In this document: positions 1 to 64,000 of the stretch, piece after piece
Numbering within the stretch: position 1 is the stretch's first letter
Layout: each line of letters begins with the position of its first letter
Source: a virus
Direction: 5' to 3' (one strand)
Length of the DNA: 64,000 nucleotides
Virus record (IMG/VR): IMGVR_UViG_3300037116_000299
Location: 62,001-126,000 of that record
Translations under genes and position numbers: made by a program
Notes under the pieces: model-generated
What the model saw: only the letters and a program-made list of their open reading frames with translations
Databases searched by the model: none
Told to the model about the DNA's origin: nothing

Positions 1-1562
1 TGGCCGGTCCGGATCTTATGAGCGTTCCGGATGATCAGCGAGTTCTCCGCCTGGCGGAAGATCGTCTCCAGCTTGGTCACGTGGACCCGGTTGGAGTTGA
101 TCAGGTCCCGCAGGACCATGCCAGGGCCGACTGAAGGCAGTTGGTCGATATCACCGACAAAGACTACCGAGCAGGCGTCCGAGACAGCATCCATCAGGGA
201 GTCCGCCAGCTGAATGTCCAGCATGGAGGCTTCGTCCACAACCAACAGGTCGCAGTGGAGCGGATTGCTGCGATCCCGCAGGAAGTCGCCCATCTCCGGA
301 TCCCATTCCAGCAGCTTGTGGATGGTCTGGGCTTCCTGTTCGGTCACCTCGGACATCCGCTTGGCCGCGCGGCCGGTAGGCGCGCACAGCTCCACCCTCA
401 GACCCAGGCGAGCGGCGGTGCGCAGGAGCATCTTCAGCGTCGTGGTCTTGCCGGTTCCAGGACCTCCCGTCAGAATCGACAGGTTGTTCAGGAGGGCGGC
501 GATGACCGCATCCCGCTGCTGTTCATTGGGGATTTGACCCAGGTCGGCTTCAACACGCTCCAGGGTCTCCTCGATGCCCCGAGGGGCAACGTGCAGGAAA
601 CTCTGCAGCTCGCCAATGCGGCGGGCCAGACGTACCTCCGCCTCATGAATGTGAGGCAGATAGTAGAAGACCCAGGGCTTTCCATTGACCTGAATCTCTT
701 CCTTCATCAAACGCTTGCGATCGACAGACCGGGTAATGGCGGCAATCGCCTCCAACTCCGGCAACTGCATCTCCTCGTCCTCGGTAACGCCGCGCCGGCT
801 GCTGGCAATCTTGCGGACTGCCGTAATCAGGTCCGCGGCGGGAAGGAAGCAGTGACCGTGACCGGTACCTTCGGTCACCACATGGGTCACAGCTGCCTCC
901 GTACGCTCCGGACAACGCTCAGGCCATCCCATGCGCTTGGCGAGGTCGTCGGCCTTCCTGAAGCCAATCCCGTCCACGGCCATGGCCTTGTACGGGTTCT
1001 TCTGGAGGGTCTCGGTGACCTTGTTGCCGAAGATGGCGATAAACCGCTTGGCCCATACATCGCCGATGCCGAACTGCGCCAGCCACAGACCCACCTGCCG
1101 AAGCAACGGATCGTGGTTCTCCAGCCAGGAGGCAGCAATCTTGTCGGCCTTTGCCTGGGTGATCCCCGGACATTCCGCCAACCGCATCGGCTGCTTGTCC
1201 AGGATCTCGATGATGTCGTGGCCGAAGTGAGCAGTCAGTTGTGCCGCTGTCTTCGGACCCACACCCTCGACCCAGCGTTCGAGAAAGCGTTGCTTGCCGA
1301 CCAGGCTGGTCGGGATTAGCTTCACGGCCTGGGACGCAACGAAGGTTGCGCCGTACTTCGGATCGTCCACGACTTTGCCGTAGAACTCGAACAGATCCTC
1401 TGGATCCCAGTCTGGAATCTCTCCTTTGACGGAGAGGTCGGGTCCTGGCTGTTCTGGATGAACACTCACGATCCGGAAGATGTTGCCTTCGGAGCTGGTG
1501 CCCTGGCGCGGATAGCGCTGCCACATGATGTTGCCCCGGAACTTCTGCAGATCGTCTTCCAC
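1..1562 (-). CDS. recD2: RecD2-like helicase, 3' end beyond window
   Basis: Superfamily 1B 5'-3' DNA helicase of the RecD2 type, used in replication or repair. The frame is open from a GTG at 1562 (preceded by AGGGG) to the window edge, so the C-terminus is missing. Seen: helix-hairpin-helix-like segments around residues 90-190 (GVGPKTA, PGITQAKADK, GIGFRKADD), Walker A GGPGTGKT near residue 365, then APTGRAAKRM, a DEASM Walker B and a GDIDQLPSVGPG motif. The N-terminal OB/HhH part before the ATPase core is the RecD2 arrangement rather than that of RecBCD RecD. A P-box lies about 55 bp upstream of the start. Confidence 0.93.
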   Translation of the reverse strand, partial: MEDDLQKFRGNIMWQRYPRQGTSSEGNIFRIVSVHPEQPGPDLSVKGEIPDWDPEDLFEFYGKVVDDPKYGATFVASQAVKLIPTSLVGKQRFLERWVEGVGPKTAAQLTAHFGHDIIEILDKQPMRLAECPGITQAKADKIAASWLENHDPLLRQVGLWLAQFGIGDVWAKRFIAIFGNKVTETLQKNPYKAMAVDGIGFRKADDLAKRMGWPERCPERTEAAVTHVVTEGTGHGHCFLPAADLITAVRKIASSRRGVTEDEEMQLPELEAIAAITRSVDRKRLMKEEIQVNGKPWVFYYLPHIHEAEVRLARRIGELQSFLHVAPRGIEETLERVEADLGQIPNEQQRDAVIAALLNNLSILTGGPGTGKTTTLKMLLRTAARLGLRVELCAPTGRAAKRMSEVTEQEAQTIHKLLEWDPEMGDFLRDRSNPLHCDLLVVDEASMLDIQLADSLMDAVSDACSVVFVGDIDQLPSVGPGMVLRDLINSNRVHVTKLETIFRQAENSLIIRNAHKIRTG

Positions 1563-1616
1563 TGATACCCCTGAACCTGACTAACAGTCAGTATGTCTTG
1601 CGGACGGTTATTTCCC

Positions 1617-1634
1617 TATAAGGGGAACTGCCTA
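1617..1634 (-). promoter_or_regulatory. P-box (candidate phage promoter) before recD2
   Basis: Minus-strand copy reads TAGGCAGTTCCCCTTATA and lies about 55 bp before the recD2 GTG. It fits the recurring window motif in its second half (GTTCCCCTTAT) and forms a small inverted repeat with the flanking TTCCC. It is the degenerate end of the family. Confidence 0.5.
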
Positions 1635-1655
1635 TATCCGTGTGAAATGCTGGTT

Positions 1656-1985
1656 CTATGCTGCTTTAGTGGTAGCGATCACACGCCCATGGCGCCGGAT
1701 CGGCGTAACCACAGCGAACTCGAGATCGAGCTGGCCTTCAGAGAAACTCTTGATGGGCACGGCACTGATCAGGTTCGCTTCACAGATCTGTTCGAGATCG
1801 ATGATCAACTTACCGGACAGGCCCCAGTCCAACTCGACCGTGAACAGTTCCTCGGCATCGAATTGCTCCCGCAGCTGGGCTCTTCCCAGCCGGATCGCGT
1901 CGGTTACAAGATCCGCACCGACACTAAAGTGCAGTTCAAGACCGGTCTTAGTCCGGTCGCCCAGACGAAACGTATATCGGTTCAT
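1656..1985 (-). CDS. hypothetical protein, divergent from XRE regulator
   Basis: A protein of 109 residues, beginning MNRYTFRLGDRTK. Start chosen at 1985 because AAAGGAC lies just before the ATG; a longer frame upstream would run into the opposite gene. Beta-rich looking, no family recognised. It is divergent from the forward-strand XRE regulator at 2061, with about 75 bp between starts, so the pair may share an operator region. Confidence 0.75.
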   Translation of the reverse strand: MNRYTFRLGDRTKTGLELHFSVGADLVTDAIRLGRAQLREQFDAEELFTVELDWGLSGKLIIDLEQICEANLISAVPIKSFSEGQLDLEFAVVTPIRRHGRVIATTKAA

Positions 1986-2060
1986 ACTGTCCTTTCCCAA
2001 ACAGACTGTCAGTTGACAGGCGGTTCCATACCGTCCAACAATTGATGCAGAGGTTTCTTG

Positions 2061-2486
2061 ATGCCGAAGGCAATGGGGCAGCGCACCAACACGCTCGGAG
2101 CACATATTCTGAAGCGCCGAACCGCCCTGGGGCTTACCCAGCGTGATGTTGCCCAGGCCTTAGGGCTTCGTACAGACGAGTTCGTCGGCCTGATGGAGCG
2201 AGGTCAGCGTCAGCCAAACTACGAACGGCTGCCGGAACTGGCGACTGCTCTCCAGACTCCGGTGTTTGTCCTCTTTCGCCTAGCGATCCGGGACGTCTAT
2301 CCCGGGCTGGCTCAGATCCTGTTCCGGAAAACCGTCGGCTTTCGCAAGTCCTCTCGGCCTCCGAAGACTTATGACCTCATGGACCGGCTGGACTCCTTAT
2401 CCCCGAACGTCCGGCGGACAATCATCGAGATGATCAACCGGCTGCACCAGGAACAGGATGCTCGGGCGGTGAAGAAGCGGGCGTAG
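2061..2486 (+). CDS. XRE-family HTH regulator
   Basis: One of very few forward-strand genes. An N-terminal HTH_3 fold is visible at residues about 10-65: LGAHILKRRTALGLTQRDVAQALGL, where LTQRDVAQALG and the following GLMERGQRQPN match the usual recognition-helix and E-G-R signature. A C-terminal tail of about 75 residues carries no recognised domain. ATG at 2061 has AGAGG 8 bp upstream. It is divergent from the gene at 1656-1985 and its last 50 bp overlap the opposite gene ending at 2434. Likely a repressor of its neighbours; the target is not visible. Confidence 0.85.
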   Translation: MPKAMGQRTNTLGAHILKRRTALGLTQRDVAQALGLRTDEFVGLMERGQRQPNYERLPELATALQTPVFVLFRLAIRDVYPGLAQILFRKTVGFRKSSRPPKTYDLMDRLDSLSPNVRRTIIEMINRLHQEQDARAVKKRA

Positions 2487-2610
2487 CGCCTGGGCAGGTG
2501 TCCAGATGATCCAGGAACTGTGAAGAAGGCACTGCGGCGCCGCATTCACACACGATCGGGCAGATGCACTTATAGCGCCGACATTCAAAACACATCGCTC
2601 CGTCACTCAT
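2434..2610 (-). CDS. Cys-rich small protein
   Basis: 58 residues starting MSDGAMCFECRRYKC, with cysteine pairs CFEC, CICPIVCEC and a later HLDTC, suggesting a small zinc-binding fold. An AGGAG-like site precedes the ATG. It overlaps the end of the forward XRE gene (convergent, 53 bp) and is translationally linked to the upstream gene ending at 2603. Function unknown. Confidence 0.6.
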   Translation of the reverse strand: MSDGAMCFECRRYKCICPIVCECGAAVPSSQFLDHLDTCPGATPASSPPEHPVPGAAG

Positions 2611-3154
2611 GGAAATACGTCTCCTCGATCGTGCGATCAATCATTCCCTGCAGCTCACGGCCGATTCCAATCGAACGAAACTCCCAGTCTTGCAGGCTGG
2701 GATACGCTCGCGATTCCTTCAACTTGGTGGTCTGCACCGCCTGGCGGACCTTGAGCCCTCTCAGCATAAGCACCACAAACTGGCCATAGCTGACGGGTTC
2801 ACAAGGTAGCTTGAAGCGAATCCGGTTCACTCGTTCCAGCATGTCCGCCAGTTCCCGCGTCTCACGACCATTGGTCAGCTCATGGATGTTGGCCATTCGG
2901 AGCTGCTGGGCGTATACCCCTTTGATCTGCTGATTCCGCTCCCACTGACCCCGGAACTGAAGGTGACGAAACATCCGGGAAATAGGACGAAAGTCGTTGA
3001 GCGACTCGAGCGATTCCCGTCTCGCGTCCACCGCAACAAACCCAAACGTCAGAACTCCAAAAGGTGTATCCCCAGAAAAGGTGCAATCCAAGCCCGTCTT
3101 CGGCTCATAAAGCAGCGCGATATGCGACGGGTCATACGGCTCCCGCTTAGACAT
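2603..3154 (-). CDS. hypothetical protein
   Basis: 183 residues from MSKREPYDPS. The start at 3154 overlaps the stop of the preceding gene (AATGTCTAA), the usual coupling in this genome. It contains a stretch similar in style to small phage metabolic proteins (GLDCTFSGDTPFGVLTFGFV) and a helical C-terminus. No family recognised. Confidence 0.75.
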   Translation of the reverse strand: MSKREPYDPSHIALLYEPKTGLDCTFSGDTPFGVLTFGFVAVDARRESLESLNDFRPISRMFRHLQFRGQWERNQQIKGVYAQQLRMANIHELTNGRETRELADMLERVNRIRFKLPCEPVSYGQFVVLMLRGLKVRQAVQTTKLKESRAYPSLQDWEFRSIGIGRELQGMIDRTIEETYFHE

Positions 3155-3407
3155 TGGGGAACATCGAACGGGTGGTAGGCTCCCGCTTCTCAACGACCGA
3201 CTGCACAAAGGTGATCTTGGCCGTGGTGATCTTGCGGCCGCGAATGGCAGGATGCTTGCGGATCTCTTTCCAGGCGCGGTTCAGCGCCAGGCCGGCGTTG
3301 CTGGCCTTGACGGTGGTGCTCTGGTAGATCCCGCCGCCCTTCAGCTCGGGGAACATGAAGTTCACGGCGAAGATGTGTTCGTTCTCTTCGTTCTTAGCTT
3401 TTGGCAC
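3147..3407 (-). CDS. hypothetical protein
   Basis: 86 residues, charged N-terminus (MPKAKNEENE) followed by an alternating hydrophobic stretch and basic helices. It overlaps both neighbours by a few bases, in a run of coupled genes from 5.7 kb down to 2.4 kb. Not recognised. Confidence 0.75.
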   Translation of the reverse strand: MPKAKNEENEHIFAVNFMFPELKGGGIYQSTTVKASNAGLALNRAWKEIRKHPAIRGRKITTAKITFVQSVVEKREPTTRSMFPNV

Positions 3408-3807
3408 GTTTCACCTCGTAAGTATCTTGGGGCTTCCAGGCAATGATGATGTGCTTGAACTCCCACTTATCGCAGTCGTACCGGGAGACATCGACGAATG
3501 GGCCCTGAATGTTGGGACTCTCGTCGGCTGTCAGGATGAATGCCACCTGCACCCGGCCACCATGCTTCGGCGGCGTGGCGGCGCTGGTCCAACCATCTGG
3601 TGTTTCGCGCAGTTCGGCGATCTTCATGAAGACGTCGCGACTAACTCTCTTGTAATCGTCACGAAGATCATGCGAGCATGGCGGAATACGAATAGCGCTG
3701 GATAAGCTGTACGGCACGTAGTCGTGAACTGCGATCTGACAGCAACGCTTGCACACCAGGTAGTCACGGTGATAACCCTCGATCAACTCAGGTTCTTTGA
3801 GTGCCAT
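3394..3807 (-). CDS. hypothetical protein with CxxCC motif
   Basis: 137 residues from ATG 3807 (AGGAAAG 6 bp upstream; a GTG three bases earlier is also possible). CKRCCQ near the N-terminus and a later PPCSHD could bind a metal. The start overlaps the stop of the gene upstream. Function not recognised. Confidence 0.75.
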   Translation of the reverse strand: MALKEPELIEGYHRDYLVCKRCCQIAVHDYVPYSLSSAIRIPPCSHDLRDDYKRVSRDVFMKIAELRETPDGWTSAATPPKHGGRVQVAFILTADESPNIQGPFVDVSRYDCDKWEFKHIIIAWKPQDTYEVKRAKS

Positions 3808-4307
3808 CACACTTTCCTTTCGGGTATGCCACGGAGCGGCGCGCAGAGCGCTGCCAGCTCGCCCTTGCAGAAGAAGCCGACTGGGTCAGTCTCCCGCCAG
3901 GTGGTCTTGACTTCGTCGTACTGGATGAGGTGCTGTAACAGACGGCCATAATCGGCCAGCATGGGAACCATCTTGCGGGCGCCGGAACGAATCCAGAGTA
4001 CGTCGTAAAGGTGTTTGTCGACACCCAGGGCGGCGGTCTCGACGGCCCAACCTAGTTCAAGCGCTGGCTGCCAGTTTGATCCGATCATGATATCGACCAG
4101 GTTCTCGGCAGCCTGCAACGTGTGCTGACCCTTGACCCTGCGTGTGAACAACTTCTCAGCGATCTGAATCATGGGCCCGATGACGTACTCCATCGAGATC
4201 AGCAGTTTGCCATCGCTGGCCAGGTAGCTGTCCTTGATGACACTTCCCTGCCAGCAGGTCAGGTCGACCGGCCGGGCACTAAGCAGCTTCAGTTTGTTGC
4301 GTCCCAA
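3807..4307 (-). CDS. hypothetical protein
   Basis: 166 residues, mixed helix and strand, no motif recognised. Overlaps the upstream gene (4279-5028) by 29 bp and touches the downstream one, so it is part of the same translationally coupled string. Confidence 0.75.
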   Translation of the reverse strand: MGRNKLKLLSARPVDLTCWQGSVIKDSYLASDGKLLISMEYVIGPMIQIAEKLFTRRVKGQHTLQAAENLVDIMIGSNWQPALELGWAVETAALGVDKHLYDVLWIRSGARKMVPMLADYGRLLQHLIQYDEVKTTWRETDPVGFFCKGELAALCAPLRGIPERKV

Positions 4308-5028
4308 GAGAGTCCTCCTGTCCTATCCAGGCATCTGCCAATTGCTTGCAGACGCCCAGACATTGCAATGCCACTGGATCGAGCGCGATCGGATTCGCTA
4401 ACGCAAAGTCCTTCAGGCGCTGGACAAGTCGCGGGTACTCCGCGACGTATTCTTCAGCGGTACCTCCGGTCCAGGAGTTGGGGTATCTCCAGAGATTGCC
4501 TGGGAACTCCTGATCGAGCCGGGCTTCCAGCTCGTTCATCTCCGGCACCTTGCCGCCGATCTGGTTGCGCCGGATCCTGAAGCCGCTCCCGCGGAAACGC
4601 GGGTGCACCTCGTGCATCTTCACGTAACGTGGTTTGCAGCCGGGCAAGATGACCCAGTCACCGATTTTGAGCCCCTGGTGCTTGCGGGCATGCGCGATCA
4701 CTTCGCTGCGCCACTGCCGGGCATGCTCGTTGGGAGGTTCGGGCACATCCTTGAAGAAGGTCAGCGGGCAGGTGTAATACCCGGGTCCTCCTGATTCACT
4801 GACGTCCTTGTAGCCCCACTCGTCCTTAGCAAAGCGCTTCATCATGATGCACACGATGAACCGTTCGGACTCAGTCGACCCGTCCGCTGTCCGCTCCAGA
4901 ACGACCCATAAGTTGTTGCCTTTGGTCACCTTCTTGAGGCACCGCGTCGTGTTTGCGCCCGATGTCCAGGACTTTGTCAGCTCCTCGATGAGACTCTTGC
5001 GATCGTAGTAGCCTGAACTCCATCCCAT
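4279..5028 (-). CDS. MGW-start protein, possibly DUF6927-like
   Basis: 249 residues beginning MGWSSGYYDRKSLIEELT. Plasmid and phage proteins with a conserved MGW start and a following R.DLI.ELT segment (DUF6927 as I recall it) look similar, but the match is from memory and limited to the N-terminus. The start is fixed by AAGGAGAACG directly upstream. A later block (IGDWVILPGCKPRYVKM) resembles a small beta barrel. Confidence 0.75.
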   Translation of the reverse strand: MGWSSGYYDRKSLIEELTKSWTSGANTTRCLKKVTKGNNLWVVLERTADGSTESERFIVCIMMKRFAKDEWGYKDVSESGGPGYYTCPLTFFKDVPEPPNEHARQWRSEVIAHARKHQGLKIGDWVILPGCKPRYVKMHEVHPRFRGSGFRIRRNQIGGKVPEMNELEARLDQEFPGNLWRYPNSWTGGTAEEYVAEYPRLVQRLKDFALANPIALDPVALQCLGVCKQLADAWIGQEDSLGTQQTEAA

Positions 5029-5038
5029 CACGTTCTCC

Positions 5039-5674
5039 TTAGGCTGCGACCTGGACGGCCGCGGCAATCTCGACCTCCAACAGAGGACACTTGCAGGCGA
5101 GTAGTTTGGCTTTACAGCCGTTGCAGAGGGCGAAGCCTTCCTTGTCGACCCGAAGCGGCTTGGGCTCGTCGAGCAGGCCAATCCGGAACAACTGACCGGC
5201 GGTGACCTTGCCTTTCGCGCCTGGCTTGGTCGGCATGGGAGCAAAGATATCGGCGATAATCCGGCCGTTGAGCGCCTCGTGGCACAGGAAATCAGCTTCC
5301 TTGTTGGTCTCGCGGTGATCCCAGTGCACCTTCATCGGCATCGGAATCCGCCGGCGCAGTTCCCACGCAGTCTCGCGCAGCTCATTCAACCGCGCATCCT
5401 TGCATTCGAACTTGCCCATCAGCTGGTTTGAAACCAGCTGCGAGTCCAGGTTGAACTGGAGCGCGTCGACGTCCGGATACTTGTCGAGGATTGTGGGTAA
5501 CGCATGCATGGCCAGGACTACACCCTGCCACTCCGCTACGTTGCTGGTGCCTTCAAGTATGCGGTTCTGAGCCGCAACGAAGGTGCCGTCTTCGAGCCGG
5601 GCTACGAAGGCGGCCGCGGCTTTGCGTTCGGCAGTGGTCCCGCCACCGCCGTCGGTATTGATGAATAGCTTCAT
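5039..5674 (-). CDS. rnhA: RNase H-like protein with Cys-rich tail
   Basis: Ribonuclease HI fold, which cuts RNA in RNA-DNA hybrids such as replication primers. Carboxylates in order: D in FINTDGGGG (about residue 8), E in EWQGVVLAM, D in LDSQLVSNQ, and HRETNKEAD, matching the D-E-D-(H)-D set. The C-terminal 60 residues add a cysteine cluster CNGCKAKLLACKC that is not part of the catalytic fold and may bind zinc. Its start overlaps the deformylase stop by four bases. Confidence 0.88.
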   Translation of the reverse strand: MKLFINTDGGGGTTAERKAAAAFVARLEDGTFVAAQNRILEGTSNVAEWQGVVLAMHALPTILDKYPDVDALQFNLDSQLVSNQLMGKFECKDARLNELRETAWELRRRIPMPMKVHWDHRETNKEADFLCHEALNGRIIADIFAPMPTKPGAKGKVTAGQLFRIGLLDEPKPLRVDKEGFALCNGCKAKLLACKCPLLEVEIAAAVQVAA

Positions 5675-6207
5675 GCTGCTTTCAACATCGCAATCTCGCG
5701 GCGGGCGTACTGCTTCCGCGTCTTCAGGAACTTGTCGAAGGCAAGCTTGCGGGTGATTCCCTTCAGCGAGTCGATGATGCACTTGCCGGCCAGGTGATCG
5801 ACCTCGTGCTGGATAGTCCGAGCTTCCAGACCCTCGGCGATGATCGTGATGACCTCGCCATCCAGATTGTTGGCAGTAACCTCGATCTCATCGGAGCGCA
5901 ACATGCGGATCTCCATCCCAGGCATGCTCAGGCAACCTTCTTTGCCCCAGGTGCGCTCGGTGCTGAAGTCGATGATTACTGGGTTGATCAGGGCCTGCAG
6001 GGCGCCGCCGGATGTCTCGCGGTAGACAATGACCTGGGCATTGATGCCCAACTGATTGGCAGCCAAACCGTAGGCCTTGTGCTTCTCGCAGACAGCTTTC
6101 ATGTTCTCGACCAGCTCGGCGATGATGGGCATATCTTCGGGCACATCCACAGGAGCACAACGGGTCAGAAGCATGGGATCGGGGTACTCGATCAGCGAAT
6201 AGTTCAT
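5671..6207 (-). CDS. def: peptide deformylase
   Basis: Removes the N-formyl group from new proteins. All three signature motifs are present: YGLAANQLG (motif 1), EGCLSMPG (motif 2, Cys metal ligand) and QHEVDHLAG (motif 3, HExxH). At 178 residues it is a full-length enzyme, unlike the C-terminally shortened deformylases of many marine phages. It fits the translation-related set of this genome. Confidence 0.93.
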   Translation of the reverse strand: MNYSLIEYPDPMLLTRCAPVDVPEDMPIIAELVENMKAVCEKHKAYGLAANQLGINAQVIVYRETSGGALQALINPVIIDFSTERTWGKEGCLSMPGMEIRMLRSDEIEVTANNLDGEVITIIAEGLEARTIQHEVDHLAGKCIIDSLKGITRKLAFDKFLKTRKQYARREIAMLKAA

Positions 6208-6512
6208 TTCTTCTCCAGGGTGTCAACCAGATTCTCGAAGACGTTCTCTACAGCGCGCACACCTGCGAAGAAGTGCGGAGCCTTTTCTGGCGGGGTTCGA
6301 TCGCTATCAGGGCCTGCGCCCACGTGCAGGGTGTCCATCAGGCCGATGCGGATCTTGGTGGCGGCATAGTAGTCCAATGCTCTTTGAAGGCGGGCTCTCA
6401 CGGCAGAGACATCCTTGATGTCAGAAGCCGGTCCGCGCAACATCTCCTTGAACTGTTCCGGTCGACTCTCGATCAACGCGATGACCGCGTTCAGTGCAGT
6501 GTTCAAACTCAT
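6204..6512 (-). CDS. hypothetical protein
   Basis: 102 residues, helical, starting MSLNTALNAVIALIESRPEQF. Overlaps the deformylase start by four bases, so the two are probably co-translated. No family recognised. Confidence 0.75.
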   Translation of the reverse strand: MSLNTALNAVIALIESRPEQFKEMLRGPASDIKDVSAVRARLQRALDYYAATKIRIGLMDTLHVGAGPDSDRTPPEKAPHFFAGVRAVENVFENLVDTLEKK

Positions 6513-6525
6513 GGGAATCCTTTCG

Positions 6526-6837
6526 TTACTCGCCGCGGCGAATCTTGTGAAACGCTTCGGAGGATACTTCCTTCACAAAGCGGTCTTCTTTGTCGCCCAG
6601 GACTTCGGGCTTCTTGAATCCCTTGCGGTTCCAGCGATCGAGTCCGCACCACCAGCTGCCTTCTTCTTCCACTCCACACTCCAGACAAATCCGGATGGGG
6701 TGAGCGACGAAGGGCTCTGAATGCGTGTAGTGGCCGACGTGCAGGTGCGGACAGGCGGCTTGCGCCGCTGTCAGGCGCTCTGCGTACTCTTTCCGAGCCG
6801 CCGCGGCACAGACTGTGATCTCTTGCAATACCGTCAT
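6526..6837 (-). CDS. small zinc-finger-like protein
   Basis: 103 residues with CPHLHVGHYTH, CLECG and WWCG, the spacing of a single zinc site. Ends next to the upstream gene (stop 6838). Function unknown. Confidence 0.7.
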   Translation of the reverse strand: MTVLQEITVCAAAARKEYAERLTAAQAACPHLHVGHYTHSEPFVAHPIRICLECGVEEEGSWWCGLDRWNRKGFKKPEVLGDKEDRFVKEVSSEAFHKIRRGE

Positions 6838-7434
6838 TTACATCACCCAATGAAGCTGTGGTTCAACTGGTTCGTGGAACAGAAGGTCGTACTGCGCCAG
6901 GATGCCCAAATTCAGAGGCGCCAGGCCGGGATGAAATACCTGCTCAGAGTCGTTCTGATACCGCAAGCGTTCGGGAACAAGGTCCCGCGGGCAAAGCACG
7001 GTCGGGATCGTGTCCGCTGCCAGGGACATGCCCAACAGGAAAGGATTCACCAGCTCGGGGCCGGCGAGGTGCTCGAACGAAGTACGAAAGATCTTGTCCT
7101 TCTGCACTGAGGTGCCGATCTGCTGGCAATAGAGATTGGGAACTTCGCGGCCAGGAGGATACACATCCAGGTGCCAGCGCCACAGTTGGTAGGGCATGCG
7201 GTCCAGCTCCGCCCATTCCATGTAGCGACTGACGAAGGTGTGGCTCACCATCAAGTGCATGCTGGCCTCCTGGGTCTCCTGCACCTTGACGGTGTACGGA
7301 GACTCCTTCGGATCCAGGACAAAGCTGATCAGCTCGCCGCGCTTGTTGAAGCACGTAATGCCGACCCGGCTCATGTACACGTACTCGAGGCTGCCTTCGA
7401 TCATGATGCGTGCTGCTGCAATTACTTCAGACAT
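6838..7434 (-). CDS. hypothetical protein
   Basis: 198 residues, beta-rich N-terminal half and aromatic-rich middle (WRWHLDVYPPG). First gene after the hairpin at 7450-7476 that follows ssb. No family recognised. Confidence 0.75.
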   Translation of the reverse strand: MSEVIAAARIMIEGSLEYVYMSRVGITCFNKRGELISFVLDPKESPYTVKVQETQEASMHLMVSHTFVSRYMEWAELDRMPYQLWRWHLDVYPPGREVPNLYCQQIGTSVQKDKIFRTSFEHLAGPELVNPFLLGMSLAADTIPTVLCPRDLVPERLRYQNDSEQVFHPGLAPLNLGILAQYDLLFHEPVEPQLHWVM

Positions 7435-7449
7435 ATAAACCTCAGACTC

Positions 7450-7476
7450 GCAAGCGGAACTTTACGTTCCGCTTGC
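7450..7476 (-). terminator. hairpin downstream of ssb
   Basis: Perfect inverted repeat with 11-bp arms (GCAAGCGGAAC) around TTTAC, between the ssb stop and the next start. No T-run follows, so it may protect the ssb mRNA end rather than terminate. Confidence 0.55.
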
Positions 7477-7489
7477 AAGTCATTGATTC

Positions 7490-8080
7490 CTAGAATGGAA
7501 TGTCGTCATCGACCATGGTAGCGGCCTGTGACTGCACGGGCGCCGAACGCTGGGCCGGAGCCGAGCGCTGCTGCGTCTGAGCCGCCGGACGGGAAGCCTG
7601 CTGGGCAGGAGCCTGGCGGCTGTTCCCATTGCTGTTCCCGTTGCCGTTGCCGTTGGAGGACTGCTGACCGTTCCCGTTGGACTGCTGGCCGTTGCCGGTC
7701 TTCGGAGCCACGCGGTAAGGACCGGTGACGTCGCGACAAATCGCGCGAACTCCGAGGGCCTGGGAGTCGATGATATTGCCCGACTCTTTGTCCTTCTTCT
7801 CGTAGTTCTTCATCTCGAGTTCGGCTTCGAGAACGACGATGGTGTCGCCGACCGCAAACCGATCACAGATGTACTGCGCCTGCCGCCCGAAGGACACGCA
7901 ATTCACCCAGGTCGTGTGGTACGCCGTGGGCTGATCGCTGCCGGGCCTCATGTCACCCTTGCCTTCGCCAACGTACTTGTCGGTGGCGACGCTAAAGGAG
8001 GTCCAGGCTTTGTCGCCCTCGCCGTTGAGTATCGGCTGCTTGCCGATCTTGCCTTCGAACTGTGTCTTGATTGCTGCCAT
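7490..8080 (-). CDS. ssb: single-stranded DNA-binding protein
   Basis: 196 residues. The OB-fold core occupies residues 1-115 (WTSFSVATD, TTWVNCVSFG, GDTIVVLEAELE). A low-complexity linker of N, G and Q follows, then an A/P/Q-rich stretch, and the protein ends in DDDIPF, the acidic tip by which bacterial SSBs recruit partner proteins. The tip suggests it uses host or phage SSB-interacting enzymes. It coats ssDNA in phage replication. Confidence 0.93.
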   Translation of the reverse strand: MAAIKTQFEGKIGKQPILNGEGDKAWTSFSVATDKYVGEGKGDMRPGSDQPTAYHTTWVNCVSFGRQAQYICDRFAVGDTIVVLEAELEMKNYEKKDKESGNIIDSQALGVRAICRDVTGPYRVAPKTGNGQQSNGNGQQSSNGNGNGNSNGNSRQAPAQQASRPAAQTQQRSAPAQRSAPVQSQAATMVDDDIPF

Positions 8081-8188
8081 GATTCTTGTCCTCTTTCATC
8101 CGGCTAGCACCGGGCTTAGTTACATTGCACAACATCCATGCTGACTACCAAACACCAACTGACAGTAAGTCATGGAATCTCGTAAAGC

Positions 8189-8208
8189 TCTAAGCGGAAG
8201 CGCTTAGA
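8189..8208 (-). terminator. hairpin over stop of 8204-8389
   Basis: CTAAGCG and CGCTTAG arms with a GAAG loop, spanning the stop codon of the small gene. Likely an mRNA end structure. Between it and ssb (8081-8188) I see only a poor P-box resemblance near 8104-8121. Confidence 0.45.
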
Positions 8209-8389
8209 CCTCAATCTCTATGCCGTCTTCGACAATCGAAGTGATCTCCTCACCCTTGAGGGTCTCTTCGTTTACGGGAGCGATCGTGCGATCCTTCTCC
8301 CATAGAGCTTTGGCTTCAGCGCCCGACTTTGCTTTGATCTCGTAGGTGCGCTCGATGACTCGCTGCGCGTAGATGGTGTAGGTCTTCAT
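8204..8389 (-). CDS. small DpnD/PcfM-like protein
   Basis: 61 residues: KTYTIYAQRVIERTYEIKAKS followed by AEAKALWE, the layout of the small DpnD/PcfM-type proteins of mobile elements (strand, strand, helix). Resemblance is by pattern only. Start overlaps the stop of the CDC123-like gene (TGATG). Confidence 0.65.
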   Translation of the reverse strand: MKTYTIYAQRVIERTYEIKAKSGAEAKALWEKDRTIAPVNEETLKGEEITSIVEDGIEIEV

Positions 8390-9474
8390 CAGCCCTCCTT
8401 GGCCGTTTCCCGCTGATAGCGGAACTCACATGTGGCCGCACTTCCCTGCTCGATCTCGGACCACTTGAAGAGGCACGGATCGGTCAGATAATTGGCGTAG
8501 GGATTGATCTCGAGCAGACGGGTCTTGAGGCGGTAGTACACTCCTCCGCTACCGCTGATCCAGGGATCGATCGTGCACGGGTTCACCGGATCCCGCTCTT
8601 CGCGCTCCAGGAACACGTCGAAGACCACCGAATCCACATGACACGCGTCACGGAACTCCAGGTCAAAGAATCGAGTAATCGCCTGCCGGATCTGAGCAGC
8701 GTACTTGCTGACCTCAGGATGAGTCGCCCGGTAGTTGTACTGACTGATGCCGACCAGTTCCCGATCCTTCATAAAGCAACGGAACTCGCACCAGTCCGGC
8801 ATCGCGATGCCCTTGCGGACAAAGATGTGAGGCGCATACTTCATGGCCAGCTGAGTCTGCAGATCCTCATAGATCCGCTCCGTGCCGGCCGTGAGCAGCT
8901 CGAAGGCCTGCTTGCCACTGGTGATCTGGCCATTAGGCACCTGGCCCCTGGCGTCGATACCCCAGTACATCGCGTCCTTGGGACTGCGCGAACCCAGGCG
9001 GATGAACGCCTTGTCGTAATGCCGGATCATGTGATCCAAGTGGTCGATCATCAGGTCCTTGATCGTCTCGTGGTTTTCCGGCGCGCTGAAGGCTTCACCC
9101 AGCTCGGCGTTGTAACTGCCCAGGGTCTCGGCTTGCCCCCGACTGAGCTTCAGATACATTGACGGAATCGAGAGATCCCGCAACGCCTTCGGCCAGTTCT
9201 CAAGGTAGGTCGGAAGCGACAGCTCCCACATCGAAGGCTTGGGCGCATACTTCTCATCCCGCGGCTTCTTCGACCACTCGTCGAACGCGGCCGCGTGCGC
9301 TGCCATCAGTGCCTTGGCGACCAGGATCCGTAAAGGGGACCCGGGTTCCAGAGTGTGGGGATTGATCTCGTGTAGCGGGACGCCGGCAACGCGGTTGCAG
9401 CCCTCACAAGGATGGGTGATGTGGCTGAGGCAGCCTGCGTGATCGCAGGGCTGTCCACGTTCCAGAACGGGCAT
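8389..9474 (-). CDS. CDC123-family ATP-grasp protein
   Basis: 361 residues resembling eukaryotic CDC123/D123, a divergent ATP-grasp family known as an eIF2 assembly factor with predicted ligase-like bacterial relatives. Matching blocks in order: FIRLGSRSPKDA (about 157-168), IFVRKGIAMPDWCEFRCFMKD (about 217-237), ELVGISQYNY, FDVFLE (285-290), LLEINPYANYLTDPCLFKW (320-338), carrying the R-x-S-K, E-F-R and D/E-N metal-binding positions. A CX4CX8CX2C knuckle at residues 10-26 precedes the fold. Start at 9474 chosen for TAGGAGACGCT. The substrate is unknown. Confidence 0.82.
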   Translation of the reverse strand: MPVLERGQPCDHAGCLSHITHPCEGCNRVAGVPLHEINPHTLEPGSPLRILVAKALMAAHAAAFDEWSKKPRDEKYAPKPSMWELSLPTYLENWPKALRDLSIPSMYLKLSRGQAETLGSYNAELGEAFSAPENHETIKDLMIDHLDHMIRHYDKAFIRLGSRSPKDAMYWGIDARGQVPNGQITSGKQAFELLTAGTERIYEDLQTQLAMKYAPHIFVRKGIAMPDWCEFRCFMKDRELVGISQYNYRATHPEVSKYAAQIRQAITRFFDLEFRDACHVDSVVFDVFLEREERDPVNPCTIDPWISGSGGVYYRLKTRLLEINPYANYLTDPCLFKWSEIEQGSAATCEFRYQRETAKEG

Positions 9475-9495
9475 AGCGTCTCCTAAAACAGCAAT

Positions 9496-9519
9496 GGCTC
9501 GCGTCATGAGGCGCGAGCC
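9496..9519 (-). terminator. intrinsic terminator after HNH gene
   Basis: GGCTCGCG and CGCGAGCC arms around CTCATGA-like loop, followed on the minus strand by CATTGCTGTTTT. It overlaps the last codons of the HNH gene and sits just before the CDC123-like gene. Confidence 0.6.
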
Positions 9520-9986
9520 TGGGGTACGACCCCTAACTTGTTGAGCATCGAGATGTCGAGTGTCCACACGTGCAGGCTCCGTTGAGCCCACAGTTCGAAC
9601 GCACCCTCAGCGTAGTAACGAGCGTCCGCCAAGGACCATTCGTTGACCTTCGCCAGGTGAGCCAAAGCTTCATTGACGCGGCCGCGGCTTTCCGCCAGGC
9701 CGATGTGCTTCACCTCGTGGCAGGACGGACACAGCGCCAGCATGTCGGTAAGCGCCTGGATTCGTTTCTGGTCGTGATACTGCCATTTCTCGTGGCATTC
9801 GACCGGCCACTTGGGCCCCACACCGTTGCAGATCTCGCAGCGATAGTGCGCCTTGCGATAGGCCATCCGCTTGATCCGGGTCCACATCTCGGCCGTGACT
9901 TCCGATCGCACGTTCGAGAACCAACACGTGGATGGCACTAGTTCGATCGTGAGTCTGGGCGGTGTTAGTCCGTCAATACCTGGCAT
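9504..9986 (-). CDS. HNH-type nuclease-like protein
   Basis: 160 residues with CEICNG, ECHEKWQYHD and LCPSCHEVKHIG: two zinc-binding cysteine pairs around the His-containing core of an HNH fold. Free-standing HNH proteins in phages are homing endonucleases or packaging partners; context does not decide. Preceded by a 195-bp intergenic stretch. Confidence 0.75.
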   Translation of the reverse strand: MPGIDGLTPPRLTIELVPSTCWFSNVRSEVTAEMWTRIKRMAYRKAHYRCEICNGVGPKWPVECHEKWQYHDQKRIQALTDMLALCPSCHEVKHIGLAESRGRVNEALAHLAKVNEWSLADARYYAEGAFELWAQRSLHVWTLDISMLNKLGVVPQARAS

Positions 9987-10100
9987 GAATTCCTTTCACA
10001 ACGATCAAGCCTTCCCTTCCCACTCATAGAAGCGTCCGTATCGATCCGGCAGCAGCTACAGGTCTAAGTGCGGGTCTAATCTCCAAGGGAAGACCTGACC

Positions 10101-10138
10101 CGAGCAGGAGCCGAGGTTCTGTAGGCTGGTCCTGCTCG
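10101..10138 (-). terminator. hairpin in 9987-10181 intergenic stretch
   Basis: CGAGCAGGA and TCCTGCTCG arms, 20-nt loop, placed after the stop of the ASCH-like gene at 10182. Only a weak T tract follows. Nothing else is seen in 9987-10181. Confidence 0.5.
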
Positions 10139-10181
10139 TTTCCGGGGTTTCCTGATGTAAGGACCGCCGGGAGATCAATCT

Positions 10182-10520
10182 CTAATCCAACGTCACTTCA
10201 AAGGCCAGTAGCGGCACCTTGTCGTGGTGGCTCTGGAGCGTAAACTCCTGACAGCCCATCAGCTCGGCTTCCCGCCGGCTGGTTGCGTAGGGGAACACGT
10301 TCCTCCACGGCATCTTGAGCAACAGGTCGTTGATGCTGGATATCTCCCAGACCGACTTCACTGTGCCCCAACGGGACGGCCCGCTGTAGCCGCGGCGCAA
10401 CTCGACGCGGCGGCCAACCCGAACATGCTTGAACTGGAAAGAACCTAGGCGCCGGCGGACCTCGATGGTCTTGCCACAGCTGAACTGCTCAAAGCAGAAG
10501 GCGGCAAGCGGTACGAACAC
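10182..10520 (-). CDS. ASCH/PUA-like RNA-binding domain protein
   Basis: About 112 residues. GKTIEVRRRLG, a G-R-x-V-x-L-RRGYSG strand pair, W..V..VWE and a closing LLAFEVTLD follow the ASCH layout (small PUA-like barrel thought to bind RNA or modified nucleotides). Start is uncertain: GTG 10520 lies just after the upstream stop, while a longer frame to 10589 would overlap the previous gene by 65 bp. Confidence 0.68.
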   Translation of the reverse strand: MFVPLAAFCFEQFSCGKTIEVRRRLGSFQFKHVRVGRRVELRRGYSGPSRWGTVKSVWEISSINDLLLKMPWRNVFPYATSRREAELMGCQEFTLQSHHDKVPLLAFEVTLD

Positions 10521-10524
10521 ACGA

Positions 10525-10701
10525 TCAAGGGGTGTCTTCAAGTTCGACCTCGATCCCGTCGAAGATCTCTCGCGCGTCTTCATACTCACCCTCGACGTGC
10601 GTCTTTGATGTAACGGTGTTCTGCTTCATTTTGAAGCCGCGACGTTCCAGTTCCTGCAGGACCAGGCGTTCTAACTCTTCCTTGGTGACAACGATCTTCA
10701 T
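10525..10701 (-). CDS. small acidic protein
   Basis: 58 residues, starting MKIVVTKEELERLVLQELERRG: a helix that resembles the short degradation- or partner-binding helices of small phage proteins, then an acidic tail. Start overlaps the upstream stop by ATGA-type coupling. Unknown function. Confidence 0.65.
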   Translation of the reverse strand: MKIVVTKEELERLVLQELERRGFKMKQNTVTSKTHVEGEYEDAREIFDGIEVELEDTP

Positions 10702-10877
10702 GACTCCCTCGCGACAGGCCCGCGACCCACCTGCGCAACCTTGTTGCATGGAAAGCAGATGTAGAAGCTGGGATCCATAAATGGATCGTTCTTCTTGCAT
10801 AACAGCGTCACAGTTCCGCGGCAGTCAGGGCAGGAGGTACCTTGGGCAAGTTGCAGAATGAACTTCGATTTCGCCAT
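10698..10877 (-). CDS. zinc-ribbon micro-protein
   Basis: 59 residues beginning MAKSKFILQLAQGTSCPDC, with CPDC and CFPC pairs about 25 residues apart, a zinc ribbon. Start ATG 10877 has a GGAGACG-like site. A P-box lies about 45 bp upstream. Confidence 0.65.
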   Translation of the reverse strand: MAKSKFILQLAQGTSCPDCRGTVTLLCKKNDPFMDPSFYICFPCNKVAQVGRGPVARES

Positions 10878-11007
10878 CTAACGTCTCCTCAACTGATTCT
10901 TCTACCCGATCGCGAGTTCGCCTATAAGGCGAACACCGCAGATGGTTGATCACCGCGGCGGCAGCGGTTACCACGCCTGTTGCTACTTCGGCACAGATGA
11001 TGCACAT
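10825..11007 (-). CDS. doubtful small ORF
   Basis: 60 codons from an ATG with GGAGT upstream (MCIICAEVATGVVTAAAAV, a Cys pair and an Ala-rich hydrophobic stretch). It overlaps the next gene by 53 bp and its second half contains a P-box with a palindrome, so only its first part looks gene-like. Either real with an unusual 3' overlap, or a chance frame. Confidence 0.4.
   Translation of the reverse strand: MCIICAEVATGVVTAAAAVINHLRCSPYRRTRDRVEESVEETLDGEIEVHSATCPRYLLP
10923..10940 (-). promoter_or_regulatory. P-box before 10698-10877
   Basis: Minus-strand TGCGGTGTTCGCCTTATA, about 45 bp before the zinc-ribbon gene. It is inside a 19-bp near-palindrome (10916-10934, GTTCGCC and GGCGAAC arms), the same arrangement as the copy before recD2. 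Confidence 0.45.
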
Positions 11008-11010
11008 GGT

Positions 11011-11379
11011 TTACTCCGGTTCCACTCGCACGCGGTCGAGCCCGCGCGAGATCATGCCCAGCGCACGCGCCGCGGCCGTCGACAGGTCGATGACTCGATC
11101 CCTCTTCACAGGTCCGCGATCGGTGATTTGAACTTCTACAGATTTCCCAGTCCGCAGGGATGTCACCCTGGCCCAGGAGCCGAGGCGCAATGTCCTCGAT
11201 GCAGCTGTCAGCTTGTTCTCGTCAAAGACCTGCCCGTTCGCCATGCGGCGCCCAGGCTTGTACTTGCCGTAGTAGGTGGCAATCCCGACCACGGAACGAG
11301 TCACTCTTTGAGCGGCTACCGTCGTGACCAGGGCAAGAACCAGGAGAAAGCTGCAGATCGTCTTGCGTACAGCGATCAT
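11011..11379 (-). CDS. RlpA-like secreted protein (double-psi barrel)
   Basis: 122 residues. A signal peptide of about 24 residues (MIAVRKTICSFLLVLALV, cut after AAQ) precedes a double-psi beta-barrel: GIATYYGKYKPGRRMANGQ, then LTAASRTLRLGSWARVT, and VQITDRGP...RVIDLSTAAA. This is the RlpA core that acts on or binds peptidoglycan. No lipobox Cys is seen, so it should be secreted rather than lipidated. Start has ACAAGGAGAATTGC. In a phage it could aid lysis or cell-wall remodelling. Confidence 0.85.
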   Translation of the reverse strand: MIAVRKTICSFLLVLALVTTVAAQRVTRSVVGIATYYGKYKPGRRMANGQVFDENKLTAASRTLRLGSWARVTSLRTGKSVEVQITDRGPVKRDRVIDLSTAAARALGMISRGLDRVRVEPE

Positions 11380-11396
11380 GCAATTCTCCTTGTGAG

Positions 11397-11522
11397 TTAG
11401 TTCCTCTGCAGGATGACGCACTGCGGATGAGGTTTCAGCGTTTCCGGGATCGGGTCATTGACCGTCTTGTACCAGGCGCCGCGGCGGAGATCCACCATGG
11501 TTTGTTTCGACAACATTCCCAT
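11397..11522 (-). CDS. 41-residue protein
   Basis: MGMLSKQTMVDLRRGAWY then a Pro-rich end, stop just before the Shine-Dalgarno of the RlpA-like gene; GAGGAC precedes the ATG. Between here and tRNA-Gln (11523-11719) there is no gene; a TTGCCA and TATAAA pair near 11630-11660 on the minus strand could be a promoter, weakly. Confidence 0.5.
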   Translation of the reverse strand: MGMLSKQTMVDLRRGAWYKTVNDPIPETLKPHPQCVILQRN

Positions 11523-11719
11523 GATGTCCTCGATGGAATTGGTTCCGGGTACTCTCCCCCGGAGTCACACCACTTCAGGCTTGCGCCCGCCCAGGTGTCG
11601 GGTACATCATCCGCTACGCTTTATACCCTGTCTCTGCATGGGGACTGGCAAGCCAGCCGGTCGAACGAGGAGATGGATTTCTCCATGCGCGGTTCATCCC
11701 GTCCTGTTAGGCTTGATGT

Positions 11720-11793
11720 TGGTTGGGGAGCAGGGATTCGAACCCCGATCGAGCGCGTCAGAGGCGCTTGTCCTACCGTTGAACGACTCCCCA
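11720..11793 (-). tRNA. tRNA-Gln (CTG)
   Basis: All four arms fold. Acceptor TGGGGAG pairs with CTCCCCA, discriminator A, encoded CCA. Anticodon loop CTCTGAC gives CTG; T1:A72 is typical of Gln. D arm GTTCAACGGTAGGAC, T arm with GTTCGAAT. Confidence 0.93.
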
Positions 11794-11802
11794 ATGTGCT
11801 AC

Positions 11803-12264
11803 TTAGCGGATGATTCCGTACAGGTCGAGATGACCGATCGCAGGATCTACCTGCGCAAAGGTCGTCGGCACCGTGCAGATCGCTGTCATGACGCGGCCCT
11901 TCGTTCCATAGAACTCTGGGTTGACATCGGAGAAGGTGAAAACCGTAACCAATTCACCAAGCTCCTTGAGGACCTTGGCCAATTCCCGACTATTCCGAAC
12001 CGACAGGACGATGGTAGTCATCTCCCGATAGCCTTCATGCCAGTTCTCGTTGCGGAGGAGCAACCTGGGTTCAGCCGGAGTGCAGGAAAGATGCTCGTTC
12101 TCCATCTTGCGGGCGACATGCGCAACCTGAGCCATCAAACGGCCAGGTTCCATCGGGATACGGGTGGTGACGGTGGCCTTGCGTTCCTTGGTCGTAACGA
12201 GCACCGATTCAGGCACGATCACATAAATGCGCGGGGGCTCCGGCAGTAACTTCTTCTTCTTCAT
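11803..12264 (-). CDS. peptidyl-tRNA hydrolase 2 (Pth2)-like
   Basis: 153 residues. The Pth2 fold, mostly archaeal and eukaryotic, frees tRNAs from stalled peptidyl-tRNA. Seen: PGRLMAQVAHVARKM (the G-K-x-A-A-Q-x-x-H-A motif, with M for one Ala), a strand-helix TIVLSVRNSRELAKVLKELGE, and the closing TAICTVP (family: T.lai.P). The central DAG.T block is degenerate (SDVNPEFYGTKG). Adjacent to tRNA-Gln and part of the tRNA and ribosome upkeep set. Confidence 0.75.
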   Translation of the reverse strand: MKKKKLLPEPPRIYVIVPESVLVTTKERKATVTTRIPMEPGRLMAQVAHVARKMENEHLSCTPAEPRLLLRNENWHEGYREMTTIVLSVRNSRELAKVLKELGELVTVFTFSDVNPEFYGTKGRVMTAICTVPTTFAQVDPAIGHLDLYGIIR

Positions 12265-12282
12265 ATTGTCCTTTGTTGCCGC

Positions 12283-13011
12283 TTAGGATGCGCGGCCTTC
12301 ACAGGCTGGCTGGCCACAACAGCAGGTGGTCTCGCCACACGCTGTACGTCCCTTGCTCTGTACGGGCAGAATGGAGGATGCAAACACGACCCGACGTGCG
12401 ATCGCGTACATCACCAACTGCGCTTTGTTGTGGACGCCCAGTTTCTGGTACGTGTTGAACTTGTGAACTTCCACCGTCTTCACACTGATGCCCAGCATGA
12501 TGGCGATCTCCTTCACCGTGTTGCCTTCGGCCAGGAGCTTGAAGACCTCGCGCTCGCGCGGGGTCAGCTGATCGATCTTTGAGACCATAGCAGGGTTGCC
12601 GATGAACCGATCCGCCGCCGGCATGTACTTCGTCCCGCGGTGAACCCGTTCAATGGCAACCTGCAGCTCGGCGCAACTAGCTGTCAGCTCGACGACTCCG
12701 TCGGCGCCGGCCTTGACGGCCTCGATGACATGTTCTTCCTCGCCGTTCGCGGCCAGGAAGATCACCCGAAGCGTCCGATGTTGCTGGCGAGCCCACCGGG
12801 CTGCGTCATACGGATTTGGACCCGGGATCGTTGCGTCGAGAATCAGGATATCTACACCCAGGTTCACCGCCTCTTCGGCTGCCTCCCTGGCATCCCCGAA
12901 GTCGGCGAGGACGCGAATCGCGTCACTCTTGGTGAGGGTTTCCCGTACACACTCCCGCAGGAGGGTATGCTTATCGGCGATCACACAACGAATCACTAAA
13001 ACTCCAGACAA
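12283..13011 (-). CDS. NarL/LuxR-type response regulator
   Basis: 242 residues: receiver domain (about 6-125) and LuxR HTH (about 148-212, LTPREREVFKLLAEGNTVKEI). The phosphoacceptor candidate D59 (LILDATIPG) is present, but the conserved Thr is replaced (FLAANG) and no Lys follows the GADGVV segment, so phosphorylation control may be lost. The C-terminus adds a cysteine-rich tail (CGETTCCCGQPAC). Transcription regulators of this kind are uncommon in phages; probably acquired from a host. No partner kinase is nearby. Confidence 0.88.
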   Translation of the reverse strand: MSGVLVIRCVIADKHTLLRECVRETLTKSDAIRVLADFGDAREAAEEAVNLGVDILILDATIPGPNPYDAARWARQQHRTLRVIFLAANGEEEHVIEAVKAGADGVVELTASCAELQVAIERVHRGTKYMPAADRFIGNPAMVSKIDQLTPREREVFKLLAEGNTVKEIAIMLGISVKTVEVHKFNTYQKLGVHNKAQLVMYAIARRVVFASSILPVQSKGRTACGETTCCCGQPACEGRAS

Positions 13012-13089
13012 CTCAACGTGAGCCGGGTATAGGTGTCAGCAACTCAAACAATCTAACCCGGTTGTCAAGAACAATCCAATCCCACTAAG

Positions 13090-13380
13090 GCGTGAGGTCG
13101 CTAATCGACCACCACGAGGGAGGAAGGCTCCCGGGCTTTCACCGGGATGCAGGCGACTGAGTATTCAAGTTCAACCCTTACTTGATGCCTTGTTAGGCAG
13201 CAGCGAGATACGCTGCCTCGAATGCCGCGGCCGGAGCCGGGAAAGCGAGGACTTCTGCGGTCTTGCTGGCGAGGTAACCCGTGGTGTTGGCAGTTATTCG
13301 TCGTGGTCTCCCATATCGCGGGCGGCCGACTCGGCGCGTCACCATCTTGTTCCGTATCCCGTCGAAGCCGTGACGGGCCC
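13090..13380 (-). ncRNA. ssrA: permuted tmRNA, coding piece (tag RNA)
   Basis: Ribosome-rescue RNA. The 5' end GGGCCCGTCACGGCTTCGACGGG at 13380 is the tmRNA 5' signature. The tag frame starts at GCC 13291 after AATAACT (compare the usual AUAGUC before the resume codon) and stops at TAA 13193: 32 residues, ANTTGYLASKT... ending AAYLAAA, a protease-type tail. Two hairpins follow (CCCGG..CCGGG near 13120-13140, GGTCG..CGACC near 13092-13106). The 3' end is approximate. Confidence 0.88.
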
Positions 13381-13429
13381 ACCTCAAAGCTCTTGTCCTA
13401 TTGGGACAGTGGTTCAAAAGAGCGTCGAG

Positions 13430-13560
13430 GTGGACCCGGCGGGAGTCGAACCCGCGTCCGAAACGAAGAAGAAGATGTGTGTCTTTTCACGAGCGTTTTA
13501 GTCCATCCGTTTCCAGCGGACCAAACCCCATTGCTGGGGAAACTTGTTATGTCCACCTCC
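13430..13560 (-). ncRNA. ssrA: permuted tmRNA, acceptor piece
   Basis: Transcribed before the coding piece, so the gene is circularly permuted. The 3' part TTTCGGACGCGGGTTCGACT then CCCGCCGGGTCCA is the tmRNA T arm and acceptor. CGGGTCC pairs with GGGCCCG of the coding piece, and the helix continues through the 49-nt spacer (CACCTC with GAGGTG), giving 12 continuous pairs in the precursor. CATCTTCTTC also pairs with GAACAAGATG of the coding piece (helix P2, one mismatch). Only CC, not CCA, is encoded. A pseudoknot-like GGTCCGC...GGACT lies upstream. The 5' end is approximate. Confidence 0.87.
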
Positions 13561-13590
13561 AGAGAATCGCATCGGGAAAGACATTGAGGT

Positions 13591-13609
13591 ATAGGGCGAA
13601 CCCCTTAGA
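13591..13609 (-). promoter_or_regulatory. P-box before tmRNA
   Basis: Minus-strand CTAAGGGGTTCGCCCTATA, ending about 30 bp before the acceptor piece; it spans the stop codon of the gene at 13605. Fits the consensus at nearly every fixed position. Confidence 0.7.
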
Positions 13610-13901
13610 CTTCGAGGTGCGTAAGCAGCTCAGTCCGTATCGTGCAACTGGCCGGCACGCCGTGACGGCCGCTGCCCCACTGCACTTGAACCTGGCCGTG
13701 AAACCCGCTCTGCCAGTTCGGACTGATCTTCAGGTCCACTGTGTGGCAACCCGCGTCCTTGCAGAGCTGCAGCACCTGGCGGCATAGCTCGGCGATGGTC
13801 GCAGGAAGCACGGGAGTCTGAAGCACCTGCAGATCGCAGGTAAGGCACTTCAGGGTGTCGCCCGCCGGGCGCGGATGTTGACAGATACAAAACTCGCTCA
13901 T
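13605..13901 (-). CDS. small Cys-containing protein
   Basis: 98 residues with CICQHP and CLTCD near the N-terminus (possible zinc site), then a helix (IAELCRQVLQLCKDAGCHTVD) and a beta stretch. Overlaps the upstream frame at 13898 by four bases. Unknown function. Confidence 0.72.
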   Translation of the reverse strand: MSEFCICQHPRPAGDTLKCLTCDLQVLQTPVLPATIAELCRQVLQLCKDAGCHTVDLKISPNWQSGFHGQVQVQWGSGRHGVPASCTIRTELLTHLEV

Positions 13902-14100
13902 GATCCTCCTGCGGCTACTTCAGCTGTCACTTCCAACTGGCCTTCAAGGTCGGAGTCGCATTGACGTGCATCCTGTGCCCATTCCCAATAGCCAGCTCGA
14001 GTGTCGCCGTTGGCAACCTCATACTGCCAATCCTTGACTGGGTACAGAGAAATCTCGATCAGCGGGCCCGCGATGCCATCCTTAGCGCAGCTGCAACTAA
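13898..14100 (-). pseudogene. 5'-truncated phage gene at island edge
   Basis: Open frame giving [18 protein letters not shown] and [15 protein letters not shown], coupled to the next gene by a four-base overlap, so its 3' half is a normal phage gene. No in-frame ATG or GTG with a ribosome site exists; the frame runs backward into the forward XRE remnant at 14105. The simplest reading is that the island removed its start. Exact break point not determinable. Confidence 0.5.
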
Positions 14101-14104
14101 CAGG

Positions 14105-14326
14105 AGCAAACCCCTGAATGCAGCGCAGATACAAAAGCGCTTTGGGGATAAAGTTCGCGCAGCCAGGCTTGAGAAGGGCATTTCACAAGAGTCTCTCGCG
14201 TTTGTGTCTGACCTGGACCGGGCTTATATCGGCGGAGTTGAAAGAGGCGAAAGAAACATTAGCCTGTTCAATATCTAAAAGATAGCTCGTAGCCTTAATG
14301 TTCCAGCGAAGGACCTGCTGTCTTAG
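14105..14326 (+). pseudogene. broken XRE-family regulator
   Basis: Forward strand. The frame encodes [20 protein letters not shown] then [29 protein letters not shown], a complete HTH_3 core, then TAA at 14276, then KIARSLNVPAKDLL and TAG. Relatives have Y-K-I-A here, so one Tyr codon has become a stop. In addition the only ATG with a ribosome site (AGGAG at 14102, ATG 14118) is in another frame. Probably dead, or makes a 50-residue HTH fragment. Confidence 0.65.
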
Positions 14327-14379
14327 TTGGCGCCGCGAGAACTGAACGGAAATGTGGTCATGTCCGCGGCATCTTCGTT

Positions 14380-14393
14380 GGGTTCAATTCCAG
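14380..14393 (+). repeat. 14-bp direct repeat, left copy
   Basis: GGGTTCAATTCCAG, identical to 19731-19744. It resembles the T arm of a tRNA, as att cores do. The stretch 14327-14529 contains no gene; it also holds a second T-arm-like GGATTCGAATCCCC near 14411. Confidence 0.5.
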
Positions 14394-14529
14394 AATGATT
14401 TGACCGGATTCGAATCCCCGCAGCGCATCCTTTAGGCTGTTCTTTGACCCCTGACACCGGATTGGGGCGGCGAGCCCCTCCTGTACATTCGATTGCACTA
14501 TGAGCGATCTACATCCGATATTCCAGCAC

Positions 14530-15426
14530 CTATCGTAGAACCCACCATGGATTCTCCGTGATTCCGTCAGGAAGGTGCTTCAGGCTGTGGATGGCGATCC
14601 TGAAAAGGATATTGGAGACTGGGCCGCCTCCTAGGATTAACGTGCCCAGGAGAAAGGATCCCACTCTTTTTCCGGTGCTTATGCCCGCGCTTTGCGTAAG
14701 GGATACGTTCTTTAGGGACATCTCAACTCCATACATCAGGGCCGCTACTCCTCCAAAGCCAAAGCTTATAGTCCATCCCTCTGTCCACGCATCAGAAAAC
14801 CAGAGGCTTGGATGGATGAGCACATATCCTGTGCTTATCAACTCCAACCAAATGTAATAGACCCCTGTAGGCACAATCGAAATCCATGCGTACAGCGCCA
14901 GCCACAGCCACAACCAATGGCGATGACGGATTCCAGTGAGCACGTCCATAAACTCAGCGTCTGTTCGCGCGTTCTTTCCCAATGCAGTTCCAATAAGCCC
15001 AGACAGTAACGTCAACGCCGCCATTCCGAGAATGAACTGCCCCGTCGTTGGAACATAGCCGAATATTGAGACCGAAGAGGAGACATCACTCGGAACGAAG
15101 TGAAGTAGTGAGAGCATACCTCCCGAGAGGATTAGGGACGAGACAATGCCCACGACCCACGGGCCCCTTTTTACAAGAGTTACCGCAACAGCAACTCCGA
15201 TGCTTATTCCGACAGCCCACATCAGATTGGTCACGGCCTCATAGTCGTCTGGGCTACCTTCATGCAGAAACCTAAAGCCCATCGTCATTGCCCCAGCTGC
15301 CGCCATGCCGTACCAGATGGCAATCAGCAATGAGGCGATAGGATGTAAGCCTTCGGGCTCAGCGCGCGAGGGATCCTGAAAGATAGGAGCGGATTCGACT
15401 GCGGATGTATCGCCCGTTCTGTCCAT
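14530..15426 (-). CDS. multi-pass membrane protein (island)
   Basis: 298 residues from MDRTGDTSAV (AGGAG upstream of 15426). About six to seven membrane segments, for example LLIAIWYGMAAAGAMTMG, ISIGVAVAVTLV, WVVGIVSSLILSGGMLSLL, WLWLWLALYAWISIV. A soluble N-terminus of 30 residues. No family recognised. Codon use and lower GC match the island, not the phage. First of three membrane proteins downstream of the kinase and TPR genes. Confidence 0.8.
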   Translation of the reverse strand: MDRTGDTSAVESAPIFQDPSRAEPEGLHPIASLLIAIWYGMAAAGAMTMGFRFLHEGSPDDYEAVTNLMWAVGISIGVAVAVTLVKRGPWVVGIVSSLILSGGMLSLLHFVPSDVSSSVSIFGYVPTTGQFILGMAALTLLSGLIGTALGKNARTDAEFMDVLTGIRHRHWLWLWLALYAWISIVPTGVYYIWLELISTGYVLIHPSLWFSDAWTEGWTISFGFGGVAALMYGVEMSLKNVSLTQSAGISTGKRVGSFLLGTLILGGGPVSNILFRIAIHSLKHLPDGITENPWWVLR

Positions 15427-15437
15427 TAAGGAATCTC

Positions 15438-15800
15438 CTATGACAAGTCCAGCTTCTTCGGCACTATTAAGCTGTATATGACCCAAACAACAAAGAAAGC
15501 CCCTGTCAATACATTGACAATCTCCCAATCCGATCTCGACATGCGGACTGGTAACAGAGGATTGAACAGAACGGCGATCGCACCAAATACCCAGACCCAA
15601 AGAAGGTTTCCTTCTGCGTGGCGCTTGGTTGCGGCGAATGCTGAGGCCATGCAGATTAGAAGCCTCAGAAGGACATAAAACGCGTAGGGCCACCGAGTAG
15701 CCGCCGCGGTGAACAGAACAAGGGCACAGATTCCCAGCAATGCGGTCTCGCCTTTGATGAGGCTATCCCCTGGCGCGCCTTGTTTATCCGATCCTGTCAT
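15438..15800 (-). CDS. small membrane protein, DUF6804-like (island)
   Basis: 120 residues, four hydrophobic segments. LFNPLLPVRMSRSDWEIVN followed by a last membrane helix is the kind of signature seen in DUF6804 proteins (F-N-P-x-x-P-V...R..W). Ends 11 bp before the next gene, so likely one operon. Confidence 0.7.
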   Translation of the reverse strand: MTGSDKQGAPGDSLIKGETALLGICALVLFTAAATRWPYAFYVLLRLLICMASAFAATKRHAEGNLLWVWVFGAIAVLFNPLLPVRMSRSDWEIVNVLTGAFFVVWVIYSLIVPKKLDLS

Positions 15801-15896
15801 CTTCAGGGCCTATCCTCTTCTACGAAGATTCGCACAGATTGTAGCGCGCTCCTCGATCTCGCGACATCTCGACCTGCTATTGTCCTGGTCGGCTGA

Positions 15897-16154
15897 TTAA
15901 TCGTCACTCGATGCTCGCGATCCGGCGCCCAATATCACGAGAATGCATACGACCAAGTGAACCCAGAACCACGCACTAAGACCCTGGTCGGAATAGATCA
16001 TCACCAGGATTATCAATCGGGGGAAGAACATCCAGCTAAGTGCTGCCCACGGCTGGCCGAATGGCATCGGCATATTCTGCCACCATTCAATGAAGAGGCT
16101 GATCCTTGGCAGAAAGAGGCTGACAATCAGGAACCAAATCGGCAGATCGTACAT
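15897..16154 (-). CDS. small membrane protein (island)
   Basis: 85 residues, three hydrophobic segments (LPIWFLIVSLFLPRISLFI, FFPRLIILVMIYSD, VHLVVCILVILGAG). No family recognised. Start ATG 16154; no clear ribosome site. Confidence 0.6.
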   Translation of the reverse strand: MYDLPIWFLIVSLFLPRISLFIEWWQNMPMPFGQPWAALSWMFFPRLIILVMIYSDQGLSAWFWVHLVVCILVILGAGSRASSDD

Positions 16155-16350
16155 TGGTCGCTCACTATTCGACTATTCTGGTGCGCGGAGCCTAGCCGAG
16201 GGGTTCAAATCCCCAGCATTAGGCTGATTTTGAACTCTTTGCCTCTTAGAGAATTGATGATGTCGACAACCATTAGTTACTTCCTTCCTTGTGGGATGCC
16301 GAGATCAGGCCGTATTCCATCATCACGTTGCGACGAATGCGCGCGCAATC

Positions 16351-16371
16351 CCATCCGCTATTAGCGGATGG
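16351..16371. terminator. hairpin between TPR gene and membrane genes
   Basis: CCATCCGCT and AGCGGATGG arms around ATT. It follows the TPR stop by about 50 bp. The gap 16155-16417 also holds a T-arm-like GGGGTTCAAATCCCC on the plus strand at 16199-16213 without a full tRNA. Confidence 0.5.
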
Positions 16372-16417
16372 ATGCCCTCATTGTGATCAACGTATATAGT
16401 GCTTACTGCGCTGGCAA

Positions 16418-18205
16418 TCAAGCTCGGGCCTCAAGTGACTTGGCTAGTATCTCTAACTGTCTGATGAAGACCCGCCGACCTTTCTTCTCTTGCAATCCTG
16501 CGCGTATTTCACGCTGAGTCGCAGCGTAGTCGCCTTGCTCGAAGTGGTATCGGGCCAATTCTAGATGCATTTTCTGCCTTACTTGTCGAGCTAGATCTCG
16601 TCTTGAAGTCTTGGCCGCCATATTCTCAGCACGTTTGTACAACCGGCGGCCTGCCTCATAATCTCCTTCCCTCAGGTGCAGAAGACCTATAGTCGCAATC
16701 AACTCAACATGGTCATCAACGTTCCTTGGCCTGGAGTCTAGAACATGTTTGGCCTGAGCAGTCTGACCTTCCATTAGCAAGAAATAGGATAAGTTGTTGA
16801 TGATGGAGAAAGACTTGGGATATTGAGCATATCCCTCCATCAACAGTTGGATCGCCTTCTCTCCAAAACCAGCTTCACCGTAATAGCTTCCGAGCGATGC
16901 ATAGTTGTCAGCAGAAAGCGGGCCGAACGTTCGTAGTGCTTCAATCTGCAAGATTGCTTCTGGGTAATTATCTTGTTCAGCATAAAAGATGCTTAAGAGT
17001 GAGCGCGTTTCTCGACTAGAAGGGAACAGTTCGACCGCGTGCTCCAATACCTTTATAGCGAGAGGCTTTCTGCTCGTTAGCCCATACACGCGAGCCAAAT
17101 TGTCATACGGGATATGAGAGTTTCTCGGCGCTTTCTCAATTGCAAGCTTCAGTTCGACAACGGCTCTATCAAAAGACTTCTCATGTACGAAAGTTACCGC
17201 GATGTTTGAATGGGCGCGCCCAACCTCATCGCTGGAAAGCGTATCCCCTCCCAACTCGAGAATTCTTACGATTTGCGATCTTGCCATCGAATGCCGCTTC
17301 GATTGCATGTAGGCAGCAGCCAACTGATCACGCGCTTGTATATCCGCTGGATGCCGTTCTACGAAATCTTGCAACATTTCAATCGCTTGATCAGATTTAT
17401 CAAACGTGAGCAAAGTTCCGGCGAGGCTGATCACGGTTGTCGCTGAGTCAGGCGCCAAAGCGAGGGCCGTCTTGAATGCCTTTTCAGCACGAGAATGATC
17501 ACCCTGAAGAGCGTACGCGACTCCCATTGAGTGGTAGAGCTGCGGGCTGCGAAAGTCCAAATGTGAGGCGGCACGAAACTCATTCAATGCACGGCGAAGG
17601 TCCGACCTCTGGAGACACATGATGCCTAAGAGGAAGCGCACATACGGATCGCGTGGACTAAGAGTTGCCGCCTTTGAGAGATGTGTGTTTGCATCTTCGA
17701 AGCGTCCTGCCTGAATTAGGACGTTTGATAATCCGACTTCGACAGCTGGGTTATCAGGGTAGGTAGCAAGCAATTTCTCATACCAGCGTTCCGCCTCAAC
17801 CGTACGTCCCGCTTCGAAATGTAACCGAGCGAGAGTTATGCTGGCCAGGTAGTTTCCTGGGTCAAGTTCCAAGGCGGTTTCTAATTCCTTCAAGGCCTCA
17901 TCGGGTTGACCCTGCTTCAAGAGAGCAATCCCAAGATTTGCATGTGCGCGACCACTACGTGGGAAGCGATCGCTGTGCCGACGCACCGATCGCTCAATAC
18001 CCGCGAGAATATTCTCTGCCGAAGGCGTAGTAGCGCCCACACCCTCTTTCGGCCAATCGATTTCGACAGACTGATCGCCTCTCCGGCTAACCGAGGCGGC
18101 TGTCCCGGGCAGCAACACATTTGTCGAAGGAGCGCTTAGGTCAAATCGCTCGGGGATCGTGCTCTTCTCAAATTCTCGAAGTTCGTCTTTGGAAGCTGTA
18201 TTCAT
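16418..18205 (-). CDS. TPR-repeat protein (island)
   Basis: 595 residues made almost wholly of tetratricopeptide repeats, for example HANLGIALLKQGQPDEALKE, LGIMCLQRSDLRRALNEFRA and HSMGVAYALQGDHSRAEKAF, at about 34-residue spacing, roughly 13-15 units. No signal peptide. Its ATG overlaps the kinase TGA (ATGA), so the two are co-translated; it is probably a scaffold or substrate of the kinase. Confidence 0.88.
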   Translation of the reverse strand: MNTASKDELREFEKSTIPERFDLSAPSTNVLLPGTAASVSRRGDQSVEIDWPKEGVGATTPSAENILAGIERSVRRHSDRFPRSGRAHANLGIALLKQGQPDEALKELETALELDPGNYLASITLARLHFEAGRTVEAERWYEKLLATYPDNPAVEVGLSNVLIQAGRFEDANTHLSKAATLSPRDPYVRFLLGIMCLQRSDLRRALNEFRAASHLDFRSPQLYHSMGVAYALQGDHSRAEKAFKTALALAPDSATTVISLAGTLLTFDKSDQAIEMLQDFVERHPADIQARDQLAAAYMQSKRHSMARSQIVRILELGGDTLSSDEVGRAHSNIAVTFVHEKSFDRAVVELKLAIEKAPRNSHIPYDNLARVYGLTSRKPLAIKVLEHAVELFPSSRETRSLLSIFYAEQDNYPEAILQIEALRTFGPLSADNYASLGSYYGEAGFGEKAIQLLMEGYAQYPKSFSIINNLSYFLLMEGQTAQAKHVLDSRPRNVDDHVELIATIGLLHLREGDYEAGRRLYKRAENMAAKTSRRDLARQVRQKMHLELARYHFEQGDYAATQREIRAGLQEKKGRRVFIRQLEILAKSLEARA

Positions 18206-19332
18206 GAATTTGCTCCAGTCGTCAGAGTATTTTGCAGTCGCGACTGCTTCAACTCCGGAACTTTCCGATATGCTTTCTTGCGTTCGATCCAGCGAGCATA
18301 TGCGGCTTGATTCTTGAGGACCACCAGGCACTGATTAATCTGCAGGAACGTGGACGTGCAGTCTTTGGCACGTTGGCGGTAATCCAGTGCAGCAAGCGCC
18401 CTATACATACGATTAAGAATTGGAGCGATTGAGCGCGGCACAGCGGCACCGAAGTCCCGCACATCAGGGAGAGGAAATCGATTGGATATTGACCCAACCC
18501 CCTTATGGAATTCGTTCACTTTGTCGCCAGGAAGAATCGATCCTATAACCATATTGAGATCCATCAACATGTTTCTGCTAAACAGATGAAGGTTCAACGG
18601 AGTACCTGTGAACATCTCGAACAGTACAGCTCCCAAGGCGAACATGTCTCCGGCATATGCAATGTCTGGCAAAATGTCGTGGAGCGACGCCACCATCTCT
18701 AAGGGTGCGTACGTCCAGTCGCCTGGAGGTCCCGTGTACCGCTTTAATGGCCCCCTCGAGTCTGTCAATGAACGGGCTGTACCGAAGTCGGACAACCGTA
18801 GAGTGCCGTCCGTCATGACGAGAAAGTTTGACGGCTTAATGTCGCGATGGACGATTCCTTGCCGATGTATCCTCTGGACCGCTCTGCAAATCGTCCGAAA
18901 GTGAAGAAGTTTATCCGCAGGGTCAATGTCATATGTGTCTAAGACTGTTCCGAGATCGCAAGAAGCCAATTCCATTGCATAGAACCTGAGCGTAACCGGA
19001 AGAATCATCCCCAAAGGATGTTGGAATGGTTCAACTATCTGCTGCATATCCGAATATCGCCGTAAGATGTCTGGCTGATCTTCTAAACCACCCAAAACCT
19101 CGACTTCCCTCGTGAATGATTCGAGCCGATAGGGATCAATAACGGAAGGATCGAAGAACTTGAGCGCCACCTTCTGTCCAGTTACTTGGTCGTGTGCTTC
19201 GAAAAGCAAGGAAAAGGTACCGCCACCGCCGGTGACCCCCAACCGTTTCATGTTGGTGAATCGACCGCAGAGTTCGGTCTTGCTTTCGATCAAACTAAGA
19301 AACGGCTCAGGGTTTGAGCTCGGATTTGCCAT
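18202..19332 (-). CDS. Ser/Thr protein kinase (island)
   Basis: 376 residues, Hanks-type kinase. G-loop LGVTGGGGTFSLLFEA (31-46), Lys58 in VALKFF, HRDIKPSNFL (162-171), DFGTARS (182-188), APLE in place of APE, and a D-M-F-A-L-G-A-V-L-F-E-M helix. All catalytic residues are present. No transmembrane segment, unlike PknB-type sensors. Start at 19332 has TTTGGAGAGACGG. The order XRE, kinase, TPR, membrane proteins suggests a signalling or defence operon. Confidence 0.9.
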   Translation of the reverse strand: MANPSSNPEPFLSLIESKTELCGRFTNMKRLGVTGGGGTFSLLFEAHDQVTGQKVALKFFDPSVIDPYRLESFTREVEVLGGLEDQPDILRRYSDMQQIVEPFQHPLGMILPVTLRFYAMELASCDLGTVLDTYDIDPADKLLHFRTICRAVQRIHRQGIVHRDIKPSNFLVMTDGTLRLSDFGTARSLTDSRGPLKRYTGPPGDWTYAPLEMVASLHDILPDIAYAGDMFALGAVLFEMFTGTPLNLHLFSRNMLMDLNMVIGSILPGDKVNEFHKGVGSISNRFPLPDVRDFGAAVPRSIAPILNRMYRALAALDYRQRAKDCTSTFLQINQCLVVLKNQAAYARWIERKKAYRKVPELKQSRLQNTLTTGANS

Positions 19333-19615
19333 CCGTCTCTCCAAATTGCCTTCTCAGAAATGCAACGGCATCGTCCGGATGATCTCGAAGAATTCGGAGT
19401 ATATCCTCCGGCACCTTTCCTGCCGATAACAGGAGTGCATCCCGGTCAAACCCAAAATACTCCGAAACTCGATCAACAAGATCCTCTGAGGGGCTGATAG
19501 TCTCGTTTTCCAATTTGCTCAGGTAGGTATAGTTCACCCTCAATTCTGGGGCCAGAGACTTAATGCCTAGCCCACTCTCCAACCGCAATTGGCGCAGAAT
19601 CTTCCCGAACTTCAT
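19307..19615 (-). CDS. XRE-family regulator (island)
   Basis: 102 residues. HTH_3 at 5-60: FGKILRQLRLESGLGIKSLA, then YLSKLENETISPS. The tail VPEDILRILRDHPDDAVAFL is typical of XRE proteins that sit next to Im/IrrE-type or other effector genes. It overlaps the kinase start by 26 bp. The promoter at 19622-19650 places transcription at or next to the ATG, so the mRNA is probably leaderless. Probably represses its own operon through the palindrome at 19631. Confidence 0.88.
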   Translation of the reverse strand: MKFGKILRQLRLESGLGIKSLAPELRVNYTYLSKLENETISPSEDLVDRVSEYFGFDRDALLLSAGKVPEDILRILRDHPDDAVAFLRRQFGETDGKSELKP

Positions 19616-19621
19616 GGGCTA

Positions 19622-19654
19622 AAGATACACTGGGTTGATATAAATGTCAACCCA
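19622..19654 (-). promoter_or_regulatory. sigma70-like promoter with operator
   Basis: Minus strand: TTGACA (19645-19650), 17-bp spacer, TATCTT (19622-19627), then ATG at 19615. An inverted repeat TGGGTTGA/TCAACCCA (19631-19654) overlaps the -35 and spacer. It is the only clear host-type promoter found, and it belongs to the island. Confidence 0.75.
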
Positions 19655-19730
19655 GATTGTATGCCCTCGATACAAGGCCCCGTACCTCGGTTCGAGTCGG
19701 GCTTGCGAACTCCTTTGGGTTCAGATTCGG

Positions 19731-19744
19731 GGGTTCAATTCCAG
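19731..19744 (+). repeat. 14-bp direct repeat, right copy
   Basis: GGGTTCAATTCCAG, same orientation as 14380-14393, 5.34 kb apart. Together they bracket the island genes except the broken XRE. Another T-arm-like CGGTTCGAGTCGGG lies at about 19688. Confidence 0.5.
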
Positions 19745-19785
19745 TCCTTTGAGCTTGATTGGAAACGTCTTGTAATGCTCTCCGA

Positions 19786-19857
19786 ATCCCTGGAGAGGAT
19801 CGAACTCTCGACCACCGACGCCACAGGTCGGCGCTCTACCAGCTGAGCTACGGGCAA
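19786..19857 (-). tRNA. tRNA-His (GTG), damaged acceptor
   Basis: D arm (AGCTCAGCTGGTAGAGC), anticodon arm (CCGAC CTGTGGC GTCGG, anticodon GTG) and T arm (GAGAG TTCGATC CTCTC) are perfect. The acceptor is not: TTGCCCG faces CAGGGAT, leaving at most four of seven pairs or a bulge. No CCA. It sits at the right edge of the island, so its 3' end may have been replaced. Confidence 0.65.
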
Positions 19858-19865
19858 CACATTTG

Positions 19866-20141
19866 TTAGAGAGGGATGATTGGCAACCCTGCTCCGAAGT
19901 TGTTCTCCTGGTACCCACCGCCGGCGCGATCGCCTTCGCTCTGGATACCGCCAGGCACCGCAATAGCGACTGGGTCGGGTTCGGCGACTGCTGTCGCGGC
20001 CGCCATACGCGCCAGGATGTTGGCGCCCAGATCGTCCTGCTCGCCCTGCTCGAAGGTGTTGGGGAAGTTCTGCAGCGATTCGTGGAACTTCTGCTGTGCG
20101 TACTCCCACTCAAGATCCGTAAAGGTTACCTGTCGTCCCAT
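19866..20141 (-). CDS. hypothetical protein
   Basis: 91 residues from MGRQVTFTDLEWEYAQQ (GAGCATC site). Helical N-terminus, low-complexity Ala/Gly C-terminus. Phage-like composition returns here. Not recognised. Confidence 0.7.
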   Translation of the reverse strand: MGRQVTFTDLEWEYAQQKFHESLQNFPNTFEQGEQDDLGANILARMAAATAVAEPDPVAIAVPGGIQSEGDRAGGGYQENNFGAGLPIIPL

Positions 20142-20310
20142 GATGCTCCTTCTTTCAAATCGAATTGCAGCGGTAAGGTCTTCCACCCTGTACGCCGGTT
20201 TGCTCCCACCGTGTAGGGATCACAAAGCCATTGTTGGCAAGGTAGCCACGGCATTACACGCATAGTCTTGACCAGACCGGGATTCGGGCTATGCGCGTCC
20301 GCTGCAAACT

Positions 20311-20385
20311 TGGTGTCGCCACCGGGACTTGAACCCGGATTACCGCCGTGAAAGGGCAGCCTCCTAACCATTGGAGGATGGCGAC
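20311..20385 (-). tRNA. tRNA-Glu (TTC)
   Basis: Acceptor GTCGCCA? read from the 5' end as GTCGCCA pairing with TGGCGAC, discriminator A, encoded CCA. Anticodon loop CTTTCAC gives TTC; T arm GTTCAAGT. All stems pair. Confidence 0.92.
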
Positions 20386-20390
20386 AAACT

Positions 20391-20558
20391 TCAATGCTTG
20401 ACCGTTCCCGTGTGGAACGTAACGATCACATCGGCAATGAGCATTTCCTTGATCTGGCTCTCGATCGTTCCCGCCAGACACTTCAGCCACACATCTTCGC
20501 TCATCAGCTTCGGCGGCTCACCGTTGACTTCGATGGTTGCAACGAATAGGGCCTTCAT
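20391..20558 (-). CDS. 55-residue protein
   Basis: MKALFVATIEVNGEPPKLMS, then a helix and a closing strand. Overlaps the upstream gene stop by ATGA. Five bases from tRNA-Glu. Not recognised. Confidence 0.65.
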   Translation of the reverse strand: MKALFVATIEVNGEPPKLMSEDVWLKCLAGTIESQIKEMLIADVIVTFHTGTVKH

Positions 20559-21094
20559 GCGGCAAGCTCCTGGGGCACCGCGGCTCCTTGCCGCGCTGCC
20601 TTCTTGACCGAACTCACATCGGCCCGGGTGATGCGATACCGCTTCACCAACTTCTGGGTCCAGTGCTTATTCTTGTCCAGAACCAGTTTGTACGCACAAG
20701 CAATGATGTGCTCTGGCGTAATGCTGGTGCAAACGACTTTCTGACCATTCCAGTCGAAGCGATAACAAACGAAGACACGCTTGTTGTCGATGATGAAAGG
20801 CTTCCGCTCTTGCCAATGCTCATAAGCATGGCAAGCGGTCATGTTCCCTACCTCGACTGCTGCCTTGTAGAACATCTCGTGGCTACAGCCAATCCAATAT
20901 CCGGCCCGGAAGTCATCAAAGAATCGGTTGAAGTCAGTCAGGCCGAATCGCATGCCGCTGGTGACTGCTAGCCGAACCGCCGTATTCATCGACTGATTGA
21001 TCCGGATGTAGGCGAAGTCTGTGGCCTGCTGGCTCTTCTGCCATACGTGCAGGCATAAGCTGTACGCCGCGCTGTTTCTCTTGCAAGTCTTCAT
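20555..21094 (-). CDS. hypothetical protein
   Basis: 179 residues from MKTCKRNSAAY (TAGGAGAATC upstream of 21094). Rich in aromatic residues and Cys/His but without a clear metal motif. Lies between two tRNAs and is coupled to the 55-residue gene. Not recognised. Confidence 0.75.
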   Translation of the reverse strand: MKTCKRNSAAYSLCLHVWQKSQQATDFAYIRINQSMNTAVRLAVTSGMRFGLTDFNRFFDDFRAGYWIGCSHEMFYKAAVEVGNMTACHAYEHWQERKPFIIDNKRVFVCYRFDWNGQKVVCTSITPEHIIACAYKLVLDKNKHWTQKLVKRYRITRADVSSVKKAARQGAAVPQELAA

Positions 21095-21108
21095 GATTCT
21101 CCTAAAAG

Positions 21109-21186
21109 TGGTCAGTGTGGAAGGATTTGAACCCCCGACCTCGCTCTCCAAATGAGCGCGCTCTAACCGGACCGAGCTACACACTG
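21109..21186 (-). tRNA. tRNA with TTG anticodon (Gln by code)
   Basis: Acceptor CAGTGTG pairs perfectly with CACACTG, discriminator A, encoded CCA. Anticodon stem CGCTC/GAGCG, loop ATTTGGA, so positions 34-36 are TTG (Gln). C1:G72 and G37 are more usual for Pro (TGG), so identity is not settled by the anticodon alone. Confidence 0.85.
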
Positions 21187-21193
21187 ATGTTTG

Positions 21194-21481
21194 TTACTGC
21201 TGCGAACCCCAGCGTTCTTCGCCGGCATTCTTGTCGACGGCACCTTCGCCGTGATAGCGTTCGACCTCTTCCTGCAGGGCGTCGACGAACTCCTGAATCC
21301 GGTTCAGCGGGATCTGCATGTAGCAGGTTGCAACCCCACCGGTTCCATTGAGTGGCCGGATCTCAACAAAGGGCGGATCACCGGCGGACTGAAACGTCCG
21401 AAAGTCCAAACCTGTGGTCTTTCCTTTACCACCGCCACCATAGCAAGTATGCCGGGGTCTACCAAAGTGAACTCGCCTCAT
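21194..21481 (-). CDS. hypothetical protein
   Basis: 95 residues, basic Gly-rich N-terminus (HFGRPRHTCYGGGGKGK), then a beta segment and an acidic helix (IQEFVDALQEEVERYHG). Its start overlaps the upstream stop. Not recognised. Confidence 0.72.
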   Translation of the reverse strand: MRRVHFGRPRHTCYGGGGKGKTTGLDFRTFQSAGDPPFVEIRPLNGTGGVATCYMQIPLNRIQEFVDALQEEVERYHGEGAVDKNAGEERWGSQQ

Positions 21482-21684
21482 TTGAGCGCCTTTGCAAATG
21501 CCATATCGTCGGCATTGGCTTTCTCGGTAAGGACAATGCCCCAGTCGTCGCGGATCTCGCGGATCACGTGTTCAGGAGTTATATTGGCTCGAACGCACTC
21601 CTCGACGATGTCGTAGATGCGGTCCTCAAGACCGCTCGGCCGGACAACCTGAAAGCTTGCGGTCATTCCTAACGGTTTACTCAT
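21478..21684 (-). CDS. hypothetical protein
   Basis: 68 residues, single helical domain (LEDRIYDIVEECVRANITPE). Follows the 40-residue gene directly (TAA then ATG). Not recognised. Confidence 0.7.
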   Translation of the reverse strand: MSKPLGMTASFQVVRPSGLEDRIYDIVEECVRANITPEHVIREIRDDWGIVLTEKANADDMAFAKALK

Positions 21685-21807
21685 TTAGAACGATCCTCCC
21701 CAGAAGTATGCCCAGGCCCGGCCACGCGTGACTCTCACGCACAACGAGTTGCGAAACCCTCCAGCGCGATACCAATTGCGCTTGGCTATCCTCATGTACC
21801 CCATCAT
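21685..21807 (-). CDS. 40-residue basic aromatic protein
   Basis: MMGYMRIAKRNWYRAGG and a W/Y/R-rich tail. It begins inside the upstream stop (ATGATG over TGA) and ends one base before the next ATG, which supports it despite its size. Confidence 0.5.
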   Translation of the reverse strand: MMGYMRIAKRNWYRAGGFRNSLCVRVTRGRAWAYFWGGSF

Positions 21808-22157
21808 GGCTTCGGCTCAACCTTCGTGGATGCGTTGTACGCATCCTCGAGCAGCTTCCACTGTGCTGGCTTGGTGTGGTGTTCGCGACAAGGTGCTTGG
21901 TATAAGACCGTGCCGTAGTTCGCGCCGATCGCGACCAGGGTTGTGATATCTGCGTTGTGAGTCTCGATCACGGTAGCGGCATTCACATGATTGCCGGCCT
22001 TGACATAGGAGCTGATTGAGCACTTACGGCCGCTCACGATCTTCTCTAAGAGCGCACGTTCCCGGATCACCTTGACTAACTTCCTGCCGAACTCTGGATC
22101 ACCCTCGATCTGGGTCAAAGCGTCATTCAGAATCAGAACTGTGGTGTTCAATCCCAT
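21804..22157 (-). CDS. hypothetical protein
   Basis: 117 residues. It contains HNADITTLVAIGANYGTVL, and N-terminal GLNTTVLILNDALTQIEGDP, an opening common in phage proteins of unknown role. Overlaps the small membrane gene upstream by 35 bp. Confidence 0.75.
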   Translation of the reverse strand: MGLNTTVLILNDALTQIEGDPEFGRKLVKVIRERALLEKIVSGRKCSISSYVKAGNHVNAATVIETHNADITTLVAIGANYGTVLYQAPCREHHTKPAQWKLLEDAYNASTKVEPKP

Positions 22158-22299
22158 CGGACTCCTTTTTCTTGTCTTCTAAGCTGTCGACATACGCATC
22201 CATCGCTGACCAGTCAACAGCCAGTGGATCGTGACAAAGCGCCGCGATGCCTCCGAAGAGCACGGCAATGATGGCAAGGAACTCAAGTAACTCGCGCAT
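22123..22299 (-). CDS. 58-residue membrane protein
   Basis: MRELLEFLAIIAVLFGGIAA is one membrane helix, followed by an acidic/basic tail. P-box about 45 bp upstream. Not recognised. Confidence 0.6.
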   Translation of the reverse strand: MRELLEFLAIIAVLFGGIAALCHDPLAVDWSAMDAYVDSLEDKKKESDGIEHHSSDSE

Positions 22300-22343
22300 G
22301 ACGATGCCTTTCTGGGATCACCTTGGCTACGGTAACGCACATA

Positions 22344-22361
22344 GCCAGGGCAAACCCTAAG
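22344..22361 (-). promoter_or_regulatory. P-box before 22123-22299
   Basis: Minus-strand CTTAGGGTTTGCCCTGGC. Good match in the first half and CCCT core; last two positions deviate. Confidence 0.5.
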
Positions 22362-22370
22362 TTGAAACTC

Positions 22371-22724
22371 TTACCACCAGACACTCACCTTGACGATGGA
22401 GGTCTGGGGATTGAAGTGATGCTTACGGAGGAACTGCTTGTACTCCTCGATCGCTTCTTCGACGGTGGGCTTGACACCCTTGCGCGCTTCGATGAACTTG
22501 GTGACGGCTGCATGGTCGCCGCCTCCGAAGGTAGTGCCCAGTGAGAAGATGCGCTCTTCGAAGAAGGCGCGCTGTTCGGCCGTGACCTTCGCCGGATCGA
22601 TGTCATCGATGCTGATGCTGTGGGTCAGGTCATTACCGGTGCCCCGCGTCAGCATGAACATCAGGTGATAAATCGGTGGGGTCACATCGTCGTCGTACAC
22701 GTCAAAGCAGGGTTCAGCCTTCAT
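22371..22724 (-). CDS. hypothetical protein
   Basis: 117 residues from MKAEPCFDVYDDD; start chosen because TAATG couples it to the methyltransferase stop. Contains an acidic region and FLRKHHFNP. Not recognised. Confidence 0.75.
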   Translation of the reverse strand: MKAEPCFDVYDDDVTPPIYHLMFMLTRGTGNDLTHSISIDDIDPAKVTAEQRAFFEERIFSLGTTFGGGDHAAVTKFIEARKGVKPTVEEAIEEYKQFLRKHHFNPQTSIVKVSVWW

Positions 22725-23317
22725 TACTTTCCGTCCCATCCAAGTACATCAATCTCGCTGGTATAGCCACGCGTCTCGTGCAGCATCTGACTCAGCGGAA
22801 CAATCTCTTCCACGCCGGAAAGCTGGCGTTTCATACGACGATCACCCAGGATCAGGTTCACAGCCTGCGACAGATTGAGGCAATGGTGTGTCGGGATGTG
22901 AACGAACTGATGGCAGAAGCGGCGAATCACCTGCTTCACGCTTCCATCTTCCGGCCCGAACACGTACACCGCATTCTCAGGATGCTCGAAGGTAGTCAAT
23001 GGCACGCTGTTCTCGACCAACTCGATGCACACCGGGATCACTCCCTCGGGAAGCAGATCGAACGGACGCTCCGTTCGCTGCCAGTGCACGTCCTTGTAGC
23101 CCTTCATGCGTTCTTCCCGCGGCAGACGATCCATCTGCTCAGGAACAACGCGGCTTCCGGTCCATAGCAAAGTCGGAACACCCCAGCAGGAGCAAGCTCG
23201 GATCACACCGGCCATGTTGTGCGAGTATTTCGGGTTGTTGAGGATCACGGCAGGCACGTCGACACGCGTCTTGGCCTTGGGGATGTTCGGGTTCACTGCA
23301 TTCGCTAACATGTTCAC
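22724..23317 (-). CDS. SPOUT (SpoU/TrmH) RNA methyltransferase
   Basis: 197 residues. Motif 1 NNPKYSHNMAGVIRACSCWG, motif 2 VYVFGPEDGSV, motif 3 IPTHHCLNLSQAVNLILGDR: the three TrmH-type SPOUT blocks that form the SAM-binding knot. They 2'-O-methylate tRNA or rRNA. The N in motif 1 and the N-L-S in motif 3 (usual S-L-N) are slightly changed. Lies among tRNA genes, so tRNA is the likely target. Confidence 0.88.
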   Translation of the reverse strand: MNMLANAVNPNIPKAKTRVDVPAVILNNPKYSHNMAGVIRACSCWGVPTLLWTGSRVVPEQMDRLPREERMKGYKDVHWQRTERPFDLLPEGVIPVCIELVENSVPLTTFEHPENAVYVFGPEDGSVKQVIRRFCHQFVHIPTHHCLNLSQAVNLILGDRRMKRQLSGVEEIVPLSQMLHETRGYTSEIDVLGWDGK

Positions 23318-24045
23318 TCCGGGTAACAGACGGTGTTGTAGGACTTCAGGATCAGTTTGTGGCTGTTCCCTCCGGCCGTATAGTGCGTGATCGAACAGTT
23401 CTTGACGTCGTCGTTGGCATCAACATCGAGATACTGTTCCTCGGTCCAGCGCTCCAGCAGCTTGCGGAGCACCAGCACCACAACGCTGTGGGTGACCACC
23501 AGGACCTTCTCGCCGGCGTAGTCGCGGCTCAGGGTGCCCAGAATGCTGTGAAGCCGCATGCCGACGTCCGGGCGCGACTCCCCGCCAGGTGGGCGATACC
23601 AATACTTGCCCTCTTTGTTCCGCCGGGTGACTTCCTCCGGATACTTCGCCTGCAGACCCTCACGGGTCAGCCCGTCGAAGATGCCGAACTCGATCTCGCG
23701 CAGCCGTTCGTCCTCGACGACCTTGATGCCCGGCCGAAAGCGCTCGAGGCCCGCCTTGTTCTCTACGCCCAGGCCCTTGAGGATCTGGTCAGTTGTCTGC
23801 TTGGTGCGCAGATAGGGCGAGGTGAGCACGACGTCGAACGGGTAGAGGTTGCGCAGCTCCACACCTACGTGGAGCGCCTGGCCGAAGCCCAGGGGCGTCA
23901 GGGGTGTGTCCTGGTCCCGGATGTCGCCCACGTAGGACTTCAGCAGGCCTTTGGCCTTCGCCTGTTCCTTCTCTACGTTGCGCTGGGACTGGCCGTGGCG
24001 AACAATCACCAGGTCGGTGGGCCATTTCATGTCGGTAGGTAACAT
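23314..24045 (-). CDS. histidine phosphatase family protein
   Basis: 243 residues. Catalytic RHGQSQRN near residue 16, SPYLRTKQT, an E in REIEFGIFDGLT, and VVTHSVVVLVL. This is the phosphoglycerate-mutase-like branch-2 fold; phage members may act on nucleotides or sugar phosphates. ATG 24045 has GAGGAATTG. Overlaps the methyltransferase start by four bases. Confidence 0.88.
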   Translation of the reverse strand: MLPTDMKWPTDLVIVRHGQSQRNVEKEQAKAKGLLKSYVGDIRDQDTPLTPLGFGQALHVGVELRNLYPFDVVLTSPYLRTKQTTDQILKGLGVENKAGLERFRPGIKVVEDERLREIEFGIFDGLTREGLQAKYPEEVTRRNKEGKYWYRPPGGESRPDVGMRLHSILGTLSRDYAGEKVLVVTHSVVVLVLRKLLERWTEEQYLDVDANDDVKNCSITHYTAGGNSHKLILKSYNTVCYPE

Positions 24046-24067
24046 TCAATTCCTCGGGTAAAGCGGT

Positions 24068-24153
24068 TGGCAGGGGTGACAGGATTCGAACCTGCAGTGA
24101 CTTGCGTCGGCGGTTTTGGAGACCGCTGGGCCGAACCGTTGCCCCTCACCCCT
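24068..24153 (-). tRNA. tRNA-Trp (CCA) with long variable arm
   Basis: Acceptor AGGGGTG/CACCCCT, discriminator G, encoded CCA, anticodon loop CTCCAAA on stem GCGGT/ACCGC: all Trp-like. Unusual: a 14-nt variable region CGACGCAAGTCACT that can form GAC-GCAA-GTC, and A instead of T at position 8. Trp tRNAs are normally class I with a 4-5 nt variable loop. Confidence 0.83.
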
Positions 24154-24243
24154 GTGGGTTGGTGACCGATACTTGATACCGCGCCTCGGATCAGGACGCC
24201 ATTCACCATTACTGCCATTTTCAACACATGCTGAAACAGAACA

Positions 24244-24262
24244 ATCGGGTGAAACACCTAAG
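24244..24262 (-). promoter_or_regulatory. P-box before tRNA-Trp
   Basis: Minus-strand CTTAGGTGTTTCACCCGAT, about 90 bp before tRNA-Trp. Strong match. The rest of 24154-24402 shows no gene; a T-arm-like GGCGGGCGCAACTCCCGCC lies near 24270 without a tRNA. Confidence 0.6.
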
Positions 24263-24402
24263 AAGGGAGGCGGGAGTTGCGCCCGCCGGTCGCGCCAACC
24301 CGTTCTGCTCAACGGACAGCCTGTAGCAACCATCGGAGTAGCAGCTCCGGTTGCATGCGTTGGACCGATACTTAGAGTCGCCTCGGTCTCCAGGGCGCTG
24401 CT

Positions 24403-24479
24403 TGGTGGCGGTGCGTGGACTTGAACCACGGACCTCGACGTTATGAGTGTCGCGCTCTAACCAGCTGAGCTACACCGCC
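24403..24479 (-). tRNA. tRNA-Met (CAT), elongator type
   Basis: Acceptor GGCGGTG/CACCGCC, A73, encoded CCA. Anticodon loop CTCATAA as in elongator Met. One A-C mismatch closes the anticodon stem. Could instead be an Ile2 tRNA if C34 is modified; the overall sequence favours Met. The gap to tRNA-Asn (24480-24681) contains no recognisable gene. Confidence 0.88.
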
Positions 24480-24681
24480 GAACTTGGTGGAGCCTGTTGC
24501 CATCCTCCCGCAGGTGACGGCCCGCGCGGCCCCATGGAGGTTCAAAGAGGTGCAGGGAGGGGTGTTCTCACGTCCCAAGGGATCTACACCGTGCGAGCGT
24601 CAAAGACGTGAGTGTGTCACGACTCGAACAGAAAGATCCTTACCCTGCGTGATGTGAGCACCACTCAGTGCTCACTAAGAT

Positions 24682-24757
24682 TGGCTGACGAGGCAGGGGT
24701 CGAACCTGCGACCAACGCCTTAACAGGGCGCCGCTCTACCAACTGAGCTACTCGTCA
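24682..24757 (-). tRNA. tRNA-Asn (GTT)
   Basis: Acceptor TGACGAG/CTCGTCA, G73, encoded CCA. Anticodon loop CTGTTAA gives GTT. All arms pair. Confidence 0.93.
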
Positions 24758-24778
24758 TCGTGGTGCTAAAACGACAAA

Positions 24779-24800
24779 ACCCTCGGGGTTAGCCGAGGGT
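24779..24800 (-). terminator. intrinsic terminator
   Basis: ACCCTCGG and CCGAGGGT arms with loop CTAACC (minus strand), followed by TTTGTCGTTTT. Shares its loop with the hairpins at 54683 and 36528. The stretch 24801-24933 has no gene; an inverted repeat GATCATCTTC/GAAGATCAC near 24880-24912 contains TATACT, possibly a promoter. Confidence 0.75.
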
Positions 24801-24933
24801 GCGTAGTCACGATCTTGCGATCGACTACGGATCCCCGGCGTCACCATTCATCGGATTCCACTGCGCGGATTGGGTCACGGGGATCATCTTCACTGTCTAG
24901 TATAGAAGATCACAGCCCCATCGCATAATCCAG

Positions 24934-25194
24934 CTAGCTCGGACGTTCCTTGAGCGTCTTGACCGTCGCCTCCAGGGCGTAGCCGAAGCGACGATCGTTC
25001 ATGTCCAGACCCTGATCGGCCAGGTTCATGAGGAACCACTCCAGCGTGTCCGCAGACTCGTAGCTGATCTCGGTGTCCAGGTTCGACGAGATGGTGGCCA
25101 CCTTGTTCGGCGTGCCCGGCTCGTGATCCTTGGTTCGGTCGTTGACACCGATCTTGACTCCGAACGGCAGGTCGTAACTGATCAACTCACTCAT
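24934..25194 (-). CDS. hypothetical protein
   Basis: 86 residues, MSELISYDLPFGVKIGVND, acidic. Coupled to the upstream gene by overlap. Not recognised. Confidence 0.75.
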   Translation of the reverse strand: MSELISYDLPFGVKIGVNDRTKDHEPGTPNKVATISSNLDTEISYESADTLEWFLMNLADQGLDMNDRRFGYALEATVKTLKERPS

Positions 25195-25823
25195 TTGCTG
25201 ACTTGCTCCTTCATTCCGATTTCATCCTGCCAGTCCGGTCCGGAAAGGTAGTCTTCGAGCCAGGTCCGCTGATCCCCACGAGCCTGCGGGGATGCCATCG
25301 CGGTAACCCGAAGAATGCACCAATTGGGATGGTCAGCGTAATGCTGCGTTCCCACGCCAATGGCCATGCTCTCGGAGTAAACTCCAGTTTCCCGGGTCAC
25401 CTTCGATTGAAAGAACACCAGCTTGTTATTGGCGATGTCCCGCTTGATCAGCCAGGTCTGGGGATCCGGGTAATTGACGACCAGCGCCTGCTTGGCCGCT
25501 TTCTCGATCGCATACTGTAGGGCATCCGAGAACTGTTCGTGCAGGGTCTCCCTGTTCGATGGGAAGTCCACACGAGATCCGGTGGGATCGTACAGATCGA
25601 CTCCGCCGCCTTCACGCTCGATCTCGAGTGTGATGCCCCAGTCTTCAGGCAGGCACTGAGCGCATCCCTGAATGATGGCATGCAAGCGGTCTGGGTCGCC
25701 GCTCTGGCGGACCAGGCGGCCGTGCTTGGAATGCGGCGCCGGAATGACTGTTGGCCATCCGTCGGCGATACCGGGAGCGAACGCACGTTCTTCAGTCCTA
25801 TACCAGGTTTGTTCTGACATCAT
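25191..25823 (-). CDS. hypothetical protein
   Basis: 210 residues with two possible ATGs (25823, 25820). Beta-strand-rich; contains GCAQCLPEDWGITLEIER. Overlaps both neighbours. Not recognised. Confidence 0.75.
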   Translation of the reverse strand: MMSEQTWYRTEERAFAPGIADGWPTVIPAPHSKHGRLVRQSGDPDRLHAIIQGCAQCLPEDWGITLEIEREGGGVDLYDPTGSRVDFPSNRETLHEQFSDALQYAIEKAAKQALVVNYPDPQTWLIKRDIANNKLVFFQSKVTRETGVYSESMAIGVGTQHYADHPNWCILRVTAMASPQARGDQRTWLEDYLSGPDWQDEIGMKEQVSK

Positions 25824-26071
25824 TTCCTCGATCCGCCCAACGGTTTGCCATCACGGCCAAGCGGCGCCGGATAAGGCATTTCCATGTAATAGTTGATCTC
25901 GTCAAACAGCACGCCGAGATCGGAACCGTCCACATCAGAGATCAGGGCACTATCCTCGCCGTCGATCGTGATGTGCTTGATGGTCAGAACCCGGCTGCAC
26001 AGTTCCTCATCCGGGTCATGCCAGAACACCTTGTCGCCAGGCTTCAGCTTTGCCACTTGGTCTGCGGTCAT
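25820..26071 (-). CDS. small barrel-like protein
   Basis: 83 residues: DQVAKLKPGDKVFWHDPDE, CSRVLTIKHI, looks like an SH3-like or KOW-type barrel by strand pattern. A guess; not assigned to a family. Confidence 0.7.
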   Translation of the reverse strand: MTADQVAKLKPGDKVFWHDPDEELCSRVLTIKHITIDGEDSALISDVDGSDLGVLFDEINYYMEMPYPAPLGRDGKPLGGSRK

Positions 26072-26073
26072 GG

Positions 26074-26298
26074 CTACTCTTCCTCGTCTTCCTCGACGTC
26101 TTCGTCGAGGGTGGTGCCAAAGCTGTCCACCAGATCGGTCAGGTCCACGTTGTTGATGGCCTCGGACCGAAGGTAGGTGATCGCGGCATTCTGCATCTCG
26201 ACGCCGGCATCGTGCTCGGCATCGCCGGAGTCGCCATTCTTGACCCGGTTGTATACGACGATCGCTTCGAGCAGGTCCTTCGCTAACTCGTTACTCAT
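26074..26298 (-). CDS. small acidic protein
   Basis: 74 residues, helical, very acidic end (DEDVEEDEEE). Two bases from the downstream start. DNA mimicry is possible but unproven. Confidence 0.7.
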   Translation of the reverse strand: MSNELAKDLLEAIVVYNRVKNGDSGDAEHDAGVEMQNAAITYLRSEAINNVDLTDLVDSFGTTLDEDVEEDEEE

Positions 26299-26311
26299 CT
26301 CATTCTCCTAG

Positions 26312-26436
26312 TGGGGCCGGGCAGGATTCGAACCTGCGACCTACGGGTTTGCTCGGCTTTAGCCAGTTGCTGGTTGACCCAACGTGTGGATTGCCTTCAG
26401 TTGGCCCGCTGTTCTAACCGCTGAACTACCGGCCCC
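26312..26436 (-). tRNA. tRNA-like gene with 50-nt insertion in anticodon loop
   Basis: Acceptor GGGGCCG/CGGCCCC (7/7), D arm GTTC/GAAC, anticodon stem GCGGG/CCCGT and T arm GCAGG TTCGAAT CCTGC are all intact. The loop (26348-26404) has 57 nt, not 7. Its 3' end is GAGCAAA, so removing 50 nt can leave CCGCAAA, giving anticodon GCA (Cys), although position 33 would be C and discriminator is A. The insert can fold into CCAAC/GTTGG and CCAG/CTGG hairpins. CCA is not encoded. Either an intron-like insertion needing removal, or a tRNA-derived RNA with another role. Confidence 0.75.
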
Positions 26437-26441
26437 ATGAA

Positions 26442-26642
26442 CTACTTGATCTCCAAGACTCGCGGAGACCATTTCCCTTTCAGTCTCTGCAACTCGTTGA
26501 TCACTTGAATCTGTTCGAAGATGTATCCCAGCCTCGCGTCGGTAAACGTCGAGCAAGGACGGTCAGTGTTGTGAACATAGTCGGCCAATTCCTTGATCGA
26601 CTCCACTGTGTGGGCACGCATGAGTTGAACAGCACGTTCCAT
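26442..26642 (-). CDS. hypothetical protein
   Basis: 66 residues, helical (MERAVQLMRAHTVESIKELA). Six bases from the tRNA-like gene. Not recognised. Confidence 0.7.
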   Translation of the reverse strand: MERAVQLMRAHTVESIKELADYVHNTDRPCSTFTDARLGYIFEQIQVINELQRLKGKWSPRVLEIK

Positions 26643-26861
26643 CTAGGTTCGCCCCAGAAGCTCAGCAAGGCTGAGTACATGGATCATGCCCACTTGATAG
26701 ACCCGGCCGCAGCGTTCGCAGCTGCAATGCAGGCTGGCGTGGATCCGATTGGTTCCGTCCACGGCAACGAACTTGGTGCTGAAGTAGCCTTTGCCTTCCT
26801 GATGGCCGTAGCCGAACGCCGGACGATGGCCGACTACAGAACAGATCAACTTGTCGATCAT
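26643..26861 (-). CDS. small zinc-ribbon-like protein
   Basis: 72 residues with C and H at the start (LICSVVGHRP) and HCSCERCGRVY: the pattern of small phage zinc proteins with C-x2-C. Coupled to both neighbours. Confidence 0.72.
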   Translation of the reverse strand: MIDKLICSVVGHRPAFGYGHQEGKGYFSTKFVAVDGTNRIHASLHCSCERCGRVYQVGMIHVLSLAELLGRT

Positions 26862-27067
26862 GAGTGCGTGTACCCGTCTTTCTCGATACCGATGAACATC
26901 CCGTTTACCCAGGTCAGTCCGCAGTAGTCTCCGTATGATTGAACGCGGCCAAAGAATGCATGGCGATCAACAGACCCATCCGGATTGCGATCGAATAACT
27001 TGCCGATTGCCTCGACTTGCTCAGGCGTCATCCACTCCGGGATGACGATGTGCGGTTCAGATGCCAT
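26858..27067 (-). CDS. hypothetical protein
   Basis: 69 residues; IPEWMTPEQVEAIGKLFDRNPDGS is EF-hand-like in look only. Overlaps the upstream stop. Not recognised. Confidence 0.7.
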   Translation of the reverse strand: MASEPHIVIPEWMTPEQVEAIGKLFDRNPDGSVDRHAFFGRVQSYGDYCGLTWVNGMFIGIEKDGYTHS

Positions 27068-27303
27068 TAGTCCTCCAGGATGTAGCGTTCGACTGGGAAA
27101 GGTTTGCGCACCGGTCCCTGCCGGATTACAGGAGCCAGCGCCCGGCTCAGCGGCTTGCAGCGGTCCGTGGTGCGGACCTGCGTGTTATGCATATTCAGCA
27201 ACCACTTTCCGACCGCGCTGGACCACAGTATCAGCCAGTACCAGGCCAGCCCGATGCCCAGGATCCACGCGATCGCGTAGGCGTCATTACGAATCTCATT
27301 CAT
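27067..27303 (-). CDS. small membrane protein
   Basis: 78 residues from MNEIRNDAYAIAWILGIGLA; two hydrophobic stretches then a basic tail. Start overlaps the upstream stop by four bases. Confidence 0.7.
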   Translation of the reverse strand: MNEIRNDAYAIAWILGIGLAWYWLILWSSAVGKWLLNMHNTQVRTTDRCKPLSRALAPVIRQGPVRKPFPVERYILED

Positions 27304-27524
27304 GCGGCCCTCCTCGGCGGCAATGGAAATACCTGATCTTCTTCCACCAGGCCGGATGGGATCTGGCGCTTCACGCACTCCGCGTGATAGGCCACAACCA
27401 TCTCTTTGAACTCGGGCGTGAACGGCCCTCCGTCTCGATACGTGTCAGCGATGCCGCCGCGACCGTTGAACAGCGCCTGCAACTGCTTCGTGGATCGATT
27501 GGACATCGAGCTGAGGACTGCCAC
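27300..27524 (-). CDS. hypothetical protein
   Basis: 74 residues. Start at GTG 27524 chosen because AAGGAGAATAGC precedes it; a longer frame to 27644 would cross the hairpin at 27549. Begins MAVLSSMSNRSTKQLQALF. Not recognised. Confidence 0.6.
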   Translation of the reverse strand: MAVLSSMSNRSTKQLQALFNGRGGIADTYRDGGPFTPEFKEMVVAYHAECVKRQIPSGLVEEDQVFPLPPRRAA

Positions 27525-27548
27525 GCTATTCTCCTTGAGTCCCGAGGG

Positions 27549-27610
27549 GCCCACCGCCCTTGACGTGTTCGCTGGCCATTGGAGGCCAGCTAGCCTTGCT
27601 TGCGGTGGGC
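27549..27610 (-). other. nested hairpin in 5' leader
   Basis: Outer arms GCCCACCGC/GCGGTGGGC enclose an inner GCTGGCC/GGCCAGC hairpin. It occupies the 142-bp gap between two genes and could be a terminator plus leader structure. Confidence 0.45.
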
Positions 27611-27666
27611 GCGACGGAGACGGTTGCAAGATCATCAGCCCCAAAGGACCTCATAGCTCTTGCGGG

Positions 27667-27843
27667 CTATCTTGTGTGGGTTGCAACGTAGGTACTGCCC
27701 AGCATGAGCCCGATTACCAACAGCAGACCCCAGCGGCCGCGCAGCTCCCGGTTGCCGTTATCGTTGATGAAGAACACCTGTCGGTCATACCAGGCGTCCG
27801 GCCCGCGATAGCGGATCGGTGCAATCCAGTTCCAGAGCTTCAT
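27667..27843 (-). CDS. 58-residue membrane protein
   Basis: MKLWNWIAPIRYRGPDAWYD then a membrane helix (GLLLVIGLMLGSTYVATH). GTAGGAGAC precedes the ATG. Confidence 0.65.
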   Translation of the reverse strand: MKLWNWIAPIRYRGPDAWYDRQVFFINDNGNRELRGRWGLLLVIGLMLGSTYVATHTR

Positions 27844-27848
27844 GTCTC

Positions 27849-27926
27849 CTACTTCCCGAAGATGAACCAGGCGATTACGAAACCGACCAGGCATCCACTT
27901 CCCCAGATGTTCCAGAACCTACTCAT
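27849..27926 (-). CDS. 25-residue membrane peptide
   Basis: MSRFWNIWGSGCLVGFVIAW and FIFGK: one hydrophobic helix. ATG overlaps the upstream TGA and its stop precedes the next ribosome site, in phase with the local gene string. Confidence 0.45.
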   Translation of the reverse strand: MSRFWNIWGSGCLVGFVIAWFIFGK

Positions 27927-28297
27927 TCTTCCTCCCACTTCCACACGCTAGCCGGTGCTTCCGGCGGATTTGTAGCCTGATCCAGAGCGTCGGCGATCTG
28001 CGCCCAGCGCTCGTCTGACGCGGGCGGCGTGTTGGTTGCCCGGATCAGCAGCTCCTGCGCAACCTTGAGCGCAGCGATCAACTTAGGTGTTGCGGCAATC
28101 GCATGGCAGTCCGCCCACTTAGTGGGATAGTTCTCATCGGCGCCGATGTCGAAGTTCCGCGTGTGGTTCAGGTGCGGATGCCCTTCGTATGGTTTGGCCG
28201 CTACGAAGAACTTGCCGGCGCCGGGAACGCCGTCCGGGATGATCAGGACGTACCAGTCGCCCGGGGTAATGCCTTCGATCTTCTCTTTAGCCGGCAT
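27923..28297 (-). CDS. phage protein of the A-A-P-x-L-I-A-A-L type
   Basis: 124 residues. IAATPKLIAALKVAQELL matches the helix (LIAAAPDLLEAL) found near the C-terminus of many uncharacterised phage proteins. N-terminal half is a beta domain (PGDWYVLIIPDG). Start 28297 has GGAGCAG. Confidence 0.7.
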   Translation of the reverse strand: MPAKEKIEGITPGDWYVLIIPDGVPGAGKFFVAAKPYEGHPHLNHTRNFDIGADENYPTKWADCHAIAATPKLIAALKVAQELLIRATNTPPASDERWAQIADALDQATNPPEAPASVWKWEEE

Positions 28298-28589
28298 GGA
28301 CTGCTCCACAGGGGTTCGACTCGGCGGTGAGTGCTGTCTTCTCGGTGAACTCTGTCTGCCCGAGTTTGTAAAGACCCACCGTGTCTGTGCTGTAGCCGAC
28401 GATCTGGGTCAGCCAGTCGGTCAGGGCGCGCAACACCGGGCCATTGCCATGCTCGAGATACCAGTCGCGCATGGCCTTCAACACAACGGCGGGATTGGTC
28501 GGCGGATAGTCCTTGAACAGGACAGTCCAGATCACCTTGATGGTCTCGTCTTCGAGCTTCACTGCTTTTGCTTCTGCTACCTCTGACAT
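28287..28589 (-). CDS. hypothetical helical protein
   Basis: 100 residues from MSEVAEAKAVKLED; the longer upstream frame crosses the membrane-protein gene and is rejected. Not recognised. Confidence 0.72.
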   Translation of the reverse strand: MSEVAEAKAVKLEDETIKVIWTVLFKDYPPTNPAVVLKAMRDWYLEHGNGPVLRALTDWLTQIVGYSTDTVGLYKLGQTEFTEKTALTAESNPCGAVHAG

Positions 28590-28603
28590 CTCATCTCCCA
28601 GGG

Positions 28604-28783
28604 TCAGATCAACTGAACCAGTTGCACCAGAAACGCTGTGGCGCTGATAAACAATGTCGTGAACAACAGCAGGAACAGAAACAGCAGCTCCCGCGTCGGC
28701 GCTTTGTCGGCGACCCAGCACAATCCCGCCAGACAGAGGATCGCTATCACGAACGATCCGATGATTCCAAGTGCCTGCTTCAT
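28604..28783 (-). CDS. 59-residue two-helix membrane protein
   Basis: MKQALGIIGSFVIAILCLAG and ELLFLFLLLFTTLFI are two membrane helices. AGGAGATCGAG precedes the ATG. The gap 28784-29002 shows no gene; TTAGGCTGCCCG near 28808-28820 is a weak P-box look-alike. Confidence 0.65.
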   Translation of the reverse strand: MKQALGIIGSFVIAILCLAGLCWVADKAPTRELLFLFLLLFTTLFISATAFLVQLVQLI

Positions 28784-29002
28784 CTCGATCTCCTGATGCG
28801 GTACAGGACAGCGGGCAGCCTAACGGCCACCCGAAGTCCCTCCGCAGACGGTTCCCTTCTCTGGGTCCCCGACAACCCGTCATGCGCCCATTTCGCCGAT
28901 TAGCTGCGTGCCCGCAGGTCCGTACAGGCCCTTGTGCGAGGTCCACGGCTGGTGAGGGTACATTCCCACCTCTGCTTCACTGGCTGCTTGCGCTGCCGAG
29001 CT

Positions 29003-29224
29003 TTACGCCGCTGCGGCTTCCGCTGCATCGGTGGTCGCGGCCGGAGCTGCGGTGTTCTTGGAGCCGCGGGTCGACTTCGCCTTGGTCGTCGTCGTGATCG
29101 TGGTGGTCGCGGTCTTCGCGTTCACCAGGGCCGTGACGAAGTTCTTGGTCGTGGTCGCCTGCTCGTTGGTTTGGGCGTTGATTGCCGTCACCAGGAAGGA
29201 TTCGAAACTGATCTTCTTTGCCAT
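29003..29224 (-). CDS. Thr/Ala-rich protein
   Basis: 73 residues from MAKKISFESFLVTAINAQT, ending in low-complexity T, A and K. Possibly structural or DNA-associated; nothing recognised. GGGACAAACACA precedes, with AAGGAG? further upstream (TTGAAAGGG). Confidence 0.6.
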   Translation of the reverse strand: MAKKISFESFLVTAINAQTNEQATTTKNFVTALVNAKTATTTITTTTKAKSTRGSKNTAAPAATTDAAEAAAA

Positions 29225-29364
29225 TGTGTTTGTCCCTTTCAAGGAGAACTGCTGCGCGTTTTGTTAGCCGGGTTCGCGCCCACCGGTCAAATTGGGGACG
29301 CCATGGCTTCTTGCAAAGTCATAGCGCACCTCCACCACCAGCAGTAAAGGCTACTGGTCCTGTT

Positions 29365-29388
29365 CCCCGATTGTTACGGATCGGGGAC
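29365..29388 (-). terminator. hairpin before 29003-29224 transcript
   Basis: TCCCCGAT and ATCGGGGA arms. It lies 10 bp after the P-box on the minus strand, so it could instead be a leader hairpin. No gene is seen in 29225-29483. Confidence 0.45.
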
Positions 29389-29398
29389 CGTGCAGACA

Positions 29399-29416
29399 TC
29401 GGGTAAAACCCTTAGC
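29399..29416 (-). promoter_or_regulatory. P-box in 29225-29483
   Basis: Minus-strand CTAAGGGTTTTACCCGAT, 175 bp before the Thr/Ala-rich gene. Good match; one of the two longest distances. Confidence 0.55.
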
Positions 29417-29483
29417 TGCTTGCATACATCTGAGGTCCTGCTGCTCAAGATCCATACTGGCCCCTGAGCAGCAACTACCAAAG

Positions 29484-29720
29484 CTATGCGGCCTTCTTTG
29501 CTGCGTGAACGCATTCTTGTGCGATCACCTTCAGCAAATTCGATGTTGCCGTCTGACCCAGGACTTCGCCCTGGAGTTCTCGGATCTTCGACCCGAGACT
29601 GGTTACCATCTGGTTGTGACACTTCAGACACACGGCTCGCTTCATCCGCTGAGTTGTGCATGCGGTACAAGTAAGCGCTGACATTTGCAGTTTCGATTTC
29701 CTGCTTCTGGGAGAATCCAT
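29484..29720 (-). CDS. small zinc-binding protein
   Basis: 78 residues: CTACTTQRMKRAVCLKC is a C-x2-C...C-x2-C site, then an amphipathic helix. Not recognised further. Confidence 0.68.
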   Translation of the reverse strand: MDSPRSRKSKLQMSALTCTACTTQRMKRAVCLKCHNQMVTSLGSKIRELQGEVLGQTATSNLLKVIAQECVHAAKKAA

Positions 29721-29749
29721 TGGTTGACCCTCGGTGCTTCACAGCATCG

Positions 29750-30847
29750 TTACGGGGAGGACTTGAAGAATTGGGAGAGAGGAGTCCACGTTCGAGAGAC
29801 AGTGGCTCTGCAGAACTCCAGGATGCGAACAATACTCCACCTCTGTCTGAGGACGTCGGAGTAGAAATAACCCAACCAGCCAAGGAGCCAGACTTCCAGA
29901 TCCAATTGCAGCTCTGGTGTAAGTTCTGGTAACTCCGAGATGCCACGCATTCCTTCGAGTGTGGCCAGACTGGTTTCAATCTGGGTTAGTACCTGCTGAT
30001 AGGGGATCTCCCCGAGTCTCACTTGGCGCAGGTAAGTGCGCAGCGGGTCAGGAAGCGGAAACGTCAGTTTCCCGGTCGCGAGTAGGGTGATTCCCTCGTT
30101 CACGATACGGAGAGCATGAGACGTGGCCTTCCAGTCCACGTTGCTCTCTGACGCCTGCTTAGCGCGGCTGCCAAACTTGGCGAGCAGAGCCTCTGCAGTT
30201 TGCAGGTTGTAGCGGAAGCTCGACGTATAGGGCAGGATCTTGTCGAGCAGTTTGATGCAGGGGCGCATGGCGCCCTTACCGGAGGCATCGTACTCCGTAA
30301 CGTGGAAGTATTCCGGAAACTCCTTCTCAATCAACCGCGCCTTCTCTTCAAGGAACGGCTGGACCATGAACAAACGCTCATCGGCCCGGAAGCCTTTGAG
30401 CAGTTCGATGGTGGCGAGCACAGCATTCAGCCGCTCGCCCTTCAAGGAGTACAAACCAGCCTGATCCGCACAGTACCGGGCAATCGCCCGGATCTGTGAG
30501 GTCAGAAAGCGCTCGCGCAGTTCATGACAGAACTGGCGGAACCGTGGATCGTAGATCGTCTGCTCGGCCCCATTGAAGTCGACAGCGAACACCAACTCCA
30601 GGGCATAGCTCTGACCGCCCATGAAGTCCCGCGCCAGGATGTGGAGCGGGATGTTCTCGACATCAATGTGCTCGGCCGAGTTCTTTCCGGTGCCGGTCTT
30701 GGTGGACCGGTACTTGTTCTTGGGCGCACGGCCCAGCAGGAGATCCGAGAACTTCGGCAGGATCACGTGCTTGATGTCACGGTCAGAGGTAGGAATGGTC
30801 GTGCCGTACAGGCTCGACCCGTACAGGCAACTAAAGAGGGTTCGCAA
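29750..30847 (-). CDS. predicted nucleotidyltransferase
   Basis: 365 residues. N-terminal LYGSSLYGTTIPTSDRDIK has the G-S...G-T..S-D-x-D metal-binding signature of polymerase-beta-type nucleotidyltransferases. The rest is helical with an R-rich middle. Start TTG 30847 is chosen because AGGAGG lies 6 bp upstream; an ATG at 30877 would overlap thioredoxin by 47 bp. Similar proteins occur in large phages next to RNA-repair genes; the substrate (RNA end, protein or nucleotide) is unknown. Confidence 0.75.
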   Translation of the reverse strand: MRTLFSCLYGSSLYGTTIPTSDRDIKHVILPKFSDLLLGRAPKNKYRSTKTGTGKNSAEHIDVENIPLHILARDFMGGQSYALELVFAVDFNGAEQTIYDPRFRQFCHELRERFLTSQIRAIARYCADQAGLYSLKGERLNAVLATIELLKGFRADERLFMVQPFLEEKARLIEKEFPEYFHVTEYDASGKGAMRPCIKLLDKILPYTSSFRYNLQTAEALLAKFGSRAKQASESNVDWKATSHALRIVNEGITLLATGKLTFPLPDPLRTYLRQVRLGEIPYQQVLTQIETSLATLEGMRGISELPELTPELQLDLEVWLLGWLGYFYSDVLRQRWSIVRILEFCRATVSRTWTPLSQFFKSSP

Positions 30848-31190
30848 CGACAACCTCCTGGGAAAGATGGGAGTCAATCCCCTTCTGGATATTGGCGACG
30901 GGCTGCATCCCGGTCAGAGTAGCCAGCTTGTTCTCGCCGTCGAACAGGATCAGGGTAGGAACCCCGCGGACGTTGTAGGAAGCTGCCCGGTGATTGGTCA
31001 GGTCGACGTCGTAATAAAGCACGTTGACCACGCCGGCGTTCTGCTTGGCGATGACCTCGACATTCACTCGGATCTGCTCGCACGGGCCACACCACGCCGC
31101 TCCGAAAAGCACCAGGGTAAGGCCATCCGCTTTGCCTACGGCGTCCGACCAGGTGGTGTCGGTCACGCTTCCAATCAGGCTCTTCGCCAT
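30831..31190 (-). CDS. trxA: thioredoxin
   Basis: 119 residues. Active site WCGPC, cis-Pro in GVPTLILFDG, D in the expected buried position (TDTTWSDAV...). Full thioredoxin fold. Start ATG 31190 (GGAGAACC). A reductant for phage enzymes such as ribonucleotide reductase, which is not in this window. Confidence 0.93.
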   Translation of the reverse strand: MAKSLIGSVTDTTWSDAVGKADGLTLVLFGAAWCGPCEQIRVNVEVIAKQNAGVVNVLYYDVDLTNHRAASYNVRGVPTLILFDGENKLATLTGMQPVANIQKGIDSHLSQEVVVANPL

Positions 31191-31198
31191 GGTTCTCC

Positions 31199-31546
31199 TT
31201 AGTACCCGAGCACCGTCAGTTCCTTCAGGAACCGGTTGATGCAAGTCTGTTTCAGATCGCGTTCCACGCTCTGGTTGGTGGTGCAATAGACGGCCGCCAG
31301 CAGATCGACGAACGCCTTCCGTAGCGACTTGGTCCTGGGATCCGGCTCATTGCTGAGCAGGCCGGAGACAATGCCACCTTGTTCCGGCGTCAGTTCGTCG
31401 CCGAAAAGACGACGGACTTCGCGGCACACTGGAATCAGACCTGGATCGCTGCTCCCGAAATGCTGGATGCGTAACTGCTCTGCCAGGGCCAGCAGACGGA
31501 TAGATTTCACCCGCCGCCTATAACTCGTCTTCGCCACGCTTCTCAT
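31199..31546 (-). CDS. hypothetical helical protein
   Basis: 115 residues, basic N-terminus (RRRVKSIRLLAL), then helices including LTPEQGGIVSGLLSN. It lies in the string of genes leading to thioredoxin. Not recognised. Confidence 0.72.
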   Translation of the reverse strand: MRSVAKTSYRRRVKSIRLLALAEQLRIQHFGSSDPGLIPVCREVRRLFGDELTPEQGGIVSGLLSNEPDPRTKSLRKAFVDLLAAVYCTTNQSVERDLKQTCINRFLKELTVLGY

Positions 31547-32050
31547 TTACCCTCCGACACGGTGTTGCACGATGATCTCGTTGTTGCCGAATGCTGTATG
31601 CCAGCCGCGTTTATCGCCAGAACAACAGGGTAAACAGAACGTCCGTTCGCCATCTTCGTTCGGCTCAGCCTCCACCAGAGAGGGATACTTGCGCCGAACG
31701 GCTGCGAGCTTTTCCTCATCCGTCATAGACGGACTTCCGATCGGGATGAACTGACCGAACAAAGTTGCCATCGTCCAGTGCATGTTGTCCTGAAACCCGA
31801 AACCGAAGCTGTAACTACTCTTCCGCCTACGAATCTCGAAGTGCCCATTGTGGGCCAGATTGGCCACACCCTCTGGGTCTGCACCGGTACCAGGCTTGTA
31901 AGCGCGGTACATGGACCCGGCGACGAACGTCGGATCCATCTTGCGAACAAACTGGGAGAAGGACGAGCTGTAACTATCGCCTAGAGACTGCACCGCCATT
32001 GCCCCACTTGGCTTGAAGTAAGCCCGTACTTCTCCCGATTTGCGTCGCAC
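31547..32050 (-). CDS. hypothetical protein
   Basis: 167 residues; FCLPCCSGDKRGWH is a Cys motif near the C-terminus, and GSMYRAYKPGTGADP resembles beta-rich structural proteins. Not recognised. Confidence 0.72.
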   Translation of the reverse strand: MRRKSGEVRAYFKPSGAMAVQSLGDSYSSSFSQFVRKMDPTFVAGSMYRAYKPGTGADPEGVANLAHNGHFEIRRRKSSYSFGFGFQDNMHWTMATLFGQFIPIGSPSMTDEEKLAAVRRKYPSLVEAEPNEDGERTFCLPCCSGDKRGWHTAFGNNEIIVQHRVGG

Positions 32051-32052
32051 GT

Positions 32053-32991
32053 TTAGACCTTTCCTGAAGCGAGCTTCTTCTGCCTACCAGCAGACAAACC
32101 CTTCTTGCCGGCCAGCTTGAGTGCTTCCATTGCTGCGTCGAACTGCGCCTTGACGTCACCGGAGATCCTGACTTCGTCCTTCTCGAACGTCTTCAGCATT
32201 TCCATGGCAGCTTCGCTGTCGCCGAACTGTACCTGCTCCGCCACACGGCGGTTCAGAGCCGAGAAGCCAGCCGAGCGCTCCACATATTCCTTGACCACCT
32301 TGATGACCGCGTCCGACAGGCCAGGAAGGCCGTCGTAGAGGAACTTGTCGATCTTGGTGTCCAGGCTGCGACCTTCGTCTCCGATGTCGTCCAGCTTGCT
32401 CAGCAGGGCAAGCTTCTGCTTCTCGCGGAGTTTGACGTTCTCGCGGAACGTCGCCAGGGTCATCGTCTGATCCAGGTCGTCCATGTCCAGCGGGCCGGTC
32501 AGGCCTTCGGACTCCTCGAAGAGTTCCTTGCCGCGCTTGAGCAGCTTGGAACGCTTCTCGATCATCAGAGCCACTTCCGGGCTGATGATGCGAACCGCCT
32601 CATTCAGACCAGGCAACTGGTTGATGATGTCGGACGCACGCAGGGCAGCGATCGCCTCCAGCTCCGTGGTCGGCCGGCCGCCCACGAACTTGCGGTAGTT
32701 CTGATAGCTCGGGGTCCCGTACGCGCCTTGGGGCTCGAACAGATCCTCTGGTGTGGAGCACCACGAATCCTTGAGCGGCTTGATGTGCTTGTCGGAGATG
32801 AAATGCCTGTCCTTGGCCTTGTTCACGATCTGCCTGGCGGTCGCGAGGAGAATGAAACGCGCGACACGGATGCGGTCGTTGAAGGTCTTGACGAACGTGG
32901 CCTTCTTGTCCTCGCTCCAGGTCGACAGCTGGTCATTGCTCAGCTGCGCGGTGAGCGCGGTTATATCGTTGGCTTGAGTATCCTGTGACAT
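32053..32991 (-). CDS. hypothetical helical protein
   Basis: 312 residues from MSQDTQANDITALTAQ (AAGGAATAC). Almost entirely helical with coiled-coil-like stretches (KRSKLLKRGKELFEES). Ends in a Lys-rich tail. May be an assembly or nucleoid protein; unassigned. Confidence 0.75.
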   Translation of the reverse strand: MSQDTQANDITALTAQLSNDQLSTWSEDKKATFVKTFNDRIRVARFILLATARQIVNKAKDRHFISDKHIKPLKDSWCSTPEDLFEPQGAYGTPSYQNYRKFVGGRPTTELEAIAALRASDIINQLPGLNEAVRIISPEVALMIEKRSKLLKRGKELFEESEGLTGPLDMDDLDQTMTLATFRENVKLREKQKLALLSKLDDIGDEGRSLDTKIDKFLYDGLPGLSDAVIKVVKEYVERSAGFSALNRRVAEQVQFGDSEAAMEMLKTFEKDEVRISGDVKAQFDAAMEALKLAGKKGLSAGRQKKLASGKV

Positions 32992-33004
32992 GTATTCCTT
33001 TCGG

Positions 33005-34213
33005 TTATGCTGCGATGAGGTGAGTGGGCTTGTCCTCGCCCTGGCCATCGATGTAGAAGACGTCCCGGCCGTGAGGCCGAACGATCTTCCAGAGAGCCTC
33101 ATGGGCCTCCCAGATCCGGTTGTCCATCATCATCATGGCGATCGGGCCCAGGACCATGTCCCGTTCGATCACCAGGCGATAGAACTCCCGGTCATCCTTG
33201 ACCTCGGCGCGCAATGGTGTAATCCAGGCCAGAACATCCAGCGCCTTACAGATCTGGAAGTGAAAAGCCTGATAGAGTCTCCTCTGCCATTCCTCGATCC
33301 AGGTCTTGAAGTGAGGCGGCAACTGCGACTGCAGGTGCGTCGGCCTCAACCATGGCTTGAGCGGATCGCCCATCTGTTCCCAGATCATCTGGGGCGTCAC
33401 ATTGGTGACCAGGCGATGCAGCCGGAGATACTCCTCGAGCTTGATCTTCACCTTGAGCGGGGGTTGTCCGCCGCGGCGGACTGAGACCACATAACCCTCA
33501 CGGGTCAGGTCCTTATCCTGCCTGCAGGCCATCAGAGTCTTACCCGAGAAGGCAGGCACTACGCGGCACCATGGTTTCCCCTTGGCGCCTGCGTTCAGCT
33601 CCTTCCAGAGGCCTTCCAGTTGCCAGTGGCGCAACTCGTCACCGGTGTCGTTCATGACGGTCGTCAAAAGCACCAGGGCCTCGTAGTCGTAAGGAATCAC
33701 GATGCGGAGATGCTTGGCGACGATCTCAACGATCAAGGTCAATCCCTTGGGGATGCACTCGACCATGCCATACTTGACGAACTTCTGGAACTTGGCAGTC
33801 GCCCAGATCGCGCCGTCCGAGGTGAACGACCCGCGGGTGGCCACACCCCAGTGCTCCTTGTAGTTCCAGACGATGCCCATCTGGCCATCGATTTTGTCGG
33901 TGAACTCCAGCTCGTTGCCGTAGGCCCGGGCAATGCCCAGGACGAACTCCTCTGAGAATTCCAATAGTCCTTGGCCAACGATGTCGACCGTCTGGCCCAG
34001 GTTGAAGAACTTCGGTTGCGGACGCGCGATGACCTCATCGGTATCATCGATGATCAGACCGCGGCAGAAGCAGATCTCCGTGCTCCAACGCTCATCGATC
34101 GTAGCCTTATGGGTATAGTTGAAGATCCGTAACGGCAGAGTCGGGTGGTGTTGAATACCGATGTAACCATTGGCGATCTCCTGCTTGAGTGCGTCCGTCC
34201 AAATCATCTTCAT
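33005..34213 (-). CDS. T4 Rnl1-type RNA ligase
   Basis: 402 residues. Ligase motif I KIDGQMG with the nucleotidyl Lys at 107, RG upstream (51-52), motif III-like TRGSF (126-130), motif IIIa/IV EIV (163-165) and EGYVVSV (239-245), motif V KVKIK (254-258), then a 140-residue helical C-terminus as in Rnl1. Rnl1 seals RNA 3'-OH and 5'-phosphate ends, classically tRNA anticodon breaks in phage T4. It acts with Pnkp at 36562. Start 34213 is chosen (GGGGCAG upstream). Confidence 0.9.
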   Translation of the reverse strand: MKMIWTDALKQEIANGYIGIQHHPTLPLRIFNYTHKATIDERWSTEICFCRGLIIDDTDEVIARPQPKFFNLGQTVDIVGQGLLEFSEEFVLGIARAYGNELEFTDKIDGQMGIVWNYKEHWGVATRGSFTSDGAIWATAKFQKFVKYGMVECIPKGLTLIVEIVAKHLRIVIPYDYEALVLLTTVMNDTGDELRHWQLEGLWKELNAGAKGKPWCRVVPAFSGKTLMACRQDKDLTREGYVVSVRRGGQPPLKVKIKLEEYLRLHRLVTNVTPQMIWEQMGDPLKPWLRPTHLQSQLPPHFKTWIEEWQRRLYQAFHFQICKALDVLAWITPLRAEVKDDREFYRLVIERDMVLGPIAMMMMDNRIWEAHEALWKIVRPHGRDVFYIDGQGEDKPTHLIAA

Positions 34214-34542
34214 ATTCGTGTCTGCCCCTTTGCGTGGCGAATGACCTTGTTCCCGTACGGGCTCATCTTCTGTTCCTGAGCTGTCAGGTCGTACTTGTGA
34301 TCCTTCCAGGCCTCGCATGCATGAACAGTTTCAGCATGAACATGGCCATCCGGGATGTCGCCAAACCAACGCCTCACGTGGCACCCACAGGCCAGTCGGG
34401 CCTCAATGCACATCGTCACGACTCGGCGAGTGGCCTTGATCTTGAGCTTGGGACGACGCGGACACTTGTTCAAATGCTTGAACAGAGGTGTCCTGTCTAA
34501 GACCGCACCGCAGTGCGGGCAGTGCTCTCGGCAGCCCTTCAT
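34210..34542 (-). CDS. zinc-finger protein
   Basis: 110 residues. CPHCGAVLDRTPLFKHLNKC is a C2HC finger at the N-terminus, followed by basic and Cys/His-rich stretches (CGCHVRRW). Overlaps the ligase start by four bases, so it may be a partner in RNA binding. Confidence 0.75.
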   Translation of the reverse strand: MKGCREHCPHCGAVLDRTPLFKHLNKCPRRPKLKIKATRRVVTMCIEARLACGCHVRRWFGDIPDGHVHAETVHACEAWKDHKYDLTAQEQKMSPYGNKVIRHAKGQTRI

Positions 34543-34772
34543 CAGGCGGCCGCGGGTGTGGTGTTGATGGTGTCCAGCATGCCGCCGAACCGCTCCATCA
34601 GCGTCTGGGGACGCGTGCCGCGGGATGCAGCTGCTACCAGTCGGAGTTCGATTGCACCCTGGTCAAAGGTCACGATCTCGTCAGCAGACGAGGGTTGGGG
34701 TGCCATGTTGTGTTCGAGATACTCTTCACGAGCCTCCGCAGAGGCGAATCCAGCGAAACTACGGTTGTCCAT
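34542..34772 (-). CDS. hypothetical protein
   Basis: 76 residues, N-terminal acidic helix (SAEAREEYLEHNM). One-base contact with the zinc-finger gene. Not recognised. Confidence 0.7.
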   Translation of the reverse strand: MDNRSFAGFASAEAREEYLEHNMAPQPSSADEIVTFDQGAIELRLVAAASRGTRPQTLMERFGGMLDTINTTPAAA

Positions 34773-34977
34773 GTTGCTCCTTCGGTCGTCGGTGCCAGAG
34801 CCTCAATATCCATGCAGGAATGAAGGCTCCTTTCTTGTGTGCAGATACGCGAAGCGGTATGTGCAGGTCATCGGCGATCGCTCGGATCGCCGCGTAAGCG
34901 GGATGCTCCCGGAATTCCTTGATCGCCGATTCTTCGCTATCGGCGATGCCCTCGATGAGGATCATGCGGATCTCCAT
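34759..34977 (-). CDS. hypothetical protein
   Basis: 72 residues. MEIRMILIEGIADSEESAI; small alpha/beta piece with a basic end (RLWHRRPKEQ). Starts at the CCA-enzyme stop (TAATGG-type overlap). Confidence 0.7.
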   Translation of the reverse strand: MEIRMILIEGIADSEESAIKEFREHPAYAAIRAIADDLHIPLRVSAHKKGAFIPAWILRLWHRRPKEQHGQP

Positions 34978-36266
34978 TAGGAGACCGCCATTGGCGAGTT
35001 CCGAAGCTGTGTCGTTACAAACGCCACGGCTTCCTCACGCGTTTTGATCTTCTCTTCGAGCTGTTCGTCCTCGAGATTGTGCAGAACGAAGCCGAACGCA
35101 GGACTGGGCTTATAACCCAGGGCAATCAAGTCATCGCCGTTGAGCAGTACCTTGGGATAAGTCCCAGGCAAACCCGCCGCGCTCATGAACTGATCCACAC
35201 GATGAAATGCCCGTTGGCCCCCGGTGTAAGCCGGCCGCGCGAAGTAATCGTGCAGCGCCACCTGACGAATCAGGTCATAGTCCGCATCGCGGCGATAGCG
35301 CCGCTGTGCTGCCAGGTTCCAGTCCGGGATGCAGCTCCAAACCTGTGCCTTGGTGATGATGTTAGTGATCTGGGCAGCATCCGCCGTCGAGAACTTCAGA
35401 CCCAGCAGCGCGTTCTTCCGTGCCGTGGTGCCGAGATCCAGGAACAGCAGAGACAATGCGATCAGGACGTGATCCTTGACGGCCTGACCGTAGGCGCTGG
35501 ACCAGGAGATTGCAGGCATCTGGTTGAGGCGACGCAGAACCCTTCCGAAGTCGGTATCTAGCTCCGGCAGCAGGTAGTCCAGCAGGTTCGAGAGCAGAAG
35601 CAGTTCCAGGGCGCGTACGGCCCGGGGCTGGCTCAGCATCGCGATCAGCTCCTCGCGCTTCCGTTCTCCGCTGATCTCAGCGAGTAAGGGAGCATTGACG
35701 CGCATCGCGCCCCAGGTGGGCTCGTCAATCTGGAAGTCCAGCCGGGCGGCAAATCGGATTGCCCGGAGTAAACGCAGGGCGTCTTCTTCAAAGCGCCGGT
35801 TGGGATCCCCGATGCAGCGGATCTTCTTGTGCGCGATGTCCATGACTCCGCCGGTGAGATCCACCAGCTCACCGGTCTCGATGTCCAGGGCCAGGGCATT
35901 GATGGTGAAGTCCCGCCGCTGAACGTCCTCGGCCAGGGTCTTGCTGTAGACCACAGCGTCAGGGTGACGGTGGTCAGAATAGGCGTCCTCGGCGCGGAAG
36001 GTGGCGACCTCGAAACTCTCCTCATTGATCGTGACGAGAACGACGCCAAACTTAGCGCCTACGGGCTTGGAGCAATCTGGGAAGATTGCCATGACCTCGT
36101 CAGGCACTGCGTTGGTGACGATGTCATAGTCTTTGGGGAGATTGGCCAGGATACGATCTCGAACGCAACCGCCGATCAGGTAGGCTTCTTTGCCGGCCTT
36201 GCGTAGGTGGTAGATCAGCTTCTCGACCGCGACCATACGGACGGTCGGTTGCATTCTGAGGATCAT
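34977..36266 (-). CDS. cca: CCA-adding tRNA nucleotidyltransferase
   Basis: 429 residues, class II. YLIGGCVRDRILANLPKDYDI (motif A with D-Y-D), RRDFTINALALD (motif B), and RFEEDALRLLRAIRFAARL (motif C/D) are complete. It adds or repairs the 3' CCA end. Relevant here: the tmRNA acceptor encodes only CC and the interrupted tRNA encodes none. Sits between the RNA ligase and Pnkp genes. Confidence 0.94.
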   Translation of the reverse strand: MILRMQPTVRMVAVEKLIYHLRKAGKEAYLIGGCVRDRILANLPKDYDIVTNAVPDEVMAIFPDCSKPVGAKFGVVLVTINEESFEVATFRAEDAYSDHRHPDAVVYSKTLAEDVQRRDFTINALALDIETGELVDLTGGVMDIAHKKIRCIGDPNRRFEEDALRLLRAIRFAARLDFQIDEPTWGAMRVNAPLLAEISGERKREELIAMLSQPRAVRALELLLLSNLLDYLLPELDTDFGRVLRRLNQMPAISWSSAYGQAVKDHVLIALSLLFLDLGTTARKNALLGLKFSTADAAQITNIITKAQVWSCIPDWNLAAQRRYRRDADYDLIRQVALHDYFARPAYTGGQRAFHRVDQFMSAAGLPGTYPKVLLNGDDLIALGYKPSPAFGFVLHNLEDEQLEEKIKTREEAVAFVTTQLRNSPMAVS

Positions 36267-36511
36267 GATTGTTTCACTTTCGGACGAGACATCATCGTTC
36301 GCCGGCAGGGACCGATGAACCAGGACCGGTCGAGTTTGTAGATCAACATGCCGTTTTCACGACAGCATAACTTACGCTCCACAATGGCTCCGTACCCGAG
36401 GCTTCGCGCGAGCCGCTTGGCTCGCTGAATCGTTCGGACTGTACGGAGAGGCGCGTTAGCGCCAGGTGAGAAGACGTCATAACGAAGGGAGCGTTTTGAT
36501 TCTCTGGACAA
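36263..36511 (-). CDS. small basic protein
   Basis: 82 residues rich in R and K with a CCR pair (KLCCRENGMLIYKL). Stop overlaps the cca start. Not recognised. Confidence 0.68.
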   Translation of the reverse strand: MSRESKRSLRYDVFSPGANAPLRTVRTIQRAKRLARSLGYGAIVERKLCCRENGMLIYKLDRSWFIGPCRRTMMSRPKVKQS

Positions 36512-36527
36512 TTCAACTTCCCTAACT

Positions 36528-36550
36528 GGCGCCGGGGATTAGCCGACGCC
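36528..36550 (-). terminator. hairpin after pnkp
   Basis: GGCGCCGG and CCGACGCC arms (one mismatch) with loop CTAATCC (minus strand). Loop and closing pairs match the hairpins at 24779 and 54683. Confidence 0.5.
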
Positions 36551-36561
36551 TTGGATTTGAC

Positions 36562-37776
36562 CTACTCGAGGTCGGTATCGGAGCAGCGGACGGGAATGAC
36601 CCGTACGCCATGTTCACGCCACATCTGAACCACACAGAGCCTGTCGTCAATCGCAAATGCGATCTCCGCTTTGCAGGCCAGCATCTGTTCGAGGATCGTG
36701 GCTTTCACATCGACATCGGTGATGTGGGCCGGTTCTTTGCGCATGAACAAGTGGTCGAACGGCACCATGTGTTTGTCCAGCGACTCCAGGGTCTCGCGAC
36801 CACAGCAGTTCATGTCGCGGCCGCTGACCAGGATGATCATGAAGCCCAGGGCACTGAGAGAGTGCAGCCAGTTCAGGATGATCTCGACCGGTTCGTCGTT
36901 GATGCACTCCTGCAGGAACTTGTAGTGATCCTTCTTGGCTTTGCCTGTGCCCTGGCAGATCCCGCATGGCATAGCGCCCGGGTCGTCCAATGCCTTCCCG
37001 GTGCCATAACATGGAGTGCAGATCCCGCTCACCAGGTGCTTCCGGTGATCCAGGTTGAACAGCGTGCCGTCGAGGTCACAGACCACAGCCGGATGGCCGC
37101 TCAGATCCAGGCGCCCGCTCAGAAGGTACTGCCGCTCGATCACCGGGCGGCCGACCTGTCTGCCTTCGAAGCGCATGGCGTCGCGGGCAATGCAATCCGC
37201 GATCGGGGTGTCGATGAACTTCACCTCGGCCTTGCGGAAGCACAGCTCTTCGGCGTAATCGAGCCACATCTGCCGGTGACCCGGGGTCAGGTTGGTGTCG
37301 TCGATGATGACATCCCTACCCTGTTCCCGCGCCGCACGGACAATGGCCTTCTCAGCCTCGATGATGAACTTCTCCTTCGAGGCAGCCCAACGAGGGATGG
37401 TCATCCGACGGATGTCGTCCCGGTTGATCCGGACCGCATGCCCGTTGTCCTGGATGTGCTTGAACGCAACCGTGGACTTGCCGCTCCCGGAAGGGCCGGA
37501 CAGGATGGTCATTCGGCCAATTGGAGTCGTGCCGACCTTCAGGAAGATCGCCTTCTCTGCCTCATGTGTCAGCTCACCGCCAACCAGTCTAAGACCAGTC
37601 GCACCATCGGGTAACACGTGACGGATGCCTTCCGGCGTCATCACGTATTCGTACGCCCCGTAGGGCTCGCCGATGGCTTTTACGTCGAGGAACGTGCCGC
37701 CAAAGTAGTCCGGGATCTCGATCCGGCCGGTCTTGAATGTTGCTGGTCTCATTACTCGTACCTCGTTGCTGTTCAT
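36562..37776 (-). CDS. pnkp: polynucleotide kinase-phosphatase with zinc insert
   Basis: 404 residues in T4 Pnkp order: kinase then phosphatase. Walker A GPSGSGKST (94-102), DDTNLTPGHR (159-168), R-rich lid (RFEGRQVGR); phosphatase DLDGTLF (234-240), SGRDM, and DDR near the end. The enzyme heals RNA ends before ligation. Unusual: directly after DLDGT a pair of CxxCxGxG repeats, CTPCYGTG (253-260) and CGICQGTG (271-278), forms a DnaJ-like zinc knuckle not seen in T4. About 88 residues precede the P-loop with no known match. Confidence 0.9.
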   Translation of the reverse strand: MNSNEVRVMRPATFKTGRIEIPDYFGGTFLDVKAIGEPYGAYEYVMTPEGIRHVLPDGATGLRLVGGELTHEAEKAIFLKVGTTPIGRMTILSGPSGSGKSTVAFKHIQDNGHAVRINRDDIRRMTIPRWAASKEKFIIEAEKAIVRAAREQGRDVIIDDTNLTPGHRQMWLDYAEELCFRKAEVKFIDTPIADCIARDAMRFEGRQVGRPVIERQYLLSGRLDLSGHPAVVCDLDGTLFNLDHRKHLVSGICTPCYGTGKALDDPGAMPCGICQGTGKAKKDHYKFLQECINDEPVEIILNWLHSLSALGFMIILVSGRDMNCCGRETLESLDKHMVPFDHLFMRKEPAHITDVDVKATILEQMLACKAEIAFAIDDRLCVVQMWREHGVRVIPVRCSDTDLE

Positions 37777-38501
37777 CGGGCCATCTGCATGTTCTTGGCG
37801 AAGTCGCCGCTGTGCGGGATGTCGTCAAAGATGATGGGAAACGTCGCCTTGAACTGATCCAGCAGACTGTTGCGCAGGATCTCGCCGCTCTCTGAGATCG
37901 CGTCGTTGTTGGTGACATCCAGCATCTTCGGATGGCACTGAGTCGTTGTCCTGGTCAGCAGGAAGTGACGCCAGGCCTGGAAGTTGCCGATGCAGGTGAG
38001 CAGACTGGCCGTCGCCCGCGGCAGAAGATCTGCCGCGATCTGAGGCTTGGCATCGGCCTTCAGCATGTCGAAGTAATAGGTCTCGGCATACGTCATGCCC
38101 ATCGTCCAGATCTGATCCTGCAGCGTGGTCAGGTTGCGCGGCTTGATGAAGCCGACGCTGCTGCCGAACTTGTCCTTGACGTAATTGCAATAACGCTGCG
38201 ACTCGTGCTGGAAGTCCAGCGTCTTGCCATGACGGGTGATCTCCTGGGCGACGCCGCGGTCGACCATAAAGTCGACCACCACTGCCGAGAAGCGCAGCAT
38301 GGACGTGTGCCGGCTGGCCAGCGCGTGCTGACCAACGAACTGCTTGTAGGAGTCCAGCGTGCTCGCGCCTTCGGAGCGATAGCACTTGCGGCCCGTCTCT
38401 TCGATGAAACGAACAGCTTGAACGCCTGCGTCTGCTTCGGCGGGGAACGATTCTTCGCCCATGAAGCGAATGATCTTCGCGTAGGGAGTGACAATATGCA
38501 T
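37773..38501 (-). CDS. thyX: flavin-dependent thymidylate synthase
   Basis: 242 residues. The ThyX motif appears as RHGKTLDFQHESQRY (usual RHR...S.RY, so the third residue is G). LLPRATASLLTCIGNFQAW and HFLLTRT match the C-terminal helices. Makes dTMP from dUMP with FAD and methylene-THF. Overlaps the Pnkp start by four bases. Confidence 0.88.
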   Translation of the reverse strand: MHIVTPYAKIIRFMGEESFPAEADAGVQAVRFIEETGRKCYRSEGASTLDSYKQFVGQHALASRHTSMLRFSAVVVDFMVDRGVAQEITRHGKTLDFQHESQRYCNYVKDKFGSSVGFIKPRNLTTLQDQIWTMGMTYAETYYFDMLKADAKPQIAADLLPRATASLLTCIGNFQAWRHFLLTRTTTQCHPKMLDVTNNDAISESGEILRNSLLDQFKATFPIIFDDIPHSGDFAKNMQMAR

Positions 38502-38535
38502 GTGTTTACCTTAGAAACTTAGGAGGGATTTGGGA

Positions 38536-38553
38536 CTAGGGTGAACTACTTAG
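38536..38553 (-). promoter_or_regulatory. P-box before thyX
   Basis: Minus-strand CTAAGTAGTTCACCCTAG, about 35 bp before the ThyX start and over the SLOG stop codon. Strong match. Confidence 0.7.
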
Positions 38554-39104
38554 GCAGCTGCCAGGATGGCCTTCTGCTTGTCGCTGTAGAAAGCGATCAG
38601 CTTCTGCATGACATCCTGTGCAGACTGGACCGTCAGGGTGCCTTTGCTGTGGACTCCGATTGGAGTGCCGATGCCACGGCAGATCCGAATTCCCTGCCCT
38701 GTTCCGCCGCCGCCGTCGCGGCCGGGCAGAGCCAGGCACGCTGTCGCGCCGTCCACGATCCCATAGTTGCGGGCATGCAAGGCAAAGGGGCCGCGCGACA
38801 AAGCCGCAGGATTGGGATGGTACTTGGTGACCGACTCAGTCCAGAGCGGATGGTGCTTCGGGTCATAGACCGTGCAGGCCGCCAGCGACGGAATCTTGTT
38901 CCGGTTGTAGCTGCCCCAGGGAAGAAATACGTCCAGCAGTCCGGGCTTGGCGCCCATCATGGCCAGGTAATCGATGCCGTCGGCACCGCCGGTACGGATC
39001 CTGACGCCTAACTGCGTGCTCAACGTCCAGGCAACCTCCTGGGCCAGGTCGATCTGAAACAAGTCCGGTTCGCGCGTGCCAATGATTGCCAGGCTCAGGT
39101 CCAT
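38550..39104 (-). CDS. SLOG-family nucleotide-binding protein
   Basis: 184 residues, Rossmann-like SLOG/LOG fold. LAIIGTREPDL, RTGGADGIDYLAMMGA and LPGRDGGGGTGQGIRI give the G-rich nucleotide-binding loops; HPNPAALSRGPFALHARNYG is the phage-typical middle. SLOG proteins bind or cut small nucleotide signals. Next to a macro-like protein at 39983. Confidence 0.8.
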   Translation of the reverse strand: MDLSLAIIGTREPDLFQIDLAQEVAWTLSTQLGVRIRTGGADGIDYLAMMGAKPGLLDVFLPWGSYNRNKIPSLAACTVYDPKHHPLWTESVTKYHPNPAALSRGPFALHARNYGIVDGATACLALPGRDGGGGTGQGIRICRGIGTPIGVHSKGTLTVQSAQDVMQKLIAFYSDKQKAILAAA

Positions 39105-39352
39105 CAGTCTTCGTCCTCGTCTTCTTCGTCCAATGGAGAATCAGGCAGGTCCAGGAAGGTGGTATCCGCCCCGAGAGCCTCACAGATCTTCGTGGCTTCT
39201 GCTGTCGTACAACCATCTTCGAAACGTACGACCTCGTCGTTCTCGCCCATGACTTCGAACTGTTCCACCAGGCATGGGCCGCCGTCGGTTGTCCCGACCG
39301 CGCGTGCCAGGACGTCGCCCCAGGCGAAGTATTTCCCCTTCTCAACTTGCAC
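39104..39352 (-). CDS. acidic small protein
   Basis: 82 residues. MQVEKGKYFAWGDVLARAVG, ends DEEDEDED. Touches the SLOG start. Not recognised. Confidence 0.7.
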   Translation of the reverse strand: MQVEKGKYFAWGDVLARAVGTTDGGPCLVEQFEVMGENDEVVRFEDGCTTAEATKICEALGADTTFLDLPDSPLDEEDEDED

Positions 39353-39354
39353 GG

Positions 39355-39573
39355 TTACTCCTTTGCTATCCCGATCGCCCCAACCTCAGCGATTCCATGG
39401 TGAAACACCAGGCGTGGTTGCTCTTGCACACGTTTACAGCCCCAGCCGTTGTTGCACTTGTGATCGCAGCCGCTGCACTTCCGAAGCCAATACAACAGCC
39501 AGACCATGAACGCCAGGTACAACCCGGCGCCCACAGTCAGCAGAGATTTGGCCAGTAACACGAAGGTGTCCAT
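39355..39573 (-). CDS. small membrane protein with Cys cluster
   Basis: 72 residues, one membrane helix (LTVGAGLYLAFMVWLLYWL) then CSGCDHKCNNGWGC, a cytoplasmic or external metal site. Not recognised. Confidence 0.65.
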   Translation of the reverse strand: MDTFVLLAKSLLTVGAGLYLAFMVWLLYWLRKCSGCDHKCNNGWGCKRVQEQPRLVFHHGIAEVGAIGIAKE

Positions 39574-39575
39574 GG

Positions 39576-39971
39576 CTACAGAACATCGGCGCGTGCCGGA
39601 TTGTCCTCGTCGTCGTCATCGTCATCGTCTTCCGGCTCGGCTGCTTCATCCTCGATGATGGTGAACTCGCGGCAGCCAATCCCGGTGACCTTACGAAAGG
39701 CATCGTCGAGACTGTCCATCGTGGCCTGGGTGTTGCTGTCGTCTGCGATGACGTTGCCGTTCAGCAGCATCTGGCAGTCGTTGAAAGCATGCTCGACCGC
39801 GTCGAGCAGGATGTCCAGTTTCTTCAACCGGGGCACACCAGCCAGCAGCGTCTCGGCATCAAAGCCGACGATCGTTGCACCTTGCGAGTCTTCAACCCAC
39901 TGGATGATCTCCTCAGCCAGCTTGTCCGAGATGGTCCGGGGCTCCGGGGTAGTGATTTCCAACTTCGACAT
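39576..39971 (-). CDS. acidic-tail protein
   Basis: 131 residues with an alpha/beta body and a near-continuous D/E run near the end (EDDDDDDDED). Not recognised; DNA mimicry is possible. Confidence 0.7.
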   Translation of the reverse strand: MSKLEITTPEPRTISDKLAEEIIQWVEDSQGATIVGFDAETLLAGVPRLKKLDILLDAVEHAFNDCQMLLNGNVIADDSNTQATMDSLDDAFRKVTGIGCREFTIIEDEAAEPEDDDDDDDEDNPARADVL

Positions 39972-39982
39972 TCCGTTTCTCC

Positions 39983-40375
39983 TCAGGGCTTTTCAACCCA
40001 GCTCTTCAAACCCCACGGCGCCCACTCTGGGTCGAACTCGCAGTTATTTGGCGCGCCCTCAAACATGGGCGCAATCTGCTCATTCTTATACCCGGCAAGT
40101 CCACAACCAATGCGCGTGATGGCGTAGGTGTCATACGGGCTTTGCCGCGCCTCGTCCAGCATTACCCGAATGGAAGCCGCGATCACCGGCAGTGGCAGGA
40201 TAGGATATTTCTCCCGCAATGCCTCGTTGCGTGCACCCTTGGTGGGAATCGCATACGACTGGCCCTGAAAGCCAGATGGGTTGTGCTGCCGGGCACCATA
40301 GTGCTCCTTGGCGTAAAGCGCTGCGCCCTTACCATGGTGGCCACTCAGGTTCGAGCCGAAGACAATGATCTTCAT
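39983..40375 (-). CDS. macro-like phage protein (A1S_2505 type)
   Basis: 130 residues. MKIIVFGSNLSGHHGKGAAL, GQSYAIPTKGA and TRIGCGLAGYKNEQIAPMF match the A1S_2505-type phage family, related to macro domains, which bind ADP-ribose-like ligands. The exact ligand is unknown. With SLOG nearby it may handle NAD-derived signals. Confidence 0.83.
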   Translation of the reverse strand: MKIIVFGSNLSGHHGKGAALYAKEHYGARQHNPSGFQGQSYAIPTKGARNEALREKYPILPLPVIAASIRVMLDEARQSPYDTYAITRIGCGLAGYKNEQIAPMFEGAPNNCEFDPEWAPWGLKSWVEKP

Positions 40376-40572
40376 GAAGCAATCTCCTCAGTTACGGTGA
40401 CGGTCGTAACCCTCACCAAGCGCTTGGGCAAAGAGTCCTCGCGCTTCCAGCGTTTCAGCCACAAGTGACCTTCCTTCAAGGTCTCCGGCCGATCGCGCAG
40501 CAGTTCCATTGGACCGTTCGACGTGATCACCTGGATCTCAAGGTGCTCCTTCAGTTCAATCTTCGGATTCAC
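40372..40572 (-). CDS. hypothetical protein
   Basis: 66 residues, beta-type (KIELKEHLEIQVITSN), basic middle. Overlaps the macro-like gene start. Not recognised. Confidence 0.68.
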   Translation of the reverse strand: MNPKIELKEHLEIQVITSNGPMELLRDRPETLKEGHLWLKRWKREDSLPKRLVRVTTVTVTEEIAS

Positions 40573-40741
40573 TGATCCTCCTTGGGGCGATCTTCAGCTT
40601 GGCACGCTGTCTTACCACCGACTGCTCATGCGCAGCCTGTGCTGCTGCCGCTGTACGTGCCGCTCTACAGTCCGGACAGGGTTGCCACTTGTCGTGCTTC
40701 CGACAACGCTCTTCTTCATCGCGTGAGTAAAGTCCATACAT
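40556..40741 (-). CDS. small zinc-ribbon protein
   Basis: 61 residues; RCRKHDKWQPCPDC suits a C-x-H..C-x2-C site, then an Ala/Gln helix. Directly follows the gene upstream. Confidence 0.65.
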   Translation of the reverse strand: MYGLYSRDEEERCRKHDKWQPCPDCRAARTAAAAQAAHEQSVVRQRAKLKIAPRRISESED

Positions 40742-40924
40742 TCAGCGCACTCTCGCATATTGCCCGCAACCAGGACAGTAGACGCCGGTCCAATCAGTCA
40801 ACGCGGTCTTGAAATGGACCTGGGCGCCGCAGCACGGTGTTGCTGTCTCATAGGGAACGGATTTAGGCACAAGTGCAGCTTCAACAACCAGGTTCAATAG
40901 GGTCACGATGTTCTCTTTCTGCAC
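40742..40924 (-). CDS. zinc-ribbon small protein
   Basis: 60 residues. MQKENIVTLLNLVVEAALVP helix, then PCCGAQVHFKT and YCPGCGQY: one zinc ribbon. P-box about 30 bp upstream. Confidence 0.7.
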   Translation of the reverse strand: MQKENIVTLLNLVVEAALVPKSVPYETATPCCGAQVHFKTALTDWTGVYCPGCGQYARVR

Positions 40925-40930
40925 AGTAAA

Positions 40931-40950
40931 GCCGCGACCATGGCCGCGGC
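40931..40950 (-). terminator. hairpin between P-box and 40742-40924
   Basis: GCCGCG/CGCGGC arms, one mismatch, then TTTACTG on the minus strand. It stands just after the P-box, so it is either an early terminator or a leader hairpin. Confidence 0.5.
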
Positions 40951-40969
40951 GATAAGGGGAACCACTTAG
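40951..40969 (-). promoter_or_regulatory. P-box before 40742-40924
   Basis: Minus-strand CTAAGTGGTTCCCCTTATC, about 30 bp before the start of the zinc-ribbon gene. Confidence 0.65.
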
Positions 40970-40975
40970 ACTGGG

Positions 40976-41185
40976 CTAGCGCAGACCGATGAGGAACGGC
41001 ATTCGAGCCTCAGCATCAGCCTTAGTGCGCGACGTAGTCGCCTCCATGGCGCGGCCATTGTCATCCAGCAACATGTACCGATAGCTCGGCATGTACTCGC
41101 TGGTGAGAGCTGAAAGGTTGAGGGCCGCTCGCTGGGTCGACCCTTTCGGATGGTTCAGCGCTTCAAACGTGCGCCTCACTGCCAT
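40976..41185 (-). CDS. hypothetical protein
   Basis: 69 residues from MAVRRTFEALNHPKGS; possible second strand-helix fold with RTKADAEARMPFL. Not recognised. Confidence 0.65.
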   Translation of the reverse strand: MAVRRTFEALNHPKGSTQRAALNLSALTSEYMPSYRYMLLDDNGRAMEATTSRTKADAEARMPFLIGLR

Positions 41186-41221
41186 CATGATGTAGCCACC
41201 ATTTCCTCTTCTGCCGGAGCA

Positions 41222-41371
41222 CTAGCCCCGCTTCGTGATCGCTTTCCCGATGATCAGCACGGCAATGATGGCTACCGGGATGCTGATGACCGACGCAGCG
41301 CACATTAGGGCAGGAATGATGATCCAACCCAGGCACACAAGGACGATGAATCCCAGGAAAACCCTGCCCAT
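41222..41371 (-). CDS. 49-residue membrane protein
   Basis: MGRVFLGFIVLVCLGWIIIP and a second helix (ISIPVAIIAVLIIG). AGAGGTGAAGC precedes the ATG, between the capsid-like gene and its downstream neighbours. Confidence 0.62.
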   Translation of the reverse strand: MGRVFLGFIVLVCLGWIIIPALMCAASVISIPVAIIAVLIIGKAITKRG

Positions 41372-41374
41372 GCT

Positions 41375-42343
41375 TCACCTCTCTGTGAGTACCTGGCGAT
41401 GCGCAGTGCGTGCGCACTTCACCACCAGGCCTCCGAATTTGACTACGACATACTTCGACGCCAGCGAACCAGGCACGCCCATCTGGAAGATGCGCGGACT
41501 GGGATCCGAGAGCCAGTGATACTCGATCAGGTCTTCGGTCACGATGTAAGCCGGCAGGATTGCCGAACCAGAGCCAGGCGTTCCGGTATAAGACAGCGTC
41601 CAATCCGGAATCAAAGGCAGCTTACCCGCCTGCGTTGTCAGAACCTTGACGCTAAAACCTGACTCCAGCTGCACGGGCTCGAGGACGACATTCAACTCCG
41701 TCTTCAGCTCCCGGTCGATCAGATCGAGCAGGACCGGGTTGCCGTAGATAGCCGTCGGCCGCGTGCCCATTGATGCCCCGTTTGCCATCATCTCCGCCAC
41801 AGCATGCTTGATGCCGTCGACGATGCCCTGGGTCGTTCCGATGGTGGTCGTATTGCCGCCAGCTGCAATCTGCGCGGCCGCCCCGTAATACTCGGCAGTG
41901 GTAGGCGCGGTGAGACTGGTGTCGCTGCCGTTCCAGAGAGCAACGTCATGCGTGCGCATGACTCCGTCGACCGTATCAGCCAGGTCCTTGGCCTGCAGAT
42001 ACGCGAATTGGGATTGCTGCTTGCCCAGCTCCATATCGAACAGGTTGTAGTTGATCTCGGCCACTATTGCCTTCAAAGGCACCGACCGCTCCCGGCGAGC
42101 CGGGTTGTACCGCACGCGGCCAATACCCGGCATCCCTTCTTTATTGGCCGGGATGTCTTCATACGGGGTGTCCTCGAAGAAACGCGAGGGATGCCCCGTA
42201 GCCGGCACACACTTGATCCTCTGACCGAACATGCCGCGGCGGCGGACGATGTCGGTGATCTCCGACTGATACAGTGGGACTTCGATGGCGCCAGGCCCGA
42301 TGTACTCGGCCGCTGCGTGGATCTCGATGAACTTTCCTTGCAT
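41375..42343 (-). CDS. probable HK97-fold major capsid protein
   Basis: 322 residues. Extended N-arm-like start (IEIHAAAEYIGPGAIEVPLY), E-loop-like RYNPARRERSVPLKAIVA, then DGVMRTHDVALWNGSDTSLT, VDGIKHAVAEMMANG and PTAIYGNPVLLDLIDRELKT, the usual helix and P-domain order in phage capsid proteins. No protease, portal or scaffold is adjacent, as happens in large phages with scattered structural genes. Assignment rests on pattern, not search. Confidence 0.65.
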   Translation of the reverse strand: MQGKFIEIHAAAEYIGPGAIEVPLYQSEITDIVRRRGMFGQRIKCVPATGHPSRFFEDTPYEDIPANKEGMPGIGRVRYNPARRERSVPLKAIVAEINYNLFDMELGKQQSQFAYLQAKDLADTVDGVMRTHDVALWNGSDTSLTAPTTAEYYGAAAQIAAGGNTTTIGTTQGIVDGIKHAVAEMMANGASMGTRPTAIYGNPVLLDLIDRELKTELNVVLEPVQLESGFSVKVLTTQAGKLPLIPDWTLSYTGTPGSGSAILPAYIVTEDLIEYHWLSDPSPRIFQMGVPGSLASKYVVVKFGGLVVKCARTAHRQVLTER

Positions 42344-42355
42344 GACTGCTCCCTG

Positions 42356-42568
42356 TTACGTGTGGAATCCTGTTGTGCGGCTGTTCTCTACTTTGACCAG
42401 GCGCGTCTCCTCGATCCACACGCTGCCGATGATGACACCGTCGGTGGAAAGGGTCTGCGGATGGATACGGATCTGGGTAGCTTCGTGCAGCGCGGTCATG
42501 CGTGCGAGCGCGACGCCCTGAAAGCTGGTGACTGTGTCCTTTACGACGTCGCCGAATTCGATTGTCAT
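42356..42568 (-). CDS. small phage protein (V-K-D-T-V-T-x-F type)
   Basis: 70 residues. GDVVKDTVTSFQGVALARMT resembles a short beta-barrel protein widespread in phages (KVKD.VTGF.GIA..R). Function unknown. 12 bp before the capsid-like gene. Confidence 0.75.
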   Translation of the reverse strand: MTIEFGDVVKDTVTSFQGVALARMTALHEATQIRIHPQTLSTDGVIIGSVWIEETRLVKVENSRTTGFHT

Positions 42569-42580
42569 GCGTCTACTTCC

Positions 42581-43273
42581 CTACGTTCTGTGACGAAAAG
42601 ACTGCTTCAGATCGAAGCCGGCTTTCACTATACGTTCCTTCTCACTGAGCACAGCAGGAGGGTTGATGTCCGGAGTGTTGTGCATCAGGTTGCCCATGAA
42701 GTAGGACAAGTCCTGGTACATGGCCTCGGGGCGCACAATCGAAGCCATGCCCAGATCCTTGAGGATCGGGCACTGACCAGCGATGCGAACCGTTGCATGG
42801 TCTCCCTTGAGGTTCCAGCTGATGCTTTCGATCAGGAAGACAGGCGCTTTGGCCAGCCGAGAAAGCTCAATCAGGAACGGATGCTCCGTGCGGCACTCGA
42901 TGCCGAATGATGTGGCCCTACTGGACCATGGATTCAACTTGAACAGCTCATCAGTCTCATCCGCGAGAACGAAACCCTCAGTTGCCGATTGGCAACTATC
43001 AGCCGGCCGGGAAACCAGGTAGAGCTTGCCAGCAGCCACCAGGTAGGCCACCTGAATGTCAGCCTGACGCTGAGCATACCGGTGGTTGAATGACGTAGGC
43101 GAGATCAGCGGACACTTGCTGACTTCGACCGTCAGATGGCTCTCGATGAAACCACCATCCAGAGTGCCCAAGGGAGCGAGACGAGTCCTCGCATACACCA
43201 CCCTCGGATCGCCGCCGCCGTACATGCCGGCGACGTAGTCGTAGTAGTCCTTGAACTTCGATTTGATGATCAT
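42581..43273 (-). CDS. SKFKDYYDYV-type large-phage protein
   Basis: 230 residues starting MIIKSKFKDYYDYVAGMYGG, followed by DPRVVYARTR. The same opening (S-K-F-x-D-Y-Y-D...G-x-D-P...Y-x-R) is common in large-phage proteins of unknown role. Start overlaps the upstream stop by four bases. Confidence 0.8.
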   Translation of the reverse strand: MIIKSKFKDYYDYVAGMYGGGDPRVVYARTRLAPLGTLDGGFIESHLTVEVSKCPLISPTSFNHRYAQRQADIQVAYLVAAGKLYLVSRPADSCQSATEGFVLADETDELFKLNPWSSRATSFGIECRTEHPFLIELSRLAKAPVFLIESISWNLKGDHATVRIAGQCPILKDLGMASIVRPEAMYQDLSYFMGNLMHNTPDINPPAVLSEKERIVKAGFDLKQSFRHRT

Positions 43274-43587
43274 GGGCGGAACTCGATGCCTTCCGACTCA
43301 GCCCAGGCTTTGGCCTCCGGATGCGCTGCCTCTGACGTCGCGAAGCTCCCGAAGCCCGAGTTCCAAGGTGTATGGCAACCACACTCCTCGTCCCAGGTCA
43401 GCAACACGGCAAAGTAGCCGCGCATGCCGTGGGTGATGGACACGTAGGCACGCTTGTCCTCGGCTTCGACCTCGACTGCAGGTCGAACCGAAGCGCGTTC
43501 CCGCGCGATCTGAGCGGCATACTGCTCGCCGGTTTCCGGTAGCAACTGACCATTGCCGTTGCAGAAGTTCCCGTCCACGTCTCTCAT
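43270..43587 (-). CDS. hypothetical protein
   Basis: 105 residues from MRDVDGNFCNGNGQ (GGAGAGATCG). WDEECGCHTPWNSGFGSF looks like a small compact domain. Not recognised. Confidence 0.7.
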   Translation of the reverse strand: MRDVDGNFCNGNGQLLPETGEQYAAQIARERASVRPAVEVEAEDKRAYVSITHGMRGYFAVLLTWDEECGCHTPWNSGFGSFATSEAAHPEAKAWAESEGIEFRP

Positions 43588-43859
43588 CGATCTCTCCAAT
43601 CCGATATCCACATGCGAACCCGAAGCCACGCCCATTCGAACCAGCCAGGCTCGTAAGGTACTTCCCAGCCATCCTGCGCCAGTAGCTGCGGGCGCCAGGA
43701 CTCTTCCACATCTTCGAACCAGGGATCGCCGGTTGGATCATCGCTGATCACGTGACGCAGCATTGTTCCGTTGGCCTCGTTGTACATAATCAGGCCGCGA
43801 GCGTCGTGGGTAATGACCGTGCCGCCCTTAGCGGCAGCCACGGCCTGAGCAGCGTTCAT
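43584..43859 (-). CDS. hypothetical protein
   Basis: 91 residues; acidic middle, C-terminal WFEWAWLRVRMWISDWRD, a Trp-rich amphipathic helix that could bind membrane. Starts at the ligase stop. Confidence 0.7.
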   Translation of the reverse strand: MNAAQAVAAAKGGTVITHDARGLIMYNEANGTMLRHVISDDPTGDPWFEDVEESWRPQLLAQDGWEVPYEPGWFEWAWLRVRMWISDWRDR

Positions 43860-45466
43860 CAGCGTCTCCAGCCCTGTGCGGCTATCAGGGCATACTTCGT
43901 TCGCATCATCTCTTCTTGATCGCCGCCAGCCAGGCTTTCGGCGTACATGTACAGGCCCGCTTCGGTGTTGCCCTTGCCCTCATGGAATCCCATGAAGACG
44001 CCGGCGCGTGGTGCACCGCGCGCAGTCAGCTCCTGCACCTGGATCTTGACCGTGGATCCCTGGACCAGCTCTCGATGGTTCCAGATCCACTCCCGTTGCT
44101 GATCCGGTATGGCGAATGAGCCAACCTCACCGATCGCACCGTTCGCGGGGTTCTGGACTACCAGCTTGCCGACAGAATCGGCATACTTCCCGGAGCCGGG
44201 CAGAACTTCCACCAGCACCAGGTCAGCAAAGTCCACCTGCTTGACCTTGAACCAGGTCTCGCCGGTGGGATCGCCGGCATCCTTGATCACGACGCCTTCG
44301 CCGAATGGCAGAGGCAGACGCACGATTGAGTTGTAGAACGCGACTGGGTCATCACCTGCATCCATCTTCTGGACCATGTCCCAGTTCCGGTTGTAAAACC
44401 GGATCTCACGAACTACTTTCTCAGCCAGGGCCCGGCGTTGGGCATAGGGTAAACCGCTTACGTCACGTCCTTTGTATTTGACCAGGTCCCAGCAGTGGGC
44501 CTGCACGGGACCGCGCTGAAGCTGCACATCTTGTGCGCGTCCGGGAAGCGCGTTGAGAATTCCCGCAACACGATGCACGCCGTCTGGGTGGACAAGTTCA
44601 ACCTTGCCGACAGTGCCGTCAAGATCGGGGTATGGCATGAGTTTGCGTGAGGACCAGTAGCGTGAGGTGTTGTGGAGATCTTCGAGTGCGGGAATTCGAT
44701 CATAGTAGGTCTGACCACCCTCCCGGTGGCTGTGAAATACTGCCTTGCCCTTGCCGATCTTGAAGTTGCCGAGCGATCCATCTTCCTTCTGCTCGACAAT
44801 CCAGCGCTCGCCGTTCGCATTGTCCAGGCGGACCTGATCCAGGAACGCCGCGGGCTTGAGCGAGTACGATGGCTTCTCGATCACCGGGCCTTCGTCTTTC
44901 AGCATCAGGGATAGAAATCCCTTGGCAGTCTTGACGATGGCGTAGCGGCCTTTGAAATCCCCGTTGGGGATGTTCAGCTCGAACTGCTCTGTTCCAGGCG
45001 GCAGGCCGGCAACTGCGAGGTCATAATGCAAGCCAGCAACGTCCGCGTCGTGGACGTGATATTCAACCCTTCGGAGCGATGTTTGTGCTCCGACTTTGAC
45101 AGGTATTCGGCCAGTAAAGAGAAGGCTCTTTCTTCCCTTACCGTAGCCGGACTCGATGACTCCATTGAATCCCTCCAGGGTATGCGGGCCATTCTCGATG
45201 ACCAGGTGGCGCTCGCCGGCCTTGGGCAGGCCCTTGGGCAGCGTGTACTTGGCGCCGGCCTCTGGGGGCCTAACACCGCCCAGAATACCGCCATCGACCG
45301 TACGGGCTGCCCAGAGGTTGCTGGTGGCCCATCGGCTGGCCTCCCGGCCCAGCGTGCGCGTAACGACGCGGCTGGTGCCCGGGAGCACGACAGCGCTCAG
45401 AAGATCAAGCGCATTCTCTTTGCCCCACAGAATCGCCGCGCGGGTGAGTGTTCGTACGAATCCCAT
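43859..45466 (-). CDS. ATP-dependent DNA ligase with PE-like domain
   Basis: 535 residues. The nucleotidyltransferase core has KEDG (227-230, adenylated Lys), DGTVGKVELVHPDG (283-296), WDLVKYKGRDVSGLP (326-340), EGVVIK (390-395) and WFKVK (405-409), followed by an OB-like tail. Upstream, YHVHDADVAGLHYDLAVAG (136-154) matches the H-D-x-x-x-L-H-Y-D-L block of LigD 3'-phosphoesterase domains, so the enzyme may clean 3' ends as well as seal. GTACGAATCCC? aside, the start ATG 45466 has AGGAGGACCGC. Confidence 0.88.
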   Translation of the reverse strand: MGFVRTLTRAAILWGKENALDLLSAVVLPGTSRVVTRTLGREASRWATSNLWAARTVDGGILGGVRPPEAGAKYTLPKGLPKAGERHLVIENGPHTLEGFNGVIESGYGKGRKSLLFTGRIPVKVGAQTSLRRVEYHVHDADVAGLHYDLAVAGLPPGTEQFELNIPNGDFKGRYAIVKTAKGFLSLMLKDEGPVIEKPSYSLKPAAFLDQVRLDNANGERWIVEQKEDGSLGNFKIGKGKAVFHSHREGGQTYYDRIPALEDLHNTSRYWSSRKLMPYPDLDGTVGKVELVHPDGVHRVAGILNALPGRAQDVQLQRGPVQAHCWDLVKYKGRDVSGLPYAQRRALAEKVVREIRFYNRNWDMVQKMDAGDDPVAFYNSIVRLPLPFGEGVVIKDAGDPTGETWFKVKQVDFADLVLVEVLPGSGKYADSVGKLVVQNPANGAIGEVGSFAIPDQQREWIWNHRELVQGSTVKIQVQELTARGAPRAGVFMGFHEGKGNTEAGLYMYAESLAGGDQEEMMRTKYALIAAQGWRR

Positions 45467-45602
45467 GCGGTCCTCCTTCTGGGTGCTTTCGTTCCAAAGT
45501 GGAACGATTCTGACAACGTCGGAAGACTTTGCCGATCTCGGAGCGCAGCACGCTCCAGCTCATCTGGCGTAGCCGACGACGGTATGAATGTCTATGAATC
45601 AT
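45405..45602 (-). CDS. doubtful small basic protein
   Basis: 65 codons, strongly basic (MIHRHSYRRRLRQMSWSVLR), overlapping the ligase start by 62 bp. The basic part ahead of the ligase looks protein-like, the overlapping part does not. It resembles in charge the gene at 46071. Confidence 0.4.
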   Translation of the reverse strand: MIHRHSYRRRLRQMSWSVLRSEIGKVFRRCQNRSTLERKHPEGGPHGIRTNTHPRGDSVGQRECA

Positions 45603-45621
45603 GTCTGCTTTCTGGTTGTGC

Positions 45622-45645
45622 GGAGGCCGCCTCTCGACGGCCTCC
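45622..45645 (-). terminator. hairpin after 45655-46044
   Basis: GGAGGCCG and CGGCCTCC arms, 8-nt loop, just past the stop. No T-run. Confidence 0.5.
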
Positions 45646-45654
45646 ACGGGTGGA

Positions 45655-46044
45655 TTACAGAGCGTCGAGCATCTTCTGGAGGTCCGCCAGAGACGTACCC
45701 TTCAGCTCTTCGTTCTGCTTGTCTGCGATCAGCGCCATGATCTGCTGCTTCTTCGCGCGAGTGTCGGCTGCCTTGGCTGCCTGCTCGGCTTCGGCCTTGC
45801 GTACGCCAATGACGTGCTTGACGATGTCGAACTTGAGCTGCGTGACCTCGTCGGTCTTCGGCGTGTCGATCACGAAGCTCTCGGTGTCGGTGTCCTTGAT
45901 CTGACGGTTCAAGCTCTTGGCGATGTTGTCCAGGCTGGCGCCGCCGTTGCGCACGGTGAGCGGTAGCGGCCAGAGATCCTCAACGGTGAGGAGACCCTTG
46001 GGCGAATCGAAACGGATTGCGAGGCGGGATGCTTTCTCGAACAT
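45655..46044 (-). CDS. hypothetical phage protein
   Basis: 129 residues. MFEKASRLAIRFDSPKGLLT then WPLPLT, and an Ala/Lys/Gln helix with KKQQIMALIADKQNEELKG. This layout (strand N-terminus, long helical tail, 'SLADLQKMLDAL' end) occurs in large phages; role unknown. Confidence 0.78.
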   Translation of the reverse strand: MFEKASRLAIRFDSPKGLLTVEDLWPLPLTVRNGGASLDNIAKSLNRQIKDTDTESFVIDTPKTDEVTQLKFDIVKHVIGVRKAEAEQAAKAADTRAKKQQIMALIADKQNEELKGTSLADLQKMLDAL

Positions 46045-46070
46045 GTGATTGCGCCCTCCTGAGGCGCGGG

Positions 46071-46241
46071 TTAGTAATCCAAACGACGATGTTCCAAAGC
46101 AGCAAGTTTGCGGTCTAGCTTGGACAGCAGCCGACGAACATGCCTTCGGATCGTTGAGGTAGTTGAGATCTCCTTGTCGAGCAGCGCACGCCGATGGCGC
46201 GCTGCCCGAGTCAGAGCCTTAGAAGTTGATCTTGACGACAC
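46071..46241 (-). CDS. small basic helical protein
   Basis: 56 residues from GTG 46241 (GGAG 9 bp upstream): ALTRAARHRRALLDKEIST and RRHVRRLLSKLDRKLAALE. Overlaps the end of the large upstream gene by 23 bp. Looks nucleic-acid-binding; probability moderate. Confidence 0.5.
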   Translation of the reverse strand: MSSRSTSKALTRAARHRRALLDKEISTTSTIRRHVRRLLSKLDRKLAALEHRRLDY

Positions 46242-48252
46242 GGTTGAAGCTCCCCTTCACCCGGCACAGCAGTGAGTTGCGTTGGGTCGATGAGAATCCC
46301 AGCCCGCTGAGTTGGTTGGTCGACTCCTCGGTCTTCATCTTGGTGCCGACCATCTCGAACACCTTGCGGTGTTCGTCGAGAGCCTGCGTCAGGAACTCGT
46401 TGAAGAAGCCACGAGCCTTGCCGTCGTTGAGGCAGCGATCGAGCATGAAGAAGTAGTGCAAGTTGCCATTCTTCTGCAGATCCCAGCAGTTGGGCGAGAG
46501 CATGACGACGTTGACCTTCTGGAAGGTCTGAGTCGGCAGGCCCCACACCTCCTTGCTGGCCTGGGTGGACGGCAGCGAGCTGATGATCTCGAACGAGCCA
46601 TCGAGCGCGCATTGGATACGGGCCACTTCGATGGTTGCTCCCGTGGGAACGACCTTCTCGTAGACCATGTGGTGGATCTTGCCGCCGAACTCGACCTCGA
46701 CTTCGAAGCCAACGCCGGAGCTGCGTCGACTGTAGTTGTGAACCTTCAGGACGTAGATACCCGACTTCATGGTGCGACGGTTGGCATAGAAGATGTTCTC
46801 GACCGGATGAGGTACCATCCCATCGGCGCCGTTGGCGTCAACGTCCAGCATGCCGCCGGACGGGGAAAGCGACCGGCGATTCTGGAACATGATCTCGTAG
46901 GTACTGCCGCGGCCCTTGAAGCCAGTAACTGGCTCTTCCATGTGGAAGTCCAGATCATCGGTGTACTCCCATGCCAGACGGCAGCAGAGATCACCGGTGA
47001 TGCTTCCACCAGCCTTCTTCACACGTTCCTTGATGGAGTCAGCCATCTCTCCTGCATACGACCAGGAGAAGTTGTTGCCCCACTTGAACATGTTCTTCGC
47101 GCCGGGATCAACCGGAGCGATCAGGCTGACCAGGTTCGAGGCATGCCCGTTCTCGAACATAACCTCGAGCGAGTCCGCCTTGGGCAGGATCTTCTCCAGA
47201 AAGTCGACGATGCTGACTTCCTCGACGCGATCCAGGTTCTGGGCCTTGACCACAACCCGGTCGGACAGCTCGTCGAAGACATTCATGGCCCTACGGGCCG
47301 TGCGGTCGGCGAACAGGATGTTGTTGATGGTGATGTCAGGCAGTGCAGCATAGCGACGCTCCAGAGCTGAGGTGAACCCCATCTCTTCGATCGTCTCCTG
47401 CGCTTTCTTGATCTGGGCCTTGGTGACCAGAGCAGTCGGCCGCTTGTAGTTGGCCGGCGCCACCTTGGACTCGAAGCCCTTGACGGCGTAATCGAGATCC
47501 TTGCCTTCCGACAGGTCAACCAGCAGCGTGCCGATGACTGTCCCGCGGATCTTCGTAACCGCGGCCGCGGTGGAGCGCGAGCGCTGCCAGGCGAAAAGGT
47601 CCTGATCCTGTGACAGATGCTGAAGTCCGGCAAACTGCCGCTTCAGCTTGAGGAAGGATTCGAGGACGAAGGTATGTTCCTCGCCACGATAGAGCGAGTT
47701 CTGGCCGATCAATTCCAGCACGGTGTTGATAGAGTCTTCGGTGATCTCCTTGAGTCCGCGGAGGAATACGTCATGCGTGGTGCGCGCCTCGTTGGAACGC
47801 GGCCCGATGGCCTCACCGTTGACCACAACATCTGCGGGCAGGGACAGATGGAAATGCTGCCAGGTGGTGACACCTTCAAGCACGGCAGCGAAGCTCTTCT
47901 CGGTGCCGACTGTCTTCTCGGTTGCCAGGAAGATGTTGTCGATCGGCAGGCCGTGAACGATCGCGGCAAGCGCATCGACCACAGGCTGATAGCCGTCGCC
48001 AACCGCGATGTCCCACAAGCTGACGAGGCTGCCGTTGACGATGCTGACCATGCCGCCGACAGCGCGGATGAAGCTCTTGCAGCAGTTACAATCGTGCTGC
48101 GTGCGCTCCTTGTAGATGGGATCCATGCCAGCCGGGAAGCTGGCGAGATAGGTTGCCCAGAAGGCATCCTTGTCGATCTCGACACGGTATAACCCGTTTG
48201 CCTTCATGATCTCGAATTGCTTGGCGACTGCGATCTTGAGTGTACTGAACAC
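46219..48252 (-). CDS. large protein with DUF2135-like domain
   Basis: 677 residues from GTG 48252 (AAGGAGGATCATCC). Around residues 435-545: DDLDFHMEEPVTGFKG, IMFQNRRSLSPSGGMLDVDA, HPVENIFY, GIYVLKVHNYSRR. This order of D-x-D-x-H, N-R-S, G-G-x-L-D-x-D, P-E-N-I and Y-x-V-x-V-x-x-Y is that of the YfaP-type DUF2135 beta domain. N-terminal CNCCKSFIRAVGG resembles a Cys site. Large phage proteins with this domain are uncharacterised. No signal peptide. Confidence 0.75.
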   Translation of the reverse strand: MFSTLKIAVAKQFEIMKANGLYRVEIDKDAFWATYLASFPAGMDPIYKERTQHDCNCCKSFIRAVGGMVSIVNGSLVSLWDIAVGDGYQPVVDALAAIVHGLPIDNIFLATEKTVGTEKSFAAVLEGVTTWQHFHLSLPADVVVNGEAIGPRSNEARTTHDVFLRGLKEITEDSINTVLELIGQNSLYRGEEHTFVLESFLKLKRQFAGLQHLSQDQDLFAWQRSRSTAAAVTKIRGTVIGTLLVDLSEGKDLDYAVKGFESKVAPANYKRPTALVTKAQIKKAQETIEEMGFTSALERRYAALPDITINNILFADRTARRAMNVFDELSDRVVVKAQNLDRVEEVSIVDFLEKILPKADSLEVMFENGHASNLVSLIAPVDPGAKNMFKWGNNFSWSYAGEMADSIKERVKKAGGSITGDLCCRLAWEYTDDLDFHMEEPVTGFKGRGSTYEIMFQNRRSLSPSGGMLDVDANGADGMVPHPVENIFYANRRTMKSGIYVLKVHNYSRRSSGVGFEVEVEFGGKIHHMVYEKVVPTGATIEVARIQCALDGSFEIISSLPSTQASKEVWGLPTQTFQKVNVVMLSPNCWDLQKNGNLHYFFMLDRCLNDGKARGFFNEFLTQALDEHRKVFEMVGTKMKTEESTNQLSGLGFSSTQRNSLLCRVKGSFNRVVKINF

Positions 48253-48283
48253 GGATGATCCTCCTTGGATCAGTTGCGACTGG

Positions 48284-48478
48284 TTATGGCTCGAGAGCGA
48301 ACATGAAGCGCTGGGAGTTCTGGTCCACGTTCCACTTGTTGACCAGCTGGTACGCTTCCAGGATCGGCATGCCACTCATGGTGGACATGCCGACTTCTCT
48401 GAAGTGAGATTCATCGAATGGCAGCCGTTCCACAGAATCGGTGGCCAGAAGCTTTCGCAGATAGTGAGTGAATCGCAT
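48284..48478 (-). CDS. hypothetical protein
   Basis: 64 residues, MRFTHYLRKLLATDSVERL. Precedes the 677-residue gene and overlaps the upstream stop by one base. Not recognised. Confidence 0.7.
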   Translation of the reverse strand: MRFTHYLRKLLATDSVERLPFDESHFREVGMSTMSGMPILEAYQLVNKWNVDQNSQRFMFALEP

Positions 48479-49017
48479 TAGACTCGGTCCTCGAACATGC
48501 TGTCGAACGTGCCGCTCCCGAATTCAACATCGGTAGCCAGCTGGTGCAGCTCATCGGCCGTGAATGGACGGAATGTAGGTGCTGCCGGCCGCGCGACGGT
48601 GAAGCTCTTGTCCTGAATGGCGGCGTTCCTACCGCGCTGAGAAACCAGCACGCTGGGTACGCTAACCACACCACCGCCGATCAGTCTGCCGTTCATACGG
48701 AAGGTGACGTAGCGGATGTTGGTGTCAGCCAAGTTGGTGTGAACTCGCAGGCCTACCACGCTGCGCGGGAAAGCCTTGCAATCGTAATCCCGCTCCCAGC
48801 CGTTGGAAATGCGACGGCGGACCCGGCGGACCCAGGAATCGGCTCCGCGAATCTCGCGAGTGAACACGTCCTTGGATCGTGGTAAGAACGATGCTGAGTT
48901 GGATGTTGCCACAGCGAGCGGGGCGTTGGCAGCCCAGAGTTGATCGATGATGTCGGGAGTGATCCACTCACGAATGGCGCCTCGAACGGCGTCAGAGATT
49001 CCTTTGCCTTGGCTCAT
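48478..49017 (-). CDS. hypothetical protein
   Basis: 179 residues from MSQGKGISDAVRGAI. Basic stretch WVRRVRRRISNGWERDYD in the middle; beta C-terminus. The ATG overlaps the upstream TGA. Not recognised. Confidence 0.75.
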   Translation of the reverse strand: MSQGKGISDAVRGAIREWITPDIIDQLWAANAPLAVATSNSASFLPRSKDVFTREIRGADSWVRRVRRRISNGWERDYDCKAFPRSVVGLRVHTNLADTNIRYVTFRMNGRLIGGGVVSVPSVLVSQRGRNAAIQDKSFTVARPAAPTFRPFTADELHQLATDVEFGSGTFDSMFEDRV

Positions 49018-49496
49018 GCTGCTTTCACCTCCGGGTGAATTCCTGTGGGCTTGGACGGCGTAATCAAATACATCCAGCCTCCGATCTTCGAGGTAGGCCG
49101 GTAATGCTTGGAACCGAAGGTGTCCAGCACAAACCACTGGCCAACACCCTTCGCATCGTGGCCGCCGACCATCCACCCGGCGACGACAATGTCGTCGCCC
49201 GTGTACCAGATCCAGGCTAGCCGGTCCGGCATCGATGGCTTGAGCGGGCTTTGCAGGATGACATCGACCAGGCCCGCCTGGCGCTTGAATTCCTGCAGCT
49301 CCTGCTGATCGCAGTGATAACAGCCACGCTGAGGTACCGCGCTGGCCGTGGTGTAGTGGTGATCGGCGCTGTGCTCGCAGCCGTTGGTCCGGCCCAGCTC
49401 CTGGAGTTCATTCATGACGCGGCTGCGATTGGTATCGAGCCCGCGGTACTCAAGGCGCTTCGCCTCGGACTGTTGATTCACTTCCGTCCAGTTCAT
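49014..49496 (-). CDS. hypothetical protein
   Basis: 160 residues. CEHSADHHYTT and GCYHCDQQ suggest a zinc site; LAWIWYTGDDIVVAGWMVGG is a beta region. A weak P-box-like CTAGGGCACCCTTTG lies about 35 bp upstream. Confidence 0.75.
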   Translation of the reverse strand: MNWTEVNQQSEAKRLEYRGLDTNRSRVMNELQELGRTNGCEHSADHHYTTASAVPQRGCYHCDQQELQEFKRQAGLVDVILQSPLKPSMPDRLAWIWYTGDDIVVAGWMVGGHDAKGVGQWFVLDTFGSKHYRPTSKIGGWMYLITPSKPTGIHPEVKAA

Positions 49497-49676
49497 GATT
49501 TCCTTCCTTGGTTCAATTCGAGGAGCTAGGGCACCCTTTGCACAAGGCGCCCGAGAGGGTTGAGCCGATCACGGATCTCCGCTTCGTGGCTGTCTCTCTT
49601 GTCGCTCCAACACGGCCTGACATCTACGCGCATGCGCTATGCGCTCCGCCGACCGTGCATTCTCAATCTCGCGGCA

Positions 49677-49696
49677 GGGCTGGTTTTCACCAGCCC
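49677..49696 (-). terminator. hairpin in 49497-49796
   Basis: GGGCTGG and CCAGCCC arms, 6-nt loop (minus strand TGAAAA). The 300-bp gap otherwise shows only short frames without ribosome sites. Confidence 0.5.
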
Positions 49697-49796
49697 CACC
49701 TTGATGTCTGAAGACCCCGGGCAGTCCACGATCGGGATAGTTGTCCGGCACTCAATGTCCGGACTCCCTACGGTGAAGACTGTGGTTCCCTTCGCT

Positions 49797-50264
49797 TCAG
49801 ACTGCCGTGTTTATGGGCGTCTCGTTGAGCTGTTTTCGTGCCAGGGCAACCACAGCACGATACAGCGCATACTTCTCGTTGCAAGTCATGACCATGAGGC
49901 TGTGAGCTACCTTGCCTCGGGCGTACTCGGTGTCCTGTACCTCAGCCATAACGTCCGAGTCGTCGAACCAGAAGCGTTCGGACGGCAACGGGGGCAGGAT
50001 ACTCGCCGAAGGACTGGGCTGCAGCTTCCTGATCGCCTCGTCGTATCCCTCAAGCCGGGCAACACGTTGTCCGTTCTCGGAATCGGTGACCAGGGCTGTG
50101 AATTCTTCCAGACTGATGAGCTTCGCTTCGAACAGCTCGTGCCGCTGGTAGCGAACGAGGTCAGTCAGGCGCTGGGTCTGTTGCGCGAGATGCTCGATCG
50201 CGATGCCCATGTCCATACGCGGAGCCGTCTTCCACTCCTTTGCTAGCTGCAGATACTTGTCCAA
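49797..50264 (-). CDS. hypothetical protein
   Basis: 155 residues, mostly helical with a central acidic/aromatic loop (SERFWFDDSDVMAE). Not recognised. A P-box lies 200 bp upstream, beyond a 44-nt inverted repeat. Confidence 0.75.
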   Translation of the reverse strand: MDKYLQLAKEWKTAPRMDMGIAIEHLAQQTQRLTDLVRYQRHELFEAKLISLEEFTALVTDSENGQRVARLEGYDEAIRKLQPSPSASILPPLPSERFWFDDSDVMAEVQDTEYARGKVAHSLMVMTCNEKYALYRAVVALARKQLNETPINTAV

Positions 50265-50293
50265 TTGGGTCGCCCTTTCAGTTGAGTGCCTGG

Positions 50294-50337
50294 TATACGA
50301 GGCAGAAGCCTGTGCGGCAGACCAACTGCCTCGTATA
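50294..50337. repeat. 12-bp inverted repeat
   Basis: TATACGAGGCAG and CTGCCTCGTATA, perfect, 20-nt loop. Between the P-box at 50465 and the gene at 49797. Could be a leader hairpin or operator. The rest of 50265-50464 shows no supported gene. Confidence 0.6.
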
Positions 50338-50464
50338 TCAGGTCGTGTGCTTGGAGGTCCTGAGACATCTGCGCACCAGGATGGAAGCCGCGCGTCTCGA
50401 TCAGGACAGGTTGGGCGGGTGACTCCAAGCTGTGATCACCATATCGGTTGGCCGAAGCCAATCG

Positions 50465-50483
50465 AATAAGGTGAAACTACTAG
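50465..50483 (-). promoter_or_regulatory. P-box at 50465
   Basis: Minus-strand CTAGTAGTTTCACCTTATT, over the stop of the gene at 50480. Confidence 0.55.
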
Positions 50484-50716
50484 ACCCGTTGGAGATAGGA
50501 GTCACGAATCTCGTCGAGGGTGAACATGGTGCCACACCCTGTCTCGTCATCCCCACACACGAAGGGTGGAAAGAACTTCGCCGCACGCAGGTCAGTCATG
50601 TCGTCGAATCCGCATGCAGGGCATTGGAGCGTGTATTCGTAGGACTTCAGTTCCCGGCCGTCTTCCGGCGCGGGATAGACCATATTGAGGTCCTGGTTGT
50701 AGATCAGCTTGGCCAT
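50480..50716 (-). CDS. zinc-ribbon protein
   Basis: 78 residues from MAKLIYNQDLNMVY. LQCPACGFDDM and FVCGDDETGCG form a C-x2-C...C-x7-C site. Not recognised further. Confidence 0.72.
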   Translation of the reverse strand: MAKLIYNQDLNMVYPAPEDGRELKSYEYTLQCPACGFDDMTDLRAAKFFPPFVCGDDETGCGTMFTLDEIRDSYLQRV

Positions 50717-50723
50717 GATGTCC

Positions 50724-50969
50724 TTACGCTGCTGCTGCTGCTGGTGGTTGAGCGGCAAACAGCGGCCGCCGGGTGGTAATAAGCTCTGCCTTCAGGGCGC
50801 GGGAGCGCTTGACTTCAAAGTCAGCAGCTTCGTCACCCTTCAGCAAGATCGTCGTGGTGGGCGTGCCCACTCTTACAGTGTCCGGCGATCGAGCGATGTG
50901 CGAGCACATGTCCAGGTTGATGTCGACGTCGTGGCCATCGCTGCGACGCACCGTGATCCAGTTAGCCAT
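50724..50969 (-). CDS. hypothetical protein
   Basis: 81 residues: MANWITVRRSDGHDVDINLD and later RVGTPTTTILLKGD, beta-type; Ala/Pro tail. Not recognised. Confidence 0.7.
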   Translation of the reverse strand: MANWITVRRSDGHDVDINLDMCSHIARSPDTVRVGTPTTTILLKGDEAADFEVKRSRALKAELITTRRPLFAAQPPAAAAA

Positions 50970-50979
50970 GCAGGCCTCC

Positions 50980-51201
50980 TCAGGCTTTCAGCTCGGCCTT
51001 CAGCTCTGGCACCTTGGCCAGCTCCGCAGGGTCATTGGTCGCCAGCGTTCCAGCTGACTCCCAGGTGGACTTGTAGTTCTGGCTGGATTTCACCAGCAAG
51101 TGGATGCTGTCAGAACTGACCGCCAGCGAGCCCAGCCGCTGATTCGCATCGTTAGCGATCAGTTGCTTGATCTCGCGTTCGGTGTAGGTGATGGTGACCA
51201 C
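50980..51201 (-). CDS. hypothetical protein
   Basis: 73 residues: ITYTEREIKQLIANDANQRLG then a beta region and helical end. Resembles small plasmid/phage proteins with an RE-I-x-x-L-I start; not assigned. Confidence 0.7.
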   Translation of the reverse strand: MVTITYTEREIKQLIANDANQRLGSLAVSSDSIHLLVKSSQNYKSTWESAGTLATNDPAELAKVPELKAELKA

Positions 51202-51211
51202 GGTGTTCTCC

Positions 51212-51619
51212 TCATGCCGCCATTGGCATGTCTGTCGATTGTTCGGACTTGGCTTGCTTCCAGCAATGCAGGAAGCCGCCCTCGTGTTCGCCGGTCTTCA
51301 TGTCGATGGCAAAGATGCCCATGAAGATGAGAGCCTCCAGCGCGAAGCTAGACATGAAGGCGAAGCTGATGCCACTGAGCACGCCGATAACGGTGCGCAC
51401 CCAGGGGGTTTTGATCGGCCTGGTGATCCAGACCAAGAGCCACACGATAAGCAGGGCAGGCAGTACCGAGGCTGTCAGGAGTAAAACTAGCAGTTCCGTG
51501 ACGCTCTTCGATATAAGCCAAACCACTGACTTCTTCATGTAGCGCTTCCGATTGCGCCAGTACAGCCAGCCGCCGGCGAAGGCCAGCACGGCAGCCCAGA
51601 AGGCGATGACTGTTTTCAT
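51212..51619 (-). CDS. membrane protein
   Basis: 135 residues, four hydrophobic segments (VIAFWAAVLAFAGGWLYW, LLVLLLTASVLPALLIVWLL and two more). First of a string of tiny membrane proteins. Not recognised. Confidence 0.7.
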   Translation of the reverse strand: MKTVIAFWAAVLAFAGGWLYWRNRKRYMKKSVVWLISKSVTELLVLLLTASVLPALLIVWLLVWITRPIKTPWVRTVIGVLSGISFAFMSSFALEALIFMGIFAIDMKTGEHEGGFLHCWKQAKSEQSTDMPMAA

Positions 51620-51774
51620 GCCGCGACCTTCATAGTTTTCTCGTAGGCACGCACCCTCAGGCTGGTGGCCACAGACTGGATGCCAGCTGAGAACAGATTG
51701 ACCAGGCCGGCCAGGATCTGCACGCTGAGCAAGCCCACGATAACGACGCCGATCCAGAACAGGACGGTTTTCAT
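51616..51774 (-). CDS. 52-residue membrane protein
   Basis: MKTVLFWIGVVIVGLLSVQIL, then a basic tail. Coupled to neighbours by ATGA overlaps at both ends. Confidence 0.62.
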   Translation of the reverse strand: MKTVLFWIGVVIVGLLSVQILAGLVNLFSAGIQSVATSLRVRAYEKTMKVAA

Positions 51775-51908
51775 ACGTTCTCCGGGTTGGGGAAAGGGAT
51801 GAGGACGCCGAGCACCTGCTTGCGCAGGCTCACGGACATCCTGAGAGAGATGCACACGGCGGCGCCGAGTGCAATGATGAGGGTGAACAGGAAGATGAAG
51901 GCTTTCAA
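51771..51908 (-). CDS. 45-residue membrane protein (TTG start)
   Basis: LKAFIFLFTLIIALGAAVCI with a basic tail. Starts TTG inside the upstream TGA (TTGA). No better start in frame. Confidence 0.5.
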   Translation of the reverse strand: MKAFIFLFTLIIALGAAVCISLRMSVSLRKQVLGVLIPFPNPENV

Positions 51909-52249
51909 GGGATAATGAATGTTCCTGCACGATACTCGGCATGCAGCACAGCGATGATATCGCCGTGGCACTCGTGCATCGGCCTGCAAAAGCAGCCCAG
52001 CACGTCAGTCTCCCGAAGCGTCTTCAGCTTGGCCAGGAACTTGGTGCGGACTGCAGGTGGGATGACATGATCCCACGTAGTGCTCCCGCGTGCCCAGTTC
52101 TCGCAATAGGACACAGCGTCAGCAACGCAAAGGACCTGGACGTAGGCCTTAGTCTTGGACAGGGGCAGATGGGTGAACGGATTGCCCATGTCGGAGCCAC
52201 GACCGATGTAGACGGTGGATGGCTCACGTTTGCAGTGGACTACTTGCAT
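51905..52249 (-). CDS. DUF4326 protein
   Basis: 114 residues. STVYIGRGSDMGNPFTHL and VLGCFCRPMHECHGDIIAVL are the two DUF4326 blocks (IGRG..WGNPF, C.C.P..CHGDV). Function unknown; common in phages. Start at 52249 (AAGGAGAACCT). Confidence 0.85.
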   Translation of the reverse strand: MQVVHCKREPSTVYIGRGSDMGNPFTHLPLSKTKAYVQVLCVADAVSYCENWARGSTTWDHVIPPAVRTKFLAKLKTLRETDVLGCFCRPMHECHGDIIAVLHAEYRAGTFIIP

Positions 52250-52308
52250 AGGTTCTCCTTCCGCTTGCACTTTGGACACTGACAGTTCGTTGGATGAATC
52301 TTGCGCAT
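52240..52308 (-). CDS. 22-residue Cys peptide
   Basis: MRKIHPTNCQCPKCKRKENL, with AGGAG upstream and the next gene's start inside its end. Three cysteines; possible leader for 51905-52249. Confidence 0.4.
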   Translation of the reverse strand: MRKIHPTNCQCPKCKRKENLCK

Positions 52309-52315
52309 GACTCTC

Positions 52316-52489
52316 CTACTGCAGGTACAGCCGAATGGCTGATCGCTTGACTACTGAATCCGTGGGCTCATTGAGCAACTTGAATGCGATCTCTGCGTCT
52401 TTGGCGAGATCAAACGTGGCGATGGACGTGGTGACGGCGGGAACATTCCGGCCCGTGATGATGAACGTGGTGATGAGCAACTGAAACAT
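52316..52489 (-). CDS. 57-residue protein
   Basis: MFQLLITTFIITGRNVPAVT, a hydrophobic start, then a mixed domain. GGAGAACCAC precedes. Not recognised. Confidence 0.55.
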   Translation of the reverse strand: MFQLLITTFIITGRNVPAVTTSIATFDLAKDAEIAFKLLNEPTDSVVKRSAIRLYLQ

Positions 52490-52507
52490 GTGGTTCTCCA
52501 GATGGGC

Positions 52508-52535
52508 CCTGCTCGCACCACCTGATGCGAGCAGG
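52508..52535 (-). terminator. hairpin after 52553-52768
   Basis: CCTGCTCGC and GCGAGCAGG arms, 10-nt loop, following the stop at 52553. No clear T-run. Confidence 0.55.
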
Positions 52536-52552
52536 TTATTCAGGGATGCGGA

Positions 52553-52768
52553 CTACGCTGCTTGAGCGGTGTCCGCTGCAGGCTTCGACGCGAACAGCGA
52601 GGTCAGATACTGACCGAACTTGGCCGCGGTGGCCTTGGCTTTGGTGGGGATGGCCTTGAACATGGCCAGGTCAGACTTCTTGCCTTCGTCCTTGCGAACG
52701 AAGAGGTAGATGCCGCCCGTGAGAACAACTGCGAGGACCAGCGTGATGAATCCGAAGATCAGTTTCAT
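52553..52768 (-). CDS. 71-residue membrane protein
   Basis: MKLIFGFITLVLAVVLTGGI, then a Lys/Ala-rich tail. Part of the tiny membrane protein series. Confidence 0.65.
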   Translation of the reverse strand: MKLIFGFITLVLAVVLTGGIYLFVRKDEGKKSDLAMFKAIPTKAKATAAKFGQYLTSLFASKPAADTAQAA

Positions 52769-52798
52769 GGTGATGCTCCTGGTGTTGGATTTGTGGTG

Positions 52799-52960
52799 CT
52801 AAGCCGCGCGCTGTTTGCGCCCCGGGTGACGAAACGTGCAAAGTAATTCGTAGGTGGTGTATCCAAAGAACAGGATGCAGAAGCAGGCAGCGATGAACTG
52901 CGCCAGTCTGACCGTCCCAATGAAGATCAGGCCGAGAATGGCCAGGATCGTTAGTTTCAT
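52799..52960 (-). CDS. 53-residue membrane protein
   Basis: MKLTILAILGLIFIGTVRLA and FIAACFCILFFGY, two helices, with a basic end. Overlaps its upstream neighbour by four bases. Confidence 0.62.
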   Translation of the reverse strand: MKLTILAILGLIFIGTVRLAQFIAACFCILFFGYTTYELLCTFRHPGRKQRAA

Positions 52961-53304
52961 GCCGCTCCTCTCAGAATGGTCTTGGTGTGCTCCTTGCTGA
53001 TCTTCCGCTGGCGTAGCGGCAGATACGCAAACAACATGGCCACATTGAAGATGGTGTTGCCCAGTGCGAAGATCACAGCGTTGGCTGAGGTGATGCCGTG
53101 GATCGCAAAGTTGATGGCCTCCAGCCCGAGCAGGCTGAGGCTCTTGTTCTTGTTCATCCAGGCGAGGGTCTGCTCCTTGCGCTTAGTGGGAACGAACCGT
53201 TTGAGGATCGGGATCTTGTCGATCTTGAGAAAGGCCGACCAGGCGAAGGCTCCGACGCCGACGCCGGCGATGGCAGAGCCTGAGTTGGATGGAGTGAGGA
53301 TCAT
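52957..53304 (-). CDS. 115-residue membrane protein
   Basis: From MILTPSNSGSAIAGVGVGAF; three hydrophobic stretches separated by basic loops (FVPTKRKEQ). Not recognised. Confidence 0.68.
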   Translation of the reverse strand: MILTPSNSGSAIAGVGVGAFAWSAFLKIDKIPILKRFVPTKRKEQTLAWMNKNKSLSLLGLEAINFAIHGITSANAVIFALGNTIFNVAMLFAYLPLRQRKISKEHTKTILRGAA

Positions 53305-53480
53305 GCAGCCACCTGCTTGCTTGGGATCCAGCTGGCACGCAAGCGTGCCTTCCGTTCCCTGTACTTGGTCTTGGCATAGCTGACCAGCCACTCGCCGGTA
53401 TAGAACCCGACGACGTAGCAGATGCCCCAGGCAAAGCCCAGGCCCATGAAGTACAGAATTGCGAGGACTTTACTCATCAT
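53301..53480 (-). CDS. 59-residue membrane protein
   Basis: SKVLAILYFMGLGFAWGICY and a very basic C-terminus (KTKYRERKARLRA). ATGA overlaps with both neighbours. Confidence 0.62.
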   Translation of the reverse strand: MMSKVLAILYFMGLGFAWGICYVVGFYTGEWLVSYAKTKYRERKARLRASWIPSKQVAA

Positions 53481-53680
53481 GCGGGTGTCGCCTCCTGACG
53501 TTTGCGTTCTTCGTAGCGGTTCATCTCGCCACGCGTTTTGAACCAGAGACTGGCTCGTTCACCGTTGACCATGCAGATCTGGGTGTGCTCGAGCATCTTG
53601 ACGATGAACTCGGCGCGCCAGACCAGCCAGAGCAGGACAGCGCCTGCAGCCAGCGCACATGCAGCCATGATCTTGGTCAT
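53477..53680 (-). CDS. 67-residue membrane protein
   Basis: MTKIMAACALAAGAVLLWLV then a basic/aromatic soluble part. Coupled on both sides. Confidence 0.65.
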   Translation of the reverse strand: MTKIMAACALAAGAVLLWLVWRAEFIVKMLEHTQICMVNGERASLWFKTRGEMNRYEERKRQEATPA

Positions 53681-53829
53681 GACGCATCCTCCTGAAGCTG
53701 GCGATCGAAGTAACTATCGATCCAGCCAGCCACAATGGAGGTGATTTTCAGAGTCGTCCAGTAGATGACGTAGATCACACATCCTACCGGCAGCGCGATC
53801 ATGCAATAGAGCCTGAGGAAGTCGATCAT
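53677..53829 (-). CDS. 50-residue membrane protein
   Basis: MIDFLRLYCMIALPVGCVIY, one to two helices. Coupled on both sides. Confidence 0.6.
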   Translation of the reverse strand: MIDFLRLYCMIALPVGCVIYVIYWTTLKITSIVAGWIDSYFDRQLQEDAS

Positions 53830-54161
53830 GTGAACAACCTCACGGTCGAGCTAATCGGTTTCTGGCCAGGCCAGCGCTTGCGGATGGCGATGAGTGCCAG
53901 GTGCTCGAACGCCTTCGAGTTCACCAGCCAGCGTGAGCACGAGACCGTCCAGCTTGCCACGCGTGCCTGCCACTTGGTGGCCGAGCCCGCTTGCCTGCGC
54001 AGCCGTTCATCCACGATCGGGATGTGATGTTGAGCACCACCTGCACCGTAGATCAAGATCTCCCGGTCCCGTTTGGGATTGTGAGACTTGCGACGGAGCA
54101 GGATGGCGCTCCAGAAGCCGACCTCATACGAAGGGATCAGCCATAGCAGCCAGAGTGGCAT
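53826..54161 (-). CDS. basic membrane-anchored protein
   Basis: 111 residues from MPLWLLWLIPSYEVGFWSAI (AAGGAGGGCTT). One or two N-terminal helices, then a long basic domain. Not recognised. Confidence 0.65.
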   Translation of the reverse strand: MPLWLLWLIPSYEVGFWSAILLRRKSHNPKRDREILIYGAGGAQHHIPIVDERLRRQAGSATKWQARVASWTVSCSRWLVNSKAFEHLALIAIRKRWPGQKPISSTVRLFT

Positions 54162-54178
54162 AAGCCCTCCTTTCAGGC

Positions 54179-54655
54179 CTAGTGAAGCGGTGTGTGGGTC
54201 AGGATGTGAACCATCCAGCTGTGGCTGGCGCTGATGACGCCTGAAGCCATACCGATGATGGTCAGGAACAGACCACCACCAATTAGCGTGCCCAGGATCT
54301 TGAGACCCGGGGACATGGGCCTGGCGGAGATGGTGAGAGCGTGCAGCTCCGCGAGCGCGGGCGCCTGCGCCTCCACCTCTGCACGGGTAACCCCGTACTT
54401 GGTGCAATACTTGTCGATGCGTTCGAAGGCCTTCTTCTCCAGCTCCGCGAATACGGGATTGCCGGCGGCCTTGCCCTTGGCCTTGTGACCGTTGGCGGTC
54501 TCGATGATCTTGGCCAGCTCGGCCTCGAGAGACTCCTTGGCGTTGTTCTGACGCCAGCCTTTGAGACTGGTGCCAATACCACGCACGCTCAGCTTGAGCT
54601 TGCCGGACAGCTTGTCGCCCCAGTATGTGGGCTCAACGTAGGTGTTTTCTGCCAT
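54179..54655 (-). CDS. membrane protein with helical domain
   Basis: 158 residues from MAENTYVEPTYW (GGAGATATTCTC). Soluble helical N-domain, one C-terminal hydrophobic segment (LIGGGLFLTIIGMASGV). P-box about 50 bp upstream. Confidence 0.7.
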   Translation of the reverse strand: MAENTYVEPTYWGDKLSGKLKLSVRGIGTSLKGWRQNNAKESLEAELAKIIETANGHKAKGKAAGNPVFAELEKKAFERIDKYCTKYGVTRAEVEAQAPALAELHALTISARPMSPGLKILGTLIGGGLFLTIIGMASGVISASHSWMVHILTHTPLH

Positions 54656-54682
54656 GAGAATATCTCCTTGTTCCAAACTAAA

Positions 54683-54704
54683 AGCCCCGGGGTTAGCCGG
54701 GGCT
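54683..54704 (-). terminator. intrinsic terminator
   Basis: AGCCCCGG and CCGGGGCT arms, loop CTAACC on the minus strand, then TTTAGTTT. Directly overlaps the end of a P-box, so transcription would start and the previous transcript stop within 40 bp. Confidence 0.75.
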
Positions 54705-54720
54705 CAGGTGAACTACTTAG
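54703..54720 (-). promoter_or_regulatory. P-box before 54179-54655
   Basis: Minus-strand CTAAGTAGTTCACCTGAG. Its 3' end runs into the terminator stem, which argues that the terminator is for upstream transcripts or that initiation occurs before the hairpin. Confidence 0.55.
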
Positions 54721-54726
54721 GCCTGG

Positions 54727-54999
54727 TCACCCAGGCTCAGTAGTAGGTGGCAGGATCCTTGGCGATGGTTGGCGCTTGGATGCTGCCTTGTCGGTCGTGC
54801 CTGCCTCTTTGTAGGCCTTGCACTGTTGGACAAACTCAATGATGGATCGAATGTTGGCCTGCGTACAGCGCACGCTCCCCATCACGTAAGACTCGATGTT
54901 GGTCATGCGGTCCATCGAACCCATCTCAGCGAGCGCCCCTTCCAAACGAAGGGACGCTGCTTCAAGCTCTTCAGACATCTTGACCAGGTTGACTGCCAT
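54727..54999 (-). CDS. hypothetical helical protein
   Basis: 90 residues, helical with a Pro-rich end. Overlaps the upstream stop by one base. Not recognised. Confidence 0.7.
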   Translation of the reverse strand: MAVNLVKMSEELEAASLRLEGALAEMGSMDRMTNIESYVMGSVRCTQANIRSIIEFVQQCKAYKEAGTTDKAASKRQPSPRILPPTTEPG

Positions 55000-55622
55000 T
55001 AGGCCGCAACCTCTTCTGGCATCAGCTCAGACGCCGGTGCGCTCTTGCCACAGCACGCATCGCCGCAGCCCTCGGAGCAGCCACCGTCACCGCAACACGG
55101 TTTGGGGCAGTCCTCGGAGCTGGCGGTGAACGCGCCGGCAAACTCACCTTCGAGATCCAGGGCCTGATCCTCGGGCACGATTGTGCTCGGATCGATGCCG
55201 CGTTCCTTGAGCTTCTCGACTTCCATCAATGCCTGCTGTTCGAGAGCAAACTCTCCGATCAGGGCGGTGACGGCATTGTTGAACTCTTCCTCGGACTCGG
55301 GCTTGGCCGGGTCCAGGTTGACCAGGCGGGTGCAAGCGGACTTGAGCGCGCGGATGATCATGTTGGTCTGCTGTTCCAGGCCATTGATCTGGTTGAGAAT
55401 GGCATCGCTGACCACCTCGTGAGCCTCGGGCTCGACCGTTACCTTGCAGCCAACGAACCGGCCATCAGTTGCGGTGATGTTCTCAAGCATCTCGTTCGCT
55501 GCCTTGCGGGCCGCTGCACGGTTGCCAATGGTCAGAGCGGGCGGCTGAAAGGTGCTCACCTTGCCGTCCTTGACAACCTTGGCAATGAATGTCCAACGGC
55601 GAATCTTGTTCTGTACTGACAT
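54999..55622 (-). CDS. protein with Cys-rich tail
   Basis: 207 residues. An alpha/beta N-domain, a helical middle and then CPKPCCGDGGC and CGDACCGKS, about eleven cysteines in 25 residues, metallothionein-like in look. Not recognised. Confidence 0.72.
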   Translation of the reverse strand: MSVQNKIRRWTFIAKVVKDGKVSTFQPPALTIGNRAAARKAANEMLENITATDGRFVGCKVTVEPEAHEVVSDAILNQINGLEQQTNMIIRALKSACTRLVNLDPAKPESEEEFNNAVTALIGEFALEQQALMEVEKLKERGIDPSTIVPEDQALDLEGEFAGAFTASSEDCPKPCCGDGGCSEGCGDACCGKSAPASELMPEEVAA

Positions 55623-55651
55623 GAATCCTCCTGAGGCGTGCTCAGATCTGG

Positions 55652-56110
55652 TTAGGCCTTATCAGGCGGGCAATTGGTGAGAAACAGGACGACTTCAGTG
55701 CAGCGTCGCTTCAGCAGGCCGCGTATAACCTTGAGGCCGGCATGGCACCAGCTGTGCATCTCATACGCTGCTTCAGTAAAGCGTCCCGCCTTCAGCAGGC
55801 GCAGCAGCGTTGAGGTAGCGAAGGCCTCCGTGCCATCGTTGTAGATCCAGTCCACCAGAGAGTCATACTGCTCCTGGTGAATGGATACAGAGGTCAGAAC
55901 CAAGGTGTCGACGGCGTGCTCTGCATAGCCAACGTCCGTGACCAGTAGCTCCGCACCCTCGGGCTGTTCAATTCCATTCGGGTAAGATTCACCGGGAAGT
56001 AGGTCGTGACCGTAGCCAATGGACATCTTGCCCTTGGCGTCCGGTGTAGCGAAGCGCTTGAATCCTTCGTTGCCTTGGATCAGTGCGAATCCTGCAGGTG
56101 ACGTTTTCAT
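55652..56110 (-). CDS. T4-type lysozyme (GH24)
   Basis: 152 residues. Catalytic E in NEGFKRF (about 16), IGYGHDL with the D, and the T at LLVTDVGY; LLRLLKAGRFTEAAYEMHSW and GLLKRRCTEVVLFL complete the muramidase fold. Cuts peptidoglycan at lysis. No signal or anchor, so it needs a holin; several small membrane proteins nearby are candidates. Start 56110 is preferred because a hairpin lies between it and the next upstream ATG (56185). Confidence 0.87.
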   Translation of the reverse strand: MKTSPAGFALIQGNEGFKRFATPDAKGKMSIGYGHDLLPGESYPNGIEQPEGAELLVTDVGYAEHAVDTLVLTSVSIHQEQYDSLVDWIYNDGTEAFATSTLLRLLKAGRFTEAAYEMHSWCHAGLKVIRGLLKRRCTEVVLFLTNCPPDKA

Positions 56111-56146
56111 GGTCCCAGCATGCAGCGCCAGGTGAATGTACCAAAG

Positions 56147-56166
56147 GCCGGGGCTTTCACCCCGGC
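56147..56166 (-). terminator. hairpin before lysozyme
   Basis: GCCGGGG and CCCCGGC arms, then CCTTTGG. A weak P-box-like GTACATTCACCTGG lies between it and the lysozyme ATG. In 56167-56376 no gene is supported; GGAGGT followed by a four-codon frame occurs at about 56200. Confidence 0.5.
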
Positions 56167-56376
56167 TCCTGGCTGAGGAGTTCATTAGCGGCTCTTCATA
56201 AGCGTACCTCCGTTGGCAAGCGTGCCAACTACCGGTTTCATGGACGGGACCGGCTCCCGACCTGCACTCGTGATCTCTCGTCCGAACATGCAGGGTGATT
56301 CCACACAGACTGGTGGCGATGAAACTGAATGCGGTCGACACGCTATCCGTGATGCGACCAGTCCGCTTACTCTTTG

Positions 56377-56610
56377 TTACCTGTGTCTCCACTTGCTTCG
56401 CTGGTCATCATTTGAAGTGGCGACCAGGGTCCAATTCCCTGTGCCAAATCTTCGATGCGAAGGGCATACGGCCAGTGTGGCCGTAACAGGTTCCGAACGA
56501 AGCGTAACCGGAACCGTCCCCAACTTCATTGTGTCCGTGATGTCCCACCGGTCCCACACCGCGAGTGCGAGTGCGAGCAGGAACCACAGACAGAGATCAA
56601 TCAGGCGCAT
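56377..56610 (-). CDS. 77-residue membrane protein
   Basis: MRLIDLCLWFLLALALAVWD then a beta/charged tail. GGGGTATTC precedes. Confidence limited by the unusual tail and position. Confidence 0.5.
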   Translation of the reverse strand: MRLIDLCLWFLLALALAVWDRWDITDTMKLGTVPVTLRSEPVTATLAVCPSHRRFGTGNWTLVATSNDDQRSKWRHR

Positions 56611-56629
56611 GAATACCCCGATCCACCAG

Positions 56630-56938
56630 TTAGGCCTTGCGGTGAGCCTTGTTCGCAGCCTTGCGGCGGTTGCCGCGCGAGCGTTGCGAAACCTTGGACT
56701 TGCCGTTGGTGCATTTGAACTGACGTGGACGGCCGCCGCCGCCGGACGGCGTTGCAGCCTCGATGGATGGCATGCCGGCGCCAAGCGAACTGGCGAGGGC
56801 GGTGAGTACAGCAGCTGAGTTCATGTCGTCTTCTTTCTTGAGTTCGATGACGCGTTGAGATGCTTCCAGAATGCCTGGCAGGAGGGTGCCAACCAAAGCT
56901 GCATTGGTAGCCACCAGGACGCGCCGTTTGGTATCCAA
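56630..56938 (-). CDS. basic-tail protein
   Basis: 102 residues. N-terminal hydrophobic helix, glycine-rich middle, C-terminus RGNRRKAANKAHRKA. Could bind nucleic acid. P-box about 65 bp upstream. Confidence 0.65.
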   Translation of the reverse strand: MDTKRRVLVATNAALVGTLLPGILEASQRVIELKKEDDMNSAAVLTALASSLGAGMPSIEAATPSGGGGRPRQFKCTNGKSKVSQRSRGNRRKAANKAHRKA

Positions 56939-57004
56939 AATGACCCTTCCTGACCCGCTGGTTACCGGGTTGAGACAAGTTTGCCTATACTAGAGCGGGA
57001 AAAC

Positions 57005-57023
57005 AGTAGGGTGAAAACCGTAG
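57005..57023 (-). promoter_or_regulatory. P-box before 56630-56938
   Basis: Minus-strand CTACGGTTTTCACCCTACT. Good CACCCTA core, first half weaker. Confidence 0.55.
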
Positions 57024-57044
57024 TTCCACTCCAAAAGCTCCAGT

Positions 57045-57078
57045 GGAGGGTAGGGGAACATGCCATTCCCCACCCTCC
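57045..57078 (-). terminator. strong hairpin after 57107-57502
   Basis: GGAGGGT-GGGGAA and TTCCCC-ACCCTCC arms (13 pairs, one bulge). Downstream on the minus strand comes GGAGCTTTTGG. Directly upstream of a P-box. Confidence 0.65.
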
Positions 57079-57106
57079 GCATGGACAAAGTCGAACCTTA
57101 GCTCGA

Positions 57107-57502
57107 CTACGCTGCCTGCTCACCCGAATTGGATGACGCCGCAGCCACCGCAACAGGTCCCTGAGGGGCCTTGCTGATGACTGTGATCGACTCCAGCCGG
57201 ATGTTGCTGCCGTTGCCGCGCTTGCTGCTCTGCAGCACGCCCTTCGCACGCACAACGTCGCCCTTCGCAAGGGAGAGGAGCTGCTCGTGGATCAGCGGAT
57301 CTGCGGACTGCACGTAACGGTCGAAACCAGGCTCGGCCTCGATCGGGATGCCAACGTACAGGCGGTCGAAGCGGTCCTTCACCGGCTCGCCGGCTGCCAT
57401 CAGCACGCGGCCTTCGACAGTGGCCTCGACGTGCTTGTCCATCCCGATGCTGGTGCCCGATGAATCCTTCTGCTCGCGGTACACGGTCTTCGTTCCATAC
57501 AT
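57107..57502 (-). CDS. OB-fold-like protein
   Basis: 131 residues. LYVGIPIEAEPGFDRYVQSA, then LAKGDVVRAKGVLQSSKRGN and IRLESITVI suggest an OB fold like SSB/PriB-type proteins. Ala/Ser-rich tail. Second candidate ssDNA or RNA binder besides ssb. Confidence 0.62.
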   Translation of the reverse strand: MYGTKTVYREQKDSSGTSIGMDKHVEATVEGRVLMAAGEPVKDRFDRLYVGIPIEAEPGFDRYVQSADPLIHEQLLSLAKGDVVRAKGVLQSSKRGNGSNIRLESITVISKAPQGPVAVAAASSNSGEQAA

Positions 57503-57571
57503 AGAAAAGGCCCTCCTTGGGCCGGTTGTGTTCTCGTCAGTTGTGGGAATACCGCGTTGAAGCGGTCTCAG

Positions 57572-57901
57572 TTAGAGCTGAGCTGGATCGGGCTCGTGAA
57601 TCTCGCCCAGGAACAGCATGGAGGCGCTGAATTGGCCTACCGTGCATTCCGAACAGTTACGGCCGCGATAGGCACGGCCGGTTTCTTCCCCGGAGCGACA
57701 CAGAATGTCGTCGGTGTGAGACATCTTGTAGTGAGGGCAGGCCTTCTGGATGAAGTCTCTGGTCTTGCCCGCTACGGCGCGGCGAAGCTGGGTGCCGGCG
57801 GTGAGATCACCCGTCAGTACAACCAGCCGGCCAAGGTCAGTCTGTGGATCCGTCAGCTCCCGAGGGAGCGTTTGGCGTGGCAGACGTGGCATTCCGTTCA
57901 T
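57572..57901 (-). CDS. hypothetical protein
   Basis: 109 residues with Cys/His dispersed (KACPHYK, CSECTVG), possibly zinc-binding. Overlaps the upstream gene by 65 bp, so the true start may be internal (LVVLTGDLT region). Confidence 0.6.
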   Translation of the reverse strand: MNGMPRLPRQTLPRELTDPQTDLGRLVVLTGDLTAGTQLRRAVAGKTRDFIQKACPHYKMSHTDDILCRSGEETGRAYRGRNCSECTVGQFSASMLFLGEIHEPDPAQL

Positions 57902-58199
57902 TCGATACCTCTTCGTGGCTCTTCAGTTTCACTGCGTGAGGTTCGGTCCATGCAATCATCCGCATGTCCAACTCAGAGAGGTCAAGGCAGCGCCCTTCGA
58001 AGGTCACATCGAAGATCACCAGGTCAGCAATGTCCTGCAGCTCTGGCTTCTTGATCCGGATGGTGACGTCGAGGTTGGCTGCGCACTCCACGATGGAGAG
58101 AGGCAGGGGAAAGTCCGGATTGCACAGCAGCTGGATAGTGATCCGGCCAGGTTGATCCGGATCACCACCGAGAAGAGCACTGGCATCCCAGGTCTTCAT
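57837..58199 (-). CDS. hypothetical protein
   Basis: 120 residues; strand-rich with a low-complexity C-terminus. Start overlaps the upstream stop by one base. Not recognised. Confidence 0.7.
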   Translation of the reverse strand: MKTWDASALLGGDPDQPGRITIQLLCNPDFPLPLSIVECAANLDVTIRIKKPELQDIADLVIFDVTFEGRCLDLSELDMRMIAWTEPHAVKLKSHEEVSNERNATSATPNAPSGADGSTD

Positions 58200-58678
58200 C
58201 AGGCTGCCTTATCCAGGGGCTCGAGGTACGACAGGCTGATGCGGAAAGCATCGGCGATCTTGGTGAACGATCCCGGCTTGCTTTCCAGCACATCCGGGTC
58301 CGCCATTAGGTCGGTCCAGACGATCTCGAGAGCCTCCTTGTTGGAGTGAATCCGCTTGGCCAGGGCCAGCATGGGGAATGGCGACAGCAGGTCGTTGACT
58401 TCGGTCTTGGCCTGCTCCATGGCGGTGTTGAAGCCGAGGTTCCGGGTGGAGACGAACAGTTCGTTCGCCCTGAACTGGATCAGGTACATCGAGACGATTG
58501 CCTTGGCCCGAGGGTCGATGATGATCTGCATGATGGCCGCCTTGATGGCGTCTTCGAAGTTGTCGGGATTGGCCTTGAGACGTTCAATGGTCTCGGTGAT
58601 GACTTCCCCGATGTAACAGCTGCCGGTCACAACGCGGTCGACGGACTCGAAGATTCCGAGGGCTGAGGGTTTCGACAT
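58199..58678 (-). CDS. hypothetical helical protein
   Basis: 159 residues, helical. AIMQIIIDPRAKAIVSMYLI is a hydrophobic core helix. Not recognised. Confidence 0.72.
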   Translation of the reverse strand: MSKPSALGIFESVDRVVTGSCYIGEVITETIERLKANPDNFEDAIKAAIMQIIIDPRAKAIVSMYLIQFRANELFVSTRNLGFNTAMEQAKTEVNDLLSPFPMLALAKRIHSNKEALEIVWTDLMADPDVLESKPGSFTKIADAFRISLSYLEPLDKAA

Positions 58679-58717
58679 GATGAAGCTCCATGACCTGTTC
58701 GAGGTCAGTGCTGCAGG

Positions 58718-58849
58718 TTAGTAAACCGAGGTGGCGGAGACGGCCGCGTTGGTCGCGGTGTTGTTGGACTTCAGGAAGGCGGCGAGGATAAGCGCAGTGA
58801 TGACCCCGGCGATTATCCGAACAAGGATCGAGGCGATGAACGTAGCCAT
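58718..58849 (-). CDS. 43-residue membrane protein
   Basis: MATFIASILVRIIAGVITAL then SNNTATNAAVS. P-box about 50 bp upstream. Confidence 0.6.
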   Translation of the reverse strand: MATFIASILVRIIAGVITALILAAFLKSNNTATNAAVSATSVY

Positions 58850-58894
58850 GGACTGCTCCAGCTTGGATTTGACAACCGATGAATCTGAAACGGG

Positions 58895-58912
58895 ATAGGG
58901 TGAAACACTTAG
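58895..58912 (-). promoter_or_regulatory. P-box before 58718-58849
   Basis: Minus-strand CTAAGTGTTTCACCCTAT: the copy closest to the consensus. Confidence 0.75.
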
Positions 58913-58984
58913 AGACCCGACGCCGGGACAGGAAGGAGAATGGACCCATCCCGGCGCTCCAGCACACTGAGTGCGCTGGAAAAC

Positions 58985-59236
58985 TTAGCGCCGCTTGGCC
59001 TGCCGCTTCTGCGGCTTGCCGAACAGCACCTCGGAGACCGCCGCGTCGAAAGCGCGCGTGAAGGGCATGGTCTTGAGGGTGTGCTGCAGCTTGGGAGCCA
59101 AGCCTGGCAGCGCAGTGTGCGCGGAACGAACCACGGTGTTGCGACCAACATCGGTGGTAGCCGCCGCAAGGTTGTGGACAAAGCCGTCACGAATCAGCTG
59201 ACGGCCATCGGGGTTGAGGGTGGCAACATTGAGCAT
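58985..59236 (-). CDS. small basic protein
   Basis: 83 residues, ending KPQKRQAKRR. Not recognised. P-box about 45 bp upstream; GTGTGCTGG/CCAGCGCAC hairpin follows the stop. Confidence 0.68.
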   Translation of the reverse strand: MLNVATLNPDGRQLIRDGFVHNLAAATTDVGRNTVVRSAHTALPGLAPKLQHTLKTMPFTRAFDAAVSEVLFGKPQKRQAKRR

Positions 59237-59276
59237 GGAACTACCTCCGTGGGATAAACAACATCAGGTGAGTGGA

Positions 59277-59294
59277 GCAGGGCTCAACACTCAG
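59277..59294 (-). promoter_or_regulatory. P-box variant before 58985-59236
   Basis: Minus-strand CTGAGTGTTGAGCCCTGC. Ends match, centre changed in the same way as the copy at 60432. No supported gene lies in 59295-59543. Confidence 0.45.
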
Positions 59295-59543
59295 AACTAT
59301 GCGGCGTCAACACTAGGCTCGTAAGACAGTCGGCCAGCCCCGAAGGGCCCCGTAATGTCCGGAGAGGGTTTGCGTATGTAGCCGCTTCACATGCTGAATC
59401 TGACATCTTGCCGTGCCGTACCAGATCGGTAGTCCCGCCACAAGAACCGGCTCAAGTCCGGGTTATGACGGCCGCCTGGGCAGCGCTGTCGCTAGTCAAG
59501 ATTCGAGGGACATATCTCGCCCTCATTGCAGGTGGAAAGGGTC

Positions 59544-59562
59544 GGGGTGATTGGCTCACCCC
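59544..59562 (-). terminator. intrinsic terminator-like hairpin
   Basis: GGGGTGA and TCACCCC arms, then GACCCTTTCC, just past the stop of 59571-59765. Confidence 0.6.
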
Positions 59563-59570
59563 TTGAAGCC

Positions 59571-59765
59571 TTACAGCTTGGCCGGCGGCGTGGAACGCAC
59601 CGGATTGACCACAACAGGCTTGGGGCCTGTGTAGTCCGTCCCGTACTCACGACGGAACGAGGTTGGCATACAGCCAGCCAGCATGGTGCGCTGACTGGTC
59701 TCAAGCCGCCGCGCAAAACCTGCGGTGGCGCAACGGGGCGTAACTGCATGACGAACAGCTGCCAT
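59571..59765 (-). CDS. 64-residue protein
   Basis: MAAVRHAVTPRCATAGFARR, basic, Pro-rich end. TTCAAGGAGATTGCC precedes. Not recognised. Confidence 0.62.
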   Translation of the reverse strand: MAAVRHAVTPRCATAGFARRLETSQRTMLAGCMPTSFRREYGTDYTGPKPVVVNPVRSTPPAKL

Positions 59766-59802
59766 GGCAATCTCCTTGAAGCGTTGAATTGTGGGTGGGC
59801 GT

Positions 59803-59820
59803 TACAGGATTGAAACTACC
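59803..59820 (-). promoter_or_regulatory. P-box variant before 59571-59765
   Basis: Minus-strand GGTAGTTTCAATCCTGTA, about 40 bp upstream, over the stop of the gene at 59816. Confidence 0.45.
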
Positions 59821-59956
59821 GGCTCTGCCAGGGCAGGACCGGGATGTCGGGGAAGTCGTTGATCAGCTCTTCGATTGAGCCAACGTAGCGATGAAGCCGG
59901 CCGCCACAGAGGACGGCCAGCTCACCAGCAGGCGACATGAATGCCGCGGTGGCCAC
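59816..59956 (-). CDS. 46-residue protein
   Basis: From GTG 59956 inside the upstream TAG (TAGTG): ATAAFMSPAGELAVLCGGRL, then VLPWQSR. Not recognised. Confidence 0.5.
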   Translation of the reverse strand: MATAAFMSPAGELAVLCGGRLHRYVGSIEELINDFPDIPVLPWQSR

Positions 59957-60378
59957 TAGAACCGAACCCAGTGAGGACGGATCGTGCTGTCAGCACTGAG
60001 GAATTCCTCATGGAATGAACCACCGAAGCGGCAGGTGATGGCATAGTCCACGAACTCCTTGGCCTCTCGAAGCGAGGCTGTCGGAACGATCCGGCGAACG
60101 TGCTTGATAGCCACGATCTTGTTATGCCGCATACTGTCGAAGGTCTGGATGAAGATGGCCAGGCTCTTCTGCGCATCCGAGGTCAGCGCTTCCAGCGGAT
60201 TGCCGGGAAAGACGGCAGGCGGAGGAGTGGGAAAGCCGAGCATGAGGTTCTGAGCGAACGCCATGGTGGAACGAGCTTGGGGCTCGTCGAGACCCTCGAC
60301 TGTGAGGTCGAAGTGCGAGGGCGCACCGGCCGGAGCGAAAGGCGCTTCCGACCGAGAGAGGTGAATTGAACCGAGCAT
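59956..60378 (-). CDS. protein with bL12 C-terminal-like domain
   Basis: 140 residues from MLGSIHLSRSE (AAGGAGAGC). Around 90-115, KIVAIKHVRRIVPTASLREA then KEFVDYA follows the ribosomal L7/L12 C-terminal signature (K-I-x-V-I-K-x-V-R...L-x-E-A-K-x-x-V). The N-terminal stalk-binding part of L12 is absent. Large phages are known to carry bL12 genes; whether this binds translation factors is open. Confidence 0.65.
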   Translation of the reverse strand: MLGSIHLSRSEAPFAPAGAPSHFDLTVEGLDEPQARSTMAFAQNLMLGFPTPPPAVFPGNPLEALTSDAQKSLAIFIQTFDSMRHNKIVAIKHVRRIVPTASLREAKEFVDYAITCRFGGSFHEEFLSADSTIRPHWVRF

Positions 60379-60431
60379 GGATGCTCTCCTTGTTGCAGGG
60401 TGTTGAAACAAACGGTGGTGCAGTGAGCGGA

Positions 60432-60449
60432 GCCAGGCTCAACGCTCGA
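60432..60449 (-). promoter_or_regulatory. P-box variant before 59956-60378
   Basis: Minus-strand TCGAGCGTTGAGCCTGGC, about 50 bp upstream. Flanks also match the 59277 copy over 30 bp. A GGCCCTGT/ACAGGGCC hairpin lies at about 60453-60475. Confidence 0.42.
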
Positions 60450-60570
60450 AACTTGCGGCCCTGTACCCGACAGGGCCTGCAGTGGTGCGACCGCGGGCGT
60501 CAGAGATACACCCAGGGTTTGCTACGTGGAGAATCAGTAGAAAGGTTGGAGGATGGGGGTAGAGAAACCC

Positions 60571-60588
60571 ATCGGGTGAAACTCTTAG
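60571..60588 (-). promoter_or_regulatory. P-box at 60571
   Basis: Minus-strand CTAAGAGTTTCACCCGAT, over the stop of 60585-60872. Next supported gene is 190 bp away; only a short frame intervenes. Confidence 0.6.
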
Positions 60589-60872
60589 GCGTGGGCACAC
60601 TGTACGGCTTGAACGCCGTACTGCGTAATCACGAAGGCAGTCCAGGGCTTGACACGATCAAGAAGAGCCTGCAGCTGATCCCGGACAGCGAGATAGAAGG
60701 GGCCCATGCACAGCCTGAGTCCTTCAACAGCGGTGGCCTGAGCGTTGAGATAATCTCCAAGCGCTTCATACTTCAGAGCTTCCTCGAAGTACAGCTCACC
60801 ACGGGTCTTGGCCATCGACTTGATGGCCCTGCTAACGCAGAGCATGTGCTCTTCGGTTGGGGTGCGGTACAT
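60585..60872 (-). CDS. hypothetical helical protein
   Basis: 95 residues from MYRTPTEEHMLCVSRAI; two TPR-like helices (FEEALKYEALGDYLNAQATAV is read as one). AAGGAGGGACT precedes. Not assigned. Confidence 0.7.
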   Translation of the reverse strand: MYRTPTEEHMLCVSRAIKSMAKTRGELYFEEALKYEALGDYLNAQATAVEGLRLCMGPFYLAVRDQLQALLDRVKPWTAFVITQYGVQAVQCAHA

Positions 60873-60921
60873 AGTCCCTCCTTTCAAGGGTGTAAACGCA
60901 AAAGTTCGGCGGCGTCAGAGA

Positions 60922-61104
60922 TCAAACGGAAGGAGCGAGGATCTCGTCTACAAGAGCACGAAGCTCAGCTAAACGATCCTGGTTATTGTTCAACCAGGCA
61001 ATGAAGACCTCTTCCTTCCACTGAGGGTCAGTCAGAGAACTGACTGGACCCTGAGTCGCTGATTCCGGTATACCCAACTGCTCGTTGGTGGGTTCGATCT
61101 GCAT
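60922..61104 (-). CDS. 60-residue protein
   Basis: MQIEPTNEQLGIPESATQGP, then WKEEVFIAWLNNNQDRLAEL, a helix. GGAGGCAGT precedes. P-box about 45 bp upstream. Confidence 0.65.
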   Translation of the reverse strand: MQIEPTNEQLGIPESATQGPVSSLTDPQWKEEVFIAWLNNNQDRLAELRALVDEILAPSV

Positions 61105-61147
61105 ACTGCCTCCGTTCAAAGCTTGAGTGGGGCTGTGAGTACAGCCC

Positions 61148-61165
61148 ATAAGGGATAGCCCTTAG
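61148..61165 (-). promoter_or_regulatory. P-box before 60922-61104
   Basis: Minus-strand CTAAGGGCTATCCCTTAT. Matches at both ends, centre differs. Confidence 0.5.
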
Positions 61166-61329
61166 GGTGATTGCTATATATAGATAGGCACTGAATCCAC
61201 AACGGACTATCTGCAGGTTGTCTTACACCATGCATGTGATAGCTGTAATTGGGCTTACACTGCCTTTATGGGCACAGACCAGGTCTCTCCGTCCTATCAG
61301 ACATCAGGAAGCTCACGCGTGCGCGCGCT

Positions 61330-61680
61330 CCAAAGCTCTGCTAAGCAGGCTAACCTGCTGATCTGGCTATGGTTATGCTGTGATCCTGTGGAGTGGGCTC
61401 TGAATGCCTGTTGCGCTAGCACTACTGCATAGCTGAGCATGCTCCAAAGAGCCCGCCTCTCGGCATCCGCCTGTGCGGATGCGAGATGCTGGCGGAGGAG
61501 CGACCCCCGGAGGGGTGGCGACTACATGTCAGTGCGACCTGTGAGTTCACGTTGGACGCCCAGGTTTCCCCGGTCAACGCCCAGCGCTACTGTCACAGAC
61601 ACTGCGCTTGGAGCGGTATGCGCTCCCTCAGCCACAGGATTGTCCTGCAGCTGAGGCAGAGCGTACTGCTCTGCCCTTGA
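61330..61680. ncRNA. hairpin-dense intergenic region, candidate structured RNA
   Basis: No open frame with a ribosome site occupies 61166-61694. At least seven stem-loops follow one another, among them AGCAGG/CCTGCT, GCATCCG/CGGATGC, GGAGCG/CGCTCC, AGCGC/GCGCT, CTCAGC/GCTGAG enclosing CAGGA/TCCTG, and GGCAGAGC/GCTCTGCC. Strand unknown; with genes all on the minus strand it would follow the 61.7-64 kb gene. A structured RNA, origin or packaging element are all possible. Confidence 0.35.
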
Positions 61681-61694
61681 ATCAGGTGGTGCGA

Positions 61695-64000
61695 TTAGAA
61701 CACTACGTCGGCGAGTTCTCCGGCTGAGACTGCTTCGGCCAGGTTGGCCTTGAAGTCGGAGCGGAGTTCAGGGATGGCCTCGGCGATGACGATGACGCCG
61801 CCGGCAGACATCGAGTAATAGCCATCCGGCAATGTCGGATGAGCGGTTACTGACAGCTGCGAGTCGTTGTCCACATCATGCACGTGGCCATTGGTTGCGC
61901 GTACCAGGCGATGGACGGAGGTGCCCTTGAGCATCTCCTTCACCTTGTACTTGAGGTGGATGAACGCGACCTGACCGGTCAGGCCCAGTTCCTCCATGCA
62001 GTCCATCAGCTCGTTGAGCATCCAGTTGGGGACGCCGTCACCTACGCTGATGGTCTTGCCGTCCTCGGACACCAGGGCCTCGGACTCCATCGAGTACACC
62101 TTGTTGAGCCACTCGACTGCGATCGAGCGACGCACTTCAGGCGACCAGGCGCCGCCGCTGATGGAGAGCTTGACGCCCTCCCCTTCGGAGGTGAACTGGT
62201 TGAGGTAGAAGTCCCTGAGACCGAGGTGATGCAGTGTGGTGCTGCTCACGATACGGCCTTCGGCATCCTTCACATCGATCGGCTCATCCCAGCCATTGGC
62301 GATGTTGTCATACGCATCCTCAGACAGCTCGCCCGTGAGGGACTTGGCTGCTTCGAACTGCGCACGCCACCAGACGCGCAACGCTTTGACGACGTCGGTG
62401 ATGACATCGCTGCCGGGATAGGCCATGAGCAGCTGCAGAGGCAGCGGCTTCTTGAAGCTGTGCTCGAGCTGACGGGATTCCTCCATGATTCCCTCATAGT
62501 GGTCCTTCAGCTCTTCCAGAGCAGCGCAGACCTCGGTACGGACCAGCAGGTAGTTGCCTGCTTCGATCCGGTCCTTGGGTGCACGGCCCTGGCGGACGTA
62601 GGATGCCGGGAAGATGAGAGTCTTCTCCGACAGCTTGGCCTCCTGGCACAGTTCGGTCACCATCTTCTTGTTGCCCTTACCCTGCTGCAGGTAGTCGATG
62701 ACCATGTCCGAGTTGCTCGCTGCGCGCTTGCACAGGAAGGGCTGGCGCACCTTCATGAACGTGATGCACAGCTGGACGAAGTCCTCCACCTCCGGCTTGT
62801 AGTCCACGGGGATGAATTCCCAGAACCACTCCGGGCTGTTGATCTTGACGTCTTCCAACGACATGGCATGGAAGCCCTTCGGCACGATGTATGTGCCGTT
62901 GATGAGGGAGTCCAGGATCACGACCACGTTGTCGCCCGACAGCATGTTGTCGAGCGTGAGGCGGTTGATGAAGGTACCCAAGCTCTCACGATACTGCGTG
63001 AAGTGCTTGAGGTCCCGACGGAAGCAGTTCCAGTTCCACTCGTCCCCGATACCCTCATGGGTGAGGCGGTTACGTGCGGCCCAGTGGCTGTCCTTCTTCT
63101 CTTCAACCGAGATCTTCGGCTGCTTCGGATACTCCTGGATCTTGGCTGCAACTCGGAGGACATACACCGAGTTCCAGAAGACCCAGATCGAGTCATCCAT
63201 ATCACCACCGTTGAGATAGCTCAGCTGTTCAGCGATCCGTTCGAGCAGGAAGCAACGGCCTTGGCCCTTGTACTTCTTCAGCTCTGCCGGGATGTAGTTG
63301 AGGAATACTAATGCTTCTGCACTGCAGGCATTGGGATTACGACCTGCTGTCACCAACACACCGTCTGGTGCATCCGGCATGCAGTTGACGAAGACAGGAA
63401 TGCCCAAGCGATCCGAGCACATCTGAGCACGTGCCATGATGTGATCCGGAACCTTGGACAGGGTGAGATCCACGATGCGCTCATCGTCGACGAATACGGT
63501 CGGCGGTGGTGCGACGTAGACACGACGCGCCCACTCATGAGGCATGGGCACACGGCCCCGACGTAAGTCGAGGATGTTGTCGAACAGGTGACGAGTGACG
63601 CGACGGAAGCCCACAGGCATAGCCTTGGTTCCGATCCCGTCCTCCGCCATGCGCACCAGCGCCCAGCGGTTCTCGCTCTCATCGTTGCAGGAGTTGACGA
63701 ATGCACTGATCTCATCGAGCAGCTTGCCTTCGTCGCTGCCGAACAGGATAGCCGCCGCACGGTCCATATACTTGATACCAGTGGTGGCTGCCAAGCCCTT
63801 GGCACCCAGGCCCATGTTGCCCATGGTCTGGTTGTCGAGGGTGAGGTCATGCTCCTCAGCATCCGAGAGTGCACCCAGGAAGACGCGGTCATCCACGAAG
63901 CGAACCTCCTTCTTCGAACCGAAGAGATAGAGGTCGTAGCTGCGCATGTGCGGCATCTTCCAGTAAATGCCCTTGCCTTCGCCGAACTCGCCGACGAGGG
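61695..64000 (-). CDS. large unknown protein, 5' end beyond window
   Basis: The frame is open to the window edge (LVGEFGEGKGIYWK precedes the first internal Met at 63956), so the start lies outside; at least 767 residues are present. Mixed alpha/beta, no membrane segments. DLYLFGSKKEVRFVDDRVF and later PDHIMARAQMCSDRLGI may form Rossmann-like units. Not recognised. Its style (long, acidic, helical) resembles the 677-residue protein at 46219. Confidence 0.8.
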   Translation of the reverse strand, partial: LVGEFGEGKGIYWKMPHMRSYDLYLFGSKKEVRFVDDRVFLGALSDAEEHDLTLDNQTMGNMGLGAKGLAATTGIKYMDRAAAILFGSDEGKLLDEISAFVNSCNDESENRWALVRMAEDGIGTKAMPVGFRRVTRHLFDNILDLRRGRVPMPHEWARRVYVAPPPTVFVDDERIVDLTLSKVPDHIMARAQMCSDRLGIPVFVNCMPDAPDGVLVTAGRNPNACSAEALVFLNYIPAELKKYKGQGRCFLLERIAEQLSYLNGGDMDDSIWVFWNSVYVLRVAAKIQEYPKQPKISVEEKKDSHWAARNRLTHEGIGDEWNWNCFRRDLKHFTQYRESLGTFINRLTLDNMLSGDNVVVILDSLINGTYIVPKGFHAMSLEDVKINSPEWFWEFIPVDYKPEVEDFVQLCITFMKVRQPFLCKRAASNSDMVIDYLQQGKGNKKMVTELCQEAKLSEKTLIFPASYVRQGRAPKDRIEAGNYLLVRTEVCAALEELKDHYEGIMEESRQLEHSFKKPLPLQLLMAYPGSDVITDVVKALRVWWRAQFEAAKSLTGELSEDAYDNIANGWDEPIDVKDAEGRIVSSTTLHHLGLRDFYLNQFTSEGEGVKLSISGGAWSPEVRRSIAVEWLNKVYSMESEALVSEDGKTISVGDGVPNWMLNELMDCMEELGLTGQVAFIHLKYKVKEMLKGTSVHRLVRATNGHVHDVDNDSQLSVTAHPTLPDGYYSMSAGGVIVIAEAIPELRSDFKANLAEAVSAGELADVVF

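Follow-up and report, generated by a model that had tools for sequence, protein, structure and literature searches.

The window analysed here, 64,000 bases in length, corresponds to bases 62001-126000 of a 214,300-base IMG/VR virus record. On its minus strand, at 13521..13102, ARAGORN predicted a circularly permuted tmRNA gene; no standard tmRNA was called in the window. The Rfam model RF04321 (tmRNA_permuted, curated cut-off 47 bits) matched over its full length, model positions 1-213, at 13494..13193, with 68.7 bits and an E-value of 4e-11 in the 64 kb. With the older beta model RF01850, the match was partial and below threshold (43.9 bits for a cut-off of 84). Both ARAGORN and RF04321 placed the 3' tRNA half first, then a spacer, then the 5' tRNA half with the tag, which is the permuted order. 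An earlier note, made from the letters of the sequence, had located the gene there, on the same strand and with the acceptor half preceding the tag half, and had proposed a search with covariance models of permuted tmRNAs. The location, the strand and the order were borne out. RF04321 is the family into which RF01849 (alpha), RF01850 (beta) and RF01851 (cyano) were merged. Features of the locus are given in Table 1.

Table 1. Features of the tmRNA locus and of associated genes, in window coordinates
Feature	Position	Strand	Basis or remark
Whole permuted tmRNA (ssrA) gene	13102..13545	-	ARAGORN span, with 5' extension to the AAGTTTCC block common with the syntenic G023 gene
Acceptor piece: 5' region, P2 3' strand, T arm, acceptor 3' strand, A73, CC	13429..13545 (putative 5' end)	-	ARAGORN/RF04321, joint fold
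T stem-loop GCGGGTTCGACTCCCGC	13439..13455	-	RF04321, ARAGORN, joint fold
Acceptor stem 3' strand CGGGTCC, includes U70 of G3.U70	13432..13438	-	
Acceptor stem 5' strand GGGCCCG; RNase P presumed to cut before 13380	13374..13380	-	
Discriminator A73 and encoded CC	13429..13431	-	Next base is T at 13428
Intervening spacer, hairpin lengthening the acceptor helix in the precursor	13381..13428	-	
5' strand of helix P2, located in the tag piece (position approximate)	13335..13361	-	RF04321, joint fold
3' strand of helix P2, located in the acceptor piece (position approximate)	13456..13483	-	RF04321, joint fold
Tag frame ANTTGYLASKTAEVLAFPAPAAAFEAAYLAAA with its TAA stop; resume context GAATAACT followed by GCC	13193..13291	-	ARAGORN, RF04321, related G023 tag
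Octamer CCTATACC, promoter role unsupported	13588..13595	-	Probably the P-box of the earlier note
Response regulator, receiver and LuxR/GerE domains, next gene downstream of the tmRNA	12283..13011	-	Same order in G023
tRNA nucleotidyltransferase (CCA-adding enzyme), candidate to complete the tmRNA 3' A	34977..36266	-	

Anatomy of the permuted tmRNA

The two acceptor strands pair at 7 of 7 positions and A73 is present. As the earlier note had stated, there is a single G-U pair, and it falls at position 3.70. G3.U70 is the alanine identity pair for alanyl-tRNA synthetase. It was invariant in the 129 phage permuted tmRNAs that were examined, and pairs 4-6 varied with compensation. Counted from A73, the spacer adds 7 uninterrupted pairs to the acceptor helix, 14 in all; pairing does continue through the spacer as had been claimed, but over this length rather than the 12 bp then given. 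As a general feature of these genes the extended helix was rejected, being present in just 9 of 121 distinct spacers. The encoded 3' end reads ACCT, an incomplete CCA, whereas ACCA is found in 124/129 of the phage permuted tmRNAs. An encoded CCA was not taken as defining because CCA can be added after transcription, and the window phage encodes a CCA-adding enzyme, which was found in one of 16 other records searched.

When the two presumed mature pieces were folded together without constraints, the acceptor stem, the T arm and helix P2 joining the pieces were all recovered. Taken as a stand-alone duplex, P2, whose pairing across the pieces the earlier note had claimed, was equalled by 145 of 1000 strand shuffles, so that it is the covariance model and the joint fold that support it. 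The 3' part following the stop is poorly conserved, and the window gene is without the GGCAACAGAA element common to most relatives.

The tag frame, for which 32 residues and a YLAAA end had already been reported, is indeed open over 32 codons up to its stop. The Rfam alignment supports its start at GCC.

Upstream of the gene, the situation is less favourable to the earlier note, which had placed a P-box of its own about 30 bp away. The octamer is present, but with 7 occurrences in 214 kb as compared to 5 for the reversed control, and word-enrichment tests found no enriched upstream word. A sigma-70 scan, a terminator scan and the comparison with the sibling phage described below gave no convincing tmRNA promoter. 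In the same region (13583-13603), a short hairpin is followed by CCCTAT(A)CCTCAAT, and this arrangement is also found at 8258-8285 of another contig (L264), upstream of a response regulator. A regulatory element common to both phages is possible.

The phage and its sibling

With its 214 kb, the record represents a genuine tailed phage: its genes include those for a portal, a terminase (weak match), a baseplate wedge protein and a tail fibre. Its portal and terminase are distantly related to those of Acinetobacter phage ME3, Moorella phage MTATph1 and a Bacillus phage, and one protein of 718 residues is 52% identical to its counterpart in phiCbK-group Caulobacter phages. At the DNA level, comparison with a phage collection gave a sole match, of 34 bases, in phage Phass-1. 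The host was also sought by exact matches to a 31-mer covering the T arm and acceptor end; just two Flavobacteriales and one Bacillota MAG were found among bacterial genomes, which was uninformative.

A second virus record, G023, of 124 kb, carries a permuted tmRNA in the corresponding position, and the genes around it are homologous to those of the window phage and follow the same order. Most of the neighbouring proteins are about 33-53% identical between the two phages (49% for the response regulator downstream of the tmRNA). The G023 tag, ANTGYVASMTFEVFEPATAAENILGVLAAV, resembles the window tag, a similarity reached by none of 5000 shuffles. Three contigs with a portal identical to that of the window phage, each below 124 kb, had no RF04321 match; they are probably fragments. 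Searches for an SmpB gene were negative for the 214,300-base record and for 48 other records, nearly all with permuted tmRNAs and many of them fragments, and host SmpB is therefore the likely partner of the tmRNA.

Other features of the window were recorded. A tRNA gene at 26313-26435 (minus strand, Rfam 55.8 bits), missed by ARAGORN, has some 50 extra bases in its anticodon loop, with apparent small hairpins; this insert is intron-like and not long enough to be one of group I. An RNA ligase (33005-34318) and a polynucleotide kinase-phosphatase (36562-37776) are encoded in this genome too. Elsewhere on the minus strand, a serine/threonine kinase-like protein (18202-19344) adjoins a long TPR-repeat protein (16418-18331).

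Permuted tmRNAs and tag classes in other phages

A permuted tmRNA in a phage is of a kind already known, and the novelty claimed in the earlier note, which knew of none in a phage with a long 32-residue tag, does not hold. Such genes were published in 2022 for Melnitz and related marine phages, in a study where a two-piece form was called for 53 of 133 unique phage tmRNA structures from 18,146 phage genomes (PMC9004378). The permuted tmRNA of Brevundimonas phage Bajun is annotated, and a 2025 tmRNA database includes 79 sequences from phages and 11,946 of the permuted form, the commonest tag length being 10 (PMC11915505). In IMG/VR, pattern scans together with loci from other searches gave at least 223 distinct permuted tmRNAs by ARAGORN, a number counted on sequence, in which near-duplicates are included along with a few calls whose tag start is doubtful.

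Nor is the long tag unique: among the distinct permuted tmRNAs of phages listed, roughly one in three carries a tag of at least 17 residues. Among the permuted sequences listed, tags formed two size classes, 9-16 and 17-33 residues, with a doubtful ARAGORN start for some (a simple canonical resume context was present in 24 of the 39 long tags of the first set). It is as a phage tag class that the long tag is barely described. Across six pairs of equal-length long tags and three aligned pairs, substitutions favoured third codon positions (62/130, p 5e-4, with substitutions treated as independent), a bias to be expected of a translated tag whose peptide is of consequence. Of 74 distinct long tags, 25 are apparently an extension placed before a tag of the short type.

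The window tag belongs to a family with a common core. Its AEVLAFPA corresponds to AKVLAFPA in the tags of L145 and L146, and in neither case was the similarity reached in 5000 shuffles; the L232 tag is less close (about 3/5000). A blind scan of IMG/VR for DNA encoding AKVLAFPA, using a pattern devoid of any tmRNA element, returned 83 stretches. Six loci that the set had lacked proved to be permuted tmRNAs, with five further distinct tags, and a seventh repeated a known tag. One more, at L297:3933-4250, had been missed by ARAGORN, and its tag ends ATSSVSAKTAKVLAFPARPAALQMAA. From a scrambled control pattern, 10 stretches and no tmRNA were obtained, in a smaller sample. All four valine, four leucine and four alanine codons are used in the core, the amino-acid identity of which is partly due to ascertainment in the scan-derived members. 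Near these tmRNAs, we found genes for terminase (L277, L342, L232), portals of different families (L301, L145), tail sheath (L155) and DNA polymerase (L168). Such unrelated structural genes indicate that the carriers are phages of different lineages. Neither the window tag nor the AKVLAFPA tag matched isolated phages.

Tag and scaffold do not always diverge together. In L014 and L188, the tags are 80% identical and the scaffolds 49-53%; the opposite pattern is seen between L145 and L207, with 97% identity for the scaffold and 68% for the tag. The former two belong to a second long-tag family, AxASTGEVTVSGK...FSAR..., also observed in L023, L180, L140, L214, L107, L357 and others, within tmRNAs that diverge around it. 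Finally, in five loci (L359, L379, L409, L413, L441) an extension of 6-7 residues (ANTSDVA and similar) precedes a cyanobacteria-like core, ANNIVAFSR.... The core of cyanobacterial tags, ANNIVxFxR, is similar in shape to that of the window tag.

The window gene agrees with the RF04321 family in piece order, in the G3.U70 acceptor stem and the T arm, in the TTCGAC D-region and the UAACUGC resume context, and in a tag that ends in AA before a TAA stop. It differs by its 32-residue tag, its spacer-extended acceptor helix and its incomplete CCA. With the tmRNAs of Melnitz-like phages and pelagi-myophages it shares permutation and a phage location (PMC9004378, which gives neither tag lengths nor a phage SmpB), but the window phage is of another lineage and another tag class, and Rfam found no glutamine riboswitch match in the window. 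The mycobacteriophages Bxz1, Cali and Wildcat and Bacillus phage G also carry ssrA, published as such with permutation unmentioned (PMC4131195).

Like the window phage, Bajun and the phiCbK group are giant phages with permuted tmRNAs; the phiCbK group also has the large protein mentioned above. Their tag is ANDNDVVAFASAREAIAA or similar, phiCbK encodes CCA, and by its portal and terminase the window phage is of another lineage. In phiCbK itself (JX100813.1, locus L047), the permuted tmRNA lies at 103283-103601 on the plus strand and scores 71.4 bits with RF04321, above the cut-off. A permuted tmRNA locus was present in 28/28 matched Caulobacter phage records, partial in the two Colossus records, and a tmRNA was annotated in none of the 28. 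The phiCbK genome paper reports that Rfam found tRNAs only (PMC3556154). The tag given by ARAGORN for this group is VAANDNDVVAFASAREAIAA, and it probably starts at ANDN or AANDN.

Proposed role of the tmRNA and its tag

The permuted order, the G3.U70 end, the T arm, the resume site, the open tag and the position conserved in G023 together make it quite probable that this is a working phage-encoded permuted ssrA gene, serving ribosome rescue with host SmpB and adding a phage-specific tag. The RNA is presumably in two pieces. The precursor would be cut by tRNA-processing enzymes, RNase P acting before 13380 and a 3' nuclease after the CC, with loss of the spacer, and the missing 3' A would be added by a CCA-adding enzyme, possibly that of the phage. 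The two mature pieces would be held together by base pairing and charged by the host alanyl-tRNA synthetase. In infected cells, host SmpB would then deliver the tmRNA to ribosomes that have stalled on broken mRNAs, where translation would resume on the 32-codon tag before release, leaving a product labelled with the tag of the phage instead of that of the host.

As the tag ends in LAAA, which suggests degradation, the product would probably still go to a host protease. The conserved core ahead of LAAA may, as a first guess, change which adaptor or protease handles it. The long tags of Mycoplasma, which are specific for Lon, are a precedent for an altered protease.

A charged RNA that binds SmpB might also act mainly as a decoy, competing with the host tmRNA and shutting down host trans-translation. 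A form reduced to the tRNA-like part exists in mycobacteriophage DS6A, where it inhibits tmRNA and where a decoy role was proposed (PMC11915505, PMC4131195), and since no SmpB was found in these phages, any phage tmRNA would compete for that of the host. A pure decoy, however, has no need of a tag, whereas an open frame with a good resume site is present here and was kept in G023, and the long tags of phages show the substitution pattern of coding sequence; we therefore find a decoy improbable. Still less credible is a passenger, i.e. a captured host gene or pseudogene, left for example by a past integration into ssrA and now decaying. ssrA is a common integration site of mobile elements (PMC11915505), and the incomplete CCA and divergent 3' part would fit decay, but the gene is complete, with its full acceptor stem, G3.U70 and open tag, and both its position and a related tag persist in G023 despite the divergence of most neighbouring proteins.

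A different matter is the origin of the tag, on which the working-gene reading does not depend. Long AKVLAFPA-like tags could belong to the host group itself and have been copied by several phages, rather than invented by them. Some phage tags look host-like, 25 of the 74 distinct long tags have an end that resembles a short tag, and the cyanobacterial-type core also occurs in phage contigs. Against this, the commonest length reported is 10 (PMC11915505), the tag varies within a single scaffold family (L145 and L207), and the AKVLAFPA core stands beside unrelated phage structural genes. We regard copying from the host as a serious minority possibility.

The tmRNAs of phages commonly receive no more than an entry in a list and the remark that they "may help translation". 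Phage permuted tmRNAs are a large class, and their tags are unlike the ordinary 10-residue kind, show coding-type substitutions and are partly common to unrelated phages. We tentatively suggest, with no great confidence, that many phages took over tmRNA to relabel products as well as to free ribosomes, and that the inner core of the long tags (AKVLAFPA, STGEVTV, others) is a signal for a host or phage factor outside the normal tag pathway. Two-piece tmRNA has been shown to work in Caulobacter, and the unannotated tmRNA of a textbook phage, phiCbK, makes the function of such genes testable in that host. Should the core be a signal, it would reveal a proteolysis or sorting pathway that phages want for the products of stalled ribosomes.
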